Below, one piece after another: positions 1-64,000 of a stretch of 64,000 nucleotides of DNA; position 1 is the first letter of the stretch, and every line of letters starts with the position of its first letter. Source of the DNA: Oceanospirillaceae bacterium (GTDB lineage: Bacteria > Pseudomonadota > Gammaproteobacteria > Pseudomonadales > Oceanobacteraceae). The DNA lies in the NCBI GenBank assembly GCA_002723385.1, contig PBNY01000088.1, forward strand, positions 1 to 64,000. The letters run 5' to 3'. The position numbers and the translations under genes are program-made. The notes beneath the pieces are model-generated. The model was not told the DNA's origin. It saw only the letters and a program-made list of their open reading frames with translations, and ran no database searches.

Positions 1-720
1 ACGGCTGCTGATCAAGCTGCCTTCGATTTGCAGGCGGTAGCCCTGTTCTGGGGACGTTGGTGTGGTGATGTCCAGCAGCTGGATGTCGACGTTGTAATCT
101 TTCCAGTACCAGGGTGATGCATAGAGTGCGTCGGTAGTGACGTCTGCATTGGAGGATGGGGTTCCTTTGGCAGTCTCGATGTAGCCTTCACCCAATACCA
201 CCAGTTGATTGTCCAATAAGTACAAGCCGTTGACCGAGCTGGTTTTATCAATGGCGTAGCTGCCAGCTTTGGTGCTACGAACCGGATTGGTTTCAGTCTG
301 ATAGATCTCGATGCGGGCTTGGGATTGCTCGCTTGAATCCGCTGTTGTTCCACTACCACCGCTGAAGCTTGTTGTCACATCTGGCCAGTAGAAGCTCGGC
401 TGATTCACCGCAAACAGGTAGTCACCATTTTGTTTGATCAGGTCAGCCTCATCGACCCCGGTTTCCTGGGTGTTGGTGGTCGAGAAGTCTTGCCCGCCCC
501 CGGCTGAGTCAGACGCCGTTTCGGGGGCACTAGCAGAGAGGTCTGCGCCGTCATCCGAGTTTCTTGAATCTGAGTAGCTCAGAGCAAATCCCTGCTTCAG
601 ATAGGTTTCCAGATCACTGGTGCCTTTGGGCAGCTCGGGGTCGTTGGCACTGTCGGAAGAAGAGCCACAGCCTGATAGCAGGCTGACAGCCACCAGAGTG
701 GCCAGAGTTGTCCGTTTCAT
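1..720 (-). CDS. Beta-propeller domain lipoprotein (3' end outside window)
   Basis: The N-terminal 240 residues are present and the gene runs off the left edge. The start is followed by a lipoprotein signal peptide with lipobox LLSGC (Cys18), so the product should be lipid-anchored in the envelope. A Ser/Asp/Ala-rich low-complexity linker (residues 20-80) leads into TNTQETGVDEADLIK (residues 83-96), the hallmark of the secreted C-terminal beta-propeller family (PF09826), followed by QNGDYLF, the usual first strand. The family's function is unknown; some members carry peptidase-like annotations without proof. No operon partner is visible on this side; the neighbouring gene is divergent. Confidence 0.8.
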   Translation of the reverse strand, partial: MKRTTLATLVAVSLLSGCGSSSDSANDPELPKGTSDLETYLKQGFALSYSDSRNSDDGADLSASAPETASDSAGGGQDFSTTNTQETGVDEADLIKQNGDYLFAVNQPSFYWPDVTTSFSGGSGTTADSSEQSQARIEIYQTETNPVRSTKAGSYAIDKTSSVNGLYLLDNQLVVLGEGYIETAKGTPSSNADVTTDALYASPWYWKDYNVDIQLLDITTPTSPEQGYRLQIEGSLISSR

Positions 721-886
721 AGCGTTGTCTCCTGTGACGCAAAAGGTGACGGAACAAATACAGAATGGAAAAAAATACCATTGGCCTTATTTTATGTGGA
801 AAATATTCCCATATCAATAGCCGGGGTGATTGAAAACCCGGAAATGACATCCAACTGATACACTGCTGGCCGGTTTGGTAGCGGCG

Positions 887-1558
887 ATGGATATGAATAT
901 TCGCGGAATCAGTTTGCTGGTGGCACTGGGCTTGAGCCTGCAGGCCAATGGCGAAGGTTACAGACAATACCAGCAGGTCGGTTTTCACGCCGGACAGGCT
1001 TCTGACACCGCCAAAGCGGGATGGTGGCAGCTGTCGGTTGGTCACCGCTGGAAGAAGCGCACCCATGAGTTTCGTATCAACAGCGGCTATTTACGGCTGG
1101 ATGATCAACGCTCGGGTCTGGCAGATACCTGGCTCAGGGCCAGCTGGTTGTTTCAACGCCCGTGGCTCAGGCAGTGGTGGGATGTGCAATGGCGCATGAA
1201 GCTGCCAACAGCCCGTTCAGACAACGGTCTGGGCACCGGGAGTGTGGATAACGAGTTGCGGGGTCAGGCTCTGGTGCAATGGAAACCGGTACTGGGCTGG
1301 TATTACGCGGGTTACCGACTGCGTGGACAAAGCCCGGAATACGATGTGCAGCATGGCTACAGTTGGGGAGCGGGTGCTGGACTCAAGGGCTGGTCGCTGG
1401 TCTACGACGGTCGTGAGTCAGCGTTCAGTGGTCAGCCCAGTCTGCATAACATCAGCCTGATACACCAGCTGAAAGTGGGCCGACAAACCCGAATCAGCCC
1501 TTATGTGCGCTGGCGTACCAATGGCGAGTGGGGCGCGGGCATTGGCATACGCTGGTAA
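887..1558 (+). CDS. Predicted outer-membrane beta-barrel protein, unknown function
   Basis: Product of about 223 residues. The reading frame is open from a TTG at 875; ATG 887 or ATG 893 is more likely, the latter giving a compact signal peptide (MNIRGISLLVALGLSLQANG). The mature part is rich in Trp, Tyr, Arg and Gly, with alternating hydrophobic and polar stretches, and ends in GIGIRW, i.e. a C-terminal aromatic residue as in outer-membrane barrels. I do not recognise a named family. It faces the beta-propeller lipoprotein gene divergently and ends against the converging GGTG-repeat gene. Barrel topology is inferred from composition and the C-terminal signature only. Confidence 0.55.
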   Translation: MDMNIRGISLLVALGLSLQANGEGYRQYQQVGFHAGQASDTAKAGWWQLSVGHRWKKRTHEFRINSGYLRLDDQRSGLADTWLRASWLFQRPWLRQWWDVQWRMKLPTARSDNGLGTGSVDNELRGQALVQWKPVLGWYYAGYRLRGQSPEYDVQHGYSWGAGAGLKGWSLVYDGRESAFSGQPSLHNISLIHQLKVGRQTRISPYVRWRTNGEWGAGIGIRW

Positions 1559-1873
1559 TCAGTTCCCGCTGTCTGTATCAGGTTGATCCGGGGCTTCACT
1601 GCCGGTATCCACTCCGGAATCGCCGCTGGCGCTGTCCGTGCCGCTGTCATAACTGGCTTCGCCGACATCAAAATCCGGACGCTGCATCAGTTCCGGGCGT
1701 TCGGGTAACTCAGGACGTTCCAGCGAGCGGCCAGTGCCACCGATGCCTTCCTCTTCACCGCCAGGACGCAAGCCTGTGCCACCCAGGCCTTCCGAGTCGT
1801 TCAATTGAGTGTCGGCATGGCTGGTGCCAGACAGTAAGGCCGCGAATGCTAGCAGCTGAAGAAAACGCATCAT
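1559..1873 (-). CDS. Small secreted acidic low-complexity protein with GGTG repeats
   Basis: A 104-residue product with a clear signal peptide (hydrophobic stretch, cleavage near SHA-DT). The mature part has two copies of an E-G-(L/I)-G-G-T-G motif (about residues 29-35 and 43-49), a short Pro-Glu-Leu repeat (RPELPERPELMQRP) and an Asp/Ser-rich tail. Its start overlaps the end of the DUF6502 gene by 4 bases, so the two are translationally coupled. From memory, GGTG-rich N-termini followed by a DUF5666 domain are often encoded beside DUF6502 genes; here only the GGTG part exists, so this looks like a minimal version of that partner. Function unknown. Confidence 0.65.
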   Translation of the reverse strand: MMRFLQLLAFAALLSGTSHADTQLNDSEGLGGTGLRPGGEEEGIGGTGRSLERPELPERPELMQRPDFDVGEASYDSGTDSASGDSGVDTGSEAPDQPDTDSGN

Positions 1874-2706
1874 GAGGGTGGAGCTTCCTGTTGGCTGTCT
1901 GGCCGGGATTCGGTGGCGAAGTACAGTCCGGCGTTCATACGCTGGTTGCCCGGATGAGTCTGCTTCAGTGTCAGAGCTTGCTGGTTCAGGTGTTTCAGCA
2001 GTTTCATGCCCTCATCCTGATAGATACGATGCAGTTGTTGAATCGCTTCCTCAGACAAACGGGTGTAATACACGCCGCGCTCCAGCAAAGGTTCAGACTG
2101 CGTGCCCAGGTTGTGGGAAGCTGTCTGAATATGATCGGCCAGGTTGCGTTGCCAGTAGAAGAGTTTCTCTTCTTCACCGTGTCGAGGAATAAAAGCCTCT
2201 TGCTGCAACACAACCCGATCATTGTCATCGACGGTGGCCATGCCCAGATTCAGCCACTCGTCCAGCACGGCGCGAGGGCGAATGTCCTGACGGCCGACGG
2301 TTTCAACCAGAGTTTCGAAGCTGACGTCTCCGGGGTTGGTGCTCTGACGCGGGATGGGCAAAGGAACGCCGTCTTTCTGATAGCCATCAGTGGTGAGCCA
2401 GCTGGCGACCAGCATGCCACCCAGTGAGACGGCTTTGGGTGTTTCATCGGTTGCACGCTCGGCAATTTCCTGCCGCAGACGTTTGACTTCCTTGCGGTGA
2501 ATACCGGTCAGCAGGCTCAGCCGACTTTCGGTCTGGCGCTTGCCTTCAATCGCAAACTCTTGATCAGCCACTTCAACGTACAGTTCTTTCAGCACACCGG
2601 TTAAGGCCGGGTAGGTGACCTGGTTTCTTAATAGCAAACGCACCAGGGGTTTTAACACCACCTGGGTCGCAGCGAGCAGTCGGGACGGGCGTTCGAGTTC
2701 ATTCAT
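1870..2706 (-). CDS. DUF6502 family protein
   Basis: A 278-residue soluble protein. I chose ATG 2706 (MNELERPSRLLAATQ), although the frame stays open upstream to 2763. The early stretch LVRLLLRNQVTYPALTGVLKELYVEVA and the motif TESRLSLLTGIHRKEVKRLR are typical of DUF6502, whose N-terminal half resembles a winged-helix DNA-binding fold; the C-terminal half is less conserved. The downstream gene overlaps it by 4 bases, giving a two-gene unit of a possible cytoplasmic regulator and a secreted GGTG protein. The DNA-binding role is inference; no experimental function is known to me. Confidence 0.7.
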   Translation of the reverse strand: MNELERPSRLLAATQVVLKPLVRLLLRNQVTYPALTGVLKELYVEVADQEFAIEGKRQTESRLSLLTGIHRKEVKRLRQEIAERATDETPKAVSLGGMLVASWLTTDGYQKDGVPLPIPRQSTNPGDVSFETLVETVGRQDIRPRAVLDEWLNLGMATVDDNDRVVLQQEAFIPRHGEEEKLFYWQRNLADHIQTASHNLGTQSEPLLERGVYYTRLSEEAIQQLHRIYQDEGMKLLKHLNQQALTLKQTHPGNQRMNAGLYFATESRPDSQQEAPPS

Positions 2707-2784
2707 CTTGCCACTATAACGGGAATGCCAATACGTCGCTATAAAAATGGGGAAAATTTCCACTCATTGTCCGTCCAAACTGGG

Positions 2785-3675
2785 TCAGGCTGCAGATGCC
2801 GGTGTCGCTTCCATACGCTCAACCAGATAATCAACCAGCAGTCGCACCTTGGTGGACAGGTGACGGCTCGGTGGGTAAAGCGCCCAGATACCTTCTCTCT
2901 CCGGTTCGAACCGGGTCAGCAGCGGAATCAGCTGTTGCTCTGCCAAGGCCTGGTCGACGTAATAATCCGGCAGCTGTACCAGCCCGACGCCTTTCAACGC
3001 GGCATCCAGCAAAGTACGGCCACTGTTTGCCCGCATGGTGCCATGAACCCTGAGATTACGCTCTGCACCGTCTTCACGAAAACGCCAGTATTCCAGCGTC
3101 CCCAGCAAACAGTTGTGATGCTGCAATTCGCTCAGGGAATGGGGTTCGCCATGCCGTTTCAGGTAGTCACGCGATGCGCACAAGTGCAGTTTTCGCGACG
3201 CCAGACGCCGGGCTTTCATGGAAGAGTCCTGTAGCCGTCCCAGACGAATGGCGAGGTCGAATCCGCCCTCGATCAAATCCAGTGTCTGGTTGGTCAGTTC
3301 GCATTCGATGTGGAGTTGTGGATGCAACAGGGCGAAGTCATTGATCAACGGCATGATGCGTTCTTCACCGTAGGTGATCGGGGCAGTGACCTTAAGCTGT
3401 CCAATCGCCTTGTCCTGCAGGTAGGTGACTGCTCGCTCCGCTTCAATGACACCGTCCAGCAACGGACGACAATGGCGGTAATACAGGGCACCCGCTTCCG
3501 TAACGGACACCTTGCGAGTGGTGCGATGAATCAGCTCGGTGGAGAGTCGTTGTTCCAGATCCTTCACCTGGCGGCTGACTTGCGCCACCGACATGCCCAG
3601 CTGCTGCGACGCGCGGGTGAAGCTGCCGGTTTCTGCCACCGCGACGAATTCCCGTATACCTTCCCATCGAATCAT
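2785..3675 (-). CDS. LysR family transcriptional regulator, probably of formaldehyde detoxification
   Basis: A 296-residue protein, the normal LysR length. Residues 1-60 form the winged helix (FVAVAETGSFTRASQQLGMS, then VSRQVKDLEQRL), and residues 90-290 the substrate-binding-like effector domain. A GAGG ribosome site lies 7 bases before the ATG. It is divergent from adhC with a 112-base intergenic region, the usual arrangement of a LysR activator and its target; linkage to frmA/adhC is seen in many gammaproteobacteria. The inducer (formaldehyde or S-hydroxymethylglutathione) is inferred from context. Confidence 0.85.
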   Translation of the reverse strand: MIRWEGIREFVAVAETGSFTRASQQLGMSVAQVSRQVKDLEQRLSTELIHRTTRKVSVTEAGALYYRHCRPLLDGVIEAERAVTYLQDKAIGQLKVTAPITYGEERIMPLINDFALLHPQLHIECELTNQTLDLIEGGFDLAIRLGRLQDSSMKARRLASRKLHLCASRDYLKRHGEPHSLSELQHHNCLLGTLEYWRFREDGAERNLRVHGTMRANSGRTLLDAALKGVGLVQLPDYYVDQALAEQQLIPLLTRFEPEREGIWALYPPSRHLSTKVRLLVDYLVERMEATPASAA

Positions 3676-3724
3676 GACGTTGCCTCATTACTTTTTCTGA
3701 GCGGTAAGAATCAATTTCAGAAGC

Positions 3725-3742
3725 ATACGATTATCCCGGTAT
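3725..3742. promoter_or_regulatory. Possible LysR operator in the divergent LysR/adhC promoter region
   Basis: The dyad ATAC-N10-GTAT (ATACGATTATCCCGGTAT) sits in the 112-base gap between the divergent LysR and adhC genes. LysR-type regulators bind short AT-flanked dyads in such positions. It does not match the strict T-N11-A form, so the call is tentative. Confidence 0.35.
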
Positions 3743-3760
3743 CAGAAAAAACTACACTGA

Positions 3761-4921
<1,161 letters not shown>

Positions 4922-4945
4922 TCCCCACTGCAGCACCGGGTTTTC

Positions 4946-5038
4946 TGGCTCCCGCGTGGGAGCCAAATCAGATTCCATTTCCTGCGTGGAGCGTGGGAAC
5001 GAGATTCCGATATGACCTGCGTGGGAGCGTGGGGCGTT
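4946..5038. repeat. REP-like intergenic repeat cluster between adhC and fghA
   Basis: A perfect 8-bp inverted repeat TGGCTCCC-gcgt-GGGAGCCA (4946-4965) is followed by two related direct copies of CCTGCGTGG(G)AGCGTGGG (from about 4981 and 5020). This GCGTGGGAGC / GTGGGAACGAG family resembles intergenic repeats seen in several gammaproteobacterial genomes. It fills most of the adhC-fghA gap and could act as a hairpin in the mRNA between the two genes. Confidence 0.6.
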
Positions 5039-5061
5039 TGATCTTCCAAAGGTAAACAAAT

Positions 5062-5907
5062 ATGGAAATGATCAGTCAGAACAAAAGTTTCGATGGCTGG
5101 CACAAGCAATACGAGCACGATTCGGCGGTGCTCAACTGCCGCATGCGCTTTGCGATTTATCTGCCGCCTCAGGTGGCTCAGGGCCGCATGGTGCCAGTGC
5201 TGTACTGGTTGTCCGGCCTGACCTGCACCGACGAGAACTTCATGCAAAAAGCCGGTGCCCAGCGGGTTGCGGCGGAGTTGGGCATTGCGATTGTCGCACC
5301 CGACACCAGCCCGCGTGGCGATGACGTTGCTGACCGTGATCAATACGATCTGGGTAAGGGGGCGGGTTTTTACGTCAACGCGACTCAGGAGCCGTGGCAG
5401 TCTCATTACCAGATGTACGACTACGTGGTGAAAGAGCTGCCGGAGCTGATTGAAGCCAACTTTCCGGTCAGCCAGCAGCGCGCTATTGCCGGGCACTCGA
5501 TGGGTGGTCACGGAGCCATCACCATTGCCCTGAAGAATCCACAACGCTACCGTTCGGTATCGGCATTCAGCCCGATCACCAATCCGATCAACTGCCCCTG
5601 GGGGCAGCAGGCGCTGGAAACCTATCTTGGCAAGAATCGTGAAGCCTGGAAGCAGTATGACAGCTGTGAGTTGATGCGCTCGGTTGGTAGCCAGCCGGAA
5701 AACCACTTGCCGATGCGGGTGGATCAGGGCGAAGCGGATGACTTCCTTGCTGAACAACTGAAACCGGCGGCACTTCAGGCGGCGGCGGAAGCCAGTGGTT
5801 ATCCGCTCAGTCTGGAACTCCATACCGGTTACGATCACAGCTATTACTTCATCGCCAGCTTTATGGAAGACCACCTGCGTTTTCATTGGCAACACCTGAG
5901 CGACTGA
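5062..5907 (+). CDS. fghA: S-formylglutathione hydrolase
   Basis: A 281-residue alpha/beta hydrolase that cleaves S-formylglutathione to formate and glutathione, the second step of glutathione-dependent formaldehyde removal. The nucleophile elbow is GHSMGGHGA (Ser about residue 147), the catalytic His lies in GYDHSYYF near the C-terminus, and the acid is in the DQGEADDF region. The oxyanion-region motif SGLTCTDENF is the standard esterase-D signature. The length is typical. It is probably co-transcribed with adhC, with the repeat cluster between them. Confidence 0.96.
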   Translation: MEMISQNKSFDGWHKQYEHDSAVLNCRMRFAIYLPPQVAQGRMVPVLYWLSGLTCTDENFMQKAGAQRVAAELGIAIVAPDTSPRGDDVADRDQYDLGKGAGFYVNATQEPWQSHYQMYDYVVKELPELIEANFPVSQQRAIAGHSMGGHGAITIALKNPQRYRSVSAFSPITNPINCPWGQQALETYLGKNREAWKQYDSCELMRSVGSQPENHLPMRVDQGEADDFLAEQLKPAALQAAAEASGYPLSLELHTGYDHSYYFIASFMEDHLRFHWQHLSD

Positions 5908-5917
5908 TCCACTCTGG

Positions 5918-5958
5918 CAGCAGCAGATGTGTATCGGTACTCTGTTGCTGTGTTTTGT
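5918..5958 (+). terminator. Possible intrinsic terminator after fghA
   Basis: CAGCAGCAGA and TCTGTTGCTG form a 10-bp stem with one mismatch and a 13-base loop, followed by TGTTTTG. It lies 10 bases after the fghA stop codon. The loop is long and the T-tract interrupted, so efficiency is uncertain. Confidence 0.4.
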
Positions 5959-6024
5959 TGCTGCGTCCTCTGTGCCGTAAATTTCCGATGCTTTTGTTTC
6001 TATTCCCCATGCTGCGATCGTTAG

Positions 6025-6777
6025 ATGCGTAGCGCTCGCATGCCTTCCCGCACACGGCTGGATCGATTTCTGGCCGCGAATACCAGATACAGCCGAAGAG
6101 AAGTACGCCTGCTGTTGGCGCAGGGGCGGGTTCTGGTCAATACCGAGCAGGCAACCGCCATCAATCAGGTACTGGAGCCATTTGATACCGTGGTGCTGGA
6201 CGATGTTTGTCTGCGGCAGCATGAAGCGGTCTATCTGGCGATGAATAAACCACTGGGCGTTGTCAGTGCAACGGATGATCCGCAGCATCGAACCGTGCTG
6301 GACGTGTTGCGTGAAGATCCGCAGTGTCCGCTTGAAACTGACCTTCTTGCCAGTCTGCACATCGTTGGGCGACTGGATAAAAACACCTCCGGGCTATTGC
6401 TGCTGACCAACGACAGTCAGTGGTCGGAGCAGTTGATGCAGCCGGATTCCAAAATACCCAAGGTGTACGAGGTGACGCTGCAACATCCTCTGGACGAGCG
6501 CTATGCCCCGGCGTTCGCAAGCGGGATGCATTTTTCTTACGAAGACATCACCACCCGGCCTGCGCAGCTGGAAATCCTGTCCAGCCACGTGGCGCGAGTG
6601 ACGCTGACCGAGGGGCGTTATCATCAGATCAAACGCATGTTCGGGCGCTTCCGCAATCCGGTAGTCGCCCTGCACCGATGTGCTATTGGATCGCTGCCAT
6701 TGCCCGCCGAACTGGAGCCGGGATGTTCCCAGGCGATCAATCCGGCGCTTGTGGATTCCGGTTTGACTACCAGCTGA
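6025..6777 (+). CDS. RsuA/RluB/RluE-family rRNA pseudouridine synthase
   Basis: A 250-residue enzyme that isomerises a uridine in ribosomal RNA. It begins with an S4 RNA-binding domain (LDRFLAANTRYSRREVRLLLAQGRVLVN) followed by the catalytic domain, with GRLDKNTSGLLLLTND around residues 115-130 containing the catalytic Asp, and the late motif EGRYHQIKRMF typical of the RsuA branch. The size is close to 16S U516 synthase RsuA, but subfamily assignment would need alignment. The true start could be the second Met (6040). Its 3' end overlaps the converging phosphatase gene by about 11 bases. Confidence 0.85.
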   Translation: MRSARMPSRTRLDRFLAANTRYSRREVRLLLAQGRVLVNTEQATAINQVLEPFDTVVLDDVCLRQHEAVYLAMNKPLGVVSATDDPQHRTVLDVLREDPQCPLETDLLASLHIVGRLDKNTSGLLLLTNDSQWSEQLMQPDSKIPKVYEVTLQHPLDERYAPAFASGMHFSYEDITTRPAQLEILSSHVARVTLTEGRYHQIKRMFGRFRNPVVALHRCAIGSLPLPAELEPGCSQAINPALVDSGLTTS

Positions 6778-7876
6778 TGTGTTCGGAACGCAATACGTGG
6801 CCCTTGTCACTCACCAGCGACAGTCGCGCTGACCAGCCGGTGCTGGTGTCTTCCAGGCTGATATAGCCAAAGTTGTCGTGACCAAAGCTGCGCTCGGTGG
6901 TTCTCAGGCTGTTGGCTTCATTGCGCATGAGGTGCATGGCGCCGACCGCGCTGTTCAAGCCGCTGCTGGTCACTTCGTAGAGAGGGTAGTCCAATGCGCC
7001 AGAGCCGGAGGGGAGCAGTGAGATTTCGGCCAGATGACGGTCACCGCTGAGCAAAACCACGCCCTTGGCACGGGTGTCGCGAATCAGTTTCAGCAGGCGA
7101 ATGCGTTCATGCGGGAAGTTGGCCCACTTTTCATAGCAGTGTTCTTCCGGCAGTGCCTGAATGCTGCTCACCAGCAGTCGCAGGTCGGCGGGTTCTTTCA
7201 GCGTCTTTTCCAGCCATTGCCATTGGGGTTCTCCCAGCACGGTTGCCAGCGGATCCTCATTGGCGACGGCGTGTCGGGCCTTGCATTCCGGACGTTTGTT
7301 GTCGCTGTCAGCTCGTACCAGTTCGGAACGGAAGCTGCGGGTATCCAGCAAGATGACCTGTACATCGACGGGCCGACGATTGGGGGTAAACAGGGTCATG
7401 CGATGGCTGTCGTAAACACCCGCCTGGCGGGCACCGCCCGTATGGGTCTTTTGAATGCCGAAGAAATTCATCATGGCATCCTTGGCGGCCAGCTTGTGGG
7501 GGAAGTCTTCGCCGGCGTCATTGAGGCCGTAATCGTGGTCGTCCCAGGTTGCCATCAACTGAATGGATTGCTTCTCGGCCCGGTACATAAAGCGGGAAAA
7601 TTCCGGGTTTACTGCCAGATCCTGCCAGGCGGCGTAGATGCCACGTGCGCCCTTCATCTCCTTGTAGCGTCCGACATCGGCGTAAACAGTGTCACCCATG
7701 AAAACAAAGCCCGCTGGTTTTTGTTTCAGGACGGAAGTCCAGATGGGTTGTGGTCTCGATTCTTTCAGACAGGAGCCGAAGGCAATGCCTCCGGGCTGCA
7801 AGTTCGGGAAAACCGGCTCGGCGACCGTCGGGTTCACCCAGCTGATGGCTGCCAACAAGATCATCAGGATGCGCAT
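6767..7876 (-). CDS. PhoD-like secreted phosphatase / metallophosphoesterase
   Basis: A 369-residue protein with a cleavable signal peptide (about 19 residues, ...NPTVAEP). PhoD-family metal-binding motifs appear in order: FGSC, GDTVYAD, WDDHDYG and LSGDRHLAE, which coordinate the dinuclear metal centre. The family hydrolyses phosphodiesters and phosphomonoesters outside the cytoplasm. A GGAG site lies 8 bases before the ATG. It stands alone and converges on the pseudouridine synthase gene. A second, larger PhoD-type protein without a signal peptide is encoded near 53 kb in this window; the two are clearly different subfamilies. Confidence 0.88.
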   Translation of the reverse strand: MRILMILLAAISWVNPTVAEPVFPNLQPGGIAFGSCLKESRPQPIWTSVLKQKPAGFVFMGDTVYADVGRYKEMKGARGIYAAWQDLAVNPEFSRFMYRAEKQSIQLMATWDDHDYGLNDAGEDFPHKLAAKDAMMNFFGIQKTHTGGARQAGVYDSHRMTLFTPNRRPVDVQVILLDTRSFRSELVRADSDNKRPECKARHAVANEDPLATVLGEPQWQWLEKTLKEPADLRLLVSSIQALPEEHCYEKWANFPHERIRLLKLIRDTRAKGVVLLSGDRHLAEISLLPSGSGALDYPLYEVTSSGLNSAVGAMHLMRNEANSLRTTERSFGHDNFGYISLEDTSTGWSARLSLVSDKGHVLRSEHISW

Positions 7877-8054
7877 TACGAATCTCCATTGCCAAATTCA
7901 AGTGAGGTGCGTATGTAGCACATTTGAACGCTAGTTGTTCAATATGTGATCGGTGTTGCCAGGGATTGCGAACCTGGTCATGCGGAGACTGAGATGCAGT
8001 TACGATTTATCAGTGGCATGCTCTCGACCTGGATTCTTAACCTGGAGTGTTGCC

Positions 8055-8924
8055 GTGTTGATTCGTTGTCTTGTTTTGCTGTGTTCTCTGGTTTCCGTGC
8101 CAGTGGCGTTGGCGCAATCGTCTGTCTGGAAGGTGTCGAATGGCACCGAGCAAGTGTATCTCGGCGGTACCATTCACTTGCTGAAACCATCCGATTACCC
8201 GCTACCGTCAGAGTTTGATCTGGCTTACCAAAACAGTGATTCACTGATTCTGGAGACAGATATCAAGGCGGCAGCGGAGCCTGAAAACCAGCAAATGATT
8301 GTTCAGCGGATGCTGGCGGGGCCAGATGAACAGGTCGAGAAGGTGCTGACACCACACACCTACAGCCATTTGATGCGCACCTTTGGGCAATACGGCATGA
8401 GTCTGTCGAGCATGCGTCAGTTCAAGGTCAGCATGATGATGATCACCCTGACCCTGGTGGAGATGCAGCGGCTTGGTATCAATCAGTCGGGTGTTGACGA
8501 GTTCTACCATCAGCAAGCGACGTCGGACAGCAAGCCGATTGGGACTCTGGAGAGTTTTGAAGATCAGATTTCTTTTTTGGCGCAAATGGGCAAAGGCAGT
8601 GAAGAAACTTTCGTTGCCATGTCGCTGAAAGAGCTGGCGCAAACAGAAACAATGATGGAGCAGATGGTGTCTTCCTGGCGCAGCGGCCGTGTTGACGTGA
8701 TGTCGACCATTTTTGTTGAAGACATGCAGAAAAATTATCCAGAGGTCTATCAGCAGCTAGTGGTCGACCGTAACAATAACTGGATACCTCAGATCGAGAA
8801 GCTGTTCAGTCAGCCAGGAACCGAACTGGTGTTGGTCGGCGTTGGGCACATGCCCGGAGAATCCGGTCTGATTCGCTTGCTGGAGAAACGTGGCTACAAA
8901 GTTGAGCCACTGTTGAGCCTCTGA
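8055..8924 (+). CDS. TraB/GumN family protein, exported
   Basis: A 289-residue product if read from GTG 8055, which has GGAG 7 bases upstream and opens directly into a signal peptide (VLIRCLVLLCSLVSVPVALAQ). The frame is open further upstream to 7953, but those residues do not look like a protein N-terminus. The motifs VWKVSNGTEQVYLGGTIHLLKPSDYPLP and the late VLVGVGHMPGESGL-(I)-RLLEKRGY are the two conserved His/Gly blocks of the TraB/GumN (ChaN/Tiki-like) fold. Tiki-type relatives are metalloproteases; activity here is unproven. Confidence 0.85.
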   Translation: MLIRCLVLLCSLVSVPVALAQSSVWKVSNGTEQVYLGGTIHLLKPSDYPLPSEFDLAYQNSDSLILETDIKAAAEPENQQMIVQRMLAGPDEQVEKVLTPHTYSHLMRTFGQYGMSLSSMRQFKVSMMMITLTLVEMQRLGINQSGVDEFYHQQATSDSKPIGTLESFEDQISFLAQMGKGSEETFVAMSLKELAQTETMMEQMVSSWRSGRVDVMSTIFVEDMQKNYPEVYQQLVVDRNNNWIPQIEKLFSQPGTELVLVGVGHMPGESGLIRLLEKRGYKVEPLLSL

Positions 8925-8967
8925 TCCTCCGGGTAACACGAGATGCTCTGGTTCAGATTTCACTGAT

Positions 8968-9684
8968 TCAGATTTTGATGTCAGCAAAGCTGCGAGCGAC
9001 CGGGTGTCGAGCTGCCGAGCTATCGGTCGCGTCATCCCGAACCAGCCAGCAGGTCACCATTCCCGCTTCCCGGGCAGCATCCAGCTCGGATTCGATATCC
9101 GACAGGAACAGCACATCGGAAGACTCAACCTCGTGCTGTTTCTGCAGTTGTTTCAGAATCTTGCGGTACGCATCGGCTTCCTGCTTGGCACCCACACGGG
9201 TGTCAAAATGACCGCTGAACAACGGCAGCAGGTCTCCATCCTGACTGAAGCCAAAGAACAGCTCCTGAGCTCGCACTGAGCCAGAGGAATACACGTACAG
9301 TGGGATACCCCTCTCGTGCCACTGACGCAGGTGCTCGGTGGCATCCGGGTACATATGGGCTTGATAGTCGCCGTTGCGATAGCCGTCTTCCCAGATCATG
9401 CCCTGCAATGCTTTCAGTGGCGTGGCCTTGCGATCTTCGGCAATCCAGCCCAGCAAAACACGGGTAACGGCATCGATATCGGTTGCGTCAACGTTACCGC
9501 CCTCGTCGTGCACCATGGCGGCAGTGGATGCCAGCTGTTGCTGTACCGCCGTATCGTCAACGTTGTGGCGAATATAGCTGGGCAGATGCTCGGCGGCGTA
9601 CGGGAACAGGGTGTCTTTGACGAAGGAAATTGAGGACGTGGTGCCCTCAATGTCGGTCAGGATGATCTTTACAGAGGCGGGCAT
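8968..9684 (-). CDS. mtnC: Acireductone synthase (enolase-phosphatase E1)
   Basis: A 238-residue HAD-superfamily enzyme of the methionine salvage pathway. It enolises 2,3-diketo-5-methylthiopentyl-1-phosphate and removes the phosphate to give acireductone. HAD motif I is ILTDIEGTTSSISFVKD near the N-terminus, motif II is YVYSSGSVRAQ, and motif IV is LFLSDIESELDAAREAGM. Length and motifs fit MtnC. It is the last gene of the mtnA-mtnB-mtnD-mtnC unit, only 5 bases after mtnD. Confidence 0.95.
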   Translation of the reverse strand: MPASVKIILTDIEGTTSSISFVKDTLFPYAAEHLPSYIRHNVDDTAVQQQLASTAAMVHDEGGNVDATDIDAVTRVLLGWIAEDRKATPLKALQGMIWEDGYRNGDYQAHMYPDATEHLRQWHERGIPLYVYSSGSVRAQELFFGFSQDGDLLPLFSGHFDTRVGAKQEADAYRKILKQLQKQHEVESSDVLFLSDIESELDAAREAGMVTCWLVRDDATDSSAARHPVARSFADIKI

Positions 9685-9689
9685 AAGGC

Positions 9690-10235
9690 TCAGTTTTCCA
9701 GACGATTGAAGCGTGCTGCTATGTCGCTGCCAGTGTAATGCGCCACCCAGCCTTCCGGGTTATTGAACAGGCGAATGGCAATAAAGTCCGGGTTTGGTCC
9801 CATATCGAACCAGTGCGGAGTGTTGGCAGGTACACCAATCAGGTCTCCGGTTTGACATAACACCTCAAATACCTGATCTCCAATATGCAGGCTGAACAAC
9901 CCTTGACCGGCGACAAAGAAGCGGACTTCATCTTCGCCATGAGTGTGTTCGCTGAGAAATTTTTCGCGCAGTTCGTCTTTCTTCGGGTTATCGGCATTGA
10001 GGCTGATAACGTCTACCGTCTGGTAGCCCTGTGCCGTCATCAGGCGGTCGATATCGCTCTGATACGCCGCGATGACTTCTTTCTGACTGGCTCCTGGCGA
10101 TAACTCGGCAGTGGCTTCCCATTGTTCAAAACGCACGCCGACTTCCAACAATTTTTGCTGAATCTTGTCGGGGTTTGAGCTGGTGAATTGCAGTTGGGTG
10201 ACGTCAATAGCGGGATATATTCTTATTGTACTCAC
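9690..10235 (-). CDS. mtnD: Acireductone dioxygenase
   Basis: A 181-residue cupin that converts acireductone and O2 to the keto-acid precursor of methionine (Fe form) or to off-pathway products (Ni form). The GTG start at 10235 is preferred over an upstream ATG (10280) because AAGGGA lies directly before it and because it gives the usual ARD length. Metal-ligand motif H-T-H-G-E-D-E-V-R-F supplies two His and one Glu, and the second cupin His is in ANTPHWFDMG. It sits between mtnB and mtnC in the operon. Confidence 0.95.
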   Translation of the reverse strand: MSTIRIYPAIDVTQLQFTSSNPDKIQQKLLEVGVRFEQWEATAELSPGASQKEVIAAYQSDIDRLMTAQGYQTVDVISLNADNPKKDELREKFLSEHTHGEDEVRFFVAGQGLFSLHIGDQVFEVLCQTGDLIGVPANTPHWFDMGPNPDFIAIRLFNNPEGWVAHYTGSDIAARFNRLEN

Positions 10236-10340
10236 GTGGGTTCCCTTGGATGCATCCAGATGTTGGATGGTTAGTATCATGAGTCGGTGACCAGTAAACA
10301 GGCGTTTTCACCTGACCGCTGTCACCGATGGAAATAAATG

Positions 10341-10994
10341 TTATGGGTTATCCAGCGTACTGCTTTTGCCCAGACGGTGCAGTTCCAATTGGTAACCGAA
10401 CAAGTGTTCAAGTGCCTCCAGATGGCGGAAGCATTCATCGAGATCCTTGCCCCAGGTGTACACCCCATGGCCACGAATCAGATAGGCGTGCCCCTCTCCT
10501 TCACTGGCCATGTATTGTTCGACCTCATGAGCAAGGCGGGGGATGTTCTGGTCGTTGTCGAACACCGGAATCACCAGTATGTCTTCATGCCCCTGCTGGC
10601 CGTGAAACGCCTTTTGCAACTCCCAGCCTGTCAGCCGAATGGTGTTTGACCGGGTCAGATGAGACAGCAAGACCGAGTTTCTTGAATGGGTGTGCAGTAC
10701 CGCGCCGATGGCGTGGTTGCGTTCGTACAGCTGCGTGTGAAGGCGGGTCTCTGCCGAGGGCTTGCCACCGGTTTGTGATTGTCCCTGCCAGTTCACCACC
10801 AGAATGTCTTGCGGGTGAAGACGTCCCTTGTGTTTGCCCGAGCTGGTGAGCGCGCAGTGGCGTTTGTCCAGACGCATGGAGTAGTTCGAGCTGGTGGCTG
10901 GAGACCAGTCACGCTCGTACAGCAAACGACCGTATTCACAGAGCAAATCGGCCGCTTGACGAAACTGGCTACTGTTGATAGGGATGTGGCTCAT
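10341..10994 (-). CDS. mtnB: Methylthioribulose-1-phosphate dehydratase
   Basis: A 217-residue class II aldolase-like zinc enzyme that dehydrates 5-methylthioribulose-1-phosphate in methionine salvage. Zinc-ligand motifs are [14 protein letters not shown] and a later [14 protein letters not shown]. The start overlaps the mtnA stop by 4 bases, indicating translational coupling. About 105 bases separate it from mtnD. Confidence 0.95.
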
Positions 10995-12004
10995 GACGGG
11001 TTCTGACGTTGGAACAGCTCGGCAACTGTGTGGCTATCGGGGTTGTGAATCAGGCCTGCCTCGGTCGCAATCACATCAATCAACTCCGCCGGGGTGACGT
11101 CGAACGAAGGATTGATGGCATCGCAATTGGCTGGTGCAATGGCCTGGCCATTCAGGTGTGTTACCTCGGAAACCGGACGTTGCTCAATCGGAATCTGATC
11201 ACCGGAGCTCATCTCAAGGTCAAAGGTACTGAGAGGGGCCGCAACCATCACCCGCACGCCATGGTGCTTTGCCAGAACGGCCAGACTGTAGGTGCCAATC
11301 TTGTTGGCGACATCGCCATTGGCGGCGATGCGATCTGCACCGACAATCACCCAGTCAACCGCGCCCTGACGGAACAGTTGTGCAGCAGCACCGTCGGCAG
11401 ACAGCTTGACCGGGATCTCATCCTGCATCAGTTCCCATGCCGTCAGGCGGGCTCCCTGCAACCAGGGGCGGGTTTCACCGGCAAAAACGCGATCAACCTG
11501 ACCGTTGTGCCACGCGGTGCGGATAATTCCCAGTGCCGTGCCATGGCCACCGGTCGCCAGCGCGCCGGTATTGCAATGGGTGTAAATGCCGATATTACTG
11601 CCCAGTACAGAGGCGCCGAAATTGGCCATGTCGAGGTTGGCAGCGATGTCTTCCTCGTGGATACGACGTGCTTCAGCCAATAACTGCTGTGGTTGCTGCG
11701 GCGCACTGGCCATGCGTTCCAGTGCCCAGAACAGATTGACGGCGGTCGGTCGGGATTCTGCCAGCACTTTGTAGGCCGCCTGGGTATCGGCACCCGCCAG
11801 CGCCGCCATGGCATAGCCGTATGCGGCCGTAATGCCGATTGCCGGGGCGCCACGCACGACCATATCGCGGATAGCGTCTGCTACTTCATCCGCGGTGCGG
11901 CATTCGATATGACGAATCTGGTGAGGCAGGACACGCTGGTCGAGCAGCTTCAAGGTGTTTTGATGCCATTCGATAGCCTGTACACGGGAAGAAATCTGGG
12001 TCAT
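10991..12004 (-). CDS. mtnA: Methylthioribose-1-phosphate isomerase
   Basis: A 337-residue enzyme, first of the methionine salvage operon here, isomerising methylthioribose-1-phosphate to methylthioribulose-1-phosphate. Family hallmarks are [16 protein letters not shown] (about residues 46-61), the catalytic Cys in [14 protein letters not shown], and the Asp in [19 protein letters not shown]. The length is normal. There is no mtnN or mtnK/mtnP in this cluster, so upstream salvage steps must be encoded elsewhere. Confidence 0.96.
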
Positions 12005-12067
12005 GCAAGCCGTCCGTCAAAAAGCCGCAATCTTAGCCCAGCGTCGCTGGGGTGTCCTGTTCCGTCA

Positions 12068-12103
12068 GGACAAAAGCCGGACCGGAATCAGGGTTTCCGG
12101 CCC
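12068..12103 (-). terminator. Intrinsic terminator after pgi
   Basis: Read on the minus strand, GGGCCGGAA and TTCCGGTCCGGC form a GC-rich stem around a short loop, followed by TTTTG. It lies just after the pgi stop codon and upstream of mtnA, separating the two transcripts. Confidence 0.65.
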
Positions 12104-12128
12104 GAATTGGTAACAATCAGCGCCGGAA

Positions 12129-13787
12129 TTACAGGTAATCCTGCATATGGTGGAAGGCGCGAATCAAACCGTTGGTGGAGCCGTCAAAATGTTCCGGAAT
12201 ACGATCGGATTCCAGGGCACTCAGTACCTTGCCACCGAGCTTCTTGCCCAATTCCACACCCCATTGGTCGAACGAGTTGATACCCCAGATGAATCCCTGG
12301 GCAGCGACCTTGTGCTCGTAGAGGGCAATCAGGGCACCGACAGTTTGAGGTGTCGCTTTCGGGAAGTAGATGGTATTGCTCGGACGATTACCGGCAATCA
12401 CCTTGTGCGGTGCCAGAACCGTCGCTTCCGCACGGCTCATGCCGCCAGCGACCAGTTCTTCAATCGCATCGTCTTCTGACTTGCCTTGCAGCAATGCCTG
12501 GCTTTGGGACAGACAGTTGGAGACCAGTACCGCGTGGAAGCTGTCAATCGGGTTATGGCTGTTCATCGGCATGATGAAATCGCACGGCGTGAAGTGGGTG
12601 CCCTGGTGCAACAGCTGGTGGAAAGCATGCTGGCCGTTGGTGCCTACGCCACCCCAGATTACCGGACCGGTCTGGTAATCCAGTGGCTGGCCATCAATGG
12701 CAACCGATTTGCCGTTACTTTCCATGTCGAGCTGCTGAAGGTGACCTGGCAAGCTGCGCAGATAGTGGTCATATGGCAGCGTGGCGTGGGAATTCACACC
12801 GAAGAAGTTCACGTACCAGACGCCCAGCAAGGCCATGATCACCGGCATGTTCTGATCCAGCGGTGCGGTACGGAAGTGCTCATCCATCTCATGGGCGCCG
12901 CGCAGAACGTCACGGAAGTTGTCGATACCAATCGCCAGCGCCAGTGGCAGACCGATGGCTGACCAGAGCGAGTAACGACCACCGACCCAGTCCCACATCG
13001 GGAAGATGTTTTCTTCTGCAACACCAAAAGCGGTGGCTTTTTCGATATTGGAGGAAACGGCGGTGAAGTGCTTCGGCAGGTCATCTTCCGTGCCGCCGTT
13101 GCGCAGGAACCATTCGCGGCAAGCGGTGGCGTTTTTCAGGGTTTCCTGAGTGCCGAATGACTTCGACTGAATGATGAACAGCGTCGTGGCCGGGTTGAGG
13201 CGTTTGAGGATCTCGGTGATGTGAGTGCCGTCAATGTTGGCCAGATAGTGAATATGCAGGCCGCTGTCCCAGTAGGGCTTCAGTGCACTGGACGCCAGCT
13301 TGGGCCCCAGGAAGGAACCGCCGATACCGATCGAAACCACGTCGGTAAATGGCTGGTTGGTGTAGCCTCGCCACTGATTGCGACGAATTTTCCAGCAGAA
13401 CTCTTCCATGCGCTGAACCGTGTCACGCACTTCCGGCATGATGTCCGCACCATCAACCATGATCGGGCGATCGCTGAAGTTACGCAGGGCCGTGTGCAGG
13501 GCCGGGCGGTTTTCGCTGCGGTTGATGGCTTCACCGCGAAACATGGCTCGAGTCTTGGCCGGTACATCGCGCTCTTCAGCAAGACGAATCAGCCATTGCA
13601 TGGTGTCTCGGGTTACCCGGTTTTTCGAGTAGTCCAGACTCAGGCCTGCGGCTTCTACGTGAAAGCTTTCGAATCGGTTCGGATCGTTCGCGAACCAGTC
13701 CAGCATGTGTTCTTGCGCAATATCAGCATGATGTTGCTGGAGGAGTTTCCAGATATCGGACTGGGTGAGACTGCTTGCCAGAGCCAT
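12129..13787 (-). CDS. pgi: Glucose-6-phosphate isomerase
   Basis: A 552-residue enzyme interconverting glucose-6-phosphate and fructose-6-phosphate. Signatures include GIGGSFLGPKLAS, the first PGI signature around DWVGGRYSLWSAIGLPLAL, and a second signature near NSFDQWGVELGKKL at the C-terminus. The length matches bacterial Pgi. It lies downstream of panD in the same orientation but is isolated by a strong terminator after panD and 200 bases of intergenic DNA, so it probably has its own promoter. The panBCD-pgi neighbourhood is also found in Pseudomonas. Confidence 0.97.
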   Translation of the reverse strand: MALASSLTQSDIWKLLQQHHADIAQEHMLDWFANDPNRFESFHVEAAGLSLDYSKNRVTRDTMQWLIRLAEERDVPAKTRAMFRGEAINRSENRPALHTALRNFSDRPIMVDGADIMPEVRDTVQRMEEFCWKIRRNQWRGYTNQPFTDVVSIGIGGSFLGPKLASSALKPYWDSGLHIHYLANIDGTHITEILKRLNPATTLFIIQSKSFGTQETLKNATACREWFLRNGGTEDDLPKHFTAVSSNIEKATAFGVAEENIFPMWDWVGGRYSLWSAIGLPLALAIGIDNFRDVLRGAHEMDEHFRTAPLDQNMPVIMALLGVWYVNFFGVNSHATLPYDHYLRSLPGHLQQLDMESNGKSVAIDGQPLDYQTGPVIWGGVGTNGQHAFHQLLHQGTHFTPCDFIMPMNSHNPIDSFHAVLVSNCLSQSQALLQGKSEDDAIEELVAGGMSRAEATVLAPHKVIAGNRPSNTIYFPKATPQTVGALIALYEHKVAAQGFIWGINSFDQWGVELGKKLGGKVLSALESDRIPEHFDGSTNGLIRAFHHMQDYL

Positions 13788-13981
13788 AGTCTTTCCTTGG
13801 TGCTTATCAGTGCTTGAAAGTTGATCGGCAGTATACGAACTAACCCGGAGTGGTCAAAGCACAGTTGGGACAAAGCGGACAAGGAAGCGGGTCACGAGCA
13901 AAAGTCAGTCTGGGGTAACAGAATGTTCCGGTCATGGTCGGGACGGGCGTTTACTCACTATCTGGTGCAGTGGCGCAGAAA

Positions 13982-14014
13982 AAGAAACGGGCCGCCAGAG
14001 AACTCTGACGGCCC
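13982..14014 (-). terminator. Intrinsic terminator after panD
   Basis: Minus-strand GGGCCGTCAGAG and CTCTGGCGGCCC pair over 12 positions with one mismatch and a very short loop, followed by GTTTCTTTTTC. This is a textbook rho-independent terminator 20 bases after the panD stop. Confidence 0.85.
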
Positions 14015-14033
14015 GTATAGAAGGCGGACAGGA

Positions 14034-14414
14034 TCAGGCGACCTGTACCGGAATATCGAAGCTGGTATGGCTAACAGTGTTGTCAGCGTTCATGTACACC
14101 AGTTTAGGCTTGAAGCTGGCCAGTTCGGCTTCTTCGTAGTTGCCGTAAGCACAGATAATAACGCTGTCACCAACACCGGCCAGATGCGCTGCTGCTCCGT
14201 TGACCGAAATGGTACCGGAACCGTCTTCTGCACGGATGATGTAGGTAGTAAAGCGCTGGCCGTTAGCAATGTTATAGATCTGGATCTGTTCGTACTCGCG
14301 CATTCCGGCGAGATCCAGCAGCTTGCCATCGATGGCGCACGACCCTTCGTAGTTCAGAACGGAGTGAGTCACTCGTGCCTGGTGAAGTTTTGCTTTCAGC
14401 ATAATGGTCTGCAT
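14034..14414 (-). CDS. panD: Aspartate 1-decarboxylase proenzyme
   Basis: A 126-residue proenzyme producing beta-alanine for pantothenate. The self-cleavage site is YEGSCAID (Gly24-Ser25), which generates the pyruvoyl cofactor. The C-terminal [16 protein letters not shown] is conserved. It follows panC after 158 bases, in the same orientation, completing panB-panC-panD. Confidence 0.97.
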
Positions 14415-14572
14415 GGTAACCCCTCATGTGTTCGTCGGGATATCGCGTGTTAAGCGGGAATGACCCTGAGAGTTTCCCTGTTTAATCATTTGGAAGATGC
14501 GGCGTCGAGATGGAATCAATCCTTCTTTCGATCAAAAATTGACCGATCTTCCAAAGGGGGCAGGAGTATGCC

Positions 14573-15466
14573 CTAATCATTATGTGGATTCAAATCCACC
14601 ACGATGTTGTCAATCAGCCTTGCCTTGCCCAGAAAAGCCGCACCTGGAATGACAATTTCCAAGGGTTTTCCCGTATTCTGGTCGCGCTGTTCCAGCGTTT
14701 TCTGCAAGACAGGCTGCAAATTGTCGGCATGTCTGACTTCCAGATAGTCGGTTTCAAGACCTGCGTCGGCCAAAATGGCATCGCCCTGTGCCAACGCCAA
14801 TTCAAGGTTACGACTTGTTTGCAATGATGAAAAGATGGCCCGTAAAGCCCTATTCAAAGCCGGTGCTCTGGCCCGTTCTTCGCTGGTCAAGTAGCCATTA
14901 CGGGAACTGAGTGCCAGCCCGTCAGCCGCACGTGCGGTCGGAACCGACACCACATCCACAGGCATGTTCAGGTCGGCAACCATCTTGCGGATCACAGCCA
15001 CCTGCTGATAGTCCTTCTGACCGAAGAAGGCCATATCCGGCTGAACCATATTGAACAGCTTGGTTACCACGGTTGCGACACCGTCGAAATGCCCCGGACG
15101 GCTGCCGCCGCACAGGCCTTCAGAAACACCCGGTACACTGACGCGACTCTGGTTGTCCTGACCTTCGGGATACATTTCATCAACGTCTGGAGCAAACAGG
15201 AGCTGGCAATCAGCGGCCTGTAATTTTTCGGCATCGGCATCCAGAGTGCGCGGGTAACGGGCGAGGTCATCGGGGTCGTTGAACTGCAGCGGATTGACGA
15301 AGATACTGGCAACGGTGAAACAGCCCTGTTGGCGGGATTGATCAATCAGGCTGATGTGCCCCGCATGCAGGTTACCCATGGTCGGGACAAAGCCGATGCT
15401 CTGCCCCTGCTGACGTGCTTCCTTTATATAAGCGCGTAATTCACTCAGAGTATGTACAACATTCAT
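14573..15466 (-). CDS. panC: Pantothenate synthetase
   Basis: A 297-residue enzyme that condenses pantoate and beta-alanine with [17 protein letters not shown] (about residues 28-41) is the HIGH-like nucleotide-binding motif, [20 protein letters not shown] binds pantoate, and FGQKDYQQ is conserved. The start overlaps the panB stop by 4 bases. Confidence 0.97.
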
Positions 15467-16272
15467 GCACTGAATCCGTGTTCTTCCGCTGGAAATGCGC
15501 CAGATTTCACCTCGTCAACGTAAGCCGCCATGGCTTGCTGAACGGTTCTGCCTTCGATCATGAAGTTTTTGACAAAGCGAGGAACGTGGTTGGCGTTGAG
15601 ACCGAGCATGTCGTGCATGACCAGAACCTGAGCGTCAGTGCCGCCGCCAGCGCCAATACCGATTACCGGTACGGAAACCGCCGCGGTCAGATCGGCAGCC
15701 AGCTGGCTGGGAACACATTCAAGCAACAGGATGTCGGCACCGGCCTGTTCCAGCGTCTGGGCATGACGAATCATGGCATCCGCATGGTCTTTTTCCCGTC
15801 CCTGAACGCGGTAGCCGCCAAGTTTGTTGACGGATTGGGGGGTCAGACCAAGGTGAGCACACACAGGTACCCCCTGATTACTGAGTGCCTGAATCAGCGG
15901 CACCAGCCAGTCATCGCCTTCGACCTTGACCATGTGGGCACCGGCCTGCATGACCTTGCGGGCGCTTTCCAGCCCTTGTTCCAGAGTGCCGTAACTCATG
16001 AACGGCAGGTCCGTCATGACCAGTGCCGGACGTTCGGCCATGGCGTTACCGCGTGCAACGCACGCGGTGTGGTAAGCCATGTCACCAATGCTCACGGGCA
16101 GCGTGCTGTTGTGACCTTGCAGAACCATGCCCAGCGAGTCTCCAACCAGCAGCGCTTCAACCCCGGCTGACGCGGCGTTTTGGGCGAAGGTTGCATCGTA
16201 GGCGGTCAGGACCGTGAATTTTTCCTGCCTGGCTTTCATCGCCTGCAATGAACGGATTGTAATACTGCTCAT
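15463..16272 (-). CDS. panB: 3-methyl-2-oxobutanoate hydroxymethyltransferase
   Basis: A 269-residue TIM-barrel enzyme making ketopantoate from ketoisovalerate and methylene-tetrahydrofolate. The motifs [24 protein letters not shown] (metal-binding Asp) and the later [20 protein letters not shown] are those of PanB. A strong GGAGG-type site lies just before the ATG. It is preceded by folK, and the folK-panB-panC order is shared with Pseudomonas. Confidence 0.97.
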
Positions 16273-16409
16273 ATGATCTCCTCCGGAGGCTGATCTGCCA
16301 CCGACTCGACTGCTAGAGCGTCAAGACGCGAAAACAGTTTTCGGTGTTACGACGGTTTGCCAATCAGGGCAATCCTATACATTCGACCGGCTATGTTGCG
16401 TATTGACCG

Positions 16410-16904
16410 TTATAAGTCAATAACCGGGGAGGAAAGTCGAATAAGCGTTGGGTCTTCGGCGCAGGGCAGGAGATCGAGTTTCTGACCATTCGGAAGGGCC
16501 AGTAACGGCGCGATTTCCAGAATCGGTACGACCACAAAACTGCGACTGGTCAGTTCCTTGTGAGGAACAATGAGGCGTTCCGTCTGGATGGTGTGTTGCC
16601 CATACAGCAGCAAATCGAGATCAATGCTGCGCTCGCCCCAGTGGCGTCGACGCACGCGGCCTTGTGCCTGTTCCTGCGCCTGGAGGGCGTCCAGCAGGGC
16701 TTCGGCGGTCAGCCAGGTATCCAGCATGGCAACGGCATTGATGAAGTCTGGCTGATCCTGGGGGCCAACGGGTTTGCTGCTGTACAGTGACGACACGGTA
16801 ACCAGTTCGCTGTCGGGCAATTGGCCGAGTGCCTGACAGGCACTCATTACCTGACTGATCGGGTCGTCCAGATTGGAACCCAGACCAATGAAACAGCGAA
16901 TCAT
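16410..16904 (-). CDS. folK: 2-amino-4-hydroxy-6-hydroxymethyldihydropteridine pyrophosphokinase
   Basis: A 164-residue folate-pathway enzyme that transfers pyrophosphate from ATP to hydroxymethyldihydropterin. The start at 16904 overlaps the pcnB stop as ATGA; the frame is open further upstream inside pcnB but that extension is not HPPK-like. IGLGSNLDD at the N-terminus and GERSIDLDLLLYG (Mg-binding Asp pair) in the centre are diagnostic. It is coupled to pcnB, and panB follows after 137 bases. Confidence 0.95.
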   Translation of the reverse strand: MIRCFIGLGSNLDDPISQVMSACQALGQLPDSELVTVSSLYSSKPVGPQDQPDFINAVAMLDTWLTAEALLDALQAQEQAQGRVRRRHWGERSIDLDLLLYGQHTIQTERLIVPHKELTSRSFVVVPILEIAPLLALPNGQKLDLLPCAEDPTLIRLSSPVIDL

Positions 16905-18262
16905 GCGCTGGGCTTGCGGCGACGAGGCCGGTTGGGACGACGACGACGGGGTGGCCGGTCGGTCTTGTCGGTGAAGGAAGATGGGGTTTTTTCCGGTACG
17001 CCGTGTTCCTGCTGGAAGTCGGTCCACCATTGCCCCAGACCGTTGAGGTCTTCACCGGATTGTTCACGCAGCAACAGAAAATCGTAAGCCGCCCGGAAGC
17101 GTGGATGGCCCAGCAGATCGCGACATTTGCGACTGCGGATCTTGGGCAAACGCAGCTGCAATTCCCAAACTTCACGCATGGAAATCGTAAAACGTCTTGG
17201 AATGGCGGTGAACTGGCACTGATAAGCCATCACGCTGTCGATCGCCTTGTGCAAGGCTGGATGACTGTCCATCCCTTTGGATTCCAGGTTTCTTTGCATG
17301 CGGAGTACCGCAGGCCACAGCAGTGCCGAGAGGAAAAAGTACGGTGTGACTGATTTGTCCGCCTGTATGCGCAGGTCGGTGTTTTTCATGGTGTTGCGCG
17401 CCAGTTCCAGGGCGAAATCGTCTTCCTCGATGCACTCCGAAGCGGCCGGGAACAAATGACCGAACAGCTGATACTCACGCATCAACTCGAAGGTACTGGC
17501 AGCATGACCGGCCAGAAACAGCTTCAACGATTCGTCAAAAAGACGTGCGGAAGGCACCTGTTCCAGCAAGGGAGCAAGGCGTCTGACAGGCTCAGCGGTT
17601 TCTGGCGACAGATCGAAATCCAGCTTGCCCATAAAACGGATTGCTCGAATCATCCGTACCGGGTCTTCGCGGTAGCGGGTCTCCGGGTCACCAATCAGTC
17701 GCAGTGTGCGCTGTTGCAGATCCTGCCAGCCACCGGCGTAGGACAAAACGGAGAAATCAGCGATGTTGTAATACAGGGCGTTGACGGTGAAGTCGCGGCG
17801 CAAGGCGTCTTCATCGCGAGTACCGTAGACGTTGTCCCGCAGGATCATGCCTTCGGAGCCGGTCGCGGCTTGCTGTTTGGAATGGTTTTCCTGTGGTGGT
17901 GCGCGGAAGGTGGCAACCTCAATGACATCGCGGCCAAAAATGACGTGTACCAGTTTGAAACGGCGTCCAATCAGACGTGAGTTCCGGAACAGCTTGTTGA
18001 CCTGCTCTGGTGTGGCGTCGGTAGCAACATCGAAATCTTTCGGATGCATGCCGAGCAGGGTGTCCCTGACACCGCCACCGACCAACAATGCCTGATAACC
18101 GGCCTTGTGCAAGCGATACAGAACCTTCAGGGCATTGTCACTGATGTTGGATCGGCTGATGCCATGTTCATCCCTGGGAATAATGGCAAGTTGACCTGGC
18201 ATCTCGGTTGGCTCCGATGCGTTGCTGAATAAGCGATTGATAAAACGGGACAGTGGATTCAC
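16901..18262 (-). CDS. pcnB: Poly(A) polymerase I
   Basis: A 453-residue nucleotidyltransferase that adds 3' poly(A) tails to RNAs and promotes their decay. The N-terminal catalytic head has LVGGGVRDTLLG and the metal-binding KDFDVATDATPEQV, and the next conserved block is RRFKLVHVIFGRDVIEVATFR. The C-terminus is Arg/Lys/Pro-rich (RPPRRRRPNRPRRRKPSA), as usual for PcnB. It is the first gene of the pcnB-folK-panB-panC-panD series and lies about 60 bases after the terminator of a CrcZ-type sRNA, as in Pseudomonas where crcZ sits between cbrB and pcnB. Confidence 0.96.
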   Translation of the reverse strand: MNPLSRFINRLFSNASEPTEMPGQLAIIPRDEHGISRSNISDNALKVLYRLHKAGYQALLVGGGVRDTLLGMHPKDFDVATDATPEQVNKLFRNSRLIGRRFKLVHVIFGRDVIEVATFRAPPQENHSKQQAATGSEGMILRDNVYGTRDEDALRRDFTVNALYYNIADFSVLSYAGGWQDLQQRTLRLIGDPETRYREDPVRMIRAIRFMGKLDFDLSPETAEPVRRLAPLLEQVPSARLFDESLKLFLAGHAASTFELMREYQLFGHLFPAASECIEEDDFALELARNTMKNTDLRIQADKSVTPYFFLSALLWPAVLRMQRNLESKGMDSHPALHKAIDSVMAYQCQFTAIPRRFTISMREVWELQLRLPKIRSRKCRDLLGHPRFRAAYDFLLLREQSGEDLNGLGQWWTDFQQEHGVPEKTPSSFTDKTDRPPRRRRPNRPRRRKPSA

Positions 18263-18322
18263 AAAGTCTGGATGCGTATGAGTTCGTCACGAAGAAGGCC
18301 ACGCAGTTTAGCGCTGGTCCAG

Positions 18323-18352
18323 AAAATAAGAAAGCCGCACGAGGGCGGCTTT
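18323..18352 (-). terminator. Intrinsic terminator of the long CrcZ-type sRNA
   Basis: On the minus strand AAAGCCGC and GCGGCTTT form a perfect 8-bp stem with a 6-base loop, followed by CTTATTTTC. It separates the sRNA from pcnB. Confidence 0.85.
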
Positions 18353-18598
18353 ATCGGAAGGCTTATATTCTTGTTGTTATTGGCCTGAACGCTCGGACTG
18401 GGGGGAGTCCGCTGTTTTGAATAATCAGATTTGCCTGTTGTTATTATTGTTGCTGGCCGAGCCAAGCATTCAAAACAGCCGAACGGGAAGACCTCTTGTT
18501 GTTTTTGTTGTCGAGGTGTTCCTTTGCGCCACATTTTTATTTTTATTGGCTGGCGCTTTCGAGACCGCGATTTTTATTTTTATTGTTGCTGTCTTGTG
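18323..18598 (-). ncRNA. crcZ: CrcZ-type small RNA (long copy, adjacent to pcnB)
   Basis: Predicted 276-nt RNA starting 12 bases after a sigma-54 promoter and ending at an intrinsic terminator. It holds five A-rich AAnAAnAA-type motifs, the Hfq/Crc target signature of CrcZ: near 18570-18588, 18533-18547, 18495-18512, 18435-18454 and 18368-18383. Several are displayed in loops: GCGCC...GGCGC, CCTC...GAGG, and a perfect 12-bp long-range stem (GCTGTTTTGAAT, 18468-18479, with its complement at 18411-18422) that encloses the fourth motif. CrcZ of Pseudomonas sequesters Hfq/Crc and relieves catabolite repression, and lies between cbrB and pcnB, as here. No plausible protein is encoded. RNA ends are predictions. 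Confidence 0.8.
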
Positions 18599-18608
18599 AT
18601 CTGTATAT

Positions 18609-18624
18609 AGCAGTTGTCGTGCCA
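18609..18624 (-). promoter_or_regulatory. Sigma-54 promoter of the long CrcZ-type sRNA
   Basis: TGGCACGACAACTGCT matches the -24/-12 consensus TGGCACRNNNNTTGCW with GG and GC in the correct spacing. Transcription is predicted to start about 12 bases beyond the GC, near 18598. Confidence 0.85.
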
Positions 18625-18697
18625 GAAAAATAAAATCCTTAAAAAACAACGGCTTGTGAGTATTTGGCCGAAATTGGCACGCAGCTTTGGCCGGATT

Positions 18698-18745
18698 TGT
18701 TACCTCGTTCGGGGTGTTGGGTAACAGTTTTTCATCGAGGTAACA
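18698..18745. promoter_or_regulatory. Activator-binding cluster (probable CbrB sites) for the long sRNA
   Basis: TGTTACC (18698-18704), GGTAACA (18720-18726) and a second GGTAACA (18739-18745) form an inverted pair plus a repeat, 75-120 bases upstream of the -24 element. That is the usual location for binding sites of sigma-54 activators such as CbrB, which is encoded next door. The same heptamers recur upstream of the second sigma-54 promoter. Confidence 0.7.
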
Positions 18746-19048
18746 CTTTGTGCCAGCGGGGTAGATCTGTGCCATCCAACCAAAAAGTCGAACTGTATTC
18801 GGAACTCTGGCATTCCTGTACAAGCATTTCCTAATGCCACTTTCGGGAACCATTCCGTGGAAGGGTGGACAGGGAGCCGGGTAAAGGCGGTGAGGTGTGT
18901 TGTGAGTGCATTTGTATCGAAGAACAGTAGGGAATGTTGTGCCAGCAGGCTGGAGGGGAGGCCGCAGAGTGTTTTCCAACAACCCGTTAAAAGGATTCAG
19001 ACGAGCAGACGCATTGTTGACATGGAAGACGTCGGGATTTTTCGGGCG

Positions 19049-19088
19049 CCAGAAAAAACAAACCCCGCGTTCCATTCGGAAGGCGGGG
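19049..19088 (-). terminator. Intrinsic terminator of the short CrcZ-type sRNA
   Basis: On the minus strand CCCCGC and GCGGGG pair around an imperfect inner stem (CTTCC...GGAA), followed by TTTGTTTTTT. This is a strong rho-independent terminator. Confidence 0.85.
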
Positions 19089-19217
19089 CTGTCACAGAGC
19101 GGGACTTGTTTTTCTTTTCGCTAGGGTGACCGGATTGTTATTTTTATTTCCAGTCGTGGTTGCGCGGGTAAATCTTATTTTTATTTGGGGGAACCCGGCG
19201 CTTTTCTTCTTTTCTTG
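19052..19217 (-). ncRNA. Second CrcZ/CrcY-type small RNA (short copy, adjacent to cbrB)
   Basis: Predicted 166-nt RNA from a sigma-54 promoter to an intrinsic terminator. It carries four A-rich motifs of the AAnAAnAA type: the first 16 bases (AAGAAAAGAAGAAAAG), AAATAAAAATAAG (19174-19186), a copy inside the hairpin loop GACTGGA...TCCGGTC (19130-19151), and AAAAGAAAAACAAG near 19105-19120. These are the features of Crc-antagonist RNAs (CrcZ, CrcY, CrcX). In Pseudomonas the second such RNA is usually elsewhere in the genome; here both lie in one intergenic region in tandem. Ends and function are inferred. Confidence 0.72.
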
Positions 19218-19227
19218 ATCCCTATTA

Positions 19228-19243
19228 AGCGATAGTTGTGCCA
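19228..19243 (-). promoter_or_regulatory. Sigma-54 promoter of the short CrcZ-type sRNA
   Basis: TGGCACAACTATCGCT has the invariant GG and GC of a -24/-12 promoter at correct spacing. Predicted transcription start is near 19217. It lies on the same strand as the long copy's promoter, 619 bases away. Confidence 0.78.
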
Positions 19244-19336
19244 ACTTTTGTGTGGATTTAAAAAGTCCATTAAAAACAAGTGGTTAGAGTTTTTTTGTGC
19301 TTGTCTGCCACGGAAATGTATCAAAACCTAACGGAA

Positions 19337-19393
19337 TGTTACCTGAAGGTGTTACGCCGGGTAGCGCACGGTGGGGTGTCCGGTAACGTAACA
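19337..19393. promoter_or_regulatory. Activator-binding cluster (probable CbrB sites) for the short sRNA
   Basis: TGTTACC (19337-19343), TGTTACG (19350-19356), GGTAACG (19382-19388) and CGTAACA (19387-19393) form two inverted pairs, 95-150 bases upstream of the -24 element. The heptamers are the same as in the cluster serving the long sRNA, suggesting common control by CbrB. Confidence 0.7.
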
Positions 19394-19543
19394 GGAGCGA
19401 CATACTTTGGATGGAGAGGCTTAGTTCCGAAGTCGTGCCAGAAATTGCGCTGTCAGCTGTAAAAAGTACAGAGCGCTGAAACAGTATGGGTTAACAAGAG
19501 GAACGACCGGGGCAGGGCACCCCGAGGAGAATGTCCGGCGTGA

Positions 19544-20950
19544 TTATTTCTTCTTGCTGCGGGGAATGCCCAAACGCTGTCGACGTTCCCACAGGCTCTT
19601 GCGCGAAATGCCCAGCTTTCGTGCCAGCTCGGTTTCCGTCATCTTGCTCTCGTTTTCCAGCACAAAGTGTACAAAGTAATCGTCCAGCGACAGATCTCCG
19701 TGATGTTCTTCAGGGCTATCTCGTGGCGGCTCAACCGGTGTACGTTCAATCAGATTTTCGCGCATGGCCGGATTCAGGTAGCGATCCGGTGATAAGTCGA
19801 TACCCAGCAGTTCAGCGTTGATCGTGTCGTCGTCGGAAAGAATGACTGCGCGTTCTACCGCATTTTCCAGTTCCCGGACGTTACCCGGCCACTGGTAAGA
19901 GCGAATGGCGTTGATGGCGTTCTGATCAAACCGCATATTGGGCTGAGCCATTTTCTCGCTGCTGCGTTTGAGCATGAATTCAGCGATTTCAATCACGTCG
20001 TCACCACGTTCACGCAGTGGTGGCAAACGCAGTTCTACCACGTTCAGACGGTAATAGAGGTCTTCACGGAAATCGCCCGTCGCCGCCAGCTCCTTGAGGT
20101 TCCGGTGTGTGGCAGCCACCAGCCGCACATCCACCCGGGTGCTGGTGACCGACCCGACCCGGCGGATTTCACCTTCCTGAAGGACGCGCAGCAGACGCGC
20201 CTGGGCTTCTAACGGCAGTTCGCCAATCTCATCCAGAAACAGAGTACCGCCGTCGGCTGCTTCAACAAGCCCCTGACGCTGTGTTGCTGCACCGGTGAAC
20301 GCCCCCTTTTCGTGACCAAACAGTTCTGATTCCAGCAGGGTTTCCGGGATGGCAGCGCAGTTGACCGAAATCAGCTGGGCATCCACGCGACGGCTTTGCT
20401 GATGAATTGAACGGGCGATGAGTTCCTTGCCGGTGCCCGATTCACCCAGAATCAATACCGTGGCGTCCGTGGGAGAGACCTTGCTGACTTTCTTGAACAG
20501 CAACTGCATGGTATCGCAGCTGCCAATAATGCCTGTGGGGGTCGTGGTTGAGGTCGGCGCCTCTGCTACGGGCTCGGCCGCTGGTGCTGTTTCCCGTACC
20601 TGACGGGCTTCAGCCAGAATGGTTTTGACGGCTGTGATCAGCTCTTCGTGGTCGAACGGTTTGGCGATGTAATCCACTGCGCCCATCTTCATGGCGTCAA
20701 CAGCAGAGCGCAGGCTGGCGTAGCTGGTCATGATCAGCACCGGTGTGTTCCCGGCATCGGCAATCAGGTCTGTGCCCAGACCACCTGGCAAGCGCAGGTC
20801 GGTGATGATCAGATCATAGTCGGCCATGTTGCGGCTTTTGGCATCGTCGATGTTGTCGACGTCGTCGATCTCGAAGTGATGGCGTTGCAGCAGTCGACGA
20901 ATGGACTGACGAATAATGGCTTCATCTTCTACGACGAGGATGCGACTCAT
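19544..20950 (-). CDS. cbrB: Sigma-54-dependent response regulator CbrB
   Basis: A 468-residue NtrC-type activator. The receiver domain is residues 1-115 (phosphoacceptor Asp in DLIITDLRLPGG). The central AAA+ domain has Walker A ILGESGTGKELIARSIH, the sigma-54-contact loop GAFTGA, and DGGTLFLDEIGELP. The C-terminus is a Fis-type helix-turn-helix (TETELARKLGISRKSLWERRQRLG). Its start overlaps cbrA by 4 bases. Position between cbrA and pcnB, and two sigma-54 sRNA promoters directly downstream, identify it as CbrB, which controls carbon/nitrogen utilisation via CrcZ RNAs. Confidence 0.93.
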   Translation of the reverse strand: MSRILVVEDEAIIRQSIRRLLQRHHFEIDDVDNIDDAKSRNMADYDLIITDLRLPGGLGTDLIADAGNTPVLIMTSYASLRSAVDAMKMGAVDYIAKPFDHEELITAVKTILAEARQVRETAPAAEPVAEAPTSTTTPTGIIGSCDTMQLLFKKVSKVSPTDATVLILGESGTGKELIARSIHQQSRRVDAQLISVNCAAIPETLLESELFGHEKGAFTGAATQRQGLVEAADGGTLFLDEIGELPLEAQARLLRVLQEGEIRRVGSVTSTRVDVRLVAATHRNLKELAATGDFREDLYYRLNVVELRLPPLRERGDDVIEIAEFMLKRSSEKMAQPNMRFDQNAINAIRSYQWPGNVRELENAVERAVILSDDDTINAELLGIDLSPDRYLNPAMRENLIERTPVEPPRDSPEEHHGDLSLDDYFVHFVLENESKMTETELARKLGISRKSLWERRQRLGIPRSKKK

Positions 20951-23883
20951 GATAGCTGTTCCGTTCTCAATTCCGGCAAATAGCGTGGCAGGCTGACTTT
21001 AACACAGGTGCCTCCACTCTCGTTGACCGGGCTTTGAATATGAATCTGGCCGTAGTGTTCTTCTACGATGCTATAGACCAGTGCCAGCCCGAGACCGGTA
21101 CCCGTGCCGACTTCCTTGGTGGTGAAGAAGGGTTCAAAGATCTGATCCTGAACATCCTTCGGAATGCCGTGCCCCTGATCGATGACATAAACAGACACCT
21201 GATGATCGTCCGATTCTGATGTCACCCGGATGCTATCACCGGGCTGACTGGCGTCCCGTGCGTTGCCCAGCAAATTCACGAACACCTGCACCAGACGCTG
21301 GGAGTCACCGATGATGTGTAACTCCGCCAGACACTCGTTCAGGTAGTGAATGTCCTGGCTGCGTTTGCTCAGTCGCAGCAGCTGCATGGCGTCTTCCACA
21401 CACTGGCGAATGGCCACTTCTTCATGCTCGGTTGAGTGGTTACCGGCGTGGGAGAAGTTCATTAACGATTGCAAAATCCGGCTGACGCGACGCGTCTGCT
21501 CCTGAATCTGGTCGGCCATGTCCCGCAGCTCCGGGTCTTCCGATTCGTAGCGGATGGTCTGGGCCAGACAGTCAATGCCAGTGATCGGATTCCCGATTTC
21601 GTGCGCCACACCAGCGGCCAGTCGGCCTATCGAAGCCAGCCGTTCGCTGTGGATCAGTTCGCGTTCCAGCAGCTGGGTGTCGGTCTGGTCTTCGATCAGG
21701 ATCACCAGCCCGGTGCGTTCATCTTCCTGATGGCTGGATGCAAATCCCTGAATCGGTGATTTGTGCAGGTTGTACCAGCGCGGACGACCATCCATATCAA
21801 TGCGTTTTTTGTACTCGTGCTGGGCGTCGGATTCGGAGAAGCGAGTGAACAGCTCATTCCAGGGCGACGGCAGTTCCTGCACCAGCGTGCCGGTGACCTG
21901 ATCGCTATCGATGTGCGTCAGTTCTTCCAACGCCCGGTTCCAGAGCAGGATTTCACCATCTTCCGCCAACGAACAGGCACCAATGGGCAGACGCTCCAGC
22001 GTTTGACGATGATAGCGGCGCAGCTGATCCAGTTCGCCAGCCAGACCGGACAATCGGTCATGAAAGCCTTCAAGACGTTGTTCGATCAGATAAATATCGC
22101 TGCTGAGTTCGACGCCATCCTGTAACGGCAGGAAATTGTGGATAACGTCATTGGCGACGGTGGAACCCAGTAGCTCGGACAGATTGGCCTCCAGCTTGAG
22201 GCGCATACGGCGCAACTCGTGCGGACGGTCTTCGTAGCATGGCAAGCCCAGTTCTTTCAGTGCGCGGGTGACTTCAAGCTCTGCCATATAACGACCCAAC
22301 GGGCGGCTCAACGCCAGAATGGCATCGTTGGAGTTTTCTGCCACCAGTGGGCGCATGCTCGGACGACGGGCCGCAGCGGCACAGGCTTCTGCCGCATCGG
22401 TTTCCGATTCCTGGGGCGGAAACAACAAACTCAGAGCGAAGAAAATAAGGGCATTCACCACGAAACTGAGAATCGCCACGATGTGCCAGTCCGATTCGTC
22501 CGGAATCGGAATTGCGCTGATCTGTGCCAGTTCCGGAAAGGACCAGGGCAACAAAATGCCGAGAAACCAGATCGCCATACCGATGCCGAATCCGGTGATA
22601 AAACCCATATGGCTGGAGCCGGGCCAATACAACAGCCCCAGTACCCCTGGCAGGAATTGCATTGCCACAATACAGGCAAGAATACCCAGATGGTTCAGGG
22701 TTAAATGGTCACCCGTCAGGGAATAGAAACCGAATGCCAGCGACAGAATCAGCGCGATCATGCCGCGTCGCCCCCACAGTAACCAGCCGTAGAAATCCTG
22801 GGTTGGCCCCGGCTTGTTGATCGGGAACAGCAGGTGATTCACCGTCATGGTGGCGGTGGCCAGTGTGATCTGAATGCTGACACCGGTTGCTGCTGCGACC
22901 CCACCAAGGAAGATCAGCAGCGGCAAGGCCGACCAGCTGTGTCGAGTCCCCAACTCCAGGGCGAAGTACTCCACCGGGCCAGTGAGCTGCATGGTTTCGC
23001 TGGCCCATAACAACGGCGGAATCGTGATACTGAGCAGGAACAGAATGAGCGGGAAGCCCCAGCTTGCCAGTCGCAAGGCCCGGTTACTGACGTTCTCGGT
23101 GAAGGTAATGTGGAAGGTATGCGGCATGGTGATCGCAATGGCTACACACATAATCAGCAGCGTGAGCCAGGGGCCGCCGGGCGGAGACAGGGGGCGGTCC
23201 ATCAACTGACCGTGAATGGCGGTCCAGGATTCTCCCAGTGTTTCCAGCTCGGGAATCACATCAATAAACAGAATGATGGATGTGACCAGAACGGCAGACA
23301 GCTTGAAGACGGTTTCCAGCGCCAGCGCAAATACCAACCCTTCGTGATTCTCTCGTGGCGTCATCTCCTTGGCACCAAACAGAATCGTCAGCATCAACAT
23401 CACCAGTGCGAACCCCAGCGCCAGTACCCACAAGGGCCAGCCCGGACTGAGAATGTTCATGGTGTCAGCGACCGCCTTGAGCTGCAGCGACAATAAAGGT
23501 ACTACCACGGCAATCATGCCCAGCGTCACCAGTGGGCCGACGATTCGGGCGCGGTATCGGAACGCCATCATGTCGGCCAGCGAATTGAGCTGGTACATGC
23601 GGGTAATGTGAAGGATTGGCCGCAGCAGCGCCGAGGTCAGCAGGAAGGCACCACCGAGCCCGAGAAAGTAGGCCAAATAGCCAAATCCGTACAAATCCGC
23701 CAGGGCCACCGTGCCGTAATAGCCCCAGGCGCTCGAATAGACACCCAGAGAAAACAGGTAGGTAATGGGTTGCTGAACCCAGCTGCGGGGAATCCAGCCG
23801 CGTTCAACGGCGTAAGCGGAAAAATACAGCAGTGCCAGATACGAAATCAGGATCAGGCACAACAGACTGAGGCTAAAGGTCAT
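20947..23883 (-). CDS. cbrA: Sensor histidine kinase CbrA with SLC5 transporter-like domain
   Basis: A 978-residue membrane sensor. The first half (about residues 1-490) is a multi-spanning sodium:solute-symporter-like (SLC5) domain (YLFSLGVYSSAWGYYGTVA, ADMMAFRYRARIVG). It is followed by a linker, a PAS-like region (LPIGACSLAEDGEILLWNRALEEL), the dimerisation/phosphoacceptor motif AAGVAHEIGNPITGID near residue 760, and an HATPase domain with VFVNLLGNARDAS, DQGHGIP and GTGLGLALVYSIV. This architecture is that of CbrA, which in Pseudomonas senses or transports histidine. It is coupled to cbrB by a 4-base overlap. Confidence 0.93.
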   Translation of the reverse strand: MTFSLSLLCLILISYLALLYFSAYAVERGWIPRSWVQQPITYLFSLGVYSSAWGYYGTVALADLYGFGYLAYFLGLGGAFLLTSALLRPILHITRMYQLNSLADMMAFRYRARIVGPLVTLGMIAVVVPLLSLQLKAVADTMNILSPGWPLWVLALGFALVMLMLTILFGAKEMTPRENHEGLVFALALETVFKLSAVLVTSIILFIDVIPELETLGESWTAIHGQLMDRPLSPPGGPWLTLLIMCVAIAITMPHTFHITFTENVSNRALRLASWGFPLILFLLSITIPPLLWASETMQLTGPVEYFALELGTRHSWSALPLLIFLGGVAAATGVSIQITLATATMTVNHLLFPINKPGPTQDFYGWLLWGRRGMIALILSLAFGFYSLTGDHLTLNHLGILACIVAMQFLPGVLGLLYWPGSSHMGFITGFGIGMAIWFLGILLPWSFPELAQISAIPIPDESDWHIVAILSFVVNALIFFALSLLFPPQESETDAAEACAAAARRPSMRPLVAENSNDAILALSRPLGRYMAELEVTRALKELGLPCYEDRPHELRRMRLKLEANLSELLGSTVANDVIHNFLPLQDGVELSSDIYLIEQRLEGFHDRLSGLAGELDQLRRYHRQTLERLPIGACSLAEDGEILLWNRALEELTHIDSDQVTGTLVQELPSPWNELFTRFSESDAQHEYKKRIDMDGRPRWYNLHKSPIQGFASSHQEDERTGLVILIEDQTDTQLLERELIHSERLASIGRLAAGVAHEIGNPITGIDCLAQTIRYESEDPELRDMADQIQEQTRRVSRILQSLMNFSHAGNHSTEHEEVAIRQCVEDAMQLLRLSKRSQDIHYLNECLAELHIIGDSQRLVQVFVNLLGNARDASQPGDSIRVTSESDDHQVSVYVIDQGHGIPKDVQDQIFEPFFTTKEVGTGTGLGLALVYSIVEEHYGQIHIQSPVNESGGTCVKVSLPRYLPELRTEQLS

Positions 23884-24037
23884 CTAACGGACTGTTCCGG
23901 AGTGAGGCGGCGTGGCGGTTCACGCCAACAGAAAACGGCGATAGCCTACCACAGCCGGGATGACAGGTTCGCAAACATTGTTAATCCGGTCACGGTTAGT
24001 GTGGGTATGTCAATGGAACGCAGCTCAGGAGCCATCG

Positions 24038-24937
24038 ATGAAACAGCAACGCCAGCTTTACGAACGTCAACGTCTGAATCGGGTGATCGACTACATCTAC
24101 CTGCATCTGGATGAACCGCTGGACCTCAATCGTCTCGCCGAGGTGGCGTGTTTGTCGCCTTACCACTGGCATCGGGTGTATCGCGGTCTGGCAGGCGAGA
24201 GTCTGGCGACGACGGTTCGTCGATTGCGGCTGCATCGGGCGGCGGGGGAGTTGTTGTATTCCGAACGCAACATTGCCGATATCGCAAAGCGTTGCGGTTA
24301 TCCACAGGTGCCGTCGTTCAGTCGCGCATTTGCGGAAGAATACGGTGAGCCTCCCGGCCGGTTTCGGGAAACCGGGCACGATCGCTATTCCATGTCTCCA
24401 GCCGATCCATTGACGCATTTTTCTTCTGTTACATCCTCCGACCCACACTCAGGAGCAGAGACCATGCATGACGTCAGTATTGAAACGCTGGAACCGGTTG
24501 AACTGATTGGCGTGAGCCATGCCGGTGATTATATGAATATCGGACAGTCGTTCGATAAACTTTATGGCTGGTTGGGACAAAACCAGCTGTTCGGCCCCGA
24601 ACTGCGAGGCATCGGCGTCTATCTGGACGACCCCGAAGTGGTGCCCGCTGAGAAGCTACGCTCAATGGCGGCGGTGACTTCACCGGACATGGCCGGTTGG
24701 CCAGAGAGCACGATGGAACGTATGACACTTTCTGGTGGTGACTACGCCGTACTGATGCACAAGGGCCCCTACGCGGAATTGCATCAGGCGTACCTGTGGT
24801 TCTATTCACAATGGTTGCCCCAGTCGGGCCGCCAGCCTGCGGATGCGCCTCCCTTCGAGGAGTATCTGAATAACCCCCGTGAAGTGGCTCCTGCTGAGCT
24901 GTTGACCCGGATTTGTATTCCATTGGTGGCTGTCTGA
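24038..24937 (+). CDS. AraC family regulator with GyrI-like effector domain
   Basis: A 299-residue protein. ATG 24038 is chosen because CAGGAG precedes it at good distance; an upstream Met at 23960 is less likely. Residues 8-110 contain two helix-turn-helix motifs of AraC type (LDLNRLAEVACLSPYHWHRVYRGL and NIADIAKRCGYPQVPSFSRAFAEEYG). Residues 140-299 form a GyrI/Rob-like effector-binding domain (IETLEPVELIGVSHAGDY... ending LLTRICIPLV). It is inserted, on the opposite strand, between cbrA and gluQ and converges on gluQ with only 15 bases between stop codons. Ligand unknown. Confidence 0.88.
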   Translation: MKQQRQLYERQRLNRVIDYIYLHLDEPLDLNRLAEVACLSPYHWHRVYRGLAGESLATTVRRLRLHRAAGELLYSERNIADIAKRCGYPQVPSFSRAFAEEYGEPPGRFRETGHDRYSMSPADPLTHFSSVTSSDPHSGAETMHDVSIETLEPVELIGVSHAGDYMNIGQSFDKLYGWLGQNQLFGPELRGIGVYLDDPEVVPAEKLRSMAAVTSPDMAGWPESTMERMTLSGGDYAVLMHKGPYAELHQAYLWFYSQWLPQSGRQPADAPPFEEYLNNPREVAPAELLTRICIPLVAV

Positions 24938-24952
24938 GTCGCTGGACTATGA

Positions 24953-25858
24953 TCAGTCGCGCTGATAGCCCATCGGAGCAGGCGCTTCTGTCTGGCTTTT
25001 GAGTGCGTCAATGTTCCAGTGGGCGATCGCCCACTGCAGCAGTTCGTCAACAGAAGCATTCTGTAGTTCAGAAGGTGGCGACTGCTGCAGCCAGTCCAGA
25101 GCGATCCACAAGGTTTTTGCCGGTTGTGTTCCATCCAGTGCCAGCGCCAGATTTTGTTTGCTCAGTTTCTGGCCGTTCTGCTCCACCGCGACCGGAATAT
25201 GGGCGTACAGGGGCGTGGTAAATCCCAATGCTCGCTGCAACTGGATCTGACGCGGAGTGGAGTCGATCAGATCAATGCCACGCACCACATGGGTGATGCC
25301 CTGATCGGCGTCGTCCGTCACCACAGCCAGCTGATACGACCAGAGCGCATCGCGACGGCGAATGACAAAGTCGTCGAATTCGCGCTGATCCGTTGGGCAA
25401 TAACGCCCCTGAAGGCGATCATGAAATGCATGGGGCTGATGGTCACTGAGAAATCGGAAGGCGTTGGTTTGCCCCGGCGTGGGGCTGCATTTGCCCTGAT
25501 GAGGCAGGCCAGCCAGCTGTTTGCGTGAACAGGTGCAGGGAAAGGCCTGATCCTGATCGATCAGGTGTTCGAGAATCGCCTGATAGGCGTCGCCGCGCTG
25601 GCTTTGATAGCGGACTTCACCATCCCAATGTAATCCGAATTGATCCAGTGTACGCAGAAAATGCTCAACAGCCGTGGGGTCTTCGCGTGGTGGATCGAGG
25701 TCTTCGATGCGCAGTAGCCAGGTGCCATGATGACGACGAGCATCAAGGTAACTGGCGAGGGCCGCCAGCAGCGAGCCAAAATGCAGGGGGCCGGTCGGAG
25801 AGGGCGCAAAACGACCGCAGTACGCCGGAGTGTGAGGAGAGTCTGGGGCGCAGGACAT
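24953..25858 (-). CDS. gluQ: Glutamyl-Q tRNA(Asp) synthetase
   Basis: About 301 residues from ATG 25858 (25867 also possible). It attaches glutamate to queuosine in the anticodon of tRNA(Asp). The class I synthetase motif GRFAPSPTGPLHFGSLLAAL is at the N-terminus, RIEDLDPPRE follows, CTCSRKQL belongs to the zinc-binding region, and QKLSKQN is the KMSKS equivalent. The anticodon-binding C-terminal domain of GluRS is absent, as expected for GluQRS. It is downstream of dksA with a hairpin between them, the common dksA-gluQ arrangement. Confidence 0.94.
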   Translation of the reverse strand: MSCAPDSPHTPAYCGRFAPSPTGPLHFGSLLAALASYLDARRHHGTWLLRIEDLDPPREDPTAVEHFLRTLDQFGLHWDGEVRYQSQRGDAYQAILEHLIDQDQAFPCTCSRKQLAGLPHQGKCSPTPGQTNAFRFLSDHQPHAFHDRLQGRYCPTDQREFDDFVIRRRDALWSYQLAVVTDDADQGITHVVRGIDLIDSTPRQIQLQRALGFTTPLYAHIPVAVEQNGQKLSKQNLALALDGTQPAKTLWIALDWLQQSPPSELQNASVDELLQWAIAHWNIDALKSQTEAPAPMGYQRD

Positions 25859-25888
25859 GAAGCTCATACCCGACAAAATACAGAATCG

Positions 25889-25925
25889 GCAAAACAGAAC
25901 ACCGGCAAACGAGGCTGCCGGTGTA
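25889..25925 (-). terminator. Terminator/attenuator between dksA and gluQ
   Basis: On the minus strand ACACCGGCA and TGCCGGTGT form a perfect 9-bp stem with an 8-base loop, followed by TCTGTTTTG. It is 7 bases after the dksA stop and probably reduces read-through into gluQ. Confidence 0.7.
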
Positions 25926-25931
25926 ACCGGG

Positions 25932-26366
25932 TTAGACGCCCAGCTGCTTTTCCTTGATTTCGGCCAGTGTTTTACAGTCGATACACAGATCGGCTGTTGG
26001 ACGGGCTTCCAGACGACGAATACCGATTTCAATACCGCAGGCTTTGCAGTAGCCGTAATCACCGGATTCGATCAGATCCAGAGTCTTGTCGATTTTCTTG
26101 ATCAACTTACGCTCGCGGTCACGAGTACGCAGTTCCAGGTTGAACTCTTCTTCCTGACTGGCGCGATCGTTTGGGTCGGCGTAGTTGTTCAGGTCAGTTT
26201 GCATATGCTCTTTGGTGCGATCAACCTCTTCCATCAGTTCCTGTTTCCACTGATGCAGGATTTTGGAGAAGTGCTCCAGCTGCTCATCGCACATGTACTC
26301 TTCGCCATCCGCAGGCTGATACGGCTTGAAGTCTGAAAGAGCAAATTCTTTATTTTCATTTGGCAT
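25932..26366 (-). CDS. dksA: RNA polymerase-binding transcription factor DksA
   Basis: A 144-residue protein that acts with ppGpp on RNA polymerase. ATG 26366 (MPNENKEFALSDF) has GAGG upstream; a longer open frame to 26423 is not DksA-like. The coiled-coil tip carries the functional D-x2-D-x-A motif (DPNDRA), and the C-terminal zinc finger is C-x2-C-x17-C-x2-C (CKACG ... CIDC), so this is the canonical four-Cys form. It heads the dksA-gluQ pair. Confidence 0.97.
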   Translation of the reverse strand: MPNENKEFALSDFKPYQPADGEEYMCDEQLEHFSKILHQWKQELMEEVDRTKEHMQTDLNNYADPNDRASQEEEFNLELRTRDRERKLIKKIDKTLDLIESGDYGYCKACGIEIGIRRLEARPTADLCIDCKTLAEIKEKQLGV

Positions 26367-26868
26367 GATGTGCTGCCTCACCTGGTTAACGGATTCAAAC
26401 AACCGGGCTGATTGTATTTGCATACAGTAATCCGGTTCCGCTATCGCCTGGATTTAGCAAACTGTTGGTATGCCGCAATCCCTTCCGGGTGGCGACAAAA
26501 TAACCAACGGGCGACAGAGAGGCGGGGAAACTATCAGATTACGGATCGCGAGCCAACTGTTTCCTGACCGGAATGTATACACAGCGAATTGAGGGCTCAA
26601 AGGCTGTTTTGATGTCATTCATGGATCGCGCCTCAGATCATTTAGCATAGCAAACTCCCGGGGTTTGGCCGGAAGCTGCTGTGTATCACCCGTTCGAAGG
26701 GGGCTGAAACAATGGAAATCACTCAGTTAAACGGGAATGGAAGTGCCCGGCTTTGGCATTCTGGCTGATGTGACAAGTGTGGCAAAATGCCCGGCTTTGT
26801 ATCTTTGAAATTCATGGATGGCGGCTGGCTCCTTTGTCAGCGACCAACTGATTGACTGGGGAACACAT
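26367..26868. other. Intergenic region between divergent dksA and aminotransferase genes
   Basis: About 500 bases with no convincing gene. It must hold the divergent dksA and aminotransferase promoters, but no strong -35/-10 pair could be picked with confidence. A 12-bp direct repeat TGCCCGGCTTTG occurs at 26744-26755 and 26788-26799, 44 bases apart and upstream of the aminotransferase; its role is unknown. Confidence 0.5.
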
Positions 26869-28041
26869 ATGGCAAACCCGACTTTTGCATCCGATCGCGC
26901 CGACGCGGTGAAACCGTTTCAGGTGATGGCGCTGCTGTCCGAGGCGCAACAGCGTCAGGCGAATGGCCAGGATGTGATACATCTGGAAGTGGGGGAGCCG
27001 GATTTTCCGACACCGGAACCCATGATCGAAGCCGGTATGCAGGCACTGCGTGAGCGTAAAACCCGCTACACACCGGCGCTGGGTATGCCTGAATTGCGAG
27101 AACGTATTGCCCGCTATTATGAAGAAGGATTTGGTGTTTCGCTGTCACCCAGGCGTATCGCTTTGGCCCCCGGTGCCTCGGGAGCCTTGCTGCTATTGAC
27201 CGCTGCCCGGCTGAATCCTCAGGACCAGCTGATGCTGGCCGATCCGGGCTATCCCTGTAATCGCTATTTTGCACGGGTGTTTGAAGCGCACGGTCAGCTG
27301 GTGCCTTGCAGTGCCGAGCAAGCCTGGCAGCTGACACCCGACGATCTTCGTACCCAGTGGGCCGAGACCACCAAAGCCGTTCTGGTGGCGAGTCCAGCGA
27401 ATCCAACCGGGACGGTGCTGACGGCGGCACAACTGACCGCGCTGCATCAGCAAACCAGGCAACTGGGCGGTGAACTCTGGGTGGACGAAATCTATCAGGG
27501 GCTGAATTATTCCTCGGAGGCACACACCGTTTTATCCGTGGCGGACGATGCCGTGGTGTTAAACAGTTTTTCAAAATACTTCGGCATGACTGGCTGGCGT
27601 TTGGGTTGGGCGGTGATCCCCGAAGGTTGGGAAAGTGCGTTTGAGCGTCTGGCACAAAACCTGTTTCTGGCACCGTCGACACCGGCCCAGCACGCCGCCA
27701 TGGTGGCCTTTGAACCGGACACTCTGGCCATTCTGGAACAGCGTCGTGAGATTCTGCGTCAGCGCCGCGATTATCTGGTGCCTGCGTTGCGTGAGCTGGG
27801 TTTTGGGGTGCCGGTATCGCCCGACGGCGGCTTATACGTGTATGCCGATGCCAGTCGCTTCACCAGTGACAGTCTGGCGTTCTGCCTGCAAGCTCTGGAA
27901 GAAACCGACGTTGCCTTTACTCCCGGACTGGATTTTGGCGACTATCTGGCCAATACCCACGTGCGTTTTGCCTTTACCGAGGAACTGCCACGACTGGAGC
28001 AGGCCATCGAACGTCTGTCAGCCTGGTTGCCACGCCTGTGA
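26869..28041 (+). CDS. Pyridoxal-phosphate aminotransferase, class I/II
   Basis: A 390-residue fold-type I aminotransferase. The start at 26869 has GGGGAA upstream; the frame is open to 26818. The substrate/cofactor motifs are LEVGEPDFPTPEPM, SPANPTGTVLT, DEIYQGLNY, and the PLP lysine in NSFSKYFGMTGWRLGW (Lys about residue 233). The late FAFTEELPRLEQAIERL provides the conserved Arg region. Relatives are annotated as aspartate, alanine or valine-pyruvate aminotransferases, so the exact substrate is open. The stop codon overlaps the GTG start of sfsA. Confidence 0.9.
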   Translation: MANPTFASDRADAVKPFQVMALLSEAQQRQANGQDVIHLEVGEPDFPTPEPMIEAGMQALRERKTRYTPALGMPELRERIARYYEEGFGVSLSPRRIALAPGASGALLLLTAARLNPQDQLMLADPGYPCNRYFARVFEAHGQLVPCSAEQAWQLTPDDLRTQWAETTKAVLVASPANPTGTVLTAAQLTALHQQTRQLGGELWVDEIYQGLNYSSEAHTVLSVADDAVVLNSFSKYFGMTGWRLGWAVIPEGWESAFERLAQNLFLAPSTPAQHAAMVAFEPDTLAILEQRREILRQRRDYLVPALRELGFGVPVSPDGGLYVYADASRFTSDSLAFCLQALEETDVAFTPGLDFGDYLANTHVRFAFTEELPRLEQAIERLSAWLPRL

Positions 28042-28790
28042 AATACCAGCCTGAACTGATTCGCGGCACCCTGATCCGCCGCTACAAACGTTTTCTGGCC
28101 GATATCGAGTTGGAAGACGGCTCTGAAATTACCGCTCATTGCCCCAACACGGGGGCCATGACCGCGTGTGCCGATCCCGGCAGCCCGGTGTGGCTGTGGG
28201 ATAGCCAGAATCCGAAGCGCAAATACCGCCACAGTTGGGAGTGGACAACCGTCCAGCAGCGTTATCGTGCCTGTGTGAACACCGCTCGCGCCAATCAACT
28301 GGTGGCTGAAGCGCTGGAATCCAGAAACCTCATGGGCATCAGCGGTTATCAGGTGGTTGAGCGGGAACCCCGAGTTGAAGACGGGCGACTGGACTTTTTG
28401 TTACGCGTCAGTAGTGATGAGAGTGAAGAGACCGAAGAGAGCCAGGCCCCTCTTCATTATATAGAGGTGAAATCCGTCACCTTGCCTCTGGCAGATCAGG
28501 AAGGCATTGCAGCCTTCCCGGACGCCGTTACCGCACGCGGCCTGAAACACCTGCTGCGTTTGCAGGCCCTGGCTGCTGAGGGCCATCAGGCGACGTTACT
28601 GTTTTGTGTAGCGCTGGAAGGCATCCGGGAAGTCCGACCGGCGTGGCATATCGACCCGGCCTACGCTGAAGGTCTGCAGCAGGCCGTTGCTGCCGGTGTT
28701 CAGGTACGCGCCTACGGTGTCGCTTTCTCCGACAACGGCATGACACTCAATGGCGCGGAACCGCTGACGGTCAGGATTGATCCAGTTTGA
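28038..28790 (+). CDS. sfsA: DNA/RNA nuclease SfsA
   Basis: A 250-residue protein named for sugar fermentation stimulation. The GTG start overlaps the aminotransferase stop (GTGA), so the two are coupled. The N-terminal OB-like part has LIRRYKRFLADIEL and HCPNTGAMTACADPG; the nuclease core has LDFLL ... HYIEVKSVTLP (PD-(D/E)XK type with E-V-K) and FPDAVTARGLKHLL. The length is slightly above the usual 230-240 because of an acidic insertion (DESEETEESQA) in the middle. Its end overlaps the converging Rieske gene by 20 bases. dksA, an aminotransferase and sfsA are neighbours in other gammaproteobacteria too. Confidence 0.94.
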   Translation: MKYQPELIRGTLIRRYKRFLADIELEDGSEITAHCPNTGAMTACADPGSPVWLWDSQNPKRKYRHSWEWTTVQQRYRACVNTARANQLVAEALESRNLMGISGYQVVEREPRVEDGRLDFLLRVSSDESEETEESQAPLHYIEVKSVTLPLADQEGIAAFPDAVTARGLKHLLRLQALAAEGHQATLLFCVALEGIREVRPAWHIDPAYAEGLQQAVAAGVQVRAYGVAFSDNGMTLNGAEPLTVRIDPV

Positions 28791-29130
28791 CCCACAGCTG
28801 CTGATCCTCAATTTTGTGTTCAACCGTGGACAACGACTGGTGAACGCAAGGGCCACTGATGCATACGCCATTGTCCGGACGGAACAGGGCGCCGTGTGAG
28901 CTGCACTGAATATAGTGGCCATCGATATCCAGAAACTGATGCGGCTGCCATTCCAGTCGAATCCCCAGATGTGGGCAGCTATTCATGTATACCCGCCAGT
29001 CGGTCTTCTGCTTCAATACAATCAGAGGCGTTCCGAACATGTCATAACCTCGGGTTTCGCCCTCAGTCAGTTCACTGATGTGGCACACAGGCTGCCAGAG
29101 TGATGAGTTCTGCGCTGGGGTATTGGTCAT
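28771..29130 (-). CDS. Rieske [2Fe-2S] domain protein
   Basis: A 119-residue soluble single-domain Rieske protein. The cluster ligands are CPHLG and, 17 residues on, CSSHGA (C-x-H ... C-x2-H), preceded by a small-domain pattern like that of NirD and ferredoxin components of ring-hydroxylating systems. No oxygenase subunit is nearby, so its redox partner is unknown. It converges on sfsA and diverges from the AraC gene. Confidence 0.88.
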   Translation of the reverse strand: MTNTPAQNSSLWQPVCHISELTEGETRGYDMFGTPLIVLKQKTDWRVYMNSCPHLGIRLEWQPHQFLDIDGHYIQCSSHGALFRPDNGVCISGPCVHQSLSTVEHKIEDQQLWVKLDQS

Positions 29131-29148
29131 TGAGGCACCCTGATTGTG

Positions 29149-29931
29149 ATGTCAAAAACGGTGGAGTGGATAGCCATGCAAAGCCGATTGTATCAGCGAA
29201 GTTATTCCCGTGAGCAACAGGCTCACACTCATGAATTCCATCAACTGGTGTTGCCGGTAACCGGTGGCCTGCAAATGGAAATCGGTCATCGTTGCGGCGA
29301 TGTGAGCAGCAACACCCTGGCGGTGGTACACGCTGGTGAGACTCATGCGTTTGCAGCCGACGGTGATAACCGTTTCGTGGTGCTGGACTTGCCCGTGCAG
29401 CCGTTGAGTGATGAGTTGCTGCCAGATCCCGGCTTTGTGCCGTTTGATGCCGGGGTTGCTCACTACATCGCTTGTCTGGATCACCAACTGAAGCAATCTG
29501 CCACGTCGCCTGCCTTGCAGCAGCAAATGCTAACCCTGTTGTTACAGCTGATTCAAACCACGACCCAACCCGCTGCGCCCGGTCGAAACCAGCAGCGGGT
29601 GATGAAGATACAACAGTGGCTGCAGAGCCATTTTCACCAGACCGTCAGCCTCGCCTTTCTTGCCGATCAGGTGAACTGGAGCAGCGGCCAATTATCCCGC
29701 CAGTTCAAGGCGCTGACCGGCGTATCGCCTCTGGCCTATCAACTGGAGTTGCGTATGAATCACGCAGCGTTCTTGTTGGAAAGCAGCGCGTTCTCCATTC
29801 AGCAGGTTGCAGAACGGGTGGGCTATCAGGACTTATCGGCATTCAGCCATCGTTTCCGTGCTCACTTTGGTTGTTCGCCCAGTGGTTATCGCCAGCAGCG
29901 GACATCAGAGTCGTCTGTTTCGACCAAGTAG
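29149..29931 (+). CDS. AraC family transcriptional regulator (cupin type)
   Basis: A 260-residue regulator. The N-terminal half is a cupin-like sensor (HTHEFHQLVLPVTGGLQMEIGHRCGDV; residues 25-100). The C-terminal half has both AraC helix-turn-helices (VSLAFLADQVNWSSGQLSRQFKAL and FSIQQVAERVGYQDLSAFSHRFRAHFGCSPSGYR). It lies 75 bases upstream of a DMT exporter on the same strand, a common regulator-exporter pairing; it probably controls that exporter. ATG 29149 is taken as the start, with Met 29176 an alternative. Confidence 0.9.
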   Translation: MSKTVEWIAMQSRLYQRSYSREQQAHTHEFHQLVLPVTGGLQMEIGHRCGDVSSNTLAVVHAGETHAFAADGDNRFVVLDLPVQPLSDELLPDPGFVPFDAGVAHYIACLDHQLKQSATSPALQQQMLTLLLQLIQTTTQPAAPGRNQQRVMKIQQWLQSHFHQTVSLAFLADQVNWSSGQLSRQFKALTGVSPLAYQLELRMNHAAFLLESSAFSIQQVAERVGYQDLSAFSHRFRAHFGCSPSGYRQQRTSESSVSTK

Positions 29932-30006
29932 TGAGCAGGATCGACCAAGCGCCACTGACTCTTTGAGGCTAGTCTGCCAGTCTGTTTTTCAGGTGGTACT
30001 GGCGGT

Positions 30007-30975
30007 ATGTCGCACTCTTCTTCAGATTCTGTTTCTTCTCAAACGATTACTCAGCCAACTTCTGAGGCTGGCCCGGATTCTCGCCTGGCAACGCTGATTG
30101 GAGCATCGGCGGTGTTGTTGTGGGGTTCGCTGGCGTTGTTGACCAGCCTGACCGGCGGACGGATTCCTCCGTTTCAGATGATGTCGGTGTCTTTCGGTAT
30201 CGCGTTTGTGTTGATGGCAATACGCTGGTGGCTGCGCGGAGAATCCGGGCTTGCCTATGCACGTCAGCCCAGAGAAGCCTGGCTGTTGGGCATCGCCGGT
30301 TATTTCGGTTATCACGCCTGTTACTTTGCGGCGATGAGCAAGGCCCCGGCGGTTGAGGTCAGTTTGATTGCCTATCTGTGGCCCTTGCTGATGGTGCTGA
30401 TGAGCACGCTGGTGACGGGTATGGCTCTGCACTGGAATCAGATTGTCGGTGCCCTGACGGCGTTACTGGGTTGCTGGATATTACTGGCAGACGGTGATTC
30501 CGGTTTTGGCAGCCAATATCTGGACGGGTATCTGCTGGCGTTGGTGTGTGCGTTTGTCTGGTCTGGCGTCTCGGTGTTAAGCCGGACCATGAAAGCGGTG
30601 CCTACCGACGCGGCTGGCTGGTTCTGTGGTGCAACGGCGTTCCTCGGCTGTATCTGCCATCTGCTGTTTGAAACGACGGTCTGGCCAGAGTCGTTGTTGC
30701 AATGGTTGGCCCTTATAGGGCTGGGAGTTGGCCCGGTCGGTATCGCGTTCTTTACCTGGGACTATGGCACCAAACACGGCAATCTGGTTCTGCTTGGCGT
30801 GATGTCTTACGCTGCGCCACTGGTGTCGGTGCTTCTGCTGCTGTTGGCTGGAAAAGGGGAATGGCGGTTATCGACTGGCGTGGCAACGATTGCGATTGTT
30901 ATCGGAGCGTGGATGGCTTCCCAGATTGCAGATAAAAAAACGGCCGCTCCAATGGAGCGGCCCAAGCAACCGTGA
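30007..30975 (+). CDS. EamA/DMT-family exporter, YddG-like
   Basis: A 322-residue membrane protein with ten predicted helices and two EamA repeats (for example VLLWGSLALLTSLTGGRIPPFQMMSVSF at the start and GPVGIAFFTWDYGTKHGN in the second repeat). The TWDYGTKHG motif and overall pattern are closest to the aromatic/neutral amino-acid exporter YddG. The last ten codons (AAPMERPKQP) overlap the terminator hairpin of a converging small RNA, so the C-terminal tail is shaped by that RNA element. Confidence 0.85.
   Translation: MSHSSSDSVSSQTITQPTSEAGPDSRLATLIGASAVLLWGSLALLTSLTGGRIPPFQMMSVSFGIAFVLMAIRWWLRGESGLAYARQPREAWLLGIAGYFGYHACYFAAMSKAPAVEVSLIAYLWPLLMVLMSTLVTGMALHWNQIVGALTALLGCWILLADGDSGFGSQYLDGYLLALVCAFVWSGVSVLSRTMKAVPTDAAGWFCGATAFLGCICHLLFETTVWPESLLQWLALIGLGVGPVGIAFFTWDYGTKHGNLVLLGVMSYAAPLVSVLLLLLAGKGEWRLSTGVATIAIVIGAWMASQIADKKTAAPMERPKQP
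30934..30963 (-). terminator. Terminator of the distal PrrF-type sRNA, inside the exporter's 3' end
   Basis: On the minus strand GGCCGCTCC and GGAGCGGCC form a perfect stem (loop ATT), followed by GTTTTTTT. The whole element lies within the last codons of the converging EamA gene. Confidence 0.88.
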
Positions 30976-31050
30976 TTAAGCTTTGATGAGAGAGATCCAC
31001 TCAGAGCCCTGACACTCTTCATGGAGTACCGACATCCGTGTGGTGTCGAT
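30934..31050 (-). ncRNA. prrF: Fur-regulated small RNA, PrrF/RyhB type (distal copy)
   Basis: Predicted 117-nt RNA between a sigma-70 promoter with embedded Fur box and an intrinsic terminator. It shares with the upstream copy a core reading GATCTCTCTCATCAA-GCT-AATCACGG-TTGCTT on the minus strand (30964-31000) and a GTGTCAGG block (31008-31015); outside these, the two differ. Tandem, Fur-repressed sRNAs of about 115 nt with a near-identical core are the hallmark of Pseudomonas PrrF1/PrrF2, which repress iron-rich proteins when iron is scarce. From memory the CTCATCA-GCTAATCACGG core resembles PrrF, but this needs a covariance-model check. Confidence 0.78.
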
Positions 31051-31056
31051 GAGTTA

Positions 31057-31085
31057 ACAATAAGCATTCTCATTTGTGTTTGCAA
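31057..31085 (-). promoter_or_regulatory. Sigma-70 promoter with Fur box, distal PrrF-type sRNA
   Basis: TTGCAA (-35, 31080-31085), exactly 17 bases, then TATTGT (-10, 31057-31062). The spacer contains AAATGAGAATGCT running into TATTG, a Fur-box-like sequence, so iron-loaded Fur would block RNA polymerase. Confidence 0.75.
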
Positions 31086-31231
31086 GCTTTGCCGATAACT
31101 TTTATCAACTTTTTGTTGGATTCAGGTTATCTCGTGAATAAAAAGAAGTGCGAGTACCACACGCGCAGTACGCCGCCGATTAAATACCGATTGACTGATG
31201 GGTTGTGAGAGCGCGGAAGATTTCGTGCGGA

Positions 31232-31261
31232 CAAAAAATGGCCGCCCTTGCGGGGCGGCCG
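31232..31261 (-). terminator. Terminator of the proximal PrrF-type sRNA
   Basis: On the minus strand GGCCGCCCC and GGGCGGCC pair around GCAA, followed by ATTTTTTG. It has the same position relative to the conserved core as in the distal copy. Confidence 0.88.
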
Positions 31262-31379
31262 AAGCAACCGTGATTAGCTTGATGAGAGAGATCACACTTG
31301 ATTCCGGTGGACCTGACACCGCCGGAACCAACAGACAATAACGCCTGCGGTGAACACCGTTCCTGTCTCCAGAAGCGAT
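31233..31379 (-). ncRNA. prrF: Fur-regulated small RNA, PrrF/RyhB type (proximal copy)
   Basis: Predicted 147-nt RNA with its own Fur-box promoter and terminator. It shares the core GATCTCTCTCATCAAGCTAA and TCACGGTTGCTT (31262-31295) and GTGTCAGG (31312-31319) with the distal copy 200 bases further on. The two RNAs are transcribed in the same direction, separated by a full terminator and promoter, i.e. a tandem duplication. The 5' part is unrelated to that of the other copy, suggesting partly different targets. An overlapping 101-codon frame on this strand is judged a chance ORF. Confidence 0.75.
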
Positions 31380-31385
31380 ATGTAA

Positions 31386-31431
31386 ACGATATTCGTTCTC
31401 ACTTGATTGGTCAAGAATGATTCTCATTTAT
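31386..31431 (-). promoter_or_regulatory. Sigma-70 promoter with upstream Fur box, proximal PrrF-type sRNA
   Basis: TTGACC (-35, 31409-31414), 17 bases, TATCGT (-10, 31386-31391). Immediately upstream and touching the -35, AATGAGAATCATT (within 31413-31431) matches 12 of 13 core bases of the Fur consensus AATGATAATCATT. Confidence 0.78.
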
Positions 31432-31612
31432 TTTTGGCTGTTTCTCTGAAGTCTGATCAACCAGCGCCATTGGCATGAGTTCGACCAGGCTGATATCAGC
31501 CGGAACGAAATAGAGCAAGAAGCAGGGAGGGAACGCGTTGATCAGGAGAAAGCCGAGCAGGAAGAGGGCAATGGCGGTACAGGGAGAGAAGCAGAAAACG
31601 AGCGGTGATCTC

Positions 31613-32395
31613 TCACCGCTTGTCGAGTAATTGCTGGTTCATCAGCATGACCCGGCGGGCCAGATTCTCAATCAGATTCACAGCCGCCTTGGGCTGCGCT
31701 TCGATCAGCAGGATAAAGTCGGCTTGTGGAACCGCCATGATGGTACAGGGGGTGCGAGCAATGACGGTGGCAGAACGAGGTTCGCCGGTGAACACCGCCA
31801 TGGCACCGAAGACTTCTTCCTCACCAATATCCCCAACCCGAACACCATCGACAAACACATCGGCAGAACCGTTAATGATGGTATAAACGTGTTCGGCAGA
31901 ATCACCTTGCTGAATGATCACATCGCCCGGCTGAATGTTCTGGAATCCGGTGTGCGGTGTGGTTTGGGTCTGGGCGTGAATCGCCAGCTGATCCAGCATC
32001 AGGGCATTCTGGGTTAAGAGATAGTGGCTCCAGCAATGCTGGCGGTGACGGTCGGTATAGATATGCTTGAGCAGGGCATCGCGGTTGATCGGAATCAGCT
32101 CAACGTACTCATCGGCGCGCAACTTGGGCGTCGGTAAACCGAACACGGCCGGGAGACCCACCAGGTCGCCTTCATCAAGGCCAATCAGGTTCTGACCCAG
32201 ATGGTTGTAATAGACCATGCCGTCCTGCACCAGAAACAACTGATCCTTGTCGAAATGTTCGTACAGGTCATCAACGTTTTCGAGCGCCAGTGGGGCGTCT
32301 GACAGTTCGAAGCCTTCCAGCAACACTGAAGACAGGTATTGCAGACGGTTGGTGAGTTGCTCGACTGCGTCCGACGTTTTTCCGATCAAATACAT
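31613..32395 (-). CDS. Cyclic nucleotide-binding domain protein without DNA-binding domain
   Basis: About 260 residues from ATG 32395 (MYLIGKTSDAV); an open extension to 32524 would overlap the divergent polB start and is not supported. Residues 150-255 form a cNMP-binding domain with IQPGDVIIQQGDSAEHVYTIINGSADVF and the phosphate-binding cassette FGAMAVFTGEPRSATV. The N-terminal half looks like a second, degenerate cNMP fold (LFLVQDGMVYYNHLGQNLIGLDEGDLVGLPAVFG). No helix-turn-helix follows, so it is a signalling or sensor protein, not a CRP-type regulator. Partner unknown; it is divergent from polB. Confidence 0.8.
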   Translation of the reverse strand: MYLIGKTSDAVEQLTNRLQYLSSVLLEGFELSDAPLALENVDDLYEHFDKDQLFLVQDGMVYYNHLGQNLIGLDEGDLVGLPAVFGLPTPKLRADEYVELIPINRDALLKHIYTDRHRQHCWSHYLLTQNALMLDQLAIHAQTQTTPHTGFQNIQPGDVIIQQGDSAEHVYTIINGSADVFVDGVRVGDIGEEEVFGAMAVFTGEPRSATVIARTPCTIMAVPQADFILLIEAQPKAAVNLIENLARRVMLMNQQLLDKR

Positions 32396-32501
32396 ATGGG
32401 TTCCGACGGCTGAGCCGTTTATCCATGGCGGCGAGTGATGTTCTGAATGTAGCGCAAAAGTGATGGCGCTTGAAGTAACTGAATCAAGTAAAGAGAGTTC
32501 G

Positions 32502-34934
32502 ATGGCCCCGAAGTCCTCCTCCACAGACGCTTTTCTTTTGACCAGTCACTGGCGCGATCTGGATGACGGCCAGAACAGCGAGCTGACATTCTGGTGGACG
32601 ACTCCGCTTGGCATTCTCAGGCAACGCATTAAACAGCCAGCGGTGTGTTTTATCCAGGCTACGCAAGCCGAGCGTGCCGAAACGATGGCGACCACTCTGG
32701 GCTGGCCGATCGAAGTAAAACCGTTGGGACTGGTGAATTTCCAGCAGCAGCGGGTAGCTGGATGTTATATGCCAGGTGGGTATCTCAGGCGCTGGAGCGA
32801 GTTGCTGCGGGAACAGGATATTCCGTGCTGGGAGACGGATATTCGCCTAACTGATCGCTATCTGATGGAGCGCTTTGTCTACGGTTCGGCACGTTTGAAC
32901 CTCAAGGACGCCGAGCAACAGCCGACTGGTGCTTACACGGAAGTGCGAGGCGGAAAACTGTCACCGGGAAACCATCGCCCGTCACTCCGCTGGGTATCGC
33001 TGGATATAGAGACCTCCATTCCCCGTCAGGGCGAAACCTATCGCCTGTACAGTATCGCGCTGGTGACGCCAGACTCGCGTGAAGTGCTGGTGGTGGCGGA
33101 GCACGGTGCGGCCAGCCCCGACCAGCTGACTCAGCCCGTGACGGTGCTGGCCACTGAGCTGGAGGTGCTGCATGCACTGGTGGATCGCATCAACCGGTTA
33201 AACCCGGACGTGCTGATTGGCTGGAATCTGGTGCAGTTCGATATCGACGTGTTGAACCGCAAATACCGTGAACACAAGATTCCCTTCACGATTGGCCGTG
33301 ATGGTTCACGGCTGACCGCACGACCCCGCTATCGTCAGCCGGATCGGATTCAGGTCAGTATCGCCGGACGGCTGGCGCTGGATGGCATTGAACTGCTGCG
33401 CGCCGCCAGTTACCAGTTTGAGAGCTTCGCACTGGCTGAAGTCTCGAAACAGTTGCTGGGTGACACCAAGTTGCTGACCGACAAGGACGGCGAAAGCGGC
33501 CGTGGCAGCGACATCGAGCGGCTCTACCACACTGACCTGAACGCCCTGGCGGCCTATAACCTGCAGGATTGCGATCTGGTCTGGCGCATCTTCGAGCACA
33601 CCCGGCTGCTGGAATTTGCCATCGAACGCAGCCTGATGACGGGTCTGGCGCTGGATCGCCCTGGTGGCTCGGTGGCCGCGTTTGAAAATCTCTACCTGCC
33701 CAGATTGCATCGGGCCGGATACGTTGCACCGAACATGGGGGCAGGCTACAAGGACGAAAAAAGCCCTGGCGGTTATGTGATGGATTCGCGTCCCGGCTTG
33801 TTTGAGCACGTGTTAGTGCTGGACTTCAAAAGCCTGTATCCGTCGATTATCCGCACCTTTCGGATTGACCCGATGGGCCTGATTGAAGGCTTGCAGGAAT
33901 GTGACCCAGCGTTACAGATTCCCGGCTTTTTCGGTGGCCAGTTCCATCACCAGAAGCACCTGCTGCCGGATCTGATTCGACAGCTGGGCGAGCGCCGGGA
34001 GCTGGCCAAGCAGGAAGGCAATCGACCGCTGTCGCAGGCGATCAAGATCATTATGGCGTCCTGCTACGGCGTGCTGGGGTCGGAAGGTTGCCGCTTTCAC
34101 GATACCCGGCTGTCGGCGTCCATCACCAAACGCAGCCACCAGATTATTCAGCAAAGCTCGGAGTGGATTGAACAGCAAGGCCATCAGGTGATTTACGGTG
34201 ACACCGACTCGGTGTTTGTCTGGCTCAGACAACAGGTGAGTGACGCCGAGGCGGATCGCATTGGCAAGCAGTTGATGCAAGGGCTGAACCGCTGGTGGCA
34301 GCAGCGCCTGCAAGCAGAATACAACCTCACCAGTTACCTCGAAATTGAGTACGAAACCCACTACCGACGCTTTTTTATGCCGTCGATTCGCGGCGCAGAA
34401 ACCGGCAGCAAGAAACGCTACGCCGGGCTGATCACCGATGCGGACGGTAAGCCCGAAGTGGTGTTCAAGGGGCTGGAAGCGGTGCGCACCGACTGGACGC
34501 TATTGGCTCGCCAGCTACAGGCCGGGTTGTATCAGCGCGCATTCCTTGATCAGCCTTACCTCGACTGGATTCGCCAGCAGGTGGAAGATCTGAATCAGGG
34601 CCGCAGCGACCACCTGCTCGACTACCGCAAACGTCTGCGACAACCGCTGGCGGACTACCAGCGCCAGATTCCACCTCACGCCCGCGCTGCACAAAAGCTG
34701 GAACGCTGGCGGGCGCAGCAACAACTGCTGCCTTTGTATCAGTACGGTGGCGGCTGGATTCGCTATCGCTTGTGTCATACCGGCCCGGAACCGGTGGTTG
34801 AGGGCTATCCGACCCCGGCCCCGGATTACAGCCACTATCTGGATACCCAGATACGCCCGATCGTCGAAGCGCTGTTCCACTTTACCGGCGACGATGTTGA
34901 AGCCGTGCTGGGGCAGCAGCGATCGTTGTTTTAG
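32502..34934 (+). CDS. polB: DNA polymerase II (family B)
   Basis: An 810-residue family B polymerase with 3'-5' exonuclease. ATG 32502 is preferred with AAGAGAG upstream. Exonuclease motifs are SLDIET (ExoI), GWNLVQFDIDVL (ExoII) and YNLQDCDLVW (ExoIII). Polymerase motifs are DFKSLYPSII, KIIMASCYGVLGS and YGDTDSVF, then KKRYAG. The length is close to E. coli Pol II (783). Pol II is normally SOS-induced and handles stalled forks; no clear LexA box was found in the short divergent region. The gene is the last core gene before a low-GC accessory block. Confidence 0.96.
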   Translation: MAPKSSSTDAFLLTSHWRDLDDGQNSELTFWWTTPLGILRQRIKQPAVCFIQATQAERAETMATTLGWPIEVKPLGLVNFQQQRVAGCYMPGGYLRRWSELLREQDIPCWETDIRLTDRYLMERFVYGSARLNLKDAEQQPTGAYTEVRGGKLSPGNHRPSLRWVSLDIETSIPRQGETYRLYSIALVTPDSREVLVVAEHGAASPDQLTQPVTVLATELEVLHALVDRINRLNPDVLIGWNLVQFDIDVLNRKYREHKIPFTIGRDGSRLTARPRYRQPDRIQVSIAGRLALDGIELLRAASYQFESFALAEVSKQLLGDTKLLTDKDGESGRGSDIERLYHTDLNALAAYNLQDCDLVWRIFEHTRLLEFAIERSLMTGLALDRPGGSVAAFENLYLPRLHRAGYVAPNMGAGYKDEKSPGGYVMDSRPGLFEHVLVLDFKSLYPSIIRTFRIDPMGLIEGLQECDPALQIPGFFGGQFHHQKHLLPDLIRQLGERRELAKQEGNRPLSQAIKIIMASCYGVLGSEGCRFHDTRLSASITKRSHQIIQQSSEWIEQQGHQVIYGDTDSVFVWLRQQVSDAEADRIGKQLMQGLNRWWQQRLQAEYNLTSYLEIEYETHYRRFFMPSIRGAETGSKKRYAGLITDADGKPEVVFKGLEAVRTDWTLLARQLQAGLYQRAFLDQPYLDWIRQQVEDLNQGRSDHLLDYRKRLRQPLADYQRQIPPHARAAQKLERWRAQQQLLPLYQYGGGWIRYRLCHTGPEPVVEGYPTPAPDYSHYLDTQIRPIVEALFHFTGDDVEAVLGQQRSLF

Positions 34935-35436
34935 ACTCGGTGGTCATATCTCTTTAATGATGAAGGTGAGTCTGTGAGTAATGCCATTAACTTAATATCC
35001 ATACCGCCATTCAACCCCATCAACCTCTGGATTTGGTTCAAAAAAATAGCCTTTGTCCATGGTTCTAACCCTCCCTTTAGAGCTGCCATGAATAAACAGT
35101 GTATCAGTCGGGATGGGAATTCTATGCTTGTTTTGTCGAAAAAGGTTGCTCGTTTTTCCAACACTTGATAGCGTAAGTCCTTGAATTCAGGGACGTTAAG
35201 CAAACGACTTACTTGATTTACGTGCCATGTGAATCATAAAAACGAGCGTGCGTGTTTACACTATGATCTCAAACTCAGCGGTAAAGGATTTAATTATGAA
35301 AATCAGATACTTAGCTCTTTCTCGCAACAAATCAAGCCATTGTCAAAACGCGCATGCCCAGAAATAAAACTGTTAGCTGCCGAGATCGAGTACAAAAAGA
35401 AACCGAGCTGAATTTTAAGAAAGAGAAAATACTCCA
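34935..35436. other. AT-rich region between polB and the R-M genes, no assigned gene
   Basis: Base composition changes abruptly after the polB stop. Short frames exist on both strands (a 64-codon GTG frame from 34974 on +, and a 90-codon TTG frame 34931-35203 on -) that overlap each other; neither is recognisable. GTTAAGC at 35194-35200 fits the integron core-site consensus GTTRRRY and may mark the left boundary of the inserted block. No control (C) protein gene of the R-M system was recognised here. Confidence 0.45.
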
Positions 35437-36969
35437 TTGAAACAAACAGCCCTTATTTCTCCAATAGAAGACATTATTAGCCTTCAGAGTGAGTTTCTTA
35501 ACTCAAAATCGATCGATGATCGCAAGGTTTTTGGCCAATTTTTCACTGGTGCCATTGTGTCTGACTATATGGCCTCATTAATTAACAAGCCAAAAAGCAA
35601 GACCGTCCGTATTTTAGATGCTGGTGCAGGAACTGGCATTTTAACCGCTTCCACCGCTTTAAGGTGTTTAGACCTTGGCTGCAAGACCGTTCACACCGTC
35701 CTTTATGAACTGGATAGTGGGGCTGTACCGAACCTTGAACAAACGCTGAAGATTGTTCAGAACACTTTCAGCCAGCAACGCGGAACATTCACCTTTGAAA
35801 TACACTGTGAAGACTTTGTTCTTGCAAGACCGGACAAAGACGAAAGCATTCAGGCTTTTGATGTATCGGTGATTAACCCACCTTACTTCAAATACAGTGC
35901 TAAAGATTCACCTTATGCAAAAGCGGCGGCTGACCTATATCACGGTGACCCGAATATATACGCTTCTTTCTTGGCTGTTGTAATGGCTTGTATGAAAGAT
36001 CGCGGTCAAATGGTAAGCATTACACCCCGTAGCTTTACCAATGGACTTTATTTCAAAGGGTTTCGCTCATATCTGTTGACCGAATCAGCCTTAGACCTAA
36101 TACACATTTTCAAGCACCGGGACAAAGTGTTCAAAAATGATGACTCAGCGGTATTACAAGAAAACGTCATTTGCCGCTTCGTTAAAGGACAATCTAAAGA
36201 AGCTGTTACTGTTCGCTCAAGTGACTGTGACGCCAGTATTAACCACGCTGATCAAGAACAATACCCGCTTGAACTGATTATTGACCCATCCAATGATCAA
36301 CGGATTATCCGCATTCCTGAATCAGCCTATGAAGCCAGCATATTAAGACAAGCTGAAACCTTTCCAACCACCTTTGAGGGGGCCGGTTATTTCATTTCAA
36401 CCGGTCGCGTTGTTGAGCATAGAACACGACAATACATTACTGAAGATACAAACGCGCATAATTCAGTGCCCCTTTATCGTCCACACAATGTCACACCATT
36501 AACGACTACTTGGACAGGCGATCATAAAAAGGAAGTATCTTTCATGCTTAATGAAGGGCATGAAAAGCACACAATGGAAAACGGCACCTTTGTTCTGTTG
36601 AAGCGTTTTTCTTCAAAAGATGAAAAGCGCCGCCTGGTTTCTGGTGTTCACCTTGCAAACGCCCATGACTGTGAAGTTATTGGCTTTGGCAACAAGACAA
36701 ACTATATCGGGCTGTCAGGTGGAAAGCTGACCATCGCAGAAGCATACGGGCTTGCCGCAATTTTCAATTCTTCGTTCATGGATAAGTATTTCAGGTGTAT
36801 TTCGGGGAATACACAAGTCAATGCTACTGAAATTCGAGTTATGAAATTTCCAACACGTGAACAAGTGAAAGAAATAGGCAAGCAAGCGCAGAAATTAAAA
36901 GCGAATGAAACAAGTGAAATTGATTTAATCGTCAATCCTGTTCTTGGGGTAATGGATACAATTCAATAG
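35437..36969 (+). CDS. Type II DNA adenine-N6 methyltransferase, M.PstI/M.BsuBI-like
   Basis: A 510-residue gamma-type methyltransferase. The N-terminal motif X region has GQFFTGAIVSDYMA, SAM-binding motif I is ILDAGAGTGILT and catalytic motif IV is VINPPYFKYS; a C-terminal target-recognition region follows. Size and partner match M.PstI (about 507 residues), which methylates CTGCAG; the recognition site here is inferred, not proven. The start appears to be TTG with AAGAG about 11 bases upstream. It is 9 bases upstream of the endonuclease gene. Low GC and codon use differ from surrounding genes, consistent with transfer. Confidence 0.88.
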   Translation: MKQTALISPIEDIISLQSEFLNSKSIDDRKVFGQFFTGAIVSDYMASLINKPKSKTVRILDAGAGTGILTASTALRCLDLGCKTVHTVLYELDSGAVPNLEQTLKIVQNTFSQQRGTFTFEIHCEDFVLARPDKDESIQAFDVSVINPPYFKYSAKDSPYAKAAADLYHGDPNIYASFLAVVMACMKDRGQMVSITPRSFTNGLYFKGFRSYLLTESALDLIHIFKHRDKVFKNDDSAVLQENVICRFVKGQSKEAVTVRSSDCDASINHADQEQYPLELIIDPSNDQRIIRIPESAYEASILRQAETFPTTFEGAGYFISTGRVVEHRTRQYITEDTNAHNSVPLYRPHNVTPLTTTWTGDHKKEVSFMLNEGHEKHTMENGTFVLLKRFSSKDEKRRLVSGVHLANAHDCEVIGFGNKTNYIGLSGGKLTIAEAYGLAAIFNSSFMDKYFRCISGNTQVNATEIRVMKFPTREQVKEIGKQAQKLKANETSEIDLIVNPVLGVMDTIQ

Positions 36970-36978
36970 GGGTAAAGT

Positions 36979-37965
36979 TTGGATATTGAAATGAAGCGGC
37001 AAATGAAACTGGCTGAAGCAAAGGCACTACTGACCGAACTTGGCTTGCCCAAGGCTCAATGCAACGACCGTTCGGGGTGGGTGTTTCTGGCATTGGCAAA
37101 TATAAAGCCTTCTGATAGCTGGAACACGGCAACCGCGCCATTGTTACCCACGGTGAACATTATGGAATTCATCCGAAGTGAATACGGCATGGACTATAAG
37201 CCGAACAGCCGTGAAACGATTCGCCGCCAAACCCTTCACCAATTTGAACAAGCCCGTGTTGTTGACCGAAACCGGGACGACCCTGCAAGACCAACCAATA
37301 GTAAAGACAATAACTACTCGCTGAATCAGCCTATTTTAGATATTTTGGCGGTGTATCCTGATGGCGATTGGGAAGGAAGGGTTCAGGTGTATAAAGATGC
37401 TGTGACCGAACTGACAGCGCAATATGAACGCCAGCTTGAACTTCAGAAAATCCCTATCACTTTACCGGATGGCAATGAAATTAAACTATCACCCGGAAAA
37501 CACAACCAGCTTCATGCCGATATTGTGCATGAATTCTGTTCCCGCTTCGTGGGTGAAGGTGGAAGACTGCTTTATATTGGTGATACAGCCAGCAGCCGCA
37601 ACGAAGGCGGAAAGCTGATGTTTTTGGAAGCGGACTATCTGGAATCATTAGGCGTTCCGCCTATGTCACATGACAAGCTACCGGATGTGGTGGTTTATGA
37701 TGAAAGCCGAGAGTGGCTGTTCCTAATCGAAGCTGTTACAAGTCATGGACCGGTTTCACCCAAGCGGTGGGTTGAACTTGAAGAAGCCTTCAAAGATTGT
37801 ACTGTTGGTCTTGTCTATGTGACTGCTTTTCCAGACCGTGCAGAATTTAGAAAAAATGCAGCTGATATTGCATGGGAAACTGAAGTGTGGATTGCCGACA
37901 ATCCAGATCACATGATCCACTTCAATGGTGACCGTTTTTTAGGTCCGCATGAGAGTCGCAGCTAA
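36979..37965 (+). CDS. Type II restriction endonuclease, PstI/BsuBI family
   Basis: A 328-residue endonuclease, almost the same length as R.PstI. The conserved C-terminal block LLYIGDTAS ... [11 protein letters not shown] ... [19 protein letters not shown] contains the PD-(D/E)XK-type residues characteristic of PF06616. The probable start is TTG 36979 with AGGGG ideally spaced; ATG 36991 is the alternative. It forms an operon with the methyltransferase. Its stop codon lies within an attC-like sequence, as often seen for cassette-borne genes. Likely target CTGCAG by homology. Confidence 0.9.
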
Positions 37966-38018
37966 CAAGTCAAAGCACTCGGACACAGCAAAGCTGCGCC
38001 GGTGTTTGAGGCGTTATA
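37961..38018 (+). repeat. attC-like recombination site after the restriction gene
   Basis: Starts GCTAACAAGTCAAAGC and ends GAGGCGTTATAT, with internal arms CTC-ACAC-AGC pairing with GCT-GTGT-GAG (unpaired bases between). Terminal TAAC/GTTA complementarity and a roughly 58-bp size fit integron attC sites. The core GTTATAT deviates from GTTRRRY by one base. No integrase gene is visible. Confidence 0.5.
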
Positions 38019-38045
38019 TTTTTCGCAGGATAGCCTGCATTTGAA

Positions 38046-38480
38046 ATGAGAAAAAGAATTAGGCCCCCTAGTTACACCGCACTTAAGAAAGGACGAAGCC
38101 ACGAATTTGGCCTTCTTCTCGATGCAGTGTTAAACGAGTCTCATAAGGTCAAAGATATTGTTACTGCTAACCCTGAAGTGCTCTATGAGACATGCTGGGC
38201 AGGGGAGAATGTGTTGCATTGGCTAGCGATTGAAAACCATACTGAAGGCATTGAGCTTTTACGTAGTCTTGGTTCACCTATACCCGAGTTTGCGCTAATC
38301 CATGCCGTTGAGCACGGACATACTGAAACCGTGATTCTTTTGCTCGAGCTTGGAGCTGAGCTGAATGAATATGTATCAAATACATGTGGTAAGGCGCTTA
38401 AAACTAATGCCTTTGGAATGCCAGAGAAGAATGTTCGCTTAATAAAAAGCTACTTCAAACAGTATGGCTATGAAATATAA
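38046..38480 (+). CDS. Small ankyrin-repeat protein
   Basis: A 144-residue protein with about three ankyrin-type repeats (for example GENVLHWLAIENHTEGIELLRSLG and FALIHAVEHGHTETVILLLELGAELNEYV). No signal peptide; probably a protein-binding module. It follows the attC-like site closely and is itself followed by TAACAAACCGCTC, another possible attC start, so it looks like a promoterless cassette gene. Low GC like the R-M genes. Specific role unknown. Confidence 0.75.
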   Translation: MRKRIRPPSYTALKKGRSHEFGLLLDAVLNESHKVKDIVTANPEVLYETCWAGENVLHWLAIENHTEGIELLRSLGSPIPEFALIHAVEHGHTETVILLLELGAELNEYVSNTCGKALKTNAFGMPEKNVRLIKSYFKQYGYEI

Positions 38481-38768
38481 CAAACCGCTCAAACACGTTC
38501 TTGATCTTGCCCCGCTTTAACCAGCTATTTTTTGCCTTTTAAGTTAATGGAATTGGTTTGGTGGGGCTTGCGTGCCGGTATGTGGACCATTGGCGTCAGC
38601 GTAAGTGGCAACGAAGTCGGTATGGAACGGGCTCAGGGTGACAAGCCTTAAGCCGCTGCCATTCCTCGGCAATGCATCTCACACCGAGCGGAGATAATCC
38701 GGCATCTGGCCGGATTATCGTTCTCATTCGTGCCTTTGCGTTACACCGCTACAACGGATCAGAACGAC
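38481..38768. other. Intergenic region with long imperfect hairpin, possible degenerate attC
   Basis: No gene recognised. After the ankyrin stop, arms CACG, CTTGCCCC and AACCA (38494-38523) face TGGTT, GGGGCTTG and CGTG (38554-38574), giving a long interrupted hairpin that recalls large attC sites. A proper GTTRRRY core at its right end is missing, so the assignment is weak. Confidence 0.35.
38693..38719. terminator. Perfect inverted repeat, possible terminator of the peroxiredoxin gene
   Basis: GATAATCCGGC and GCCGGATTATC form a perfect 11-bp stem with a 5-base loop, about 50 bases after the minus-strand peroxiredoxin stop. No clear T-run follows in either direction, so it may stabilise 3' ends rather than terminate alone. 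Confidence 0.45.
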
Positions 38769-39329
38769 TTACGCAATGGTTGCTTCTGTCTTGTCGCTTT
38801 GGGCGAATTCCAGCAATCGCTTCATCGGCAGATGATCGCTGGTATTTCGACCGTACCAGCTTTCCACGACCTCTCCTTGCTCGGAAATCAGAAAATCAGC
38901 CGGTACCAGCTTCATGTGCGGGTTATTGGAGTCGGGCTGCGCGCCTTTCATCAGGCCACTGATGATGCGTGGCAACCGGAACAGTACCGCCTTGAGCATG
39001 GCCATCTTTGAATGCTCGACGCCATACTGTGTGTACAAGGCCAGATCCGGGTCGGCGAGCAGAATAAACGGGCGCGGATGGCGATCAACAAAGGCTTTCA
39101 CTTCGTCCGAGGGGGAGCTGAATACGGCGATCACCTCCATGCCGGCATCCTGAAATTCACGGTAACGATTGGTCAGCTCGTACAAACGCAGGTTGCAGAA
39201 GGGGCAGGCGGCATCCCGGAAAAACGCCAACAGGACTTTCTTGCCCTGGAACTGGCTTAATTGAATCGGATTGCCGTAGATATCCTTGGCCTTGAAATCG
39301 ATCGGTGCGCAGGGGGCTTGCAGTTTCAT
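38769..39329 (-). CDS. Peroxiredoxin-like thiol protein (AhpC/TSA type)
   Basis: About 186 residues from ATG 39329, which has GGAG 6 bases upstream; the frame stays open to 39410. Thioredoxin fold with VLLAFFRDAACPFCNLRLYEL, i.e. a C-P-F-C active site, followed by AGMEVIAVFSSPSDEVKAFV and FILLADPDLALYTQYGVE typical of the peroxiredoxin-like family. It probably reduces peroxides or acts as a disulfide reductase in the cytoplasm (no signal peptide). Stands alone. Confidence 0.83.
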   Translation of the reverse strand: MKLQAPCAPIDFKAKDIYGNPIQLSQFQGKKVLLAFFRDAACPFCNLRLYELTNRYREFQDAGMEVIAVFSSPSDEVKAFVDRHPRPFILLADPDLALYTQYGVEHSKMAMLKAVLFRLPRIISGLMKGAQPDSNNPHMKLVPADFLISEQGEVVESWYGRNTSDHLPMKRLLEFAQSDKTEATIA

Positions 39330-39588
39330 TCTGGACTCCATGTTCGTAATGCGAACGGCGGACGAAGGTTGAAATCGGAAACTCAGGGGTGAGGATGCTG
39401 TATTCGGCAACAGTGCATTTAGCCGTTAAAGCTTGTTTGTCGGGCAAGTTTGGAAATAATGGCCAGCCCGAAACTCGCCCGAGCCATCAGCAACCCTTGT
39501 CAGGCAGTGTCCCTGAGAAATGTTACTGACCGTTTTTTCATCGGAGAGTTACCCATACTGATTTCGAATATTGATAGAAGGGCCAGTA

Positions 39589-40152
39589 ATGACGACCAAG
39601 GTACGCATTTCCGCTCTGGACGACCAGATTTCTCGCGAACCCCAGCACCGCCGGGTGATTGATACCCAGGGCTTTCTCCGAAGCGATGGTTTGTGGGAAG
39701 TAGAAGGCACTTTGATTGATACCAAGGCCTATGTGTTGCCGTTGGCGGATCGCCCGGATGCCGAAATCGGCGAGCATCTGCACCATATGGTGTTTACGCT
39801 GGTGGTTGATAGCAACATGGTGATACAGGCCGCGCACGCTCGCACCGTGTCAGCGCCGTACCAGGACTGTGGTGAAGCCGCCGAGGTCTATCAGGAACTG
39901 GAAGGTATCCGCATCAAATCCGGCTGGATGGACGACGTCAAAAAACGCATCGCAACCGTACGGCGCTGTACCCACCTGACTGAAATGCTGCCGATACTGG
40001 CGACGGCGGCGTTCCAGACCATGTGGGGCAATGACATCAAGAACAATCCCAACTCGGTGGTGGATCGTCGTTCAATGATAGAAAACAGCTGCCATGGCTA
40101 TCGCCCTGAAGGACGTGCCGCCAATATCTTCTGGTCAACGGCGGATCAGTAA
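39589..40152 (+). CDS. DUF2889 family protein
   Basis: A 187-residue protein; ATG 39589 follows AGAAGGG. QHRRVIDTQGFLRSDGLWEVEGTLIDTKAY at the N-terminus and a C-terminal GCTHLTEML-like block (here RRCTHLTEMLPILATAAFQTMW) are characteristic of DUF2889. Such genes often lie near aromatic-compound or fatty-acid catabolic genes; function unknown. Here a tautomerase gene follows on the opposite strand. Confidence 0.85.
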   Translation: MTTKVRISALDDQISREPQHRRVIDTQGFLRSDGLWEVEGTLIDTKAYVLPLADRPDAEIGEHLHHMVFTLVVDSNMVIQAAHARTVSAPYQDCGEAAEVYQELEGIRIKSGWMDDVKKRIATVRRCTHLTEMLPILATAAFQTMWGNDIKNNPNSVVDRRSMIENSCHGYRPEGRAANIFWSTADQ

Positions 40153-40223
40153 GTACTTATTGATATCTTCTGGCTGCAGACTTTCGGGCAGTGGTGAGGC
40201 CACCAGATCCCTGTCCGAATCAG

Positions 40224-40424
40224 CTAGCTCTGACGTTGTTTCCACTCGTCGGTCAGCATGCCGGAATAGCCCCAATTCTGCTCGGCGACTTCCTGAATCA
40301 CGATGTGAATGTGCTCTGGCTGTTTGCCGAGATTGTTCACCAGTGACGCGGTAATATCCTCAACCAGCTTCCGCTTCTGATCACGGCTGGCCCCTTCGGT
40401 GATCTGCACGTTGACGTATGGCAT
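40224..40424 (-). CDS. 4-oxalocrotonate tautomerase family protein
   Basis: A 66-residue protein with the catalytic Pro directly after the initiator Met (MPYVNVQITEGASRDQK) and conserved VEDITASLVNNLGKQPEHIHIVIQEV. Small tautomerases of this type work as hexamers on enol/keto substrates. An AGGAAAACC-type site precedes the ATG. No degradation pathway is encoded around it, so the physiological substrate is open. Confidence 0.9.
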   Translation of the reverse strand: MPYVNVQITEGASRDQKRKLVEDITASLVNNLGKQPEHIHIVIQEVAEQNWGYSGMLTDEWKQRQS

Positions 40425-40487
40425 TCGGTTTTCCTCCGGTCGATTCGTTGGATCTCTGTCGATTTACTGGATCAGGGATTCGATCAA

Positions 40488-40859
40488 TCAGGTCGAGATA
40501 TTTTGACCGATTCGCCATAAAACGCCGCTGGGGTCATGCACCACAAAATCCACCATTCCCCATGGCTGTTTGATGACTTCAGAGACCTGAACGCCGTATT
40601 GACCGGCAAGATTGGCCGTCGTCACGTGGTGGTGCCAGGCCTGAATATCTTCAACCAGCAAATGCATCATCAGATTTTCCGCCAGCGCTTTCTCGTAGAA
40701 ATCTTGCAGCAGAAAGCTGCACTGACCCTGACAGAAGTAAGCGATGCCATCGGAATCAGACGCTTTGGTGAAACCCAGATCGATATAAAACTGCTTTGAC
40801 AGTTCAAAATCTTTTGCGGGCACAAACGCCTTTATTTCAACAGTGTTCAGATTGTCCAT
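40488..40859 (-). CDS. VOC superfamily (glyoxalase/bleomycin-resistance-like) protein
   Basis: A 123-residue protein with one pair of beta-alpha-beta-beta-beta modules (IKAFVPAKDFELSKQFYIDLGFTKASD; MVDFVVHDPSGVLWRIGQ). The size and the HDPSGVLWRI ending are typical of VOC proteins. Catalysis versus ligand binding cannot be decided from sequence. It is on the same strand as the tautomerase and TauE genes but is not tightly coupled to them. Confidence 0.82.
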   Translation of the reverse strand: MDNLNTVEIKAFVPAKDFELSKQFYIDLGFTKASDSDGIAYFCQGQCSFLLQDFYEKALAENLMMHLLVEDIQAWHHHVTTANLAGQYGVQVSEVIKQPWGMVDFVVHDPSGVLWRIGQNIST

Positions 40860-40901
40860 GGGGTTTCCTTTTAGGGCATGTGTATTCCATAGTTGTCAGT
40901 T

Positions 40902-41681
40902 TTATCCGACGGCCTGCCACACCAATCGAACTGCCATGGCGGTAATAACAACCCGAAAGATACGCTTGAAATGACGGGCTGGAATGCGGTTTAGCAGTTT
41001 CAGTCCCAGCCAGGAACCCAGTATTCCAAAGACGATCATGGCGGCGATAAAGGGCAGCCATTGCCAGAACACAAACCCGACGCCCATGAATACAGCGCCT
41101 TTGAGGCAGTGCTGAAAGGTCATGCAGGTGGCGAAGGTGGCGGTGTGGGTCAGTTTGTCGTAGTCACCACGATGAACAAAACCGGCAACCAGTGGCCCGG
41201 TGGCACCAACGAACATGGAGGCGAGTGTGGTCATGCCGCCAGCCAGCATGCGTCCGTTGGGCGTGAGTTCGCGTTTTTGTGGCTTGGGTCCCCAGATCAG
41301 AAACAGAATAAATCCGGCCACTGCGAGTTGAATGATTTGCAGCGGCAGCTGAATCACAATCAGTGAGGCAATCAATGCTCCGGCCATGGCACCGATGGAG
41401 AAAAACTTCACCATCTGCCAGTCGACATGCTGACGGGTCATCAGGGCGCGATTGCCATTGGAGCCGAGTTGGATCAATCCGTGCACCGGAATCAGCGCAC
41501 TGACTGGCAGTACCGAGGCGAGTGTTGCCAGCAGCAGGACACCGCCACCGATGCCAAATGCGGCGGTAATAAAAGAAGCGATGGCCGAAACCAGCAATAA
41601 CGCCAGTGCGGTGGAAGGTTCCAGTAATCCGGCGGTAAGCCACTCCAGTGGCAGGGTATCGAGCGACAGAAAGCTGAGCAT
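40902..41681 (-). CDS. TauE/SafE family membrane permease
   Basis: A 259-residue membrane protein with seven to eight hydrophobic segments in two repeats (SFITAAFGIGGGVLLLATLASVLP and later GMTTLASMFVGATGPLVAGF), the TauE/SafE pattern linked to export or uptake of sulfite, sulfoacetate and similar anions. The ATG comes immediately after a strong terminator hairpin, so its promoter must overlap or lie beyond that element. Substrate unknown. Confidence 0.87.
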   Translation of the reverse strand: MLSFLSLDTLPLEWLTAGLLEPSTALALLLVSAIASFITAAFGIGGGVLLLATLASVLPVSALIPVHGLIQLGSNGNRALMTRQHVDWQMVKFFSIGAMAGALIASLIVIQLPLQIIQLAVAGFILFLIWGPKPQKRELTPNGRMLAGGMTTLASMFVGATGPLVAGFVHRGDYDKLTHTATFATCMTFQHCLKGAVFMGVGFVFWQWLPFIAAMIVFGILGSWLGLKLLNRIPARHFKRIFRVVITAMAVRLVWQAVG

Positions 41682-41682
41682 T

Positions 41683-41714
41683 AAAAAGCCCCAAAAATCG
41701 GTTTGGGGCTTTTT
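41683..41714. terminator. Bidirectional intrinsic terminator
   Basis: AAAAAGCCCCAAA and TTTGGGGCTTTTT form a perfect 13-bp stem with a 6-base loop and T-runs on both strands. On the minus strand it ends the di-haem peroxidase transcript just before the TauE start codon. Confidence 0.9.
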
Positions 41715-41756
41715 AGCATGTTTTGCATATCTGTGACGAAAGACACTGGTGCAAAT

Positions 41757-43013
41757 CTAGGGTGCTTCGCAGTTATCCCAGTCTTCGTCTGAGATCAGAT
41801 GTTCGTAGCGAGCGTCTGTGAGCGTCAGCATAAAACACACCAGTGCTTCGACATTCGCATCCGTCATCTTGCGACCATCTTTAAGCTCTGTGAGAGCAAC
41901 GGTCTCCGGTACCTTGGGATCACGCCAGGCAACGCCGGTCTCTGGGTTCAAGGTGTTTTCCGAGCCGGTGATAAAGTGATCGTAGAAGCGCATCACGGTA
42001 TCCAGTTCAGCAAACACACCGTTGTGCATATAGGGGCCAGTGATCGCGACATTACGCAACGTTGGCACCTTGTACTTGCCGCGTTCCGATTCGTCAGTCA
42101 CCGCCGGGTTATCCAGCAAACCCGGATCGGTGAAGTCCGCCCCACGGCCGCTGGCTGTCTGGGCGTCCAGGTTCTTGGGAACGCCAATATTGTGGTATTC
42201 GTAACCTGTAAAAGTTTCGCCACTGCGTCCCTGTGCCTTCAGCTGATGGCAAGTCGCGCAGTTAGTGAACTGCTGGGAGAAAAACAACACTTTGCCAGAG
42301 TTGGCTTTGGACAGGATGTTGTACTCGTAGTAGTCCGGGTCTTCGGCATCCAGTAATGAGCGATCGTATTTTGAATCGAATGGCGCAAAGGTTTCCGTTT
42401 GTTCGAAGGCAGCAATAGCGTCGGCCATGGCCTTGTAGGTCTGCGTGGCATCATCCCAGACTGTAGCGCCATAGAGGCTTTCAAAGGCTGCTACGTAGTC
42501 TGCATTTTCCTGAATGCGGGTGGATACTTCCGCTTCGCTGGCCATCCCCATTTCCGCTGCGTTCAGTGGCGGACCTTCAGCCTGATCCGCCAGAGTAGCG
42601 GAACGACCATCATGAAACTGGCCGCCAATAAAGCCTTCATAGTCGGGCTGCTGGCTGTTGAATCGGGTTCGGGTGCCTTCTGTAAAAGTGGGAGAAATTT
42701 GCGCATACGCAGCAGTCGGAGCGTTACGATCACCCAGAGAAGTACCGTCATCGCCCAGAGAGACAGAGCCTGCACCCTCGGCAGAATGACTGGTGACGTT
42801 ATGGCGACTGTCGACAAATCCGTGTTCCGGGTTGTGACAGGTTGCGCACGCCTGAGTGCGATTGGCCGACAGGTTGACGTCGTGGAACAGAGCTTGACCC
42901 AGTTCGGATTTGGTTTCGAAAGCCGGTTTGCCGGAGCCGTTGTCACTGCCACCACAGGCGCTGAGACCCAGTGCGGTCAGTCCGATCAAACTCAGGGTAA
43001 TTGTTGATTTCAA
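41757..43013 (-). CDS. Di-haem cytochrome c peroxidase/MauG-like lipoprotein
   Basis: A 418-residue lipoprotein (lipobox LGLSAC, then GGSDNGSG) with two CxxCH haem c sites: CATCHNPEHGF near residue 60 and CATCHQLKAQG near residue 250. The later PYMHNGVFAELDTVMRFYDHF is the conserved C-terminal block of the CcpA/MauG family. It would sit in the periplasm. It is divergent from the imelysin gene across a 246-base region holding Fur-box-like sequences, so both sides of the locus are probably iron-repressed. Confidence 0.9.
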   Translation of the reverse strand: MKSTITLSLIGLTALGLSACGGSDNGSGKPAFETKSELGQALFHDVNLSANRTQACATCHNPEHGFVDSRHNVTSHSAEGAGSVSLGDDGTSLGDRNAPTAAYAQISPTFTEGTRTRFNSQQPDYEGFIGGQFHDGRSATLADQAEGPPLNAAEMGMASEAEVSTRIQENADYVAAFESLYGATVWDDATQTYKAMADAIAAFEQTETFAPFDSKYDRSLLDAEDPDYYEYNILSKANSGKVLFFSQQFTNCATCHQLKAQGRSGETFTGYEYHNIGVPKNLDAQTASGRGADFTDPGLLDNPAVTDESERGKYKVPTLRNVAITGPYMHNGVFAELDTVMRFYDHFITGSENTLNPETGVAWRDPKVPETVALTELKDGRKMTDANVEALVCFMLTLTDARYEHLISDEDWDNCEAP

Positions 43014-43092
43014 TGTAACGCCTCTCTCGTCGACTGCTGCAAAGGATCGTCTGTTGCTGGCGATCTTCTTCGACCTTTTTAATGTTGCGAAA

Positions 43093-43160
43093 TCCTATCA
43101 TATTGATAATCACATGCGACTAACAATCCACACAGTAAGTGTTGATAATTGTTTTCATTA
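43093..43160. promoter_or_regulatory. Fur-box-like operators in the divergent di-haem/imelysin promoter
   Basis: Two sites resemble the Fur consensus (GATAAT-based): CATATTGATAATCACATG around 43099-43116 and GTTGATAATTGTTTTCATT around 43141-43159. Their central place between divergent genes suggests common iron control. Similar AATGAGAATCATT boxes control the two PrrF-type sRNAs elsewhere in this window. Confidence 0.6.
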
Positions 43161-43259
43161 CGCTTAGCATGCCGATCATTGTAGTAACCAGCCGCATCCA
43201 AAGCGCTGACTGAAGTCAAGATGGAGCGGGAAACGTTAGACAGTCCGGGGGCGAACACG

Positions 43260-44729
43260 ATGAAACTGAACAAACTGGCCGCAGTGGTGGCGGCTGCAGT
43301 ACTGATGACTGCTTGTGGAAGTGATGACTCAAGCGGCGGTAGCAAAATCGACGTTGAAAAAGTGGGTCAGGTACTGGAAACCAACGCTGATATCGCATAC
43401 GCGGCTTACAGCGATTCGGTGGATACAGCCAAGGCGCTGAAAACGGCGCTGGAAGCGTTCCGCAAGGATCCTACAGCGGCCAATCTGGAAGCGGCGAAGA
43501 AAGCATGGCTGGTTGCGCGCGAACCCTACGGGCAGACTGAGGTGTACCGTTTCCGTCTGAGCCCAATTGACTCCACCGATTACAGTTCCGAAGACGGCCC
43601 TGAAGGTGACATCAACGCCTGGCCTTTGGGCGAAGCTCTGATCGATTATGTGAAAACCAACACGTCGGACTTCGATACGGACCAGATAGGTGTTACTGCC
43701 AACCAGGCCGGCATCAACGGTGGCGGCGCCATCGACAAGGCGTATGCGGATGCCAACGCCTCGGACAACATCATTGGTAACGTCTCCGTTGATATCAACG
43801 CGGATCTGTTGGCCAACACGGCTACGGCGGATGACGAACATGATGTGATCGCGGGTTATCACGCGATTGAGTTCATTCTGTGGGGTCAGGACCTGAATAC
43901 GACAGGTGACACCACTGACGGCACGGATCGTGACGAAGCGGTGAAGTCGTATGTCTTCAACCACGGTGGCCAGCGTCCTTTGAGCGACTTCGAGCCGGGT
44001 TACGCCGACGGTGATTACGATTCCGCCGAGCTTTCTGATCGTCGTCACAAATTTATGGAAGTGGCCGTCGACAAACTGATCGCGGATCTGGAAGGCGTTC
44101 GTGACGGTTGGAAAGACGGTGCCAGCTACCGCACCGCATTCACTACCGTTGAGACAGAAGCTCAGGCGAAGCAGAAACTGGCTGAGATGATGACCGGTAT
44201 GGGCACGCTGTCCGAAGGTGAACTGGCGGGGGAGCGTATGCAGATTGCCTTCAGCGCCAACTCCCAGGAAGACGAGCATTCCTGCTTCTCTGACAACACT
44301 CACCGTGACATCTGGCTGAACGCAGAAGGCGTGAGTAACAGTTACTACGGTGACTACGCCGGCTACGACAGCACTCTGGATGGCTCCGACGACGCAACCA
44401 CTCGCAAGGTCAACGGTTACGGACTGGATGATTACCTCAACGACGTCGGTCTGACCGCGGAAGCGACGACGCTGGAAGCCGCTTTGACAGCGACCCAGAC
44501 CCAGTACGCGGCGATCGACGACAAGGCCCGAAATGGCGAGCCGTTTGACGTTCTGATCATGGAAGAAAACCGTGTTGAAACCAATCCGGTTTACAAGGCG
44601 ATTGTTGCCCTGAACACCCAGTCCAAGTTGATTGCAGACGTTGCTGAGGACCTGAGTCTGGATGTGGACGTGGTCGATGACGACGCTTCTGGTTGTGACA
44701 CCGAAAACCCGACTCAAGCGTGTGAGTAA
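43260..44729 (+). CDS. Imelysin family (M75-like) lipoprotein
   Basis: A 489-residue protein. ATG 43260 with GGGGG upstream opens into a lipoprotein signal (AAVLMTAC, then GSDDSSGG). The imelysin signature G-x-H-x-x-E is present as AGYHAIEFILWGQD in the middle of the protein, with RFRLSPID and the conserved second repeat. Imelysins were first called peptidases but are now linked mainly to iron acquisition (EfeO/IcmP relatives). It is the first gene of a five-gene run: imelysin, DUF1111, DUF1513, imelysin 2, porin, under the Fur-box region. Confidence 0.93.
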   Translation: MKLNKLAAVVAAAVLMTACGSDDSSGGSKIDVEKVGQVLETNADIAYAAYSDSVDTAKALKTALEAFRKDPTAANLEAAKKAWLVAREPYGQTEVYRFRLSPIDSTDYSSEDGPEGDINAWPLGEALIDYVKTNTSDFDTDQIGVTANQAGINGGGAIDKAYADANASDNIIGNVSVDINADLLANTATADDEHDVIAGYHAIEFILWGQDLNTTGDTTDGTDRDEAVKSYVFNHGGQRPLSDFEPGYADGDYDSAELSDRRHKFMEVAVDKLIADLEGVRDGWKDGASYRTAFTTVETEAQAKQKLAEMMTGMGTLSEGELAGERMQIAFSANSQEDEHSCFSDNTHRDIWLNAEGVSNSYYGDYAGYDSTLDGSDDATTRKVNGYGLDDYLNDVGLTAEATTLEAALTATQTQYAAIDDKARNGEPFDVLIMEENRVETNPVYKAIVALNTQSKLIADVAEDLSLDVDVVDDDASGCDTENPTQACE

Positions 44730-44767
44730 GCGGTGAGGTGTTTCATCCTTGAATGATCGAAGATGCG

Positions 44768-44823
44768 GACGGCCAGCTGGCCGTCAAACTGCATCAATGC
44801 ATAAGCCGGGCTTGTCCCGGCTT
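44768..44823 (+). repeat. Two adjacent perfect hairpins between imelysin and the di-haem oxidoreductase
   Basis: An 18-bp perfect palindrome GACGGCCAGCTGGCCGTC (44768-44785) is followed by AAGCCGGG-cttgt-CCCGGCTT (44803-44823). The second has only a weak T-tract (GTTG) and may act as a partial terminator or mRNA processing barrier, which would let the first gene be expressed more strongly than the rest. Confidence 0.55.
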
Positions 44824-46359
44824 GTTGCGTTGTTGAAACAGTGTACAAGCGTTCAGCGTAATTCGGTCTTGCGGCTTGCTGCGCTGATGATCGTCACCGC
44901 TGGATCGGTGGGGTGCAGTCAGTCGGAACAGCCGGATAGCCGTATCGTTCCTGCGGTCTCGGAGGCTGAGCTGCGTCCGGGGGGCAATGCGACGACTTCC
45001 CTGATGCCGTTCCCGAGTTTCGACAAGCTGGCCCCCTCGCTCCCCGATGTGGACAAACCTGATTTCCATGCCGGGCGGGCACTGGCGCGCCAGCCCTGGG
45101 TCAAGGCACCCACCATTACAGACGCCCGTGATGGACTCGGCCCTGTTTATAACGCCCGTGCCTGTCTGGCCTGCCATGTGCGCGGTGGCAAGGGCCTGAT
45201 ACCTGCCGACAGCCAGACACCGCTGTTCAGTGGTCTGGTGAAAATGAGCATTCCGGTCAAAACCGGTGACGACATCGAGTGGCTGCCAGAGCCAACTTAC
45301 GGCGAACAACTGCAGACCCAGTCGGTGGCCCTGCAGCATCAGCTGCGTTTGAGCAATCCGGTGGAGATGGTTGCAGCCGGTCAGGTTGCTCCCGAGGCGT
45401 ACGCCTACATTCAGTGGCAACAGCACACCTTCACCTACCCGGACGGAACCATCGTGACTCTGCGACAGCCGTCGCTGGATCTGCAACATCTGGCCTACGG
45501 CGACATGCATGCCGAGACGGCGTTCAGTTTGCGCAATGCGCCGATGATTCAGGGGATGGGGCTGCTGGAAATGATTCCCGAGGAAGCCATTCAGGCGCTG
45601 GCCGATCCGGATGATCAGGATCAGGATGGCATTTCCGGTCGTGTGAATCAGGTGCTGGATATCCGCACCGGTGAGCTGGCTCCGGGCCGCTTTGGCCTCA
45701 AGGCCAACAAAGCCAGTATCAATGAAATCGTGGCGGGTGCGTTTGCCAATGATCTTGGTATCAGCAACCCCTTGTTTCCGGAACAGCCTTGTACCAGCGC
45801 CCAGATCGACTGCCTGAAACAGCCTGACGGTAACGGTACTGCCCATGAGGATTCCGGCTTTGAGCTGCCGGATCACTTGCTGCAGCTGGTGATCCGGTTT
45901 ACCAACAATCTGGGGGTGCCGAAGCGTCGCAATGCAGATGACGCCGACGTTCAGGCCGGGCGGTCACTGTTCTACCAAAGCGGCTGTGCCAGCTGTCATC
46001 AGCCGTCATTTCAGACCGCATCAGCCGAGCAGGCCGTGTCACCCGAGCTCACCCATCTGGCTAACCAGACCATCTGGCCCTACACCGATTTACTGCTGCA
46101 CGACATGGGTCCTGACCTGGCTGATCACCGACCCGACGGCGACGCATCCGGCTCTGAATGGCGCACCGCACCCTTGTGGGGCATTGGCTTGTCGGCCCAG
46201 GTCAATGGCAGTCGCAACCTGTTGCACGACGGGCGCGCACAGACCATTGAAGAAGCCATTCTCTGGCATGGCGGCGAAGCCAGTGCCGTGAGGCAACGCT
46301 TTGTGGCACTGGATAGTCAGCAACGTCAGCAGCTGCTGGCCTTTGTGCGGTCGCTGTAG
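44797..46359 (+). CDS. Di-haem oxidoreductase (DUF1111 / thiol oxidoreductase-like) lipoprotein
   Basis: About 520 residues. Two CxxCH motifs are present: ACLACHVRGGKG in the first quarter and GCASCHQPSF near the end. GPVYNARACLACHVRGG and the later FGLKANKASINEIVAGAF are typical of the DUF1111 family; the N-terminus ends in a lipobox-like GSVGC. The start is uncertain: ATG 44797 is inside the first part of a hairpin and has no good ribosome site, and a TTG at 44869 would give a compact signal. The gene is regularly found between imelysin genes in Pseudomonas-type loci. Confidence 0.88.
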   Translation: MHKPGLSRLVALLKQCTSVQRNSVLRLAALMIVTAGSVGCSQSEQPDSRIVPAVSEAELRPGGNATTSLMPFPSFDKLAPSLPDVDKPDFHAGRALARQPWVKAPTITDARDGLGPVYNARACLACHVRGGKGLIPADSQTPLFSGLVKMSIPVKTGDDIEWLPEPTYGEQLQTQSVALQHQLRLSNPVEMVAAGQVAPEAYAYIQWQQHTFTYPDGTIVTLRQPSLDLQHLAYGDMHAETAFSLRNAPMIQGMGLLEMIPEEAIQALADPDDQDQDGISGRVNQVLDIRTGELAPGRFGLKANKASINEIVAGAFANDLGISNPLFPEQPCTSAQIDCLKQPDGNGTAHEDSGFELPDHLLQLVIRFTNNLGVPKRRNADDADVQAGRSLFYQSGCASCHQPSFQTASAEQAVSPELTHLANQTIWPYTDLLLHDMGPDLADHRPDGDASGSEWRTAPLWGIGLSAQVNGSRNLLHDGRAQTIEEAILWHGGEASAVRQRFVALDSQQRQQLLAFVRSL

Positions 46360-46387
46360 GAAATCGTCGGTTATGAGAGAAAAAACC

Positions 46388-47569
46388 ATGAAACACCGTG
46401 AAGCCACCCGACCGGGTAACCGCCTGAGCCGCCGTCAGCTATTGCAGTTGAGTGGTGCATCCGCACTCGGACTGGTTGCCTGGGGAAGCGGGCTTGCCGC
46501 TGCTGCTTCGCGGCCAGGAAAGGGGGTGAGCGGGGAAATCTGGTTTTCCGCCCAGGGCCGCGATGCCTCGGAATACAGTCTGAGCTGGCTGACAGATGGC
46601 AAGCAACCGGTGACGGCAGCCAGTGGATTTCGTGGTCATGGCGCGGCGTCAGACCCGGTCAATCCGCGGCGGTTGGTGATGTTCGCTCGCCGTCCGGGCT
46701 GGCATGGCTTGTGGGTGGATGTGACCGACCCGGATCGAATTCAAACGTTCGAGGCGGCACCGGGCTGCTTTATGCACGGACATGGCTGTTTCAGTGCGGA
46801 TGGCCAGTGGGTGTTCAGCACGGAATCCGAAATTGAGTCCGGTGTTGGCAAAGTGGTGGTTCGAGACAGCCAGACGCTGGCCGTTGAACGGGTGTTTGAC
46901 AGTGGTGGGATTGGTCCCCATGACCTGGCCTTGATGCCGAATGGACAGCATCTGGTGGTGGCCAACGGCGGTCTGCTGACGCATCCCGACACCGGTCGTA
47001 AGGTATTGAATCTGGACTCGATGCGCTCAACCCTGAGCTACCTGGATATCGAATCCGGCCAGATGGTGGAAGAACTGACCTTGCCGTATCCAAAGGCCAG
47101 TATTCGTCATCTGGATGTGGCTCCCAACGGTACGGTGGCCGTGGCGACCCAGCTGCAGCGAGAGGCGATGCGGCACGATGATCTGGTGCCGTTGGCTGCG
47201 TTGCATCAACCGGGTTCGAGCCGTTTGATGGAACTGCAAGGTCCGGAGCCATTACTGGCCCGGTTCAACGATTACATGGGCAGTGTACGGATCAACCCGG
47301 CGACCGGACTGGCTGGATTCACCAGTCCAAGAGGCAATCTGGCTGGATTCTGGGATATCCACAGTGGCGAGCTGGCCGGTTATCACGCCTTCTTCGATGT
47401 TTGTGGGCTGACGGTGTCGGCGGATCAGCAACGCTTCGTGCTGTCCAACTCCGCCGGAGAAATTCGTCAGCTGGACGCTCGCACCCTGACAGAGCACACC
47501 GGGTTACGGCAGCGATTCAACGGCCTGCACTGGGACAACCACCTGTTCACGATCCGTTTACCAGGTTAA
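46388..47569 (+). CDS. DUF1513 protein with Tat-type signal
   Basis: A 393-residue protein from ATG 46388 (GAGAG upstream). The N-terminal NRLSRRQLLQLSGASALGLVAW is a twin-arginine export signal, implying folding, perhaps with cofactor, before export to the periplasm. The mature part looks like a seven-bladed beta-propeller (repeated GHGAASDPVNPRRLVMFARRPG, FMHGHGCFSADGQWVFSTE, GGIGPHDLALMPNGQHLVVANGG) as in DUF1513. It is a standard member of imelysin/DUF1111 clusters. The gene starts 28 bases after the DUF1111 stop. Confidence 0.9.
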   Translation: MKHREATRPGNRLSRRQLLQLSGASALGLVAWGSGLAAAASRPGKGVSGEIWFSAQGRDASEYSLSWLTDGKQPVTAASGFRGHGAASDPVNPRRLVMFARRPGWHGLWVDVTDPDRIQTFEAAPGCFMHGHGCFSADGQWVFSTESEIESGVGKVVVRDSQTLAVERVFDSGGIGPHDLALMPNGQHLVVANGGLLTHPDTGRKVLNLDSMRSTLSYLDIESGQMVEELTLPYPKASIRHLDVAPNGTVAVATQLQREAMRHDDLVPLAALHQPGSSRLMELQGPEPLLARFNDYMGSVRINPATGLAGFTSPRGNLAGFWDIHSGELAGYHAFFDVCGLTVSADQQRFVLSNSAGEIRQLDARTLTEHTGLRQRFNGLHWDNHLFTIRLPG

Positions 47570-47622
47570 CCGGGAATCCGACCAATCCAGAGAATGACCA
47601 TCCAATAACCGGATAAATAAAG

Positions 47623-48744
47623 ATGAGAGATAACACAGCCACAACCCTGTATTGGCCCGGTTGGAAACAATCGGCATCCATTGGCGTACTGGCCCTGACG
47701 CTGGCGGCTTGCGGCGGCACGCGAGAGAACGATGAAGCCGTATTGAGCCAGGGATCACTGGATCTGGCCATTCAACAGTTGACCGATGCCACCATCGTGG
47801 CGGGCGCTGATCGGATGGCGACTGAGGTGGAAACCCTGAACTCGCACATCACCAGCTTTTGTAACGCCCCGGATGCCGCAGGACTGAGCCAGTTGCAAGG
47901 GCAATGGCGAACGCTGGCAGCGGCATGGCAGCAGCTGCTGCCGTACAACTTTGGCCCGCTGAACGACGATCTGGTGTTTCCGCCTTACCAATACATTGAT
48001 TCCTATCGACCTCGTGGCCGCGATTACACCGAAACGGTTCGGACTGAAATCGATGGCTGGCTGGACTCGGACGACACATTGAACACCGAGTACTTTGCAT
48101 CCCGCACCTTTAACCGGGTCGGCTTGCTGGCACTGGAAATCACTCTGTTTGAAACCGCTGCGGATCAAGGCACTGATGCCACAGCTGTGCTGGGGGAATT
48201 CTCCAGCCAAAGTCGCAAGTGCGAACTGCTGGCGGGACTGGGCGGTGCGCTGGCACTGCGCACGGATTCGGTACGTGATGGCTGGAGCGCGACCTATCAG
48301 GACACTGGTACATCGTATCGGGAGCAATTCCTGTCCGGTGAGCTGGATGACGGCTCCACGCCACTGGTGACACTGCTGACCTCGGTGCAGAGCTATCTCG
48401 ACTATTTGCAGCAGCGGGATGTGGTCAGCAACGTGGCGCAGATTTCTGCCAGCGACAGTTTCGACAGCTGGACACTGATGACTTCCGCCATCGACAGCAT
48501 TGAAGGCTTGTTGGCGGGTACCAGCGAAGAGCAGGTGAGCCTGTTTGAGCTGATGACAGCCGGTGGCAATTCAACCGCCGTAGCCACCGTTCAGGCGAAT
48601 CTGCAGCAGGCCCGCGACGCCATTGACAGCCGTGATGCCACCAGTTTCAACGCCGCTGCCGCCACGCTGGATGGCAATTTCAAGCGCGATATTCCCGACA
48701 GCCTCGACGTCAGTCTGGGCATTAACTTTTCCGATGGCGACTGA
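47623..48744 (+). CDS. Second imelysin-like lipoprotein, degenerate HxxE motif
   Basis: A 373-residue lipoprotein (lipobox LTLAAC, then GGTREND). It has the imelysin two-repeat helical architecture: first repeat LQGQWRTLAAAWQQLLPYNFGP, second repeat ending LGINFSDGD. At the place where the first imelysin has G-x-H-x-x-E, this one reads GLLALEITLFE, so the motif His is replaced by Leu. It may be a structural or scaffold partner of the first imelysin rather than a metal-binding copy. Same operon, 53 bases after DUF1513. Confidence 0.87.
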   Translation: MRDNTATTLYWPGWKQSASIGVLALTLAACGGTRENDEAVLSQGSLDLAIQQLTDATIVAGADRMATEVETLNSHITSFCNAPDAAGLSQLQGQWRTLAAAWQQLLPYNFGPLNDDLVFPPYQYIDSYRPRGRDYTETVRTEIDGWLDSDDTLNTEYFASRTFNRVGLLALEITLFETAADQGTDATAVLGEFSSQSRKCELLAGLGGALALRTDSVRDGWSATYQDTGTSYREQFLSGELDDGSTPLVTLLTSVQSYLDYLQQRDVVSNVAQISASDSFDSWTLMTSAIDSIEGLLAGTSEEQVSLFELMTAGGNSTAVATVQANLQQARDAIDSRDATSFNAAAATLDGNFKRDIPDSLDVSLGINFSDGD

Positions 48745-48774
48745 GCCAGGTACTGACTTTTGATGGGATTTGAT

Positions 48775-49971
48775 ATGAAAACCAACCGTCTTTCTCTTGC
48801 TGTCGCCATGACCATGGCAGCGGCTTCCACACCCGCTTTGGCCGATGGCCATGGCGCGCATTCGGCCTCAACCGATGCAGACACCATCCGTCGTCTTGAG
48901 CAACGTATCCAGTACCTGGAACAGACCATGGACGAGCGTCTCGGTGCGCTGGCGGACGCCATGGAAGAACAACAGGCTGCCAATCCCCTGAGCAAGGTGC
49001 ATTTTGGTGGTTACGGCGAGTTCAACTATCACAACCTGGATGTGGATGGCACCGATGATCGCCAACTGGACTTTCGTCGCTGGGTGCTGTTCGTGGGCTA
49101 CGACTTCAGCGACAGCGTGCGTCTGGTGTCTGAATTTGAAGTCGAACACGCTGTCGTGCCTGGCTCCGATGGCAATGGCGCTGTCGAGCTGGAGCAGGCC
49201 TATCTGGAGTTTGATCTGTCCAGCCGTCAGAGCCTGAAGACCGGTATCCTGCTGATGCCCGTAGGTATTATCAGTGAGACTCACGAGCCGACCACCTACT
49301 ACGGTGTTGAGCGTCCGATCATTGAAACCACCATTATCCCGACCACCTGGTTCGCTGGTGGTGTGATGTACAGCCACAGTCTGGGCAATGGCCTGAGCTA
49401 CGACCTGATGATCTCGGAAGGTCTGAAAACAGACGACCCCAACGCCGACGCGGATGCGGATCCGTTTGACCTGAAAGCGGGTAAACAAAAAACCTCATTC
49501 GCCGACGCTTTTGACCTCGCAACCACCGCACGTCTGGTATGGCGCGGCGTGCCAGGGCTGGAAATGGCGGTTTACGGCCAGTATCAGCCGGATCTGGATC
49601 AGAGTGCCGAAACCTCTTACGCCGATTCGGCTACCTTGCTGGGCAGCCACGTGGTGTATCAGTGGAATCAGGTCACCACCAAGGCGCTGTACGCGCGTTG
49701 GGATCTGGCCGGGGATGCAGCCAAAGCAGCGGGCAAGGACGTTCAGGACGGTGGCTATCTGGAAGTGAGCTGGAAACCGGTGGATGCCTGGGGCTTCTTT
49801 GCCCGTCAGAACAGCTGGTCACAGCAAGAAGGCGTGGATAAAACCCAGACCGACGTTGGCTTCAATTACTACCCGCTCGAAGACATCGTCTTCAAAGGCA
49901 ACTATCAGCTACAAAATGAAGACGCGGGCAATGCCGATGGTTTCTATCTGGGAATGGGATATCAGTTCTAG
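48775..49971 (+). CDS. Outer-membrane porin (OprO/P-like) at end of the imelysin operon
   Basis: A 398-residue protein with a signal peptide (...AAASTPALA-DGHG), a short N-terminal coiled coil (TIRRLEQRIQYLEQTMDERLGALADAMEEQQ), and a 16-strand-type barrel ending in GMGYQF with a terminal Phe. The N-terminal coiled coil plus VHFGGYGEFNYHN and DFRRWVLFVGYDFSD patterns resemble phosphate-selective-porin-like proteins (OprO/P fold). The position suggests it lets an iron compound reach the periplasmic imelysin/haem proteins, which is an inference. ATG 48775 with GGGA upstream. Confidence 0.85.
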   Translation: MKTNRLSLAVAMTMAAASTPALADGHGAHSASTDADTIRRLEQRIQYLEQTMDERLGALADAMEEQQAANPLSKVHFGGYGEFNYHNLDVDGTDDRQLDFRRWVLFVGYDFSDSVRLVSEFEVEHAVVPGSDGNGAVELEQAYLEFDLSSRQSLKTGILLMPVGIISETHEPTTYYGVERPIIETTIIPTTWFAGGVMYSHSLGNGLSYDLMISEGLKTDDPNADADADPFDLKAGKQKTSFADAFDLATTARLVWRGVPGLEMAVYGQYQPDLDQSAETSYADSATLLGSHVVYQWNQVTTKALYARWDLAGDAAKAAGKDVQDGGYLEVSWKPVDAWGFFARQNSWSQQEGVDKTQTDVGFNYYPLEDIVFKGNYQLQNEDAGNADGFYLGMGYQF

Positions 49972-50057
49972 GAACCTGGCTTTGCCTATCGCTTGATAGA
50001 CGTTGCCGATTCCACTTTTTCACATCCGAGGCTGTATCCATGCAGCCTCATCAACTT

Positions 50058-50349
50058 TACCGGAAAATTACTGGACTGCCGCACTTGCTCGATCAAGGAC
50101 AAATGCATGGTCAACCCGGAATCAGCGGATCACAGAAAGGGGTCCGGCAGACAGGTCTCGTTCCGGGTGTACAGCGCGACGCCAACCTACGCCGATTGGA
50201 TGAAGGCCAGAATCGACAGTGACGAAGGTAAGCGAATTTATAGCCATCCCATGTCGACGGTGGAGCCAGTGTTTGCAAATCTGGAGCATAATAAAGGCTT
50301 GAAACGGTTCAGCGTGCGGGGTAAAAAGAAAGTACAAGCTCAATGGTAA
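50058..50349 (+). pseudogene. IS1182-family transposase, C-terminal remnant
   Basis: The frame ending at 50349 reads LLDCRTCSIKDKCMVNPES, then DHRKGSGRQVSF, MKARIDSDEGKRIYSHPMST, VEPVFANLEHNKGLKRFSVRG and KKKVQAQW. This is the zinc-ribbon and DDE C-terminal region of IS1182/DUF772-type transposases. Everything upstream is missing, and the normal downstream continuation is cut after QAQW. Only the last quarter of the transposase survives, so the element is dead. The relic marks the border between core DNA (porin) and an AT-rich accessory patch. Confidence 0.85.
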
Positions 50350-50582
50350 TTATTTGCTTCGGCACACAATATCGAGAAGTCGATACCGAAGATTGGGTGA
50401 TAATAGCGGAATTACTGCAAGGGAGATCATTTATGCAGTTATATCGTGATTTACCTCTCCTTACTTGTTTTGAATTTTTGAAAGAGGCTGTGATTGCTGA
50501 TTTTCGATGGCTTTTTGATATGAATAACATATCAGTTATCGAAAATGGTTTTTCTACAGCCTCGTTAGGGTTTCGAATATGA
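50343..50582 (+). CDS. Hypothetical small protein overlapping the IS relic
   Basis: A 79-codon frame that begins in the last codons of the transposase relic and ends in a 4-base ATGA overlap with the next membrane-protein gene. No family recognised; no ribosome site. Met 50433 (MQLYRDLPLLTCFEF) could be the real start. The overlap hints at coupling, but the frame may simply be a fusion made by the IS junction. Confidence 0.3.
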   Translation: MVIICFGTQYREVDTEDWVIIAELLQGRSFMQLYRDLPLLTCFEFLKEAVIADFRWLFDMNNISVIENGFSTASLGFRI

Positions 50583-51214
50583 ATTCACTCGTATGGAACG
50601 TAGAGATCTCGCAACGATTGCGAATTTCTATTCAACTGGCTCTTGGCGCTTTGCCGATCGGCCTAATGTTCGCAGCTTTTATCCCACTATTTTTAATTGC
50701 TGAAATTTTGGCTGGTGCGCTGGGTATCCCCGATGGTGCTCCTGTGATCGAACAAGCAAATGGCATTACTTGGCTTATTCTTTTTCTAGTAATTATGGTT
50801 GGTCTCATGGTAGCCGGTTATTTAATTGGTTGGTTCCTTAATGCACTTATATTTAAATTAATCTACCGTTGGCCTGATTCAAAACTTAAAAGAGTATTTC
50901 TTAATTCGGAAATCCCTGAACATTGGCTAAAGGCAGGCGATACCGTCGTCGATACAACGTCATCTTCAAATAGCGCTTGGGCGAACACTCGTAAGAAAGG
51001 AAAGTTCAAATTTATACTGATTCATGGGGTACTAGCGTGGGGTGCGCCAATGTTTTTCCTTATGTCGGTATTTCCTGTATTCAATGGCAATAGGGCTGCT
51101 TCGTTCTCATATTTTGGTCTTCAGCTATGTATATGGGTAATAGCTGGCGCAGCTTTCGGGAGCTTTATCTGGTATTCCTCAGAGAAAAGTTTTAAGAAAA
51201 ATGAAAATAGTTAA
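50579..51214 (+). CDS. Predicted four-helix membrane protein, unknown
   Basis: A 211-residue protein with about four hydrophobic segments: residues 19-45, 62-90, and two after residue 140 (FILIHGVLAWGAPMFFLMSVFPVF and YFGLQLCIWVIAGAAFGSFIW), with a polar loop between. AT-rich relative to core genes. No family recognised. It lies between an IS relic and an attC-like site and is followed by a DUF4259 gene, so it looks like a cassette gene. Confidence 0.6.
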   Translation: MNSLVWNVEISQRLRISIQLALGALPIGLMFAAFIPLFLIAEILAGALGIPDGAPVIEQANGITWLILFLVIMVGLMVAGYLIGWFLNALIFKLIYRWPDSKLKRVFLNSEIPEHWLKAGDTVVDTTSSSNSAWANTRKKGKFKFILIHGVLAWGAPMFFLMSVFPVFNGNRAASFSYFGLQLCIWVIAGAAFGSFIWYSSEKSFKKNENS

Positions 51215-51297
51215 CCCAAACAAGCGACTGTGGTCACCAGTGGTATGGTTAGGTTCAGTTGGGACGTTGCTCACACCTTAATGCGGCGTTAACTTTC
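51213..51297 (+). repeat. attC-like site between two cassette-type genes
   Basis: The segment begins GTTAACCCAAACAAGCGAC and ends GCGGCGTTAACTT about 85 bases later; terminal TTAAC/GTTAA are complementary and inner GCGAC can pair with GTTGC. It starts at the stop codon of the membrane-protein gene and ends shortly before the next start, as attC sites do. Internal pairing is only partial. Confidence 0.42.
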
Positions 51298-51313
51298 ACC
51301 AAGGAGAAAACAC

Positions 51314-51718
51314 ATGGGTGCGTGGGGAATGGGAGTGTTCGATGATGATACTTCCTGTGAAATCATGGAGGATGCAATTGATGAAGGCACTTCAATTAAT
51401 GCCTTAATCTGTAAAGCATTGGCTGCATCTGACTCCGAATACATTGAATATACTGAGTGTCATGACATTATCGTTGCTGGAGCAATGATGAATGCATTAC
51501 TCAATGGAGTAGTTTACGAAGGTGTTGAGGATTTAGATCCTTGGTTAGTAAATCAGAATAAAGACCAAGCTGCACTACACACAGCTAATCTGGTTTTGGC
51601 TTTGAAAAAGGTGTTGTCCGAAGGTTCTGAGCTAAACGAGCTTTGGTCTGAGAATGAAGATGATTATCCAACTTGGAGGGGTAACATTGAAGCTATTATC
51701 AGCGACCTCGATAGTTAA
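51314..51718 (+). CDS. DUF4259 domain protein
   Basis: A 134-residue acidic protein beginning MGAWGMGVFDDDTSCEIMED, the diagnostic start of DUF4259, and ending with ELWSENEDDYPTWRGNIEAIISDL, also conserved. AAGGAG lies 8 bases before the ATG. DUF4259 genes are frequent in mobile integron cassettes and other accessory DNA. Function unknown. The stop codon is embedded in GTTAACGTTGTC..., and AACGTTAAT follows 30 bases later, a possible second short attC-like end. Confidence 0.85.
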   Translation: MGAWGMGVFDDDTSCEIMEDAIDEGTSINALICKALAASDSEYIEYTECHDIIVAGAMMNALLNGVVYEGVEDLDPWLVNQNKDQAALHTANLVLALKKVLSEGSELNELWSENEDDYPTWRGNIEAIISDLDS

Positions 51719-52322
51719 CGTTGTCCTGTCCGCAATGAACGTTAATTTAATCACATTGAGAGAATGTCAGTGCGGAATATGTCATTGACTTGATCTTATA
51801 TTTTATTTCGTCATAATTTCTATTTTAAAAATTCGATTTTATAATCTGGTGTACTCCAATATGGTGCTGGTATCTTGTGACCGTCTTTCAGGAAAACTGC
51901 GCTGAGCGGAGAGTCTTGATTATTTATACATAATCGAACAAATTATTTTTTATAAAACAGTGATCAAGACGTTACAATGCGCCCGCAAATGGAGCAACCC
52001 GATTTGATGCCCTTACGGCGATTTCTGACAATGCCTTGACCATATCACGCGATTCGTCCAGTGGTTGAATGCGTTTGCTGTTGGATAAAGTCTATAAAGT
52101 GATCGTTGGTGAACAAAGCCAGACCTTTGGTCGCCAGGCCTTATTGTTTCTGGCAACGAATGCATTAAAAAGTGGACCAATCGATATCGCTCTGGAACCT
52201 GCACACAGATATCAGCAGGGCAGCCTGAACCGGGCGGCCTACTGAGCACCGTGTATGCGACTCTTCCGTCTCTCTCACTTTGGGTGGGTCGCATGCGAAC
52301 AGGGGAGCTTCGGCTCCCCTGT
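51719..52322. other. AT-rich intergenic region with one small possible ORF
   Basis: Mostly AT-rich (especially 51780-51970) with no recognised gene. A 58-codon frame on + from ATG 52069 to 52245 (MRLLLDKVYKVIVGEQSQTF at its start) reads like protein and returns to core-type composition, but it has no clear ribosome site and no recognised family; it may be the tail of a gene cut by the insertion of the accessory patch. Confidence 0.4.
52300..52321. terminator. Hairpin terminator at the end of the large PhoD-like gene
   Basis: CAGGGGAGC-ttcg-GCTCCCCTG is a perfect 9-bp stem with a UUCG tetraloop, directly after the stop of the minus-strand phosphatase gene. A TTTAATT tract follows on the plus strand, so it may work in both directions. 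Confidence 0.65.
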
Positions 52323-54197
52323 TTAATTATCCCCCGGCTCGAACCGAACCACGTCGCCATTGGATTGGCGTACTCGAACTTCCACATCTTCGTTATGCTC
52401 CGCCAGCACCAGATCACCGATGCCGCTGTGATTCAACAGCACGCGGCTGTTGCTGCCGTCTGGCTTGCGACGCTGAATGCGCATATCCCGGCGTCGGGTC
52501 AGGAAGTTCAGTGGCGAGCGGCTGCCGTAAAGCATCAGGTTGATGCGGTCGAACCAGTCCAGCAGCTTGTGTGGAAATTCATTCTTCAGACCGCTGGCGG
52601 TGACTTGCAAAATCTTCGGGCTGTTGCGGCGGAAGCGCAGTGTGATGTCGTAAGCGAAGGAGTAGTGCACGTCCCCCGACAGAATGATGAACTGGGGCGG
52701 CGTTTGTTGATGGCGGAAGATGTTCAGGATCACATTGGCAGACCCCGGATGCGCCATCCAGTTTTCCGCATCCACCAGTAACGGCTTGCCGAAAAAGGTA
52801 AAGATGCGCTGAATCACCTCGATCAGTTTGACCCCGAAAATAGGCGCGGGTGACACCAGAATGACCGCCGGTTGATTGATCAGCTGTTGCTGCATCTCGC
52901 ACAGGCTCTCCCAGTCCATCAGGCCTGACGGTTTGTTGGCGCTGTTTTCAGAGCGCCAGCGATGGGTACGGGTGTCCATCACCACCAGTCTGGGCTGGGT
53001 ATCGAGATGAAAATGCCAGTTACCCCAGGCCAGCACCTGTTGCACCAGATCGTCGTGTTGTTTCAATCCGCCGCGACAGAACCAGCCGTTCAGTTGCTCA
53101 GCTAACGCCTGGTAGTTTTGTGGCTGGTTGCCCCAGCCCTGACACAACCAGTAGCCAATCAGGGTATTGCCGATGATGCGACGTGAGAACGGATTGCCAT
53201 AGGCGGCTTCTTCCCAGCCTCGGGTCAGGTTCCAGTCGTCGGTAACGTCGTGGTCGTCGAACATCATGTACGACGGCACATGAGCCAACACACGCCGTAC
53301 CTGGGACAAGCCATCGCGGAATGCTTCAATCGCTCCGGTTTCATGATCGTAACGCTCGCGATGCTCCGACGGAACGCGATTGCGTCCCGCATGGATGTCG
53401 ACCCACTGCCATGGGGTATCCGACCAGACCAGCAGGTACATGGCCAGCACTTCAGACAGGGTAATCAGATGATTGTGAGCGCCATCCGAGGTGAAGATGG
53501 GTTTGCGTCCGGCCCTAAAAACCGCGTCGCCCACGTGTTGGTCCACATCTGGCAGCAGGTCTTCCCGACCGTAATAACAGTGCGGATGTTGCAGCAGTTC
53601 CTGCAGGTTGCTCGCTGCTGTGCCTTGCCATTCCTCATCAAACAGACCCAGTACGTCGATCAGTTGGTGAATCGCAACCAGCATGGGCCCGGCAACATCA
53701 TCGGCATAAATCTGGTCACCGCTGAACATCATCAGCGCCGGTCGTTGTTGCTGGTCGAACAGCGTCTCTTCGACCACCTTGTCGGCCTGAATCAGAGCAT
53801 CGTCACTGGGGTAGTGTGGCTTGCGGCAAGAGCCGTGCAGCAGTCGTCTGATCGTGGATTTGATCACCACCACCGGGCCGGATTGCTGTGGATAAAACAG
53901 CCCGGTCTGACCCTCCAGCAAGGACTGATCACCATCATAAATCTGGTACGTCAGGGGTGTTTCTTCCGGCAGTTCGCCTTCCAGCTGCAGTAACTGGATA
54001 AAACAGCGTTGGCCAACCGGCACCTGATGGTGCTGCACGTGAATCGCCAGTTCTGCGCCTGGACGCTGTTGCTCGTCCAGTTGCCACAGCGCTGCCCTGG
54101 CGTTAATCGGATGGGAAGTCACCAGCCACAAGGTCAGTTGTTCCGAGCTGGTGTGGCGCAGAATCGGGCCTGCGATCATTGTTGGGAGATTTGTCAT
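52323..54197 (-). CDS. Large PhoD-like phosphatase, cytoplasmic type
   Basis: A 624-residue metallophosphatase of the PhoD superfamily, without a signal peptide. Motifs in order: LLHGSCRKPHYPSDDAL, MFSGDQIYADDVAGPM, YMMFDDHDVTDDWNLT and IILSGDVHYSFAYD, each carrying metal ligands. An N-terminal beta-sandwich-like domain (GPILRHTSSEQLTLWLVTS) precedes the catalytic part. It differs from the shorter exported PhoD protein near 7 kb. Substrate unknown. It is divergent from the MalT-type regulator gene with only 95 bases between the starts, so regulator and enzyme may be functionally linked. Confidence 0.85.
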   Translation of the reverse strand: MTNLPTMIAGPILRHTSSEQLTLWLVTSHPINARAALWQLDEQQRPGAELAIHVQHHQVPVGQRCFIQLLQLEGELPEETPLTYQIYDGDQSLLEGQTGLFYPQQSGPVVVIKSTIRRLLHGSCRKPHYPSDDALIQADKVVEETLFDQQQRPALMMFSGDQIYADDVAGPMLVAIHQLIDVLGLFDEEWQGTAASNLQELLQHPHCYYGREDLLPDVDQHVGDAVFRAGRKPIFTSDGAHNHLITLSEVLAMYLLVWSDTPWQWVDIHAGRNRVPSEHRERYDHETGAIEAFRDGLSQVRRVLAHVPSYMMFDDHDVTDDWNLTRGWEEAAYGNPFSRRIIGNTLIGYWLCQGWGNQPQNYQALAEQLNGWFCRGGLKQHDDLVQQVLAWGNWHFHLDTQPRLVVMDTRTHRWRSENSANKPSGLMDWESLCEMQQQLINQPAVILVSPAPIFGVKLIEVIQRIFTFFGKPLLVDAENWMAHPGSANVILNIFRHQQTPPQFIILSGDVHYSFAYDITLRFRRNSPKILQVTASGLKNEFPHKLLDWFDRINLMLYGSRSPLNFLTRRRDMRIQRRKPDGSNSRVLLNHSGIGDLVLAEHNEDVEVRVRQSNGDVVRFEPGDN

Positions 54198-54292
54198 CAA
54201 CGGAACAGAATATTCACAGATAATCGGGTTTTAATAATAACAGCCTGAACAAGTCGACTGGCATACTCGGCGGAAGTTCTTCGGAGGTGTGC

Positions 54293-57067
54293 ATGTCCGC
54301 TCAACTGTTAATGACCAAGCTGTTCGCTCCCATGCGCCGGGCCAATCTGGTGACGCGGGATGCGCTGATTCAACGCCTGCTGGTGATGGGGCAGCCCAAT
54401 CGCCTGACGCTGGTGTCTGCGCCCGCCGGGTTCGGCAAGAGCACACTGATGACGGAATTGGCGGCTGCAACCAACTGGTCGTCGGCCTGGCTGTCTCTCG
54501 ACCCTGCCGACAGTGACCCAAGACGGTTCCTGCAATACCTGGTGGCCGCCGTGCAGCGTGCTGTTCCAGAGAGCATGACCGACAGTCAGTCCTTGCTGGC
54601 CAGCAAGGAGCTGCCGATTGACGAACGGCTGATGACCCTGCTACTGAACGAATTTGCCCTGCTGCCGCAGTCGTTGCTGATTCAGCTGGATGACTATCAC
54701 CTGATAGATTCGGTGTCAGAGACCGATTCGGCTTTTGCCAGTGTGGATGCAGTACTGGTGTTTCTGATTGAGCAGTTGCCGCCGCATATCTCTCTGGCCA
54801 TCGCCAGCCGCGAAGACCCGGCCTTGCCACTGGCACGCTTGCGGGTACGCGGTCAGCTGTCGGAAGTGCGCGCTGCCGATCTGCGTTTTTCCCAACATGA
54901 AGCACAGCGCTTTTTCAGCGACACCATGCAACTGGCGTTAGACAGCCAGGAACTGGCGGCGCTGGAGCGTCGTACCGAAGGCTGGGTTGCCGGACTGCAA
55001 CTGGCGGCCCTGTCGCTGCAACACCAGGGCGACCGCAGCGGATTCATTGAAGACTTCACCGGCAGCCATCGCTTTGTACTGGATTATCTGGCCGAGGAAG
55101 TGCTGCATCAGTTGCCTGCCGAGACCCGCCGGTTTTTGCTGCACACCTCGATTCTGGAACGCTTCGATCAGTCGCTGGCAGAAGCCGTTACCGGCACAGC
55201 CAATGCCGGTGAAATCCTGCGCTGGCTGGAGCAGAACAACCTGTTTCTGGTGCCGCTGGATAACCAGCGCCAGTGGTATCGCTACCATCATTTGTTTGGT
55301 GAGGTGTTGCGAACACAGGCGCAGTTTTCTACTGAACAGCATCAGCGTTTGCATCGACTGGCCAGTGACTGGTTTCATGACCGGAACCAGCCCGAAGAAG
55401 CCATCGACTACGCTTGTCGCGGACAAGACTGGCCGCGAGCCGCGTATCTGCTCGAATGTCACTGGCCGATGATGCGCCTGTACGCCACCGAGCAATCATT
55501 GCTCGACTGGATGGCTCAACTGCCGTTGGCGTGTTGGGATCATCGTCCGGTGCTGGTCGCCCATTACGGCTTTATTCTGCTGTCGTTCGACTACGAGCGC
55601 GGCAAGTCGCTGTTGCAACAGGCCAAGCATCAAGTTGCCTCTGAGTCGTCGGATGTACAGATTGACAACCCCGAAGCCTACCGGTCATTGCCCGGCATGC
55701 TGGCAGTGGCCGATGTCTACAGCGCCGGAGTGGAAGGGCGTGACGACATTCTGTCGCTGTGCCGCGAGGCGCTGGAGATTGTCCCCGAAGACGACATGAT
55801 CTGGCGCGGTTCCATTGCCGCCATGTACGGGCTGACTTATTGGGGCGCAGGTGAGCTGGATGAAGCCATGCGCGCCGTGGCGGAGTCACAGCGCCTGATG
55901 GAAGCGTCCGGTGATGCCAGTGCTGTTCTGGCCGTCTGGCACCTGATGACGGACCTCCGCTTACAGCAGGGCCGACTGGACGAGGCCAGCATGATCAATC
56001 AGAAAGCGCTGGATTTTCAGGCTCAGCTCAAGCCGCCGTGGGTGCAGGCCTGCGCCGATACCTGGGTGATTCGGGCAGAACTGGCGCTGGAGCATAATCA
56101 ACCGGAGCAGGCACAGCAGTATCTGGAACAGGCTGACGCCATGGGCATCACCGCGCAATTGCCACAGATGATGCACCGGGCGCCGCTGTTGCGGGCGCGG
56201 CTGGCTACGGCGTCGGGTACGGCTCAGAATGTTGCTGGCATCGCTGAGCAACTGGAACTGGCCGCTCGCCTGCACATGGAGGGGCCGTCACCGAACATCC
56301 AGCCTGTTCCGGCCTGGCAAGCCCGCTTGTGGTTGCAGCAGGGTCATCGGCGCCGGGCGCGAGAATGGGCGGATGTCTCAGGTATTGAAGAGCGTATTCA
56401 TCAAGCCGGGCCCTGTTACATCCATGAGTTCGAGTTTCTGACGCTGGTGCAGCTTCAGCTCAGTGAAATCCGTCAGCCTGCATCGGATATGGCTGGCAGT
56501 TCTGCCGCTGCGCCGGAGCTACATACACAACCACGCACACAATCACACGCACAGCTACATGCGATTCATCAGCAACTGGACACCTGGCTGGAACTGGCCC
56601 GCACTCAAAACCGGCTCGCCAGCCAACTGGATATTCTGCTGCTTCAGATTGAATGTCGGACTCTGGTGGAAGAATCTGGTTTGGGTGGTGGTGGAGAAGT
56701 TGGGAATCAAACGCCCGGACAGCCGTTATTACAACAGTCGCTGCAACAATTACGACAACAGGCCCGTCAGCTTTCTCAGGAAACCGGACTGCTGCGCCGG
56801 GCAGCACACCTTGAACAGGAATCAGCAGAACAGCAGATCACCTCAACATCCAATGGCAGTTCAGAAGCACTGTCCGAACCGCTCAGTTCGCGCGAGCTCG
56901 ACGTACTCACACTGCTGGATTCCGATCTCACCGGGCCGCAAATCGCCGAGCGTCTGTTTGTCTCACTGAACACCTTCCGCACCCACAGCAAAAACATCTA
57001 CGCCAAACTGGCGGTGAAAACCCGTCGGGCAGCGATTGATCGCGCCAAAGCATTGGGGTTGATCTGA
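54293..57067 (+). CDS. MalT/AlkS-type ATP-dependent LuxR family regulator
   Basis: A 924-residue regulator of the LAL/MalT class. The start has GGAGG upstream. An N-terminal NTPase domain has Walker A SAPAGFGKSTLM (about residue 40), AWLSLDPADSDPRRFLQYL and a Walker B-like LLIQLDDYHLI. A long superhelical (TPR-like) sensor region covers residues 340-780, with a His/Gln-rich low-complexity stretch (TQPRTQSHAQLHAIHQQ) and a Gly-rich patch. The C-terminus is a LuxR helix-turn-helix (LSSRELDVLTLLDSDLTGPQIAERLFVSLNTFRTHSKNIYAKL). Inducer unknown; targets may be the adjacent PhoD-like and beta-barrel genes. Confidence 0.92.
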   Translation: MSAQLLMTKLFAPMRRANLVTRDALIQRLLVMGQPNRLTLVSAPAGFGKSTLMTELAAATNWSSAWLSLDPADSDPRRFLQYLVAAVQRAVPESMTDSQSLLASKELPIDERLMTLLLNEFALLPQSLLIQLDDYHLIDSVSETDSAFASVDAVLVFLIEQLPPHISLAIASREDPALPLARLRVRGQLSEVRAADLRFSQHEAQRFFSDTMQLALDSQELAALERRTEGWVAGLQLAALSLQHQGDRSGFIEDFTGSHRFVLDYLAEEVLHQLPAETRRFLLHTSILERFDQSLAEAVTGTANAGEILRWLEQNNLFLVPLDNQRQWYRYHHLFGEVLRTQAQFSTEQHQRLHRLASDWFHDRNQPEEAIDYACRGQDWPRAAYLLECHWPMMRLYATEQSLLDWMAQLPLACWDHRPVLVAHYGFILLSFDYERGKSLLQQAKHQVASESSDVQIDNPEAYRSLPGMLAVADVYSAGVEGRDDILSLCREALEIVPEDDMIWRGSIAAMYGLTYWGAGELDEAMRAVAESQRLMEASGDASAVLAVWHLMTDLRLQQGRLDEASMINQKALDFQAQLKPPWVQACADTWVIRAELALEHNQPEQAQQYLEQADAMGITAQLPQMMHRAPLLRARLATASGTAQNVAGIAEQLELAARLHMEGPSPNIQPVPAWQARLWLQQGHRRRAREWADVSGIEERIHQAGPCYIHEFEFLTLVQLQLSEIRQPASDMAGSSAAAPELHTQPRTQSHAQLHAIHQQLDTWLELARTQNRLASQLDILLLQIECRTLVEESGLGGGGEVGNQTPGQPLLQQSLQQLRQQARQLSQETGLLRRAAHLEQESAEQQITSTSNGSSEALSEPLSSRELDVLTLLDSDLTGPQIAERLFVSLNTFRTHSKNIYAKLAVKTRRAAIDRAKALGLI

Positions 57068-57242
57068 CCGGCGTGAATGATCCCGGATGATGGGGTGAGG
57101 AAATCACATCATCAATCACATCATGTGGCGATGTGGGGGTCGCCTCCCAAAAATATTCTGTCTCCATCGACTGACAACCACCTGATCACAACCCAGACGG
57201 CCTCTGTGCATCGCACCGCGAGCCGCTTGAAGGAGACGAAGC

Positions 57243-57836
57243 ATGAACACACGCAACCGCCTTTTGGCCACCTCAATTCTGCTACTGGCCAGCTCAGCCC
57301 CGGTATTGGCCGACAACACCTCAGCGCATGGCTGGGATAACCGCATCGGTTTGTTGCTGGGCCAGAAGACTTACTCCGAAGACAGCTGGAAGCCACACGA
57401 CGAACACGGTGCCATTGGTTTGCAAATGGACTTCCGCCCTGGCAGTCAGCCATTCACCATCGCAATCGACCTGTTTGGTCTGGGACAGGAACACAACAAG
57501 GGCGCAGAAAAAGACGAAACCCTGATGGCGGAGGCGCACCTGGGCGGTCGTTACTTTCCCCGGTTTTCGGCGCTGGGCAGGGCTTTCTCACCCTATGTGG
57601 GCGCTGGCATCGCGCTGGTCTCTGCTGAAGAAACCCGGCTTGTCTCGGGCCGTCATCAAACGACTGATGACACTGGAACTGGCTTCTGGCTGGGGACGGG
57701 GATTACTTACGATCTTGGCGAGCGTATGTACCTTGGGGCTGATCTCCGTTACGCGTGCGCTGAAGTAGAACTGAGCAACGAAACTCGCAAAACCGGTGGT
57801 GTAATGACCAGTTTCGGCCTGGGTGTGCACTGGTGA
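57243..57836 (+). CDS. Small outer-membrane beta-barrel protein
   Basis: A 197-residue protein with signal peptide (...LLASSAPVLADNT) and an eight-strand-type barrel pattern: LGGRYFPRFSALGRAFSPYVGAGIAL is a common small-barrel motif, and the protein ends GLGVHW with a terminal aromatic residue. A GAAGGAG-type site precedes the start. No specific family could be assigned. It follows the MalT-type regulator after 175 bases and could be under its control. Confidence 0.7.
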   Translation: MNTRNRLLATSILLLASSAPVLADNTSAHGWDNRIGLLLGQKTYSEDSWKPHDEHGAIGLQMDFRPGSQPFTIAIDLFGLGQEHNKGAEKDETLMAEAHLGGRYFPRFSALGRAFSPYVGAGIALVSAEETRLVSGRHQTTDDTGTGFWLGTGITYDLGERMYLGADLRYACAEVELSNETRKTGGVMTSFGLGVHW

Positions 57837-57872
57837 TAATGCAGTTAGCTGGAATGGCTGGAGGAAACTGAC

Positions 57873-58124
57873 ATGGTTCGGGAATCCCTGTGGCTGGGCC
57901 AGAGCGCTCGCTACCAGATCCGTGTACTGGGGCATGTGCCCGCTGATCGACTGACGGACTGGCCCTGGCCACCGCAAACACATTATCAGGACGACACCAC
58001 CTTGCTGACGCTGGAGCTGCCAGATCAGGCCGCTTTGTTTGGAATACTGAGACGCATTCGGGACTTGGGCATGCCTCTGATGGGCGTGGAATGTCTGGAC
58101 ACAACGACAGGAAAGCAATCATGA
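57873..58124 (+). CDS. Small protein coupled to an MDR oxidoreductase, unknown
   Basis: An 83-residue protein (MVRESLWLGQSARYQIRVLG...). The pattern TTLLTLELPDQAALFGILRRIRDLGMPLMGVECLD resembles an ACT-like or BON-like small sensor fold (beta-alpha-beta with a hydrophobic helix), but I cannot name a family. GAGGAAACTGAC precedes the ATG. Its stop codon overlaps the start of the oxidoreductase gene (ATGA), so the two are co-translated and probably act together. Confidence 0.7.
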   Translation: MVRESLWLGQSARYQIRVLGHVPADRLTDWPWPPQTHYQDDTTLLTLELPDQAALFGILRRIRDLGMPLMGVECLDTTTGKQS

Positions 58125-59101
58125 AAGCAGCCGTATTCCGCCGTTATGGCGGCCCGGAACAGGTCTCCCTGACCGAGTATCCGACACCTCAATGTGGGGA
58201 CAATGAGATTCTGGTGCGTACACTCGCAACAACTGTCTCAGCCGCCGACTGGCGCATTCGCAGCCTGACGGTACCGACAGGATTCGGCTTGTTGATGCGA
58301 TTGTTCTTTGGTTTCTGCAGGCCCCGAAAGCCGGTTCTGGGCACGGAACTGGCGGGTGAAGTCGTGGCAATCGGCAATCGGGTTTCCCGCTTTCAGGTTG
58401 GCGACCGGGTCATCGGCTACGCCGGAAGCCAGCTGGGTTGCCACGCCGAGCGGCGAGTGTTCGATCAGCAGGATGCCGTTGTGATGGCACCTGAACGGCT
58501 TACCACGGAACAAGCCGCTGCGGTCAGCTTTGGCGGTTTGACGGCGCTGGATTTCCTGCTCGACAAGGCAGAGCTCAAGGCCGGTGAGCGAGTGCTGGTG
58601 ATTGGCGCGTCCGGTGCGGTGGGCTCTGCAGCCGTGCAAATTGCTGTTCATCAGGGGGCAAAGGTTAGCGCTGTGTGCAGTGCGGCCAATGCTGAGCTGG
58701 TGACATCTTTGGGAGCCGAGCACGTGGTCGACTACACACAGCAGAATCCGCTGGATGGCTCACAACGCTACGATGTCATTCTGGATGCTGTCGGCAGCGC
58801 TTCTATTAACGATTATGAACAGGCGTTAGATTGCGGTGGGCGGGCACTGGTGGTGGTGGCGGACATGCCCACCACGCTGAGTGCTGGTTTCCGCCCCAGC
58901 CGGAATGGCAAACGCTATCTTTGTGGAACCTCCAGTGAATCGCTGGACACCTTGAAGCGACTGGTAAAAGTCGTCGAAGCCGGAGGCTACACGCCGCTGG
59001 TGGATCGCTGTTACCACTTTGAAGACATTCAGCAGGCGCACGCTTACGTCGATACCGGTCGCAAGCGCGGCAATGTGGTGGTCAGGGTGAATGATGTATG
59101 A
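58121..59101 (+). CDS. NAD(P)-dependent medium-chain (quinone-type) oxidoreductase
   Basis: A 326-residue MDR-family protein. ATG 58121 overlaps the upstream small gene; the open frame above it is that overlap. The first domain is MKAAVFRRYGGPEQVSLTEYPTP, the nucleotide motif is VLVIGASGAVGSAAVQIAVHQGAKV, and VVDYTQQNPLDG ... YDVILDAVG is conserved. The structural-zinc Cys cluster is absent, and the catalytic-zinc Cys is replaced (AADWRIRSL), which places it among zinc-free quinone/enone reductases. Electron acceptor unknown. Confidence 0.88.
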   Translation: MKAAVFRRYGGPEQVSLTEYPTPQCGDNEILVRTLATTVSAADWRIRSLTVPTGFGLLMRLFFGFCRPRKPVLGTELAGEVVAIGNRVSRFQVGDRVIGYAGSQLGCHAERRVFDQQDAVVMAPERLTTEQAAAVSFGGLTALDFLLDKAELKAGERVLVIGASGAVGSAAVQIAVHQGAKVSAVCSAANAELVTSLGAEHVVDYTQQNPLDGSQRYDVILDAVGSASINDYEQALDCGGRALVVVADMPTTLSAGFRPSRNGKRYLCGTSSESLDTLKRLVKVVEAGGYTPLVDRCYHFEDIQQAHAYVDTGRKRGNVVVRVNDV

Positions 59102-59114
59102 CGGCAGAGCCCTG

Positions 59115-60221
59115 TCATTCATTATCAGCCATTTGCAGAAGCCAATCTTTGAAATGAGGGTCTTCAAAGTCATATTGTCCGTAGCCTGTGCTGGCAACAA
59201 TATTCCGGTTTTTTAAGCGATTGAGTGCATTTTGCACGGTTGGACGTTCAATGGCATCCAGGCCCAGCTGTTCACTGATGTAGTTCATGGATGACTGGGT
59301 GTACAAGCCATTGATCGTGTCTTCTGCGATGCGCCTGAGTACAGCGCGGTCAACAGGCTTCAGAGACTGCCAGATATCAGCATGTTCATCCGAGAAGCCC
59401 TGTTCCTGAATATAGCACTGGGTCACTGACTCAATATCCGTGCCGCCCTGGCGCATCAATATGTCGATCACCTGCTGATAATCATAGGGGATTTTCTTCA
59501 ACTGCCGGAAAGCGGTCTGGCATTCAGCTAATCTCAGATGGCGTTGGGTTGCCTGAAAAAAAGCATGACTGAGGTGTTCCAGAAAAGGGCTGCCCAGTTC
59601 CGGCAAATCGATTTGCTGTGAGCTGCTGAACAACGCTGCGTTTTTCCGTTTGAACAAGGTGTTCAGACCATTGCGACTGGAACCGGTATACACCACTTTG
59701 AGTTGTTGTCTGTGGTGATCAAACAGGCCTCGTAAGGCGAACACCAGCGGCTCAAATTCGGGGCGAGTCGCAAGGTGCTGGACTTCGTCCAGTATCAGTA
59801 AGACGGGTTTGCCAATGCCCAGAATTTCATCCAGTCCGCCGGTGATCAAATCCAGATTCAGATTTTCTGATTCAGCTGTTTGAGTGCCGATATCAATACC
59901 GCCATAGGGCGTTTTGATGCCAAGCTTGTTGATGGTTTGAAACCAGTTGGATAACCGTTTGGCGGCAGAAAGCTGCGTGCTCGCATCTTTCAGGCCCAAT
60001 AAGAAACAGCCGTCCGGGCTATCGAGTCGATCCCAAAAGTTCACGTAGACCGTCACATACCCCCGCTCCTGTGCCATCGGAATCAGATCCTGACGCGCAA
60101 ATTCGGTTTTGCCCATGCGGCGCGGAGCAAACAGGGTATAGGAGGACGCGGAACCCCGGTCAAACGCATCCAGAAACTGTTCTGCCAGTGCCTGACGGCG
60201 GAAGTGCCAGTTGATGTCCAT
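59115..60221 (-). CDS. AAA/STAND-like ATPase with C-terminal winged helix, orphan
   Basis: A 368-residue P-loop ATPase. FAPRRMGKTEFARQDL (about residue 30) is an archaeal-ATPase-type Walker A, and VLLILDEVQHLATRPEFEPLVFAL a Walker B with the adjacent sensor region; VVYTGSSRNGLNTLF is sensor I. The C-terminal 90 residues form a helix-turn-helix-like domain (YISEQLGLDAIERPTVQNALNRLKNRNIV). Such proteins often act with toxin/defence or phage-linked partners, but none is adjacent. An operator-like TAGTAA repeat cluster lies directly upstream. Confidence 0.82.
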   Translation of the reverse strand: MDINWHFRRQALAEQFLDAFDRGSASSYTLFAPRRMGKTEFARQDLIPMAQERGYVTVYVNFWDRLDSPDGCFLLGLKDASTQLSAAKRLSNWFQTINKLGIKTPYGGIDIGTQTAESENLNLDLITGGLDEILGIGKPVLLILDEVQHLATRPEFEPLVFALRGLFDHHRQQLKVVYTGSSRNGLNTLFKRKNAALFSSSQQIDLPELGSPFLEHLSHAFFQATQRHLRLAECQTAFRQLKKIPYDYQQVIDILMRQGGTDIESVTQCYIQEQGFSDEHADIWQSLKPVDRAVLRRIAEDTINGLYTQSSMNYISEQLGLDAIERPTVQNALNRLKNRNIVASTGYGQYDFEDPHFKDWLLQMADNE

Positions 60222-60233
60222 ACGCCTCCCTTG

Positions 60234-60270
60234 TAGTAACTGGCTAGTAAAGAGTTTACTAATTTAGTAA
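60234..60270. promoter_or_regulatory. TAGTAA repeat operator upstream of the AAA ATPase gene
   Basis: The perfect dyad TAGTAAA-gag-TTTACTA (60245-60261) is flanked by TAGTAA (60234-60239) and TTAGTAA (60264-60270). Four half-sites in 37 bases, starting 13 bases before the ATPase start codon, look like a repressor-binding cluster; the ATPase itself has a helix-turn-helix and could be autoregulated. Confidence 0.6.
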
Positions 60271-60388
60271 GGCTTGAAATAAAGTCAACTACTTCGCTGT
60301 CAGTAGCGAATCGCAGAGGCAACCTTGCCTTGCGTCCGGTAAACAGTGACGACGGAGCATTGAGGTCTGGCGTTCAGCTGAATCGGGT

Positions 60389-60997
60389 TTAACCGCCCGC
60401 TCGCAGCATGGCTCTGAGCATGGTGCGGGCAATATCATCCCGCTCCTCATGATTGATGTAGACCCCGTCGTTAAACAATCGGCACAAGCCGTGTAACGAA
60501 GCCCAGTGTGCCTGGGCGATGCGACGCGGGGATTCATTGCGATCAAACATGCCCTGTTCAAACAGGGTTTCAATCCATTGCCGCCAGATGCGGAAGCTGT
60601 GTCGTGACACCGCCTGCAGCGACTCGGTTGGCTTGCCAGCACGCCAGATTTCCCGTCCGTACATCAGATCGTAGGTTTCGCGGTTCTGATCAGCAAAGCG
60701 CAGATAATTCAGTACGTAGGTCTCGAAGATTTCGGCCAGATTGTCGCCGGTAGCATAACGCTTGGCGTCGGTCATTATCTGATCCTGCCGGGCAAAACCT
60801 TGCTCGGCAATGGCGCACAGCAGTTCGTTTTTGTCCTGAAAATGATGGTAGGGCGCGGTGCGGGAAACACCGACCTGATCGGCCAGTTTGCGAATCGACA
60901 GGTTCTCGACACCACCGCTGGAGATCAGCTCCACGGCAGCATTCAGCAAGGTCTGGCGCAGGTCGCCATGATGGTAGGGTTTCTTTCGGGTCGTCAT
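60389..60997 (-). CDS. TetR family transcriptional regulator of the dienoyl-CoA genes
   Basis: A 202-residue regulator. Met 60997 (MTTRKKPYHHGDLRQTLL) is preferred over the longer frame, which would run into the operator. The N-terminal helix-turn-helix is LSIRKLADQVGVSRTAPYHHFQDKNELLCAI; the rest is a ligand-binding helical domain. It is divergent from the isomerase gene, and two TTGAC(A/G)GTGTC dyads lie between. The expected ligand would be a fatty acyl-CoA or related compound, inferred from the neighbouring genes. Confidence 0.9.
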   Translation of the reverse strand: MTTRKKPYHHGDLRQTLLNAAVELISSGGVENLSIRKLADQVGVSRTAPYHHFQDKNELLCAIAEQGFARQDQIMTDAKRYATGDNLAEIFETYVLNYLRFADQNRETYDLMYGREIWRAGKPTESLQAVSRHSFRIWRQWIETLFEQGMFDRNESPRRIAQAHWASLHGLCRLFNDGVYINHEERDDIARTMLRAMLRAGG

Positions 60998-61020
60998 GGA
61001 GGGCAATGTATCGTTCAATC

Positions 61021-61060
61021 TTGACAGTGTCAAAATGCCTGCTTATCTTGACGGTGTCCA
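61021..61060 (+). promoter_or_regulatory. Promoter with two TetR-type operators before the dienoyl-CoA genes
   Basis: TTGACA (-35, 61021-61026), 17 bases, TATCTT (-10, 61044-61049). TTGACAGTGTCAA (61021-61033) is a perfect dyad covering the -35, and TTGACGGTGTCCA (61048-61060) a related copy just after the -10. Repressor binding at both would block the promoter; the divergent regulator gene would be controlled too. Confidence 0.7.
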
Positions 61061-61096
61061 GATAACATTATCACTTGGCTGAGAGGATGGATTGCC

Positions 61097-61954
61097 ATGA
61101 GCTACAGCACCTTTGATCTGACTGTTGAAAACCACATTGCCTGGCTGACGTTTAATCGCCCGGATGCGTACAACTCCATGAGTCGCGAGTTCTGGATTGA
61201 ATTTCCTGAAGCGGTACGCCAACTGGATGCCGACGCCGAAGCGCGAGTGCTGGTGTTGTCGGGTGAAGGCAAACACTTCTGCGCCGGTATGGATCTGAAG
61301 GTATTCACCAACCCGCAAGGCTTGCCGATGTTTGGTAAACGCGAGGCTGGTCGTAAAGCCGAAGCCATGCGCCGTCTGGTGTTGCAGTTGCAGCAATGCT
61401 TTTCGATTCTGGAAGACATCCGTATGCCGGTGATCAGCGCGATTCAGGGCGGCTGTATTGGTGGTGCTGTGGATCTGGTGTGCGCCACCGATATGCGCTA
61501 TTGCACGGCGGATGGCTACTTTACCGTGAAAGAAACCGAGCTGGGTATGACCGCTGACCTCGGCACTCTGCAGCGCCTGCCGCATCTGATTCCACAAGGG
61601 CTGGCGCGTGAACTGGCCTACACCGGTCGCAAAATGCTGGCGGATGAAGCGCTGCGCGTTGGCTTTGTGAATCAGGTGTTCGACGATACCAACGCCATGA
61701 CAGCCGGTGTTCAGGCCATTGCCGAGCAGATTGCCGCCCACTCCCCGCTGGCCGTCAGCGGCTGCAAGAACATGATGAACTACGCCCGCGACCACAGCAT
61801 CGCCGACAGCCTGAACCTGATGGCGACCTGGCAGGCGGGCATGTTCCAGCCCACCGATATGATGCTGACCTTCGGTGCCAGGCAATCCGGCCAGCCCGCG
61901 GATTTTGAGCCGCTGGCGGAAATCACACCGCCGCTACAGCCAGTGAAGAAGTAA
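61097..61954 (+). CDS. Crotonase-family Delta(3,5)-Delta(2,4)-dienoyl-CoA isomerase
   Basis: A 285-residue crotonase. LSGEGKHFCAGMDLKVF forms the first oxyanion-hole region, and AIQGGCIGGAVDLVCATDMRYCT the second. VKETELGMTADLGTLQRLPHLI carries the Glu and Asp pair that, in eukaryotic ECH1, catalyse the dienoyl-CoA shift, so this branch is more likely than a simple enoyl-CoA hydratase. It acts on unsaturated fatty acids with double bonds at odd positions. FadH follows 84 bases downstream, supplying the next step. Regulated by the divergent TetR. Confidence 0.85.
   Translation: MSYSTFDLTVENHIAWLTFNRPDAYNSMSREFWIEFPEAVRQLDADAEARVLVLSGEGKHFCAGMDLKVFTNPQGLPMFGKREAGRKAEAMRRLVLQLQQCFSILEDIRMPVISAIQGGCIGGAVDLVCATDMRYCTADGYFTVKETELGMTADLGTLQRLPHLIPQGLARELAYTGRKMLADEALRVGFVNQVFDDTNAMTAGVQAIAEQIAAHSPLAVSGCKNMMNYARDHSIADSLNLMATWQAGMFQPTDMMLTFGARQSGQPADFEPLAEITPPLQPVKK

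Positions 61955-64000
<2,046 letters not shown>

Follow-up and report, generated by a model that had tools for sequence, protein, structure and literature searches.

The closest described counterpart of the locus reported here is PA4370-4373 of P. aeruginosa, described as a Fur-regulated imelysin/di-haem/imelysin operon without EfeU, and Fur regulation has been published for the Pseudomonas and Vibrio (V. cholerae VC1264-VC1266) relatives (PMC3143127). EfeB of the ferrous iron transporter EfeUOB is counted with DUF1111 in that source (PMC3143127), and is described as a DyP-family protein elsewhere (PMC3577903). Trp93 of MauG, the enzyme of tryptophan tryptophylquinone biosynthesis, is part of an electron relay, and BthA of Burkholderia, which combines Tyr-His ligation with Ser at the Trp93 position, is a peroxidase that reduces H2O2 although it reaches the bis-Fe(IV) state (PMC6405878). 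A literature search for imelysin with MauG gave two Leptospira papers, in one of which the MauG-annotated protein is said to be without the Tyr ligand. A search combining MauG and Fur gave no MauG among the 12 matches listed of 661.

In this study, we describe a locus in a window of 64,000 nucleotides (the whole stretch of DNA analysed) which has in common with PA4370-PA4373 and VC1264-VC1266, as these are described in PMC3143127, a GxHxxE imelysin, a DUF1111 di-haem protein, a GxxxxE imelysin and the absence of EfeU; the Fur control reported there has its counterpart here in a conserved predicted box. The present type differs by an additional MauG-type gene, which is divergent in most cases, and by an OprO/P-like porin in 20 of the 42 close loci. 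The core set is already known, and an own MauG-type enzyme is the less expected extension; the original prediction had missed both the known PA4370-4373 type and the MauG gene as the unusual, conserved part. With EfeUOB the locus shares an M75 domain protein, a haem redox protein and the iron theme, and it differs in that no FTR1 permease was found in its genome, neither imelysin carries a cupredoxin, and CCP_MauG and DHOR proteins are present with no DyP peroxidase (no cupredoxin or DyP family was matched by Pfam in the eight proteins scanned).

The MauG-type di-haem c enzyme (418 aa; 41757..43013, minus strand; Pfam CCP_MauG, 4e-41) is divergent from five genes on the plus strand, in the order Ime1, DUF1111, DUF1513, Ime2 and porin. 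Ime1 (43221..44729; Peptidase_M75, 1.5e-58) is an imelysin with the motif GYHAIE (GxHxxE), and is followed by the DUF1111/DHOR di-haem protein (44749..46359; DHOR, 2.4e-90), the Tat-exported DUF1513 7-bladed propeller (46301..47569; DUF1513, 4.6e-80), Ime2 (47623..48744; Peptidase_M75, 4.7e-19) and an OprO/P-like porin, predicted to be 16-stranded and with an N-terminal helix (48760..49971). The six-gene make-up around one Fur-box region, as originally predicted, was thus recovered in full, through Pfam for five genes and a structural model for the porin; the second imelysin was likewise present, and its type can now be specified as GxxxxE (GLLALE). Likely starts lie at ATG 43260 for Ime1 (Met14, 97% conserved in 40 Ime1 proteins with MauG) and, by eye, at ATG 44797 for the DUF1111 protein, 46373 or 46388 for DUF1513 and ATG 48775 for the porin. 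Lipobox-like signals before Cys were seen by eye in the MauG-type protein (LSAC), Ime1 (MTAC) and Ime2 (LAAC), both imelysins being probable lipoproteins, and a less clear one in the DUF1111 protein (SVGC). The arrangement is not due to chance, because it recurs in many other genomes.

The Fur box GTTGATAATTGTTTTCATT (43141..43159) lies in the divergent promoter region and is overlapped by a promoter-like site at 43142-43170 (+). De novo motif discovery across 32 equivalent intergenic regions ranked the same palindrome first, with a score of 216 compared with 29-34 in ten shuffled sets. These 32 regions were taken from 47 loci with MauG and Ime1, after exclusion of ten in which the two genes are not adjacent and divergent (L078, L132, L134, L137, L140, L141, L144, L156, L164, L181), three repeats (L070, L072, L075) and two with misread ORF starts (L115, L128). 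Among all sites in the 64 kb the box ranks first, also when the matrix is made without the window site (17.8 bits), sites of at least 15 bits occurring at a mean of 0.18 per null (64-kb first-order Markov sequences) and the highest score among 50 such nulls being 19.8 bits. This matrix further excluded the near-repeat L117 and the two weakest, L131 and L139, with identical sites counted once. The de novo motif is a stronger test than a tally of 19-base Fur consensus matches, which gave p ≤0.05 in 15 of the 32 regions and not in 17 (counted by eye). Fur is encoded in the same genome. The proposal that one Fur region serves both sides of the locus is supported by sequence (the de novo motif, the shuffled sets and the leave-window-out matrix) and by the published relatives (PMC3143127), and the six neighbouring genes are apparently switched on together at iron shortage.

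A MauG-type gene was found in 37 of the 42 loci with a close Ime1 and in 2 of the 38 with a more distant one; it is adjacent and divergent in 30 of those 37. The MauG copies beside a close Ime1 fall in a single clade, and 43 of the 46 cluster-linked MauG rows belong to one clade (45 rows, support 100/95). Ime1, Ime2 and DUF1513 occur together in 95 loci, counting the window and repeats; DUF1513 comes before Ime2 in 43 of these and after it in 52, and MauG is present in only two of the latter. MauG distances track those of Ime1, DHOR, DUF1513, Ime2 and porin (r 0.60-0.84, n 20-39, no species-tree correction), a correlation that could reflect mere common descent. Five close loci have no MauG; two of them, L138 and L127, carry one elsewhere in the genome, as L122 probably does (via G058). 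Ime1 and DHOR are retained in L120, whose genome has no close MauG. In an order survey, 20 genomes had a strong MauG homologue, which lay near DUF1513 in only 8 of them, and a paralogue of the same clade in the window's own genome adjoins cobalamin genes and not imelysins, with no Fur-like site of at least 10 bits in its 18 kb. On these sequence comparisons, the MauG-type gene appears as an unusual and conserved part of the locus that tends to be inherited with the cluster.

The closest PDB entries to the MauG-type protein were those of Paracoccus MauG (307 bits; 45.5% identity over 356 residues), the next kind of entry, 6nx0, which we take to be BthA, scoring 119 bits; the NCBIfam model TIGR03791 gave 85.3 bits (cut-off 443.85). 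Both CXXCH motifs and the equivalent of the Tyr294 ligand are shared with MauG and kept in 55 of 55 homologues (the MauG of L128 being outside this set by the length limit). The protein differs from MauG in that Trp199, which in MauG is part of the electron relay, is absent, as in all 55, and Trp93, kept in 18 of the 55, is replaced by His. The methylamine dehydrogenase light chain (PF02975) was not found in the genome, the positive control G110 being matched, and the enzyme therefore needs another target. Loss of Trp199 was considered as proof of a new target and was weakened as such by a homologue beside methylamine dehydrogenase-like genes (L084), which also lacks it.

Of the imelysin motifs, G, H and E of Ime1 were identical in 96 of 96 aligned sequences, and G and E of Ime2 in 41 of 41. 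Ime1 matched PDB entry 7xrx, an insulin-cleaving metalloproteinase outer membrane protein, at 1.3e-54; the EfeO model gave 21.3 bits (cut-off 270). Tyr occupies 3 of 12 clade-specific Ime1 positions, compared with 0.48 expected from composition alone. These Tyr residues were rejected as proof of a substrate, given that composition does not account for how conserved Tyr is in general, and given the absence of Tyr382, Tyr400 and Tyr429 from L078, L156 and L181, where MauG stands by a classic-type Ime1 (L181 keeps Tyr303); the Ime1 Tyr and Cys positions proposed below as targets are clade markers too. The residue comparison omitted repeats and cut or reduced loci (L070, L072, L073, L075, L119, L120, L122, L127) and rows outside length limits, and L138 was scored as without MauG though its genome has one. 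For Ime2 only four rows without MauG passed, and no contrast was drawn.

Both CXXCH motifs of the DUF1111 protein are conserved. In DUF1513, R15 of the twin arginine is nearly invariant and R16 invariant (49 sequences), and five His are invariant. The predicted model (pLDDT 92.1, pTM 0.85) aligned to nitrous oxide reductase (Z 30.8, rmsd 3.0, 312 residues), and the residues on its seven inner strands are His, His, His, His, Tyr, Asp and His, conserved ring residues which may be a testable candidate metal or cofactor site. We presume PA4373 to be the DUF1513 gene; a literature search for DUF1513 found no paper among those searched. The window porin had no Pfam match at 0.001 and lies just under the Porin_O_P cut-off (18.2 vs 20.9 bits), and at E up to 1 Porin_O_P (PF07396) was matched by 11 of 22 homologues (best 3.5e-7) and OMP_b-brl by 14 of 22 (best 3.4e-4). 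No informative PDB entry was found by sequence for the porin; its 16-stranded model (pLDDT 69.6) aligned to OprP and PorB, tied at Z 24.0, with Vibrio OmpU the top Foldseek match.

A cytoplasmic-membrane permease had been predicted as missing at this locus, and FTR1 was indeed not found anywhere in the genome (90.26% complete), control genomes being matched; the absence is not special to the locus, EfeU-less imelysin operons being known (PMC3143127). FTR1/EfeU was rejected as the missing partner; FTR1 was found in 4 of the 18 genomes searched, the window's own being among the 14 without. FeoB and a haem ABC transporter are encoded in the genome. The predicted outer-membrane and periplasmic iron theme is supported by sequence. 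The complete iron-oxidising and capturing route goes beyond the evidence in its redox direction, in the passage of iron through the porin and in any action of the MauG-type or DUF1111 protein on iron.

We consider it reasonably probable that the locus is a Fur-repressed iron-starvation module of the outer membrane and periplasm, of the PA4370-4373 kind, in a variant that has a MauG-type enzyme of its own, which would act on a protein of the cluster, and often an OprO/P-like porin. We infer the MauG substrate, the redox direction and the iron flux as follows. At low iron Fur would leave 43141-43159, whose box and conservation are observed, and both sides would be transcribed; the porin would let in small, probably anionic, iron complexes; Ime1 and Ime2, judging by their family, would bind iron or an iron compound; a redox or cofactor step would be carried out by the DUF1111 protein and the DUF1513 propeller; and the MauG-type enzyme, using peroxide and its His/Tyr haem, would oxidise a protein of the same cluster, with Ime1 the first candidate. 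The last step, entry of the iron, would be by way of FeoB or of an ABC permease whose genes lie elsewhere. In a more specific version, which we regard as speculative and rather unlikely, the enzyme would be a further MauG-type protein-modifying enzyme that at iron starvation oxidises Ime1 (the clade-specific Tyr382, Tyr400, Tyr429 or the C-terminal Cys492/Cys501) or the DUF1111 protein (Trp223) to give a modified iron site, and DUF1513 would hold a metal or cofactor in its ring of His, Tyr and Asp at the propeller channel, in a position similar to that of the copper ligands in nitrous oxide reductase.

That the MauG-type protein is instead an ordinary, BthA-like peroxidase, which removes peroxide protectively when iron-dependent catalases are low and modifies no protein, is a possibility to be taken seriously, if not the expected one. 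The Tyr-His haem and the lack of an inter-haem Trp are common to both proteins, BthA reduces H2O2 (PMC6405878), and in the window protein Trp93 is His and Trp199 is missing; against this, its similarity to BthA is much lower than to MauG, and the fact that it is inherited together with a single imelysin clade points to a specific partner. A cluster serving copper or another metal, in the MbnP/MbnH manner and with the Fur box for co-regulation only, seems very unlikely. In its favour, the MauG-type protein matches the MbnH-type model TIGR04039 at 130.5 bits, a ZnuA-type metal ABC transporter comes after one unlinked MauG homologue, and copper could sit in the modelled His ring of DUF1513 as it does in nitrous oxide reductase; against it, the TIGR04039 score is far below the cut-off (362.85), no MbnP-type family was found among the cluster proteins scanned, and the Fur box is conserved.

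It is also rather improbable that the cluster handles haem and not free iron, with haem-carrying imelysins, haem-loaded di-haem partners and a haem ABC transporter elsewhere completing uptake. A second imelysin locus in the same genome is a haem-uptake set, its imelysin gene lying among those for HmuY, HemS/ChuX, a binding protein, FecCD, an ABC ATPase and a TonB receptor; its imelysin, found with the Ime2 profile (89 bits), is however of another branch, with GLEAIE and no HxxE. The DUF1513 profile weakly matches the cytochrome c entry 6rtd (5.7e-5 over the whole chain, the best single stretch reaching only 10 bits), but no TonB receptor or haemophore family was found among the cluster proteins, and passage of haem through a general porin would not be expected.

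The role of imelysin/DUF1111/DUF1513 clusters is an old question. A MauG-type enzyme that is passed on with one of their branches, in a genome where methylamine dehydrogenase is lacking, offers a direct way to approach it. Should a cluster protein undergo a MauG-dependent change, iron acquisition would join the few known jobs of MauG chemistry; should none do so, this MauG branch would be a Fur-linked peroxidase.

The top Foldseek match of DUF1513 was the quinohemoprotein amine dehydrogenase chain 1jju_B, and methylamine dehydrogenase was not among the best 50 VIA-align matches of the model; no weight was placed on either, because 7-bladed propellers resemble one another. A TauE-like gene at 40902-41681 was left out of the cluster; it had a tblastn match in 2 of 120 loci (L107 and L108).

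All six genes claimed by the original prediction for the cluster at 41757-49971 were present as described: a MauG-type gene (-) and, divergent from it (+), the imelysin gene Ime1 at 43221, a DUF1111 di-haem protein (DHOR), DUF1513, a second imelysin (Ime2) and a porin. Family matches were clear for five; the porin gave none at E 0.001. With E values up to 1, Porin_O_P matched 11 of 22 porin homologues (best 3.5e-7) and OMP_b-brl 14 of the 22 (best 3.4e-4). The porin model was moderate (mean pLDDT 69.6, pTM 0.65), with 16 strands and an N-terminal helix; structure alignment gave Z 24.0 with OprP (rmsd 3.2, 295 residues) and Z 24.0 with PorB (rmsd 3.1, 275 residues), and Foldseek ranked Vibrio OmpU first and OprP third. 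Judged by its homologues and this moderate model, the sixth gene product is probably an OprO/P-like porin. Right behind it, at 49993-50349 (+), lies what is left of the C-terminal part (118 aa) of an IS1182-type transposase, which scores 48 bits where the NCBIfam cut-off is 270. This remnant borders on a low-GC stretch (0.419 at 50001-52000). The Ime1 motif, GYHAIE, is of the GxHxxE type and that of Ime2, GLLALE, of the GxxxxE type, the two imelysin kinds distinguished by Xu and colleagues (PMC3143127).

Palindromic expectation-maximisation on 32 divergent MauG-Ime1 intergenic regions, from 31 related loci and the window, yielded ATTGAAAATCATTTTCAAT, the Fur box pattern. Sites of at least 16 bits were found in 27 of these regions, the weakest of all being those of loci L131 (10.1 bits) and L139 (11.5 bits). 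The de novo motif scored 216.0 against 29.3-34.2 in ten dinucleotide-shuffled sets, a score that is inflated because some of the regions come from close relatives. Using a matrix made without the window, 43141-43159 was the top site of the 64 kb at 17.8 bits; 64-kb first-order Markov nulls held a mean of 0.18 sites of at least 15 bits, and the maximum of 50 nulls was 19.8. A promoter-like match (+ strand) overlaps this Fur box.

The MauG-type protein showed 45.5% identity over 356 residues to MauG, the Paracoccus enzyme of tryptophan tryptophylquinone biosynthesis, and scored 307 bits to it against 119 bits to the next kind of PDB entry. Across 55 homologues neither the two CXXCH motifs nor the Tyr294 ligand varied, and the Trp93 position was occupied by L (21), W (18), H (14), I (1) or F (1). 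Trp199 was absent across the 55, and the ten columns preceding the second CXXCH held no Trp. According to PMC6405878, bis-Fe(IV) still forms without an inter-haem Trp in the Burkholderia peroxidase BthA. A search that detected the methylamine dehydrogenase light chain in another genome (G110) did not find it in the organism's own, so the known substrate of MauG is missing.

In the MauG tree, which has long branches at L084 and L139, 43 of 46 cluster-linked rows fell into one clade of 45 rows (support 100/95). Its two other members are L074, a contig-end copy with the cluster on a different contig of the same genome, and L067. The latter is a paralogue in this imelysin-linked clade (8787-10358 of L067, own genome, C73) beside corrinoid genes; its neighbours are periplasmic binding protein, CobO/BtuR and CobQ-like genes. 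The linked rows outside the clade (L078, L156, L181) all adjoin a classic-type Ime1. Seven of the 56 rows are outside and unlinked (L077, L079-L084), and the last row is Paracoccus MauG. In L079 (9034-14001) the MauG homologue is followed by a ZnuA-type binding protein, an ATPase and an ABC-3 permease.

Comparison of 40 Ime1 proteins from clusters with MauG and 56 from clusters without identified 12 of 502 positions as clade-specific, including Tyr382, Tyr400, Tyr429, Cys492 and Cys501 (numbering from 43221). DHOR Trp223 was present in 97% with MauG versus 4% without, and DUF1513 Cys368 in 95% versus 8%. These residues are leads to candidate MauG-partner positions, since the compared groups are also clades and L078, L156 and L181 lack Tyr382, Tyr400 and Tyr429.

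The DUF1513 model was confident (pLDDT 92.1, pTM 0.85). Counting model strands by fours as blades, the first strands of the seven blades carry H84, H132, H178, H241, Y296, D337 and H385 (from 46388), each inside the strand or at most 3 residues before it; the five His were invariant in 37/37 and 49/49 sequences, and also in the 49 of alignment A1. Since such first strands line the central channel in propellers, the model makes a metal or cofactor site in the channel likely. Nitrous oxide reductase binds its copper cluster at the central channel; alignment with it gave Z 30.8 (rmsd 3.0, 312 residues), and many propellers score alike.

Conservation was profiled in the best 80 named loci of an Ime1 scan of genome contigs, a best-hit rather than random sample that partly duplicates genomes of the order survey. 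Ime1 identity (best segment) was at least 50% in 42 loci; among these, some cut by contig ends, MauG was found in 37, DHOR in 39, DUF1513 in 37, Ime2 in 37 and the porin in 20. MauG was adjacent and divergent in 30 of the 37, and farther off or otherwise oriented in 7. The remaining 38 loci held MauG in 2 and the porin in none. Five close loci lack MauG: L119, L120, L122, L127 and L138. in L119, L122 and L127 the contig ends at Ime1 or close to it; a MauG homologue lies elsewhere in the genomes of L138 (51%) and L127 (54%), the L119 genome gave a match of 38 residues only (58%), and L122 has the same gene set as contig C90 of G058, a genome with a 56% homologue on another contig. No close homologue was found in the L120 genome. 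This locus, from a Thalassolituus MAG, keeps only Ime1 and DUF1111 of the cluster. Among the 40 loci L145-L184, from Colwellia, Pseudoalteromonas and related genera, 34 carry a tandem DUF1111 pair, and several have DUF1513 about 2-3 kb past Ime2. Carriers include Oceanospirillaceae, Thiodiazotropha, Halieaceae, Kangiellaceae, Thiomicrospira/Hydrogenovibrio and Myxococcota MAGs, binning errors being possible for MAG carriers.

The order survey of 145 genomes found DUF1513 in 52 and a MauG homologue of at least 250 bits in 20, only 8 of these 20 within 10 kb of DUF1513 as counted from coordinates. This count weighs against our best explanation and the absent methylamine dehydrogenase weighs for it. 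By gene content, the cluster belongs with the Fur-regulated, EfeU-less imelysin operons described in PMC3143127, from which it differs in gene order and in two added parts. New here are a MauG branch dedicated to the cluster and the Fur-box region that it shares; among the open PMC papers searched, none was found that joins an imelysin and a MauG-type enzyme this way. The function of each redox step we infer.

The own genome (90.26% complete) encodes Fur, FeoB and two FecCD permeases over cut-off; the iron permease FTR1 was searched for there and not found. A third imelysin (motif GLEAIE) sits in a haem-uptake locus, and the neighbours of a fourth look unrelated by eye. This context supports a predicted iron or haem role for the imelysins in this organism. 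The haem-uptake locus (L065; C12:14000-32000) comprises HmuY, HemS/ChuX, a binding protein, a FecCD permease, an ABC ATPase, a DUF4856 protein, the imelysin and a TonB receptor, with a Fur-like site of 14.6 bits at L065:9211. The window also carries two tandem candidate PrrF-like small RNAs, at 30934-31084 (-) and 31232-31414 (-), matching Rfam RF00444 over its full length with 37.9 bits (E 7.9e-5) and 41.7 bits (E 1.2e-5), where the gathering threshold is 90. A Fur-like box lies at the start of each (13.5 bits at 31056, 16.9 bits at 31410) and a terminator-like hairpin at the end. Sub-threshold RF00444 matches were present in 12 of 18 genomes searched, the own genome included, and one genome has five in a row.
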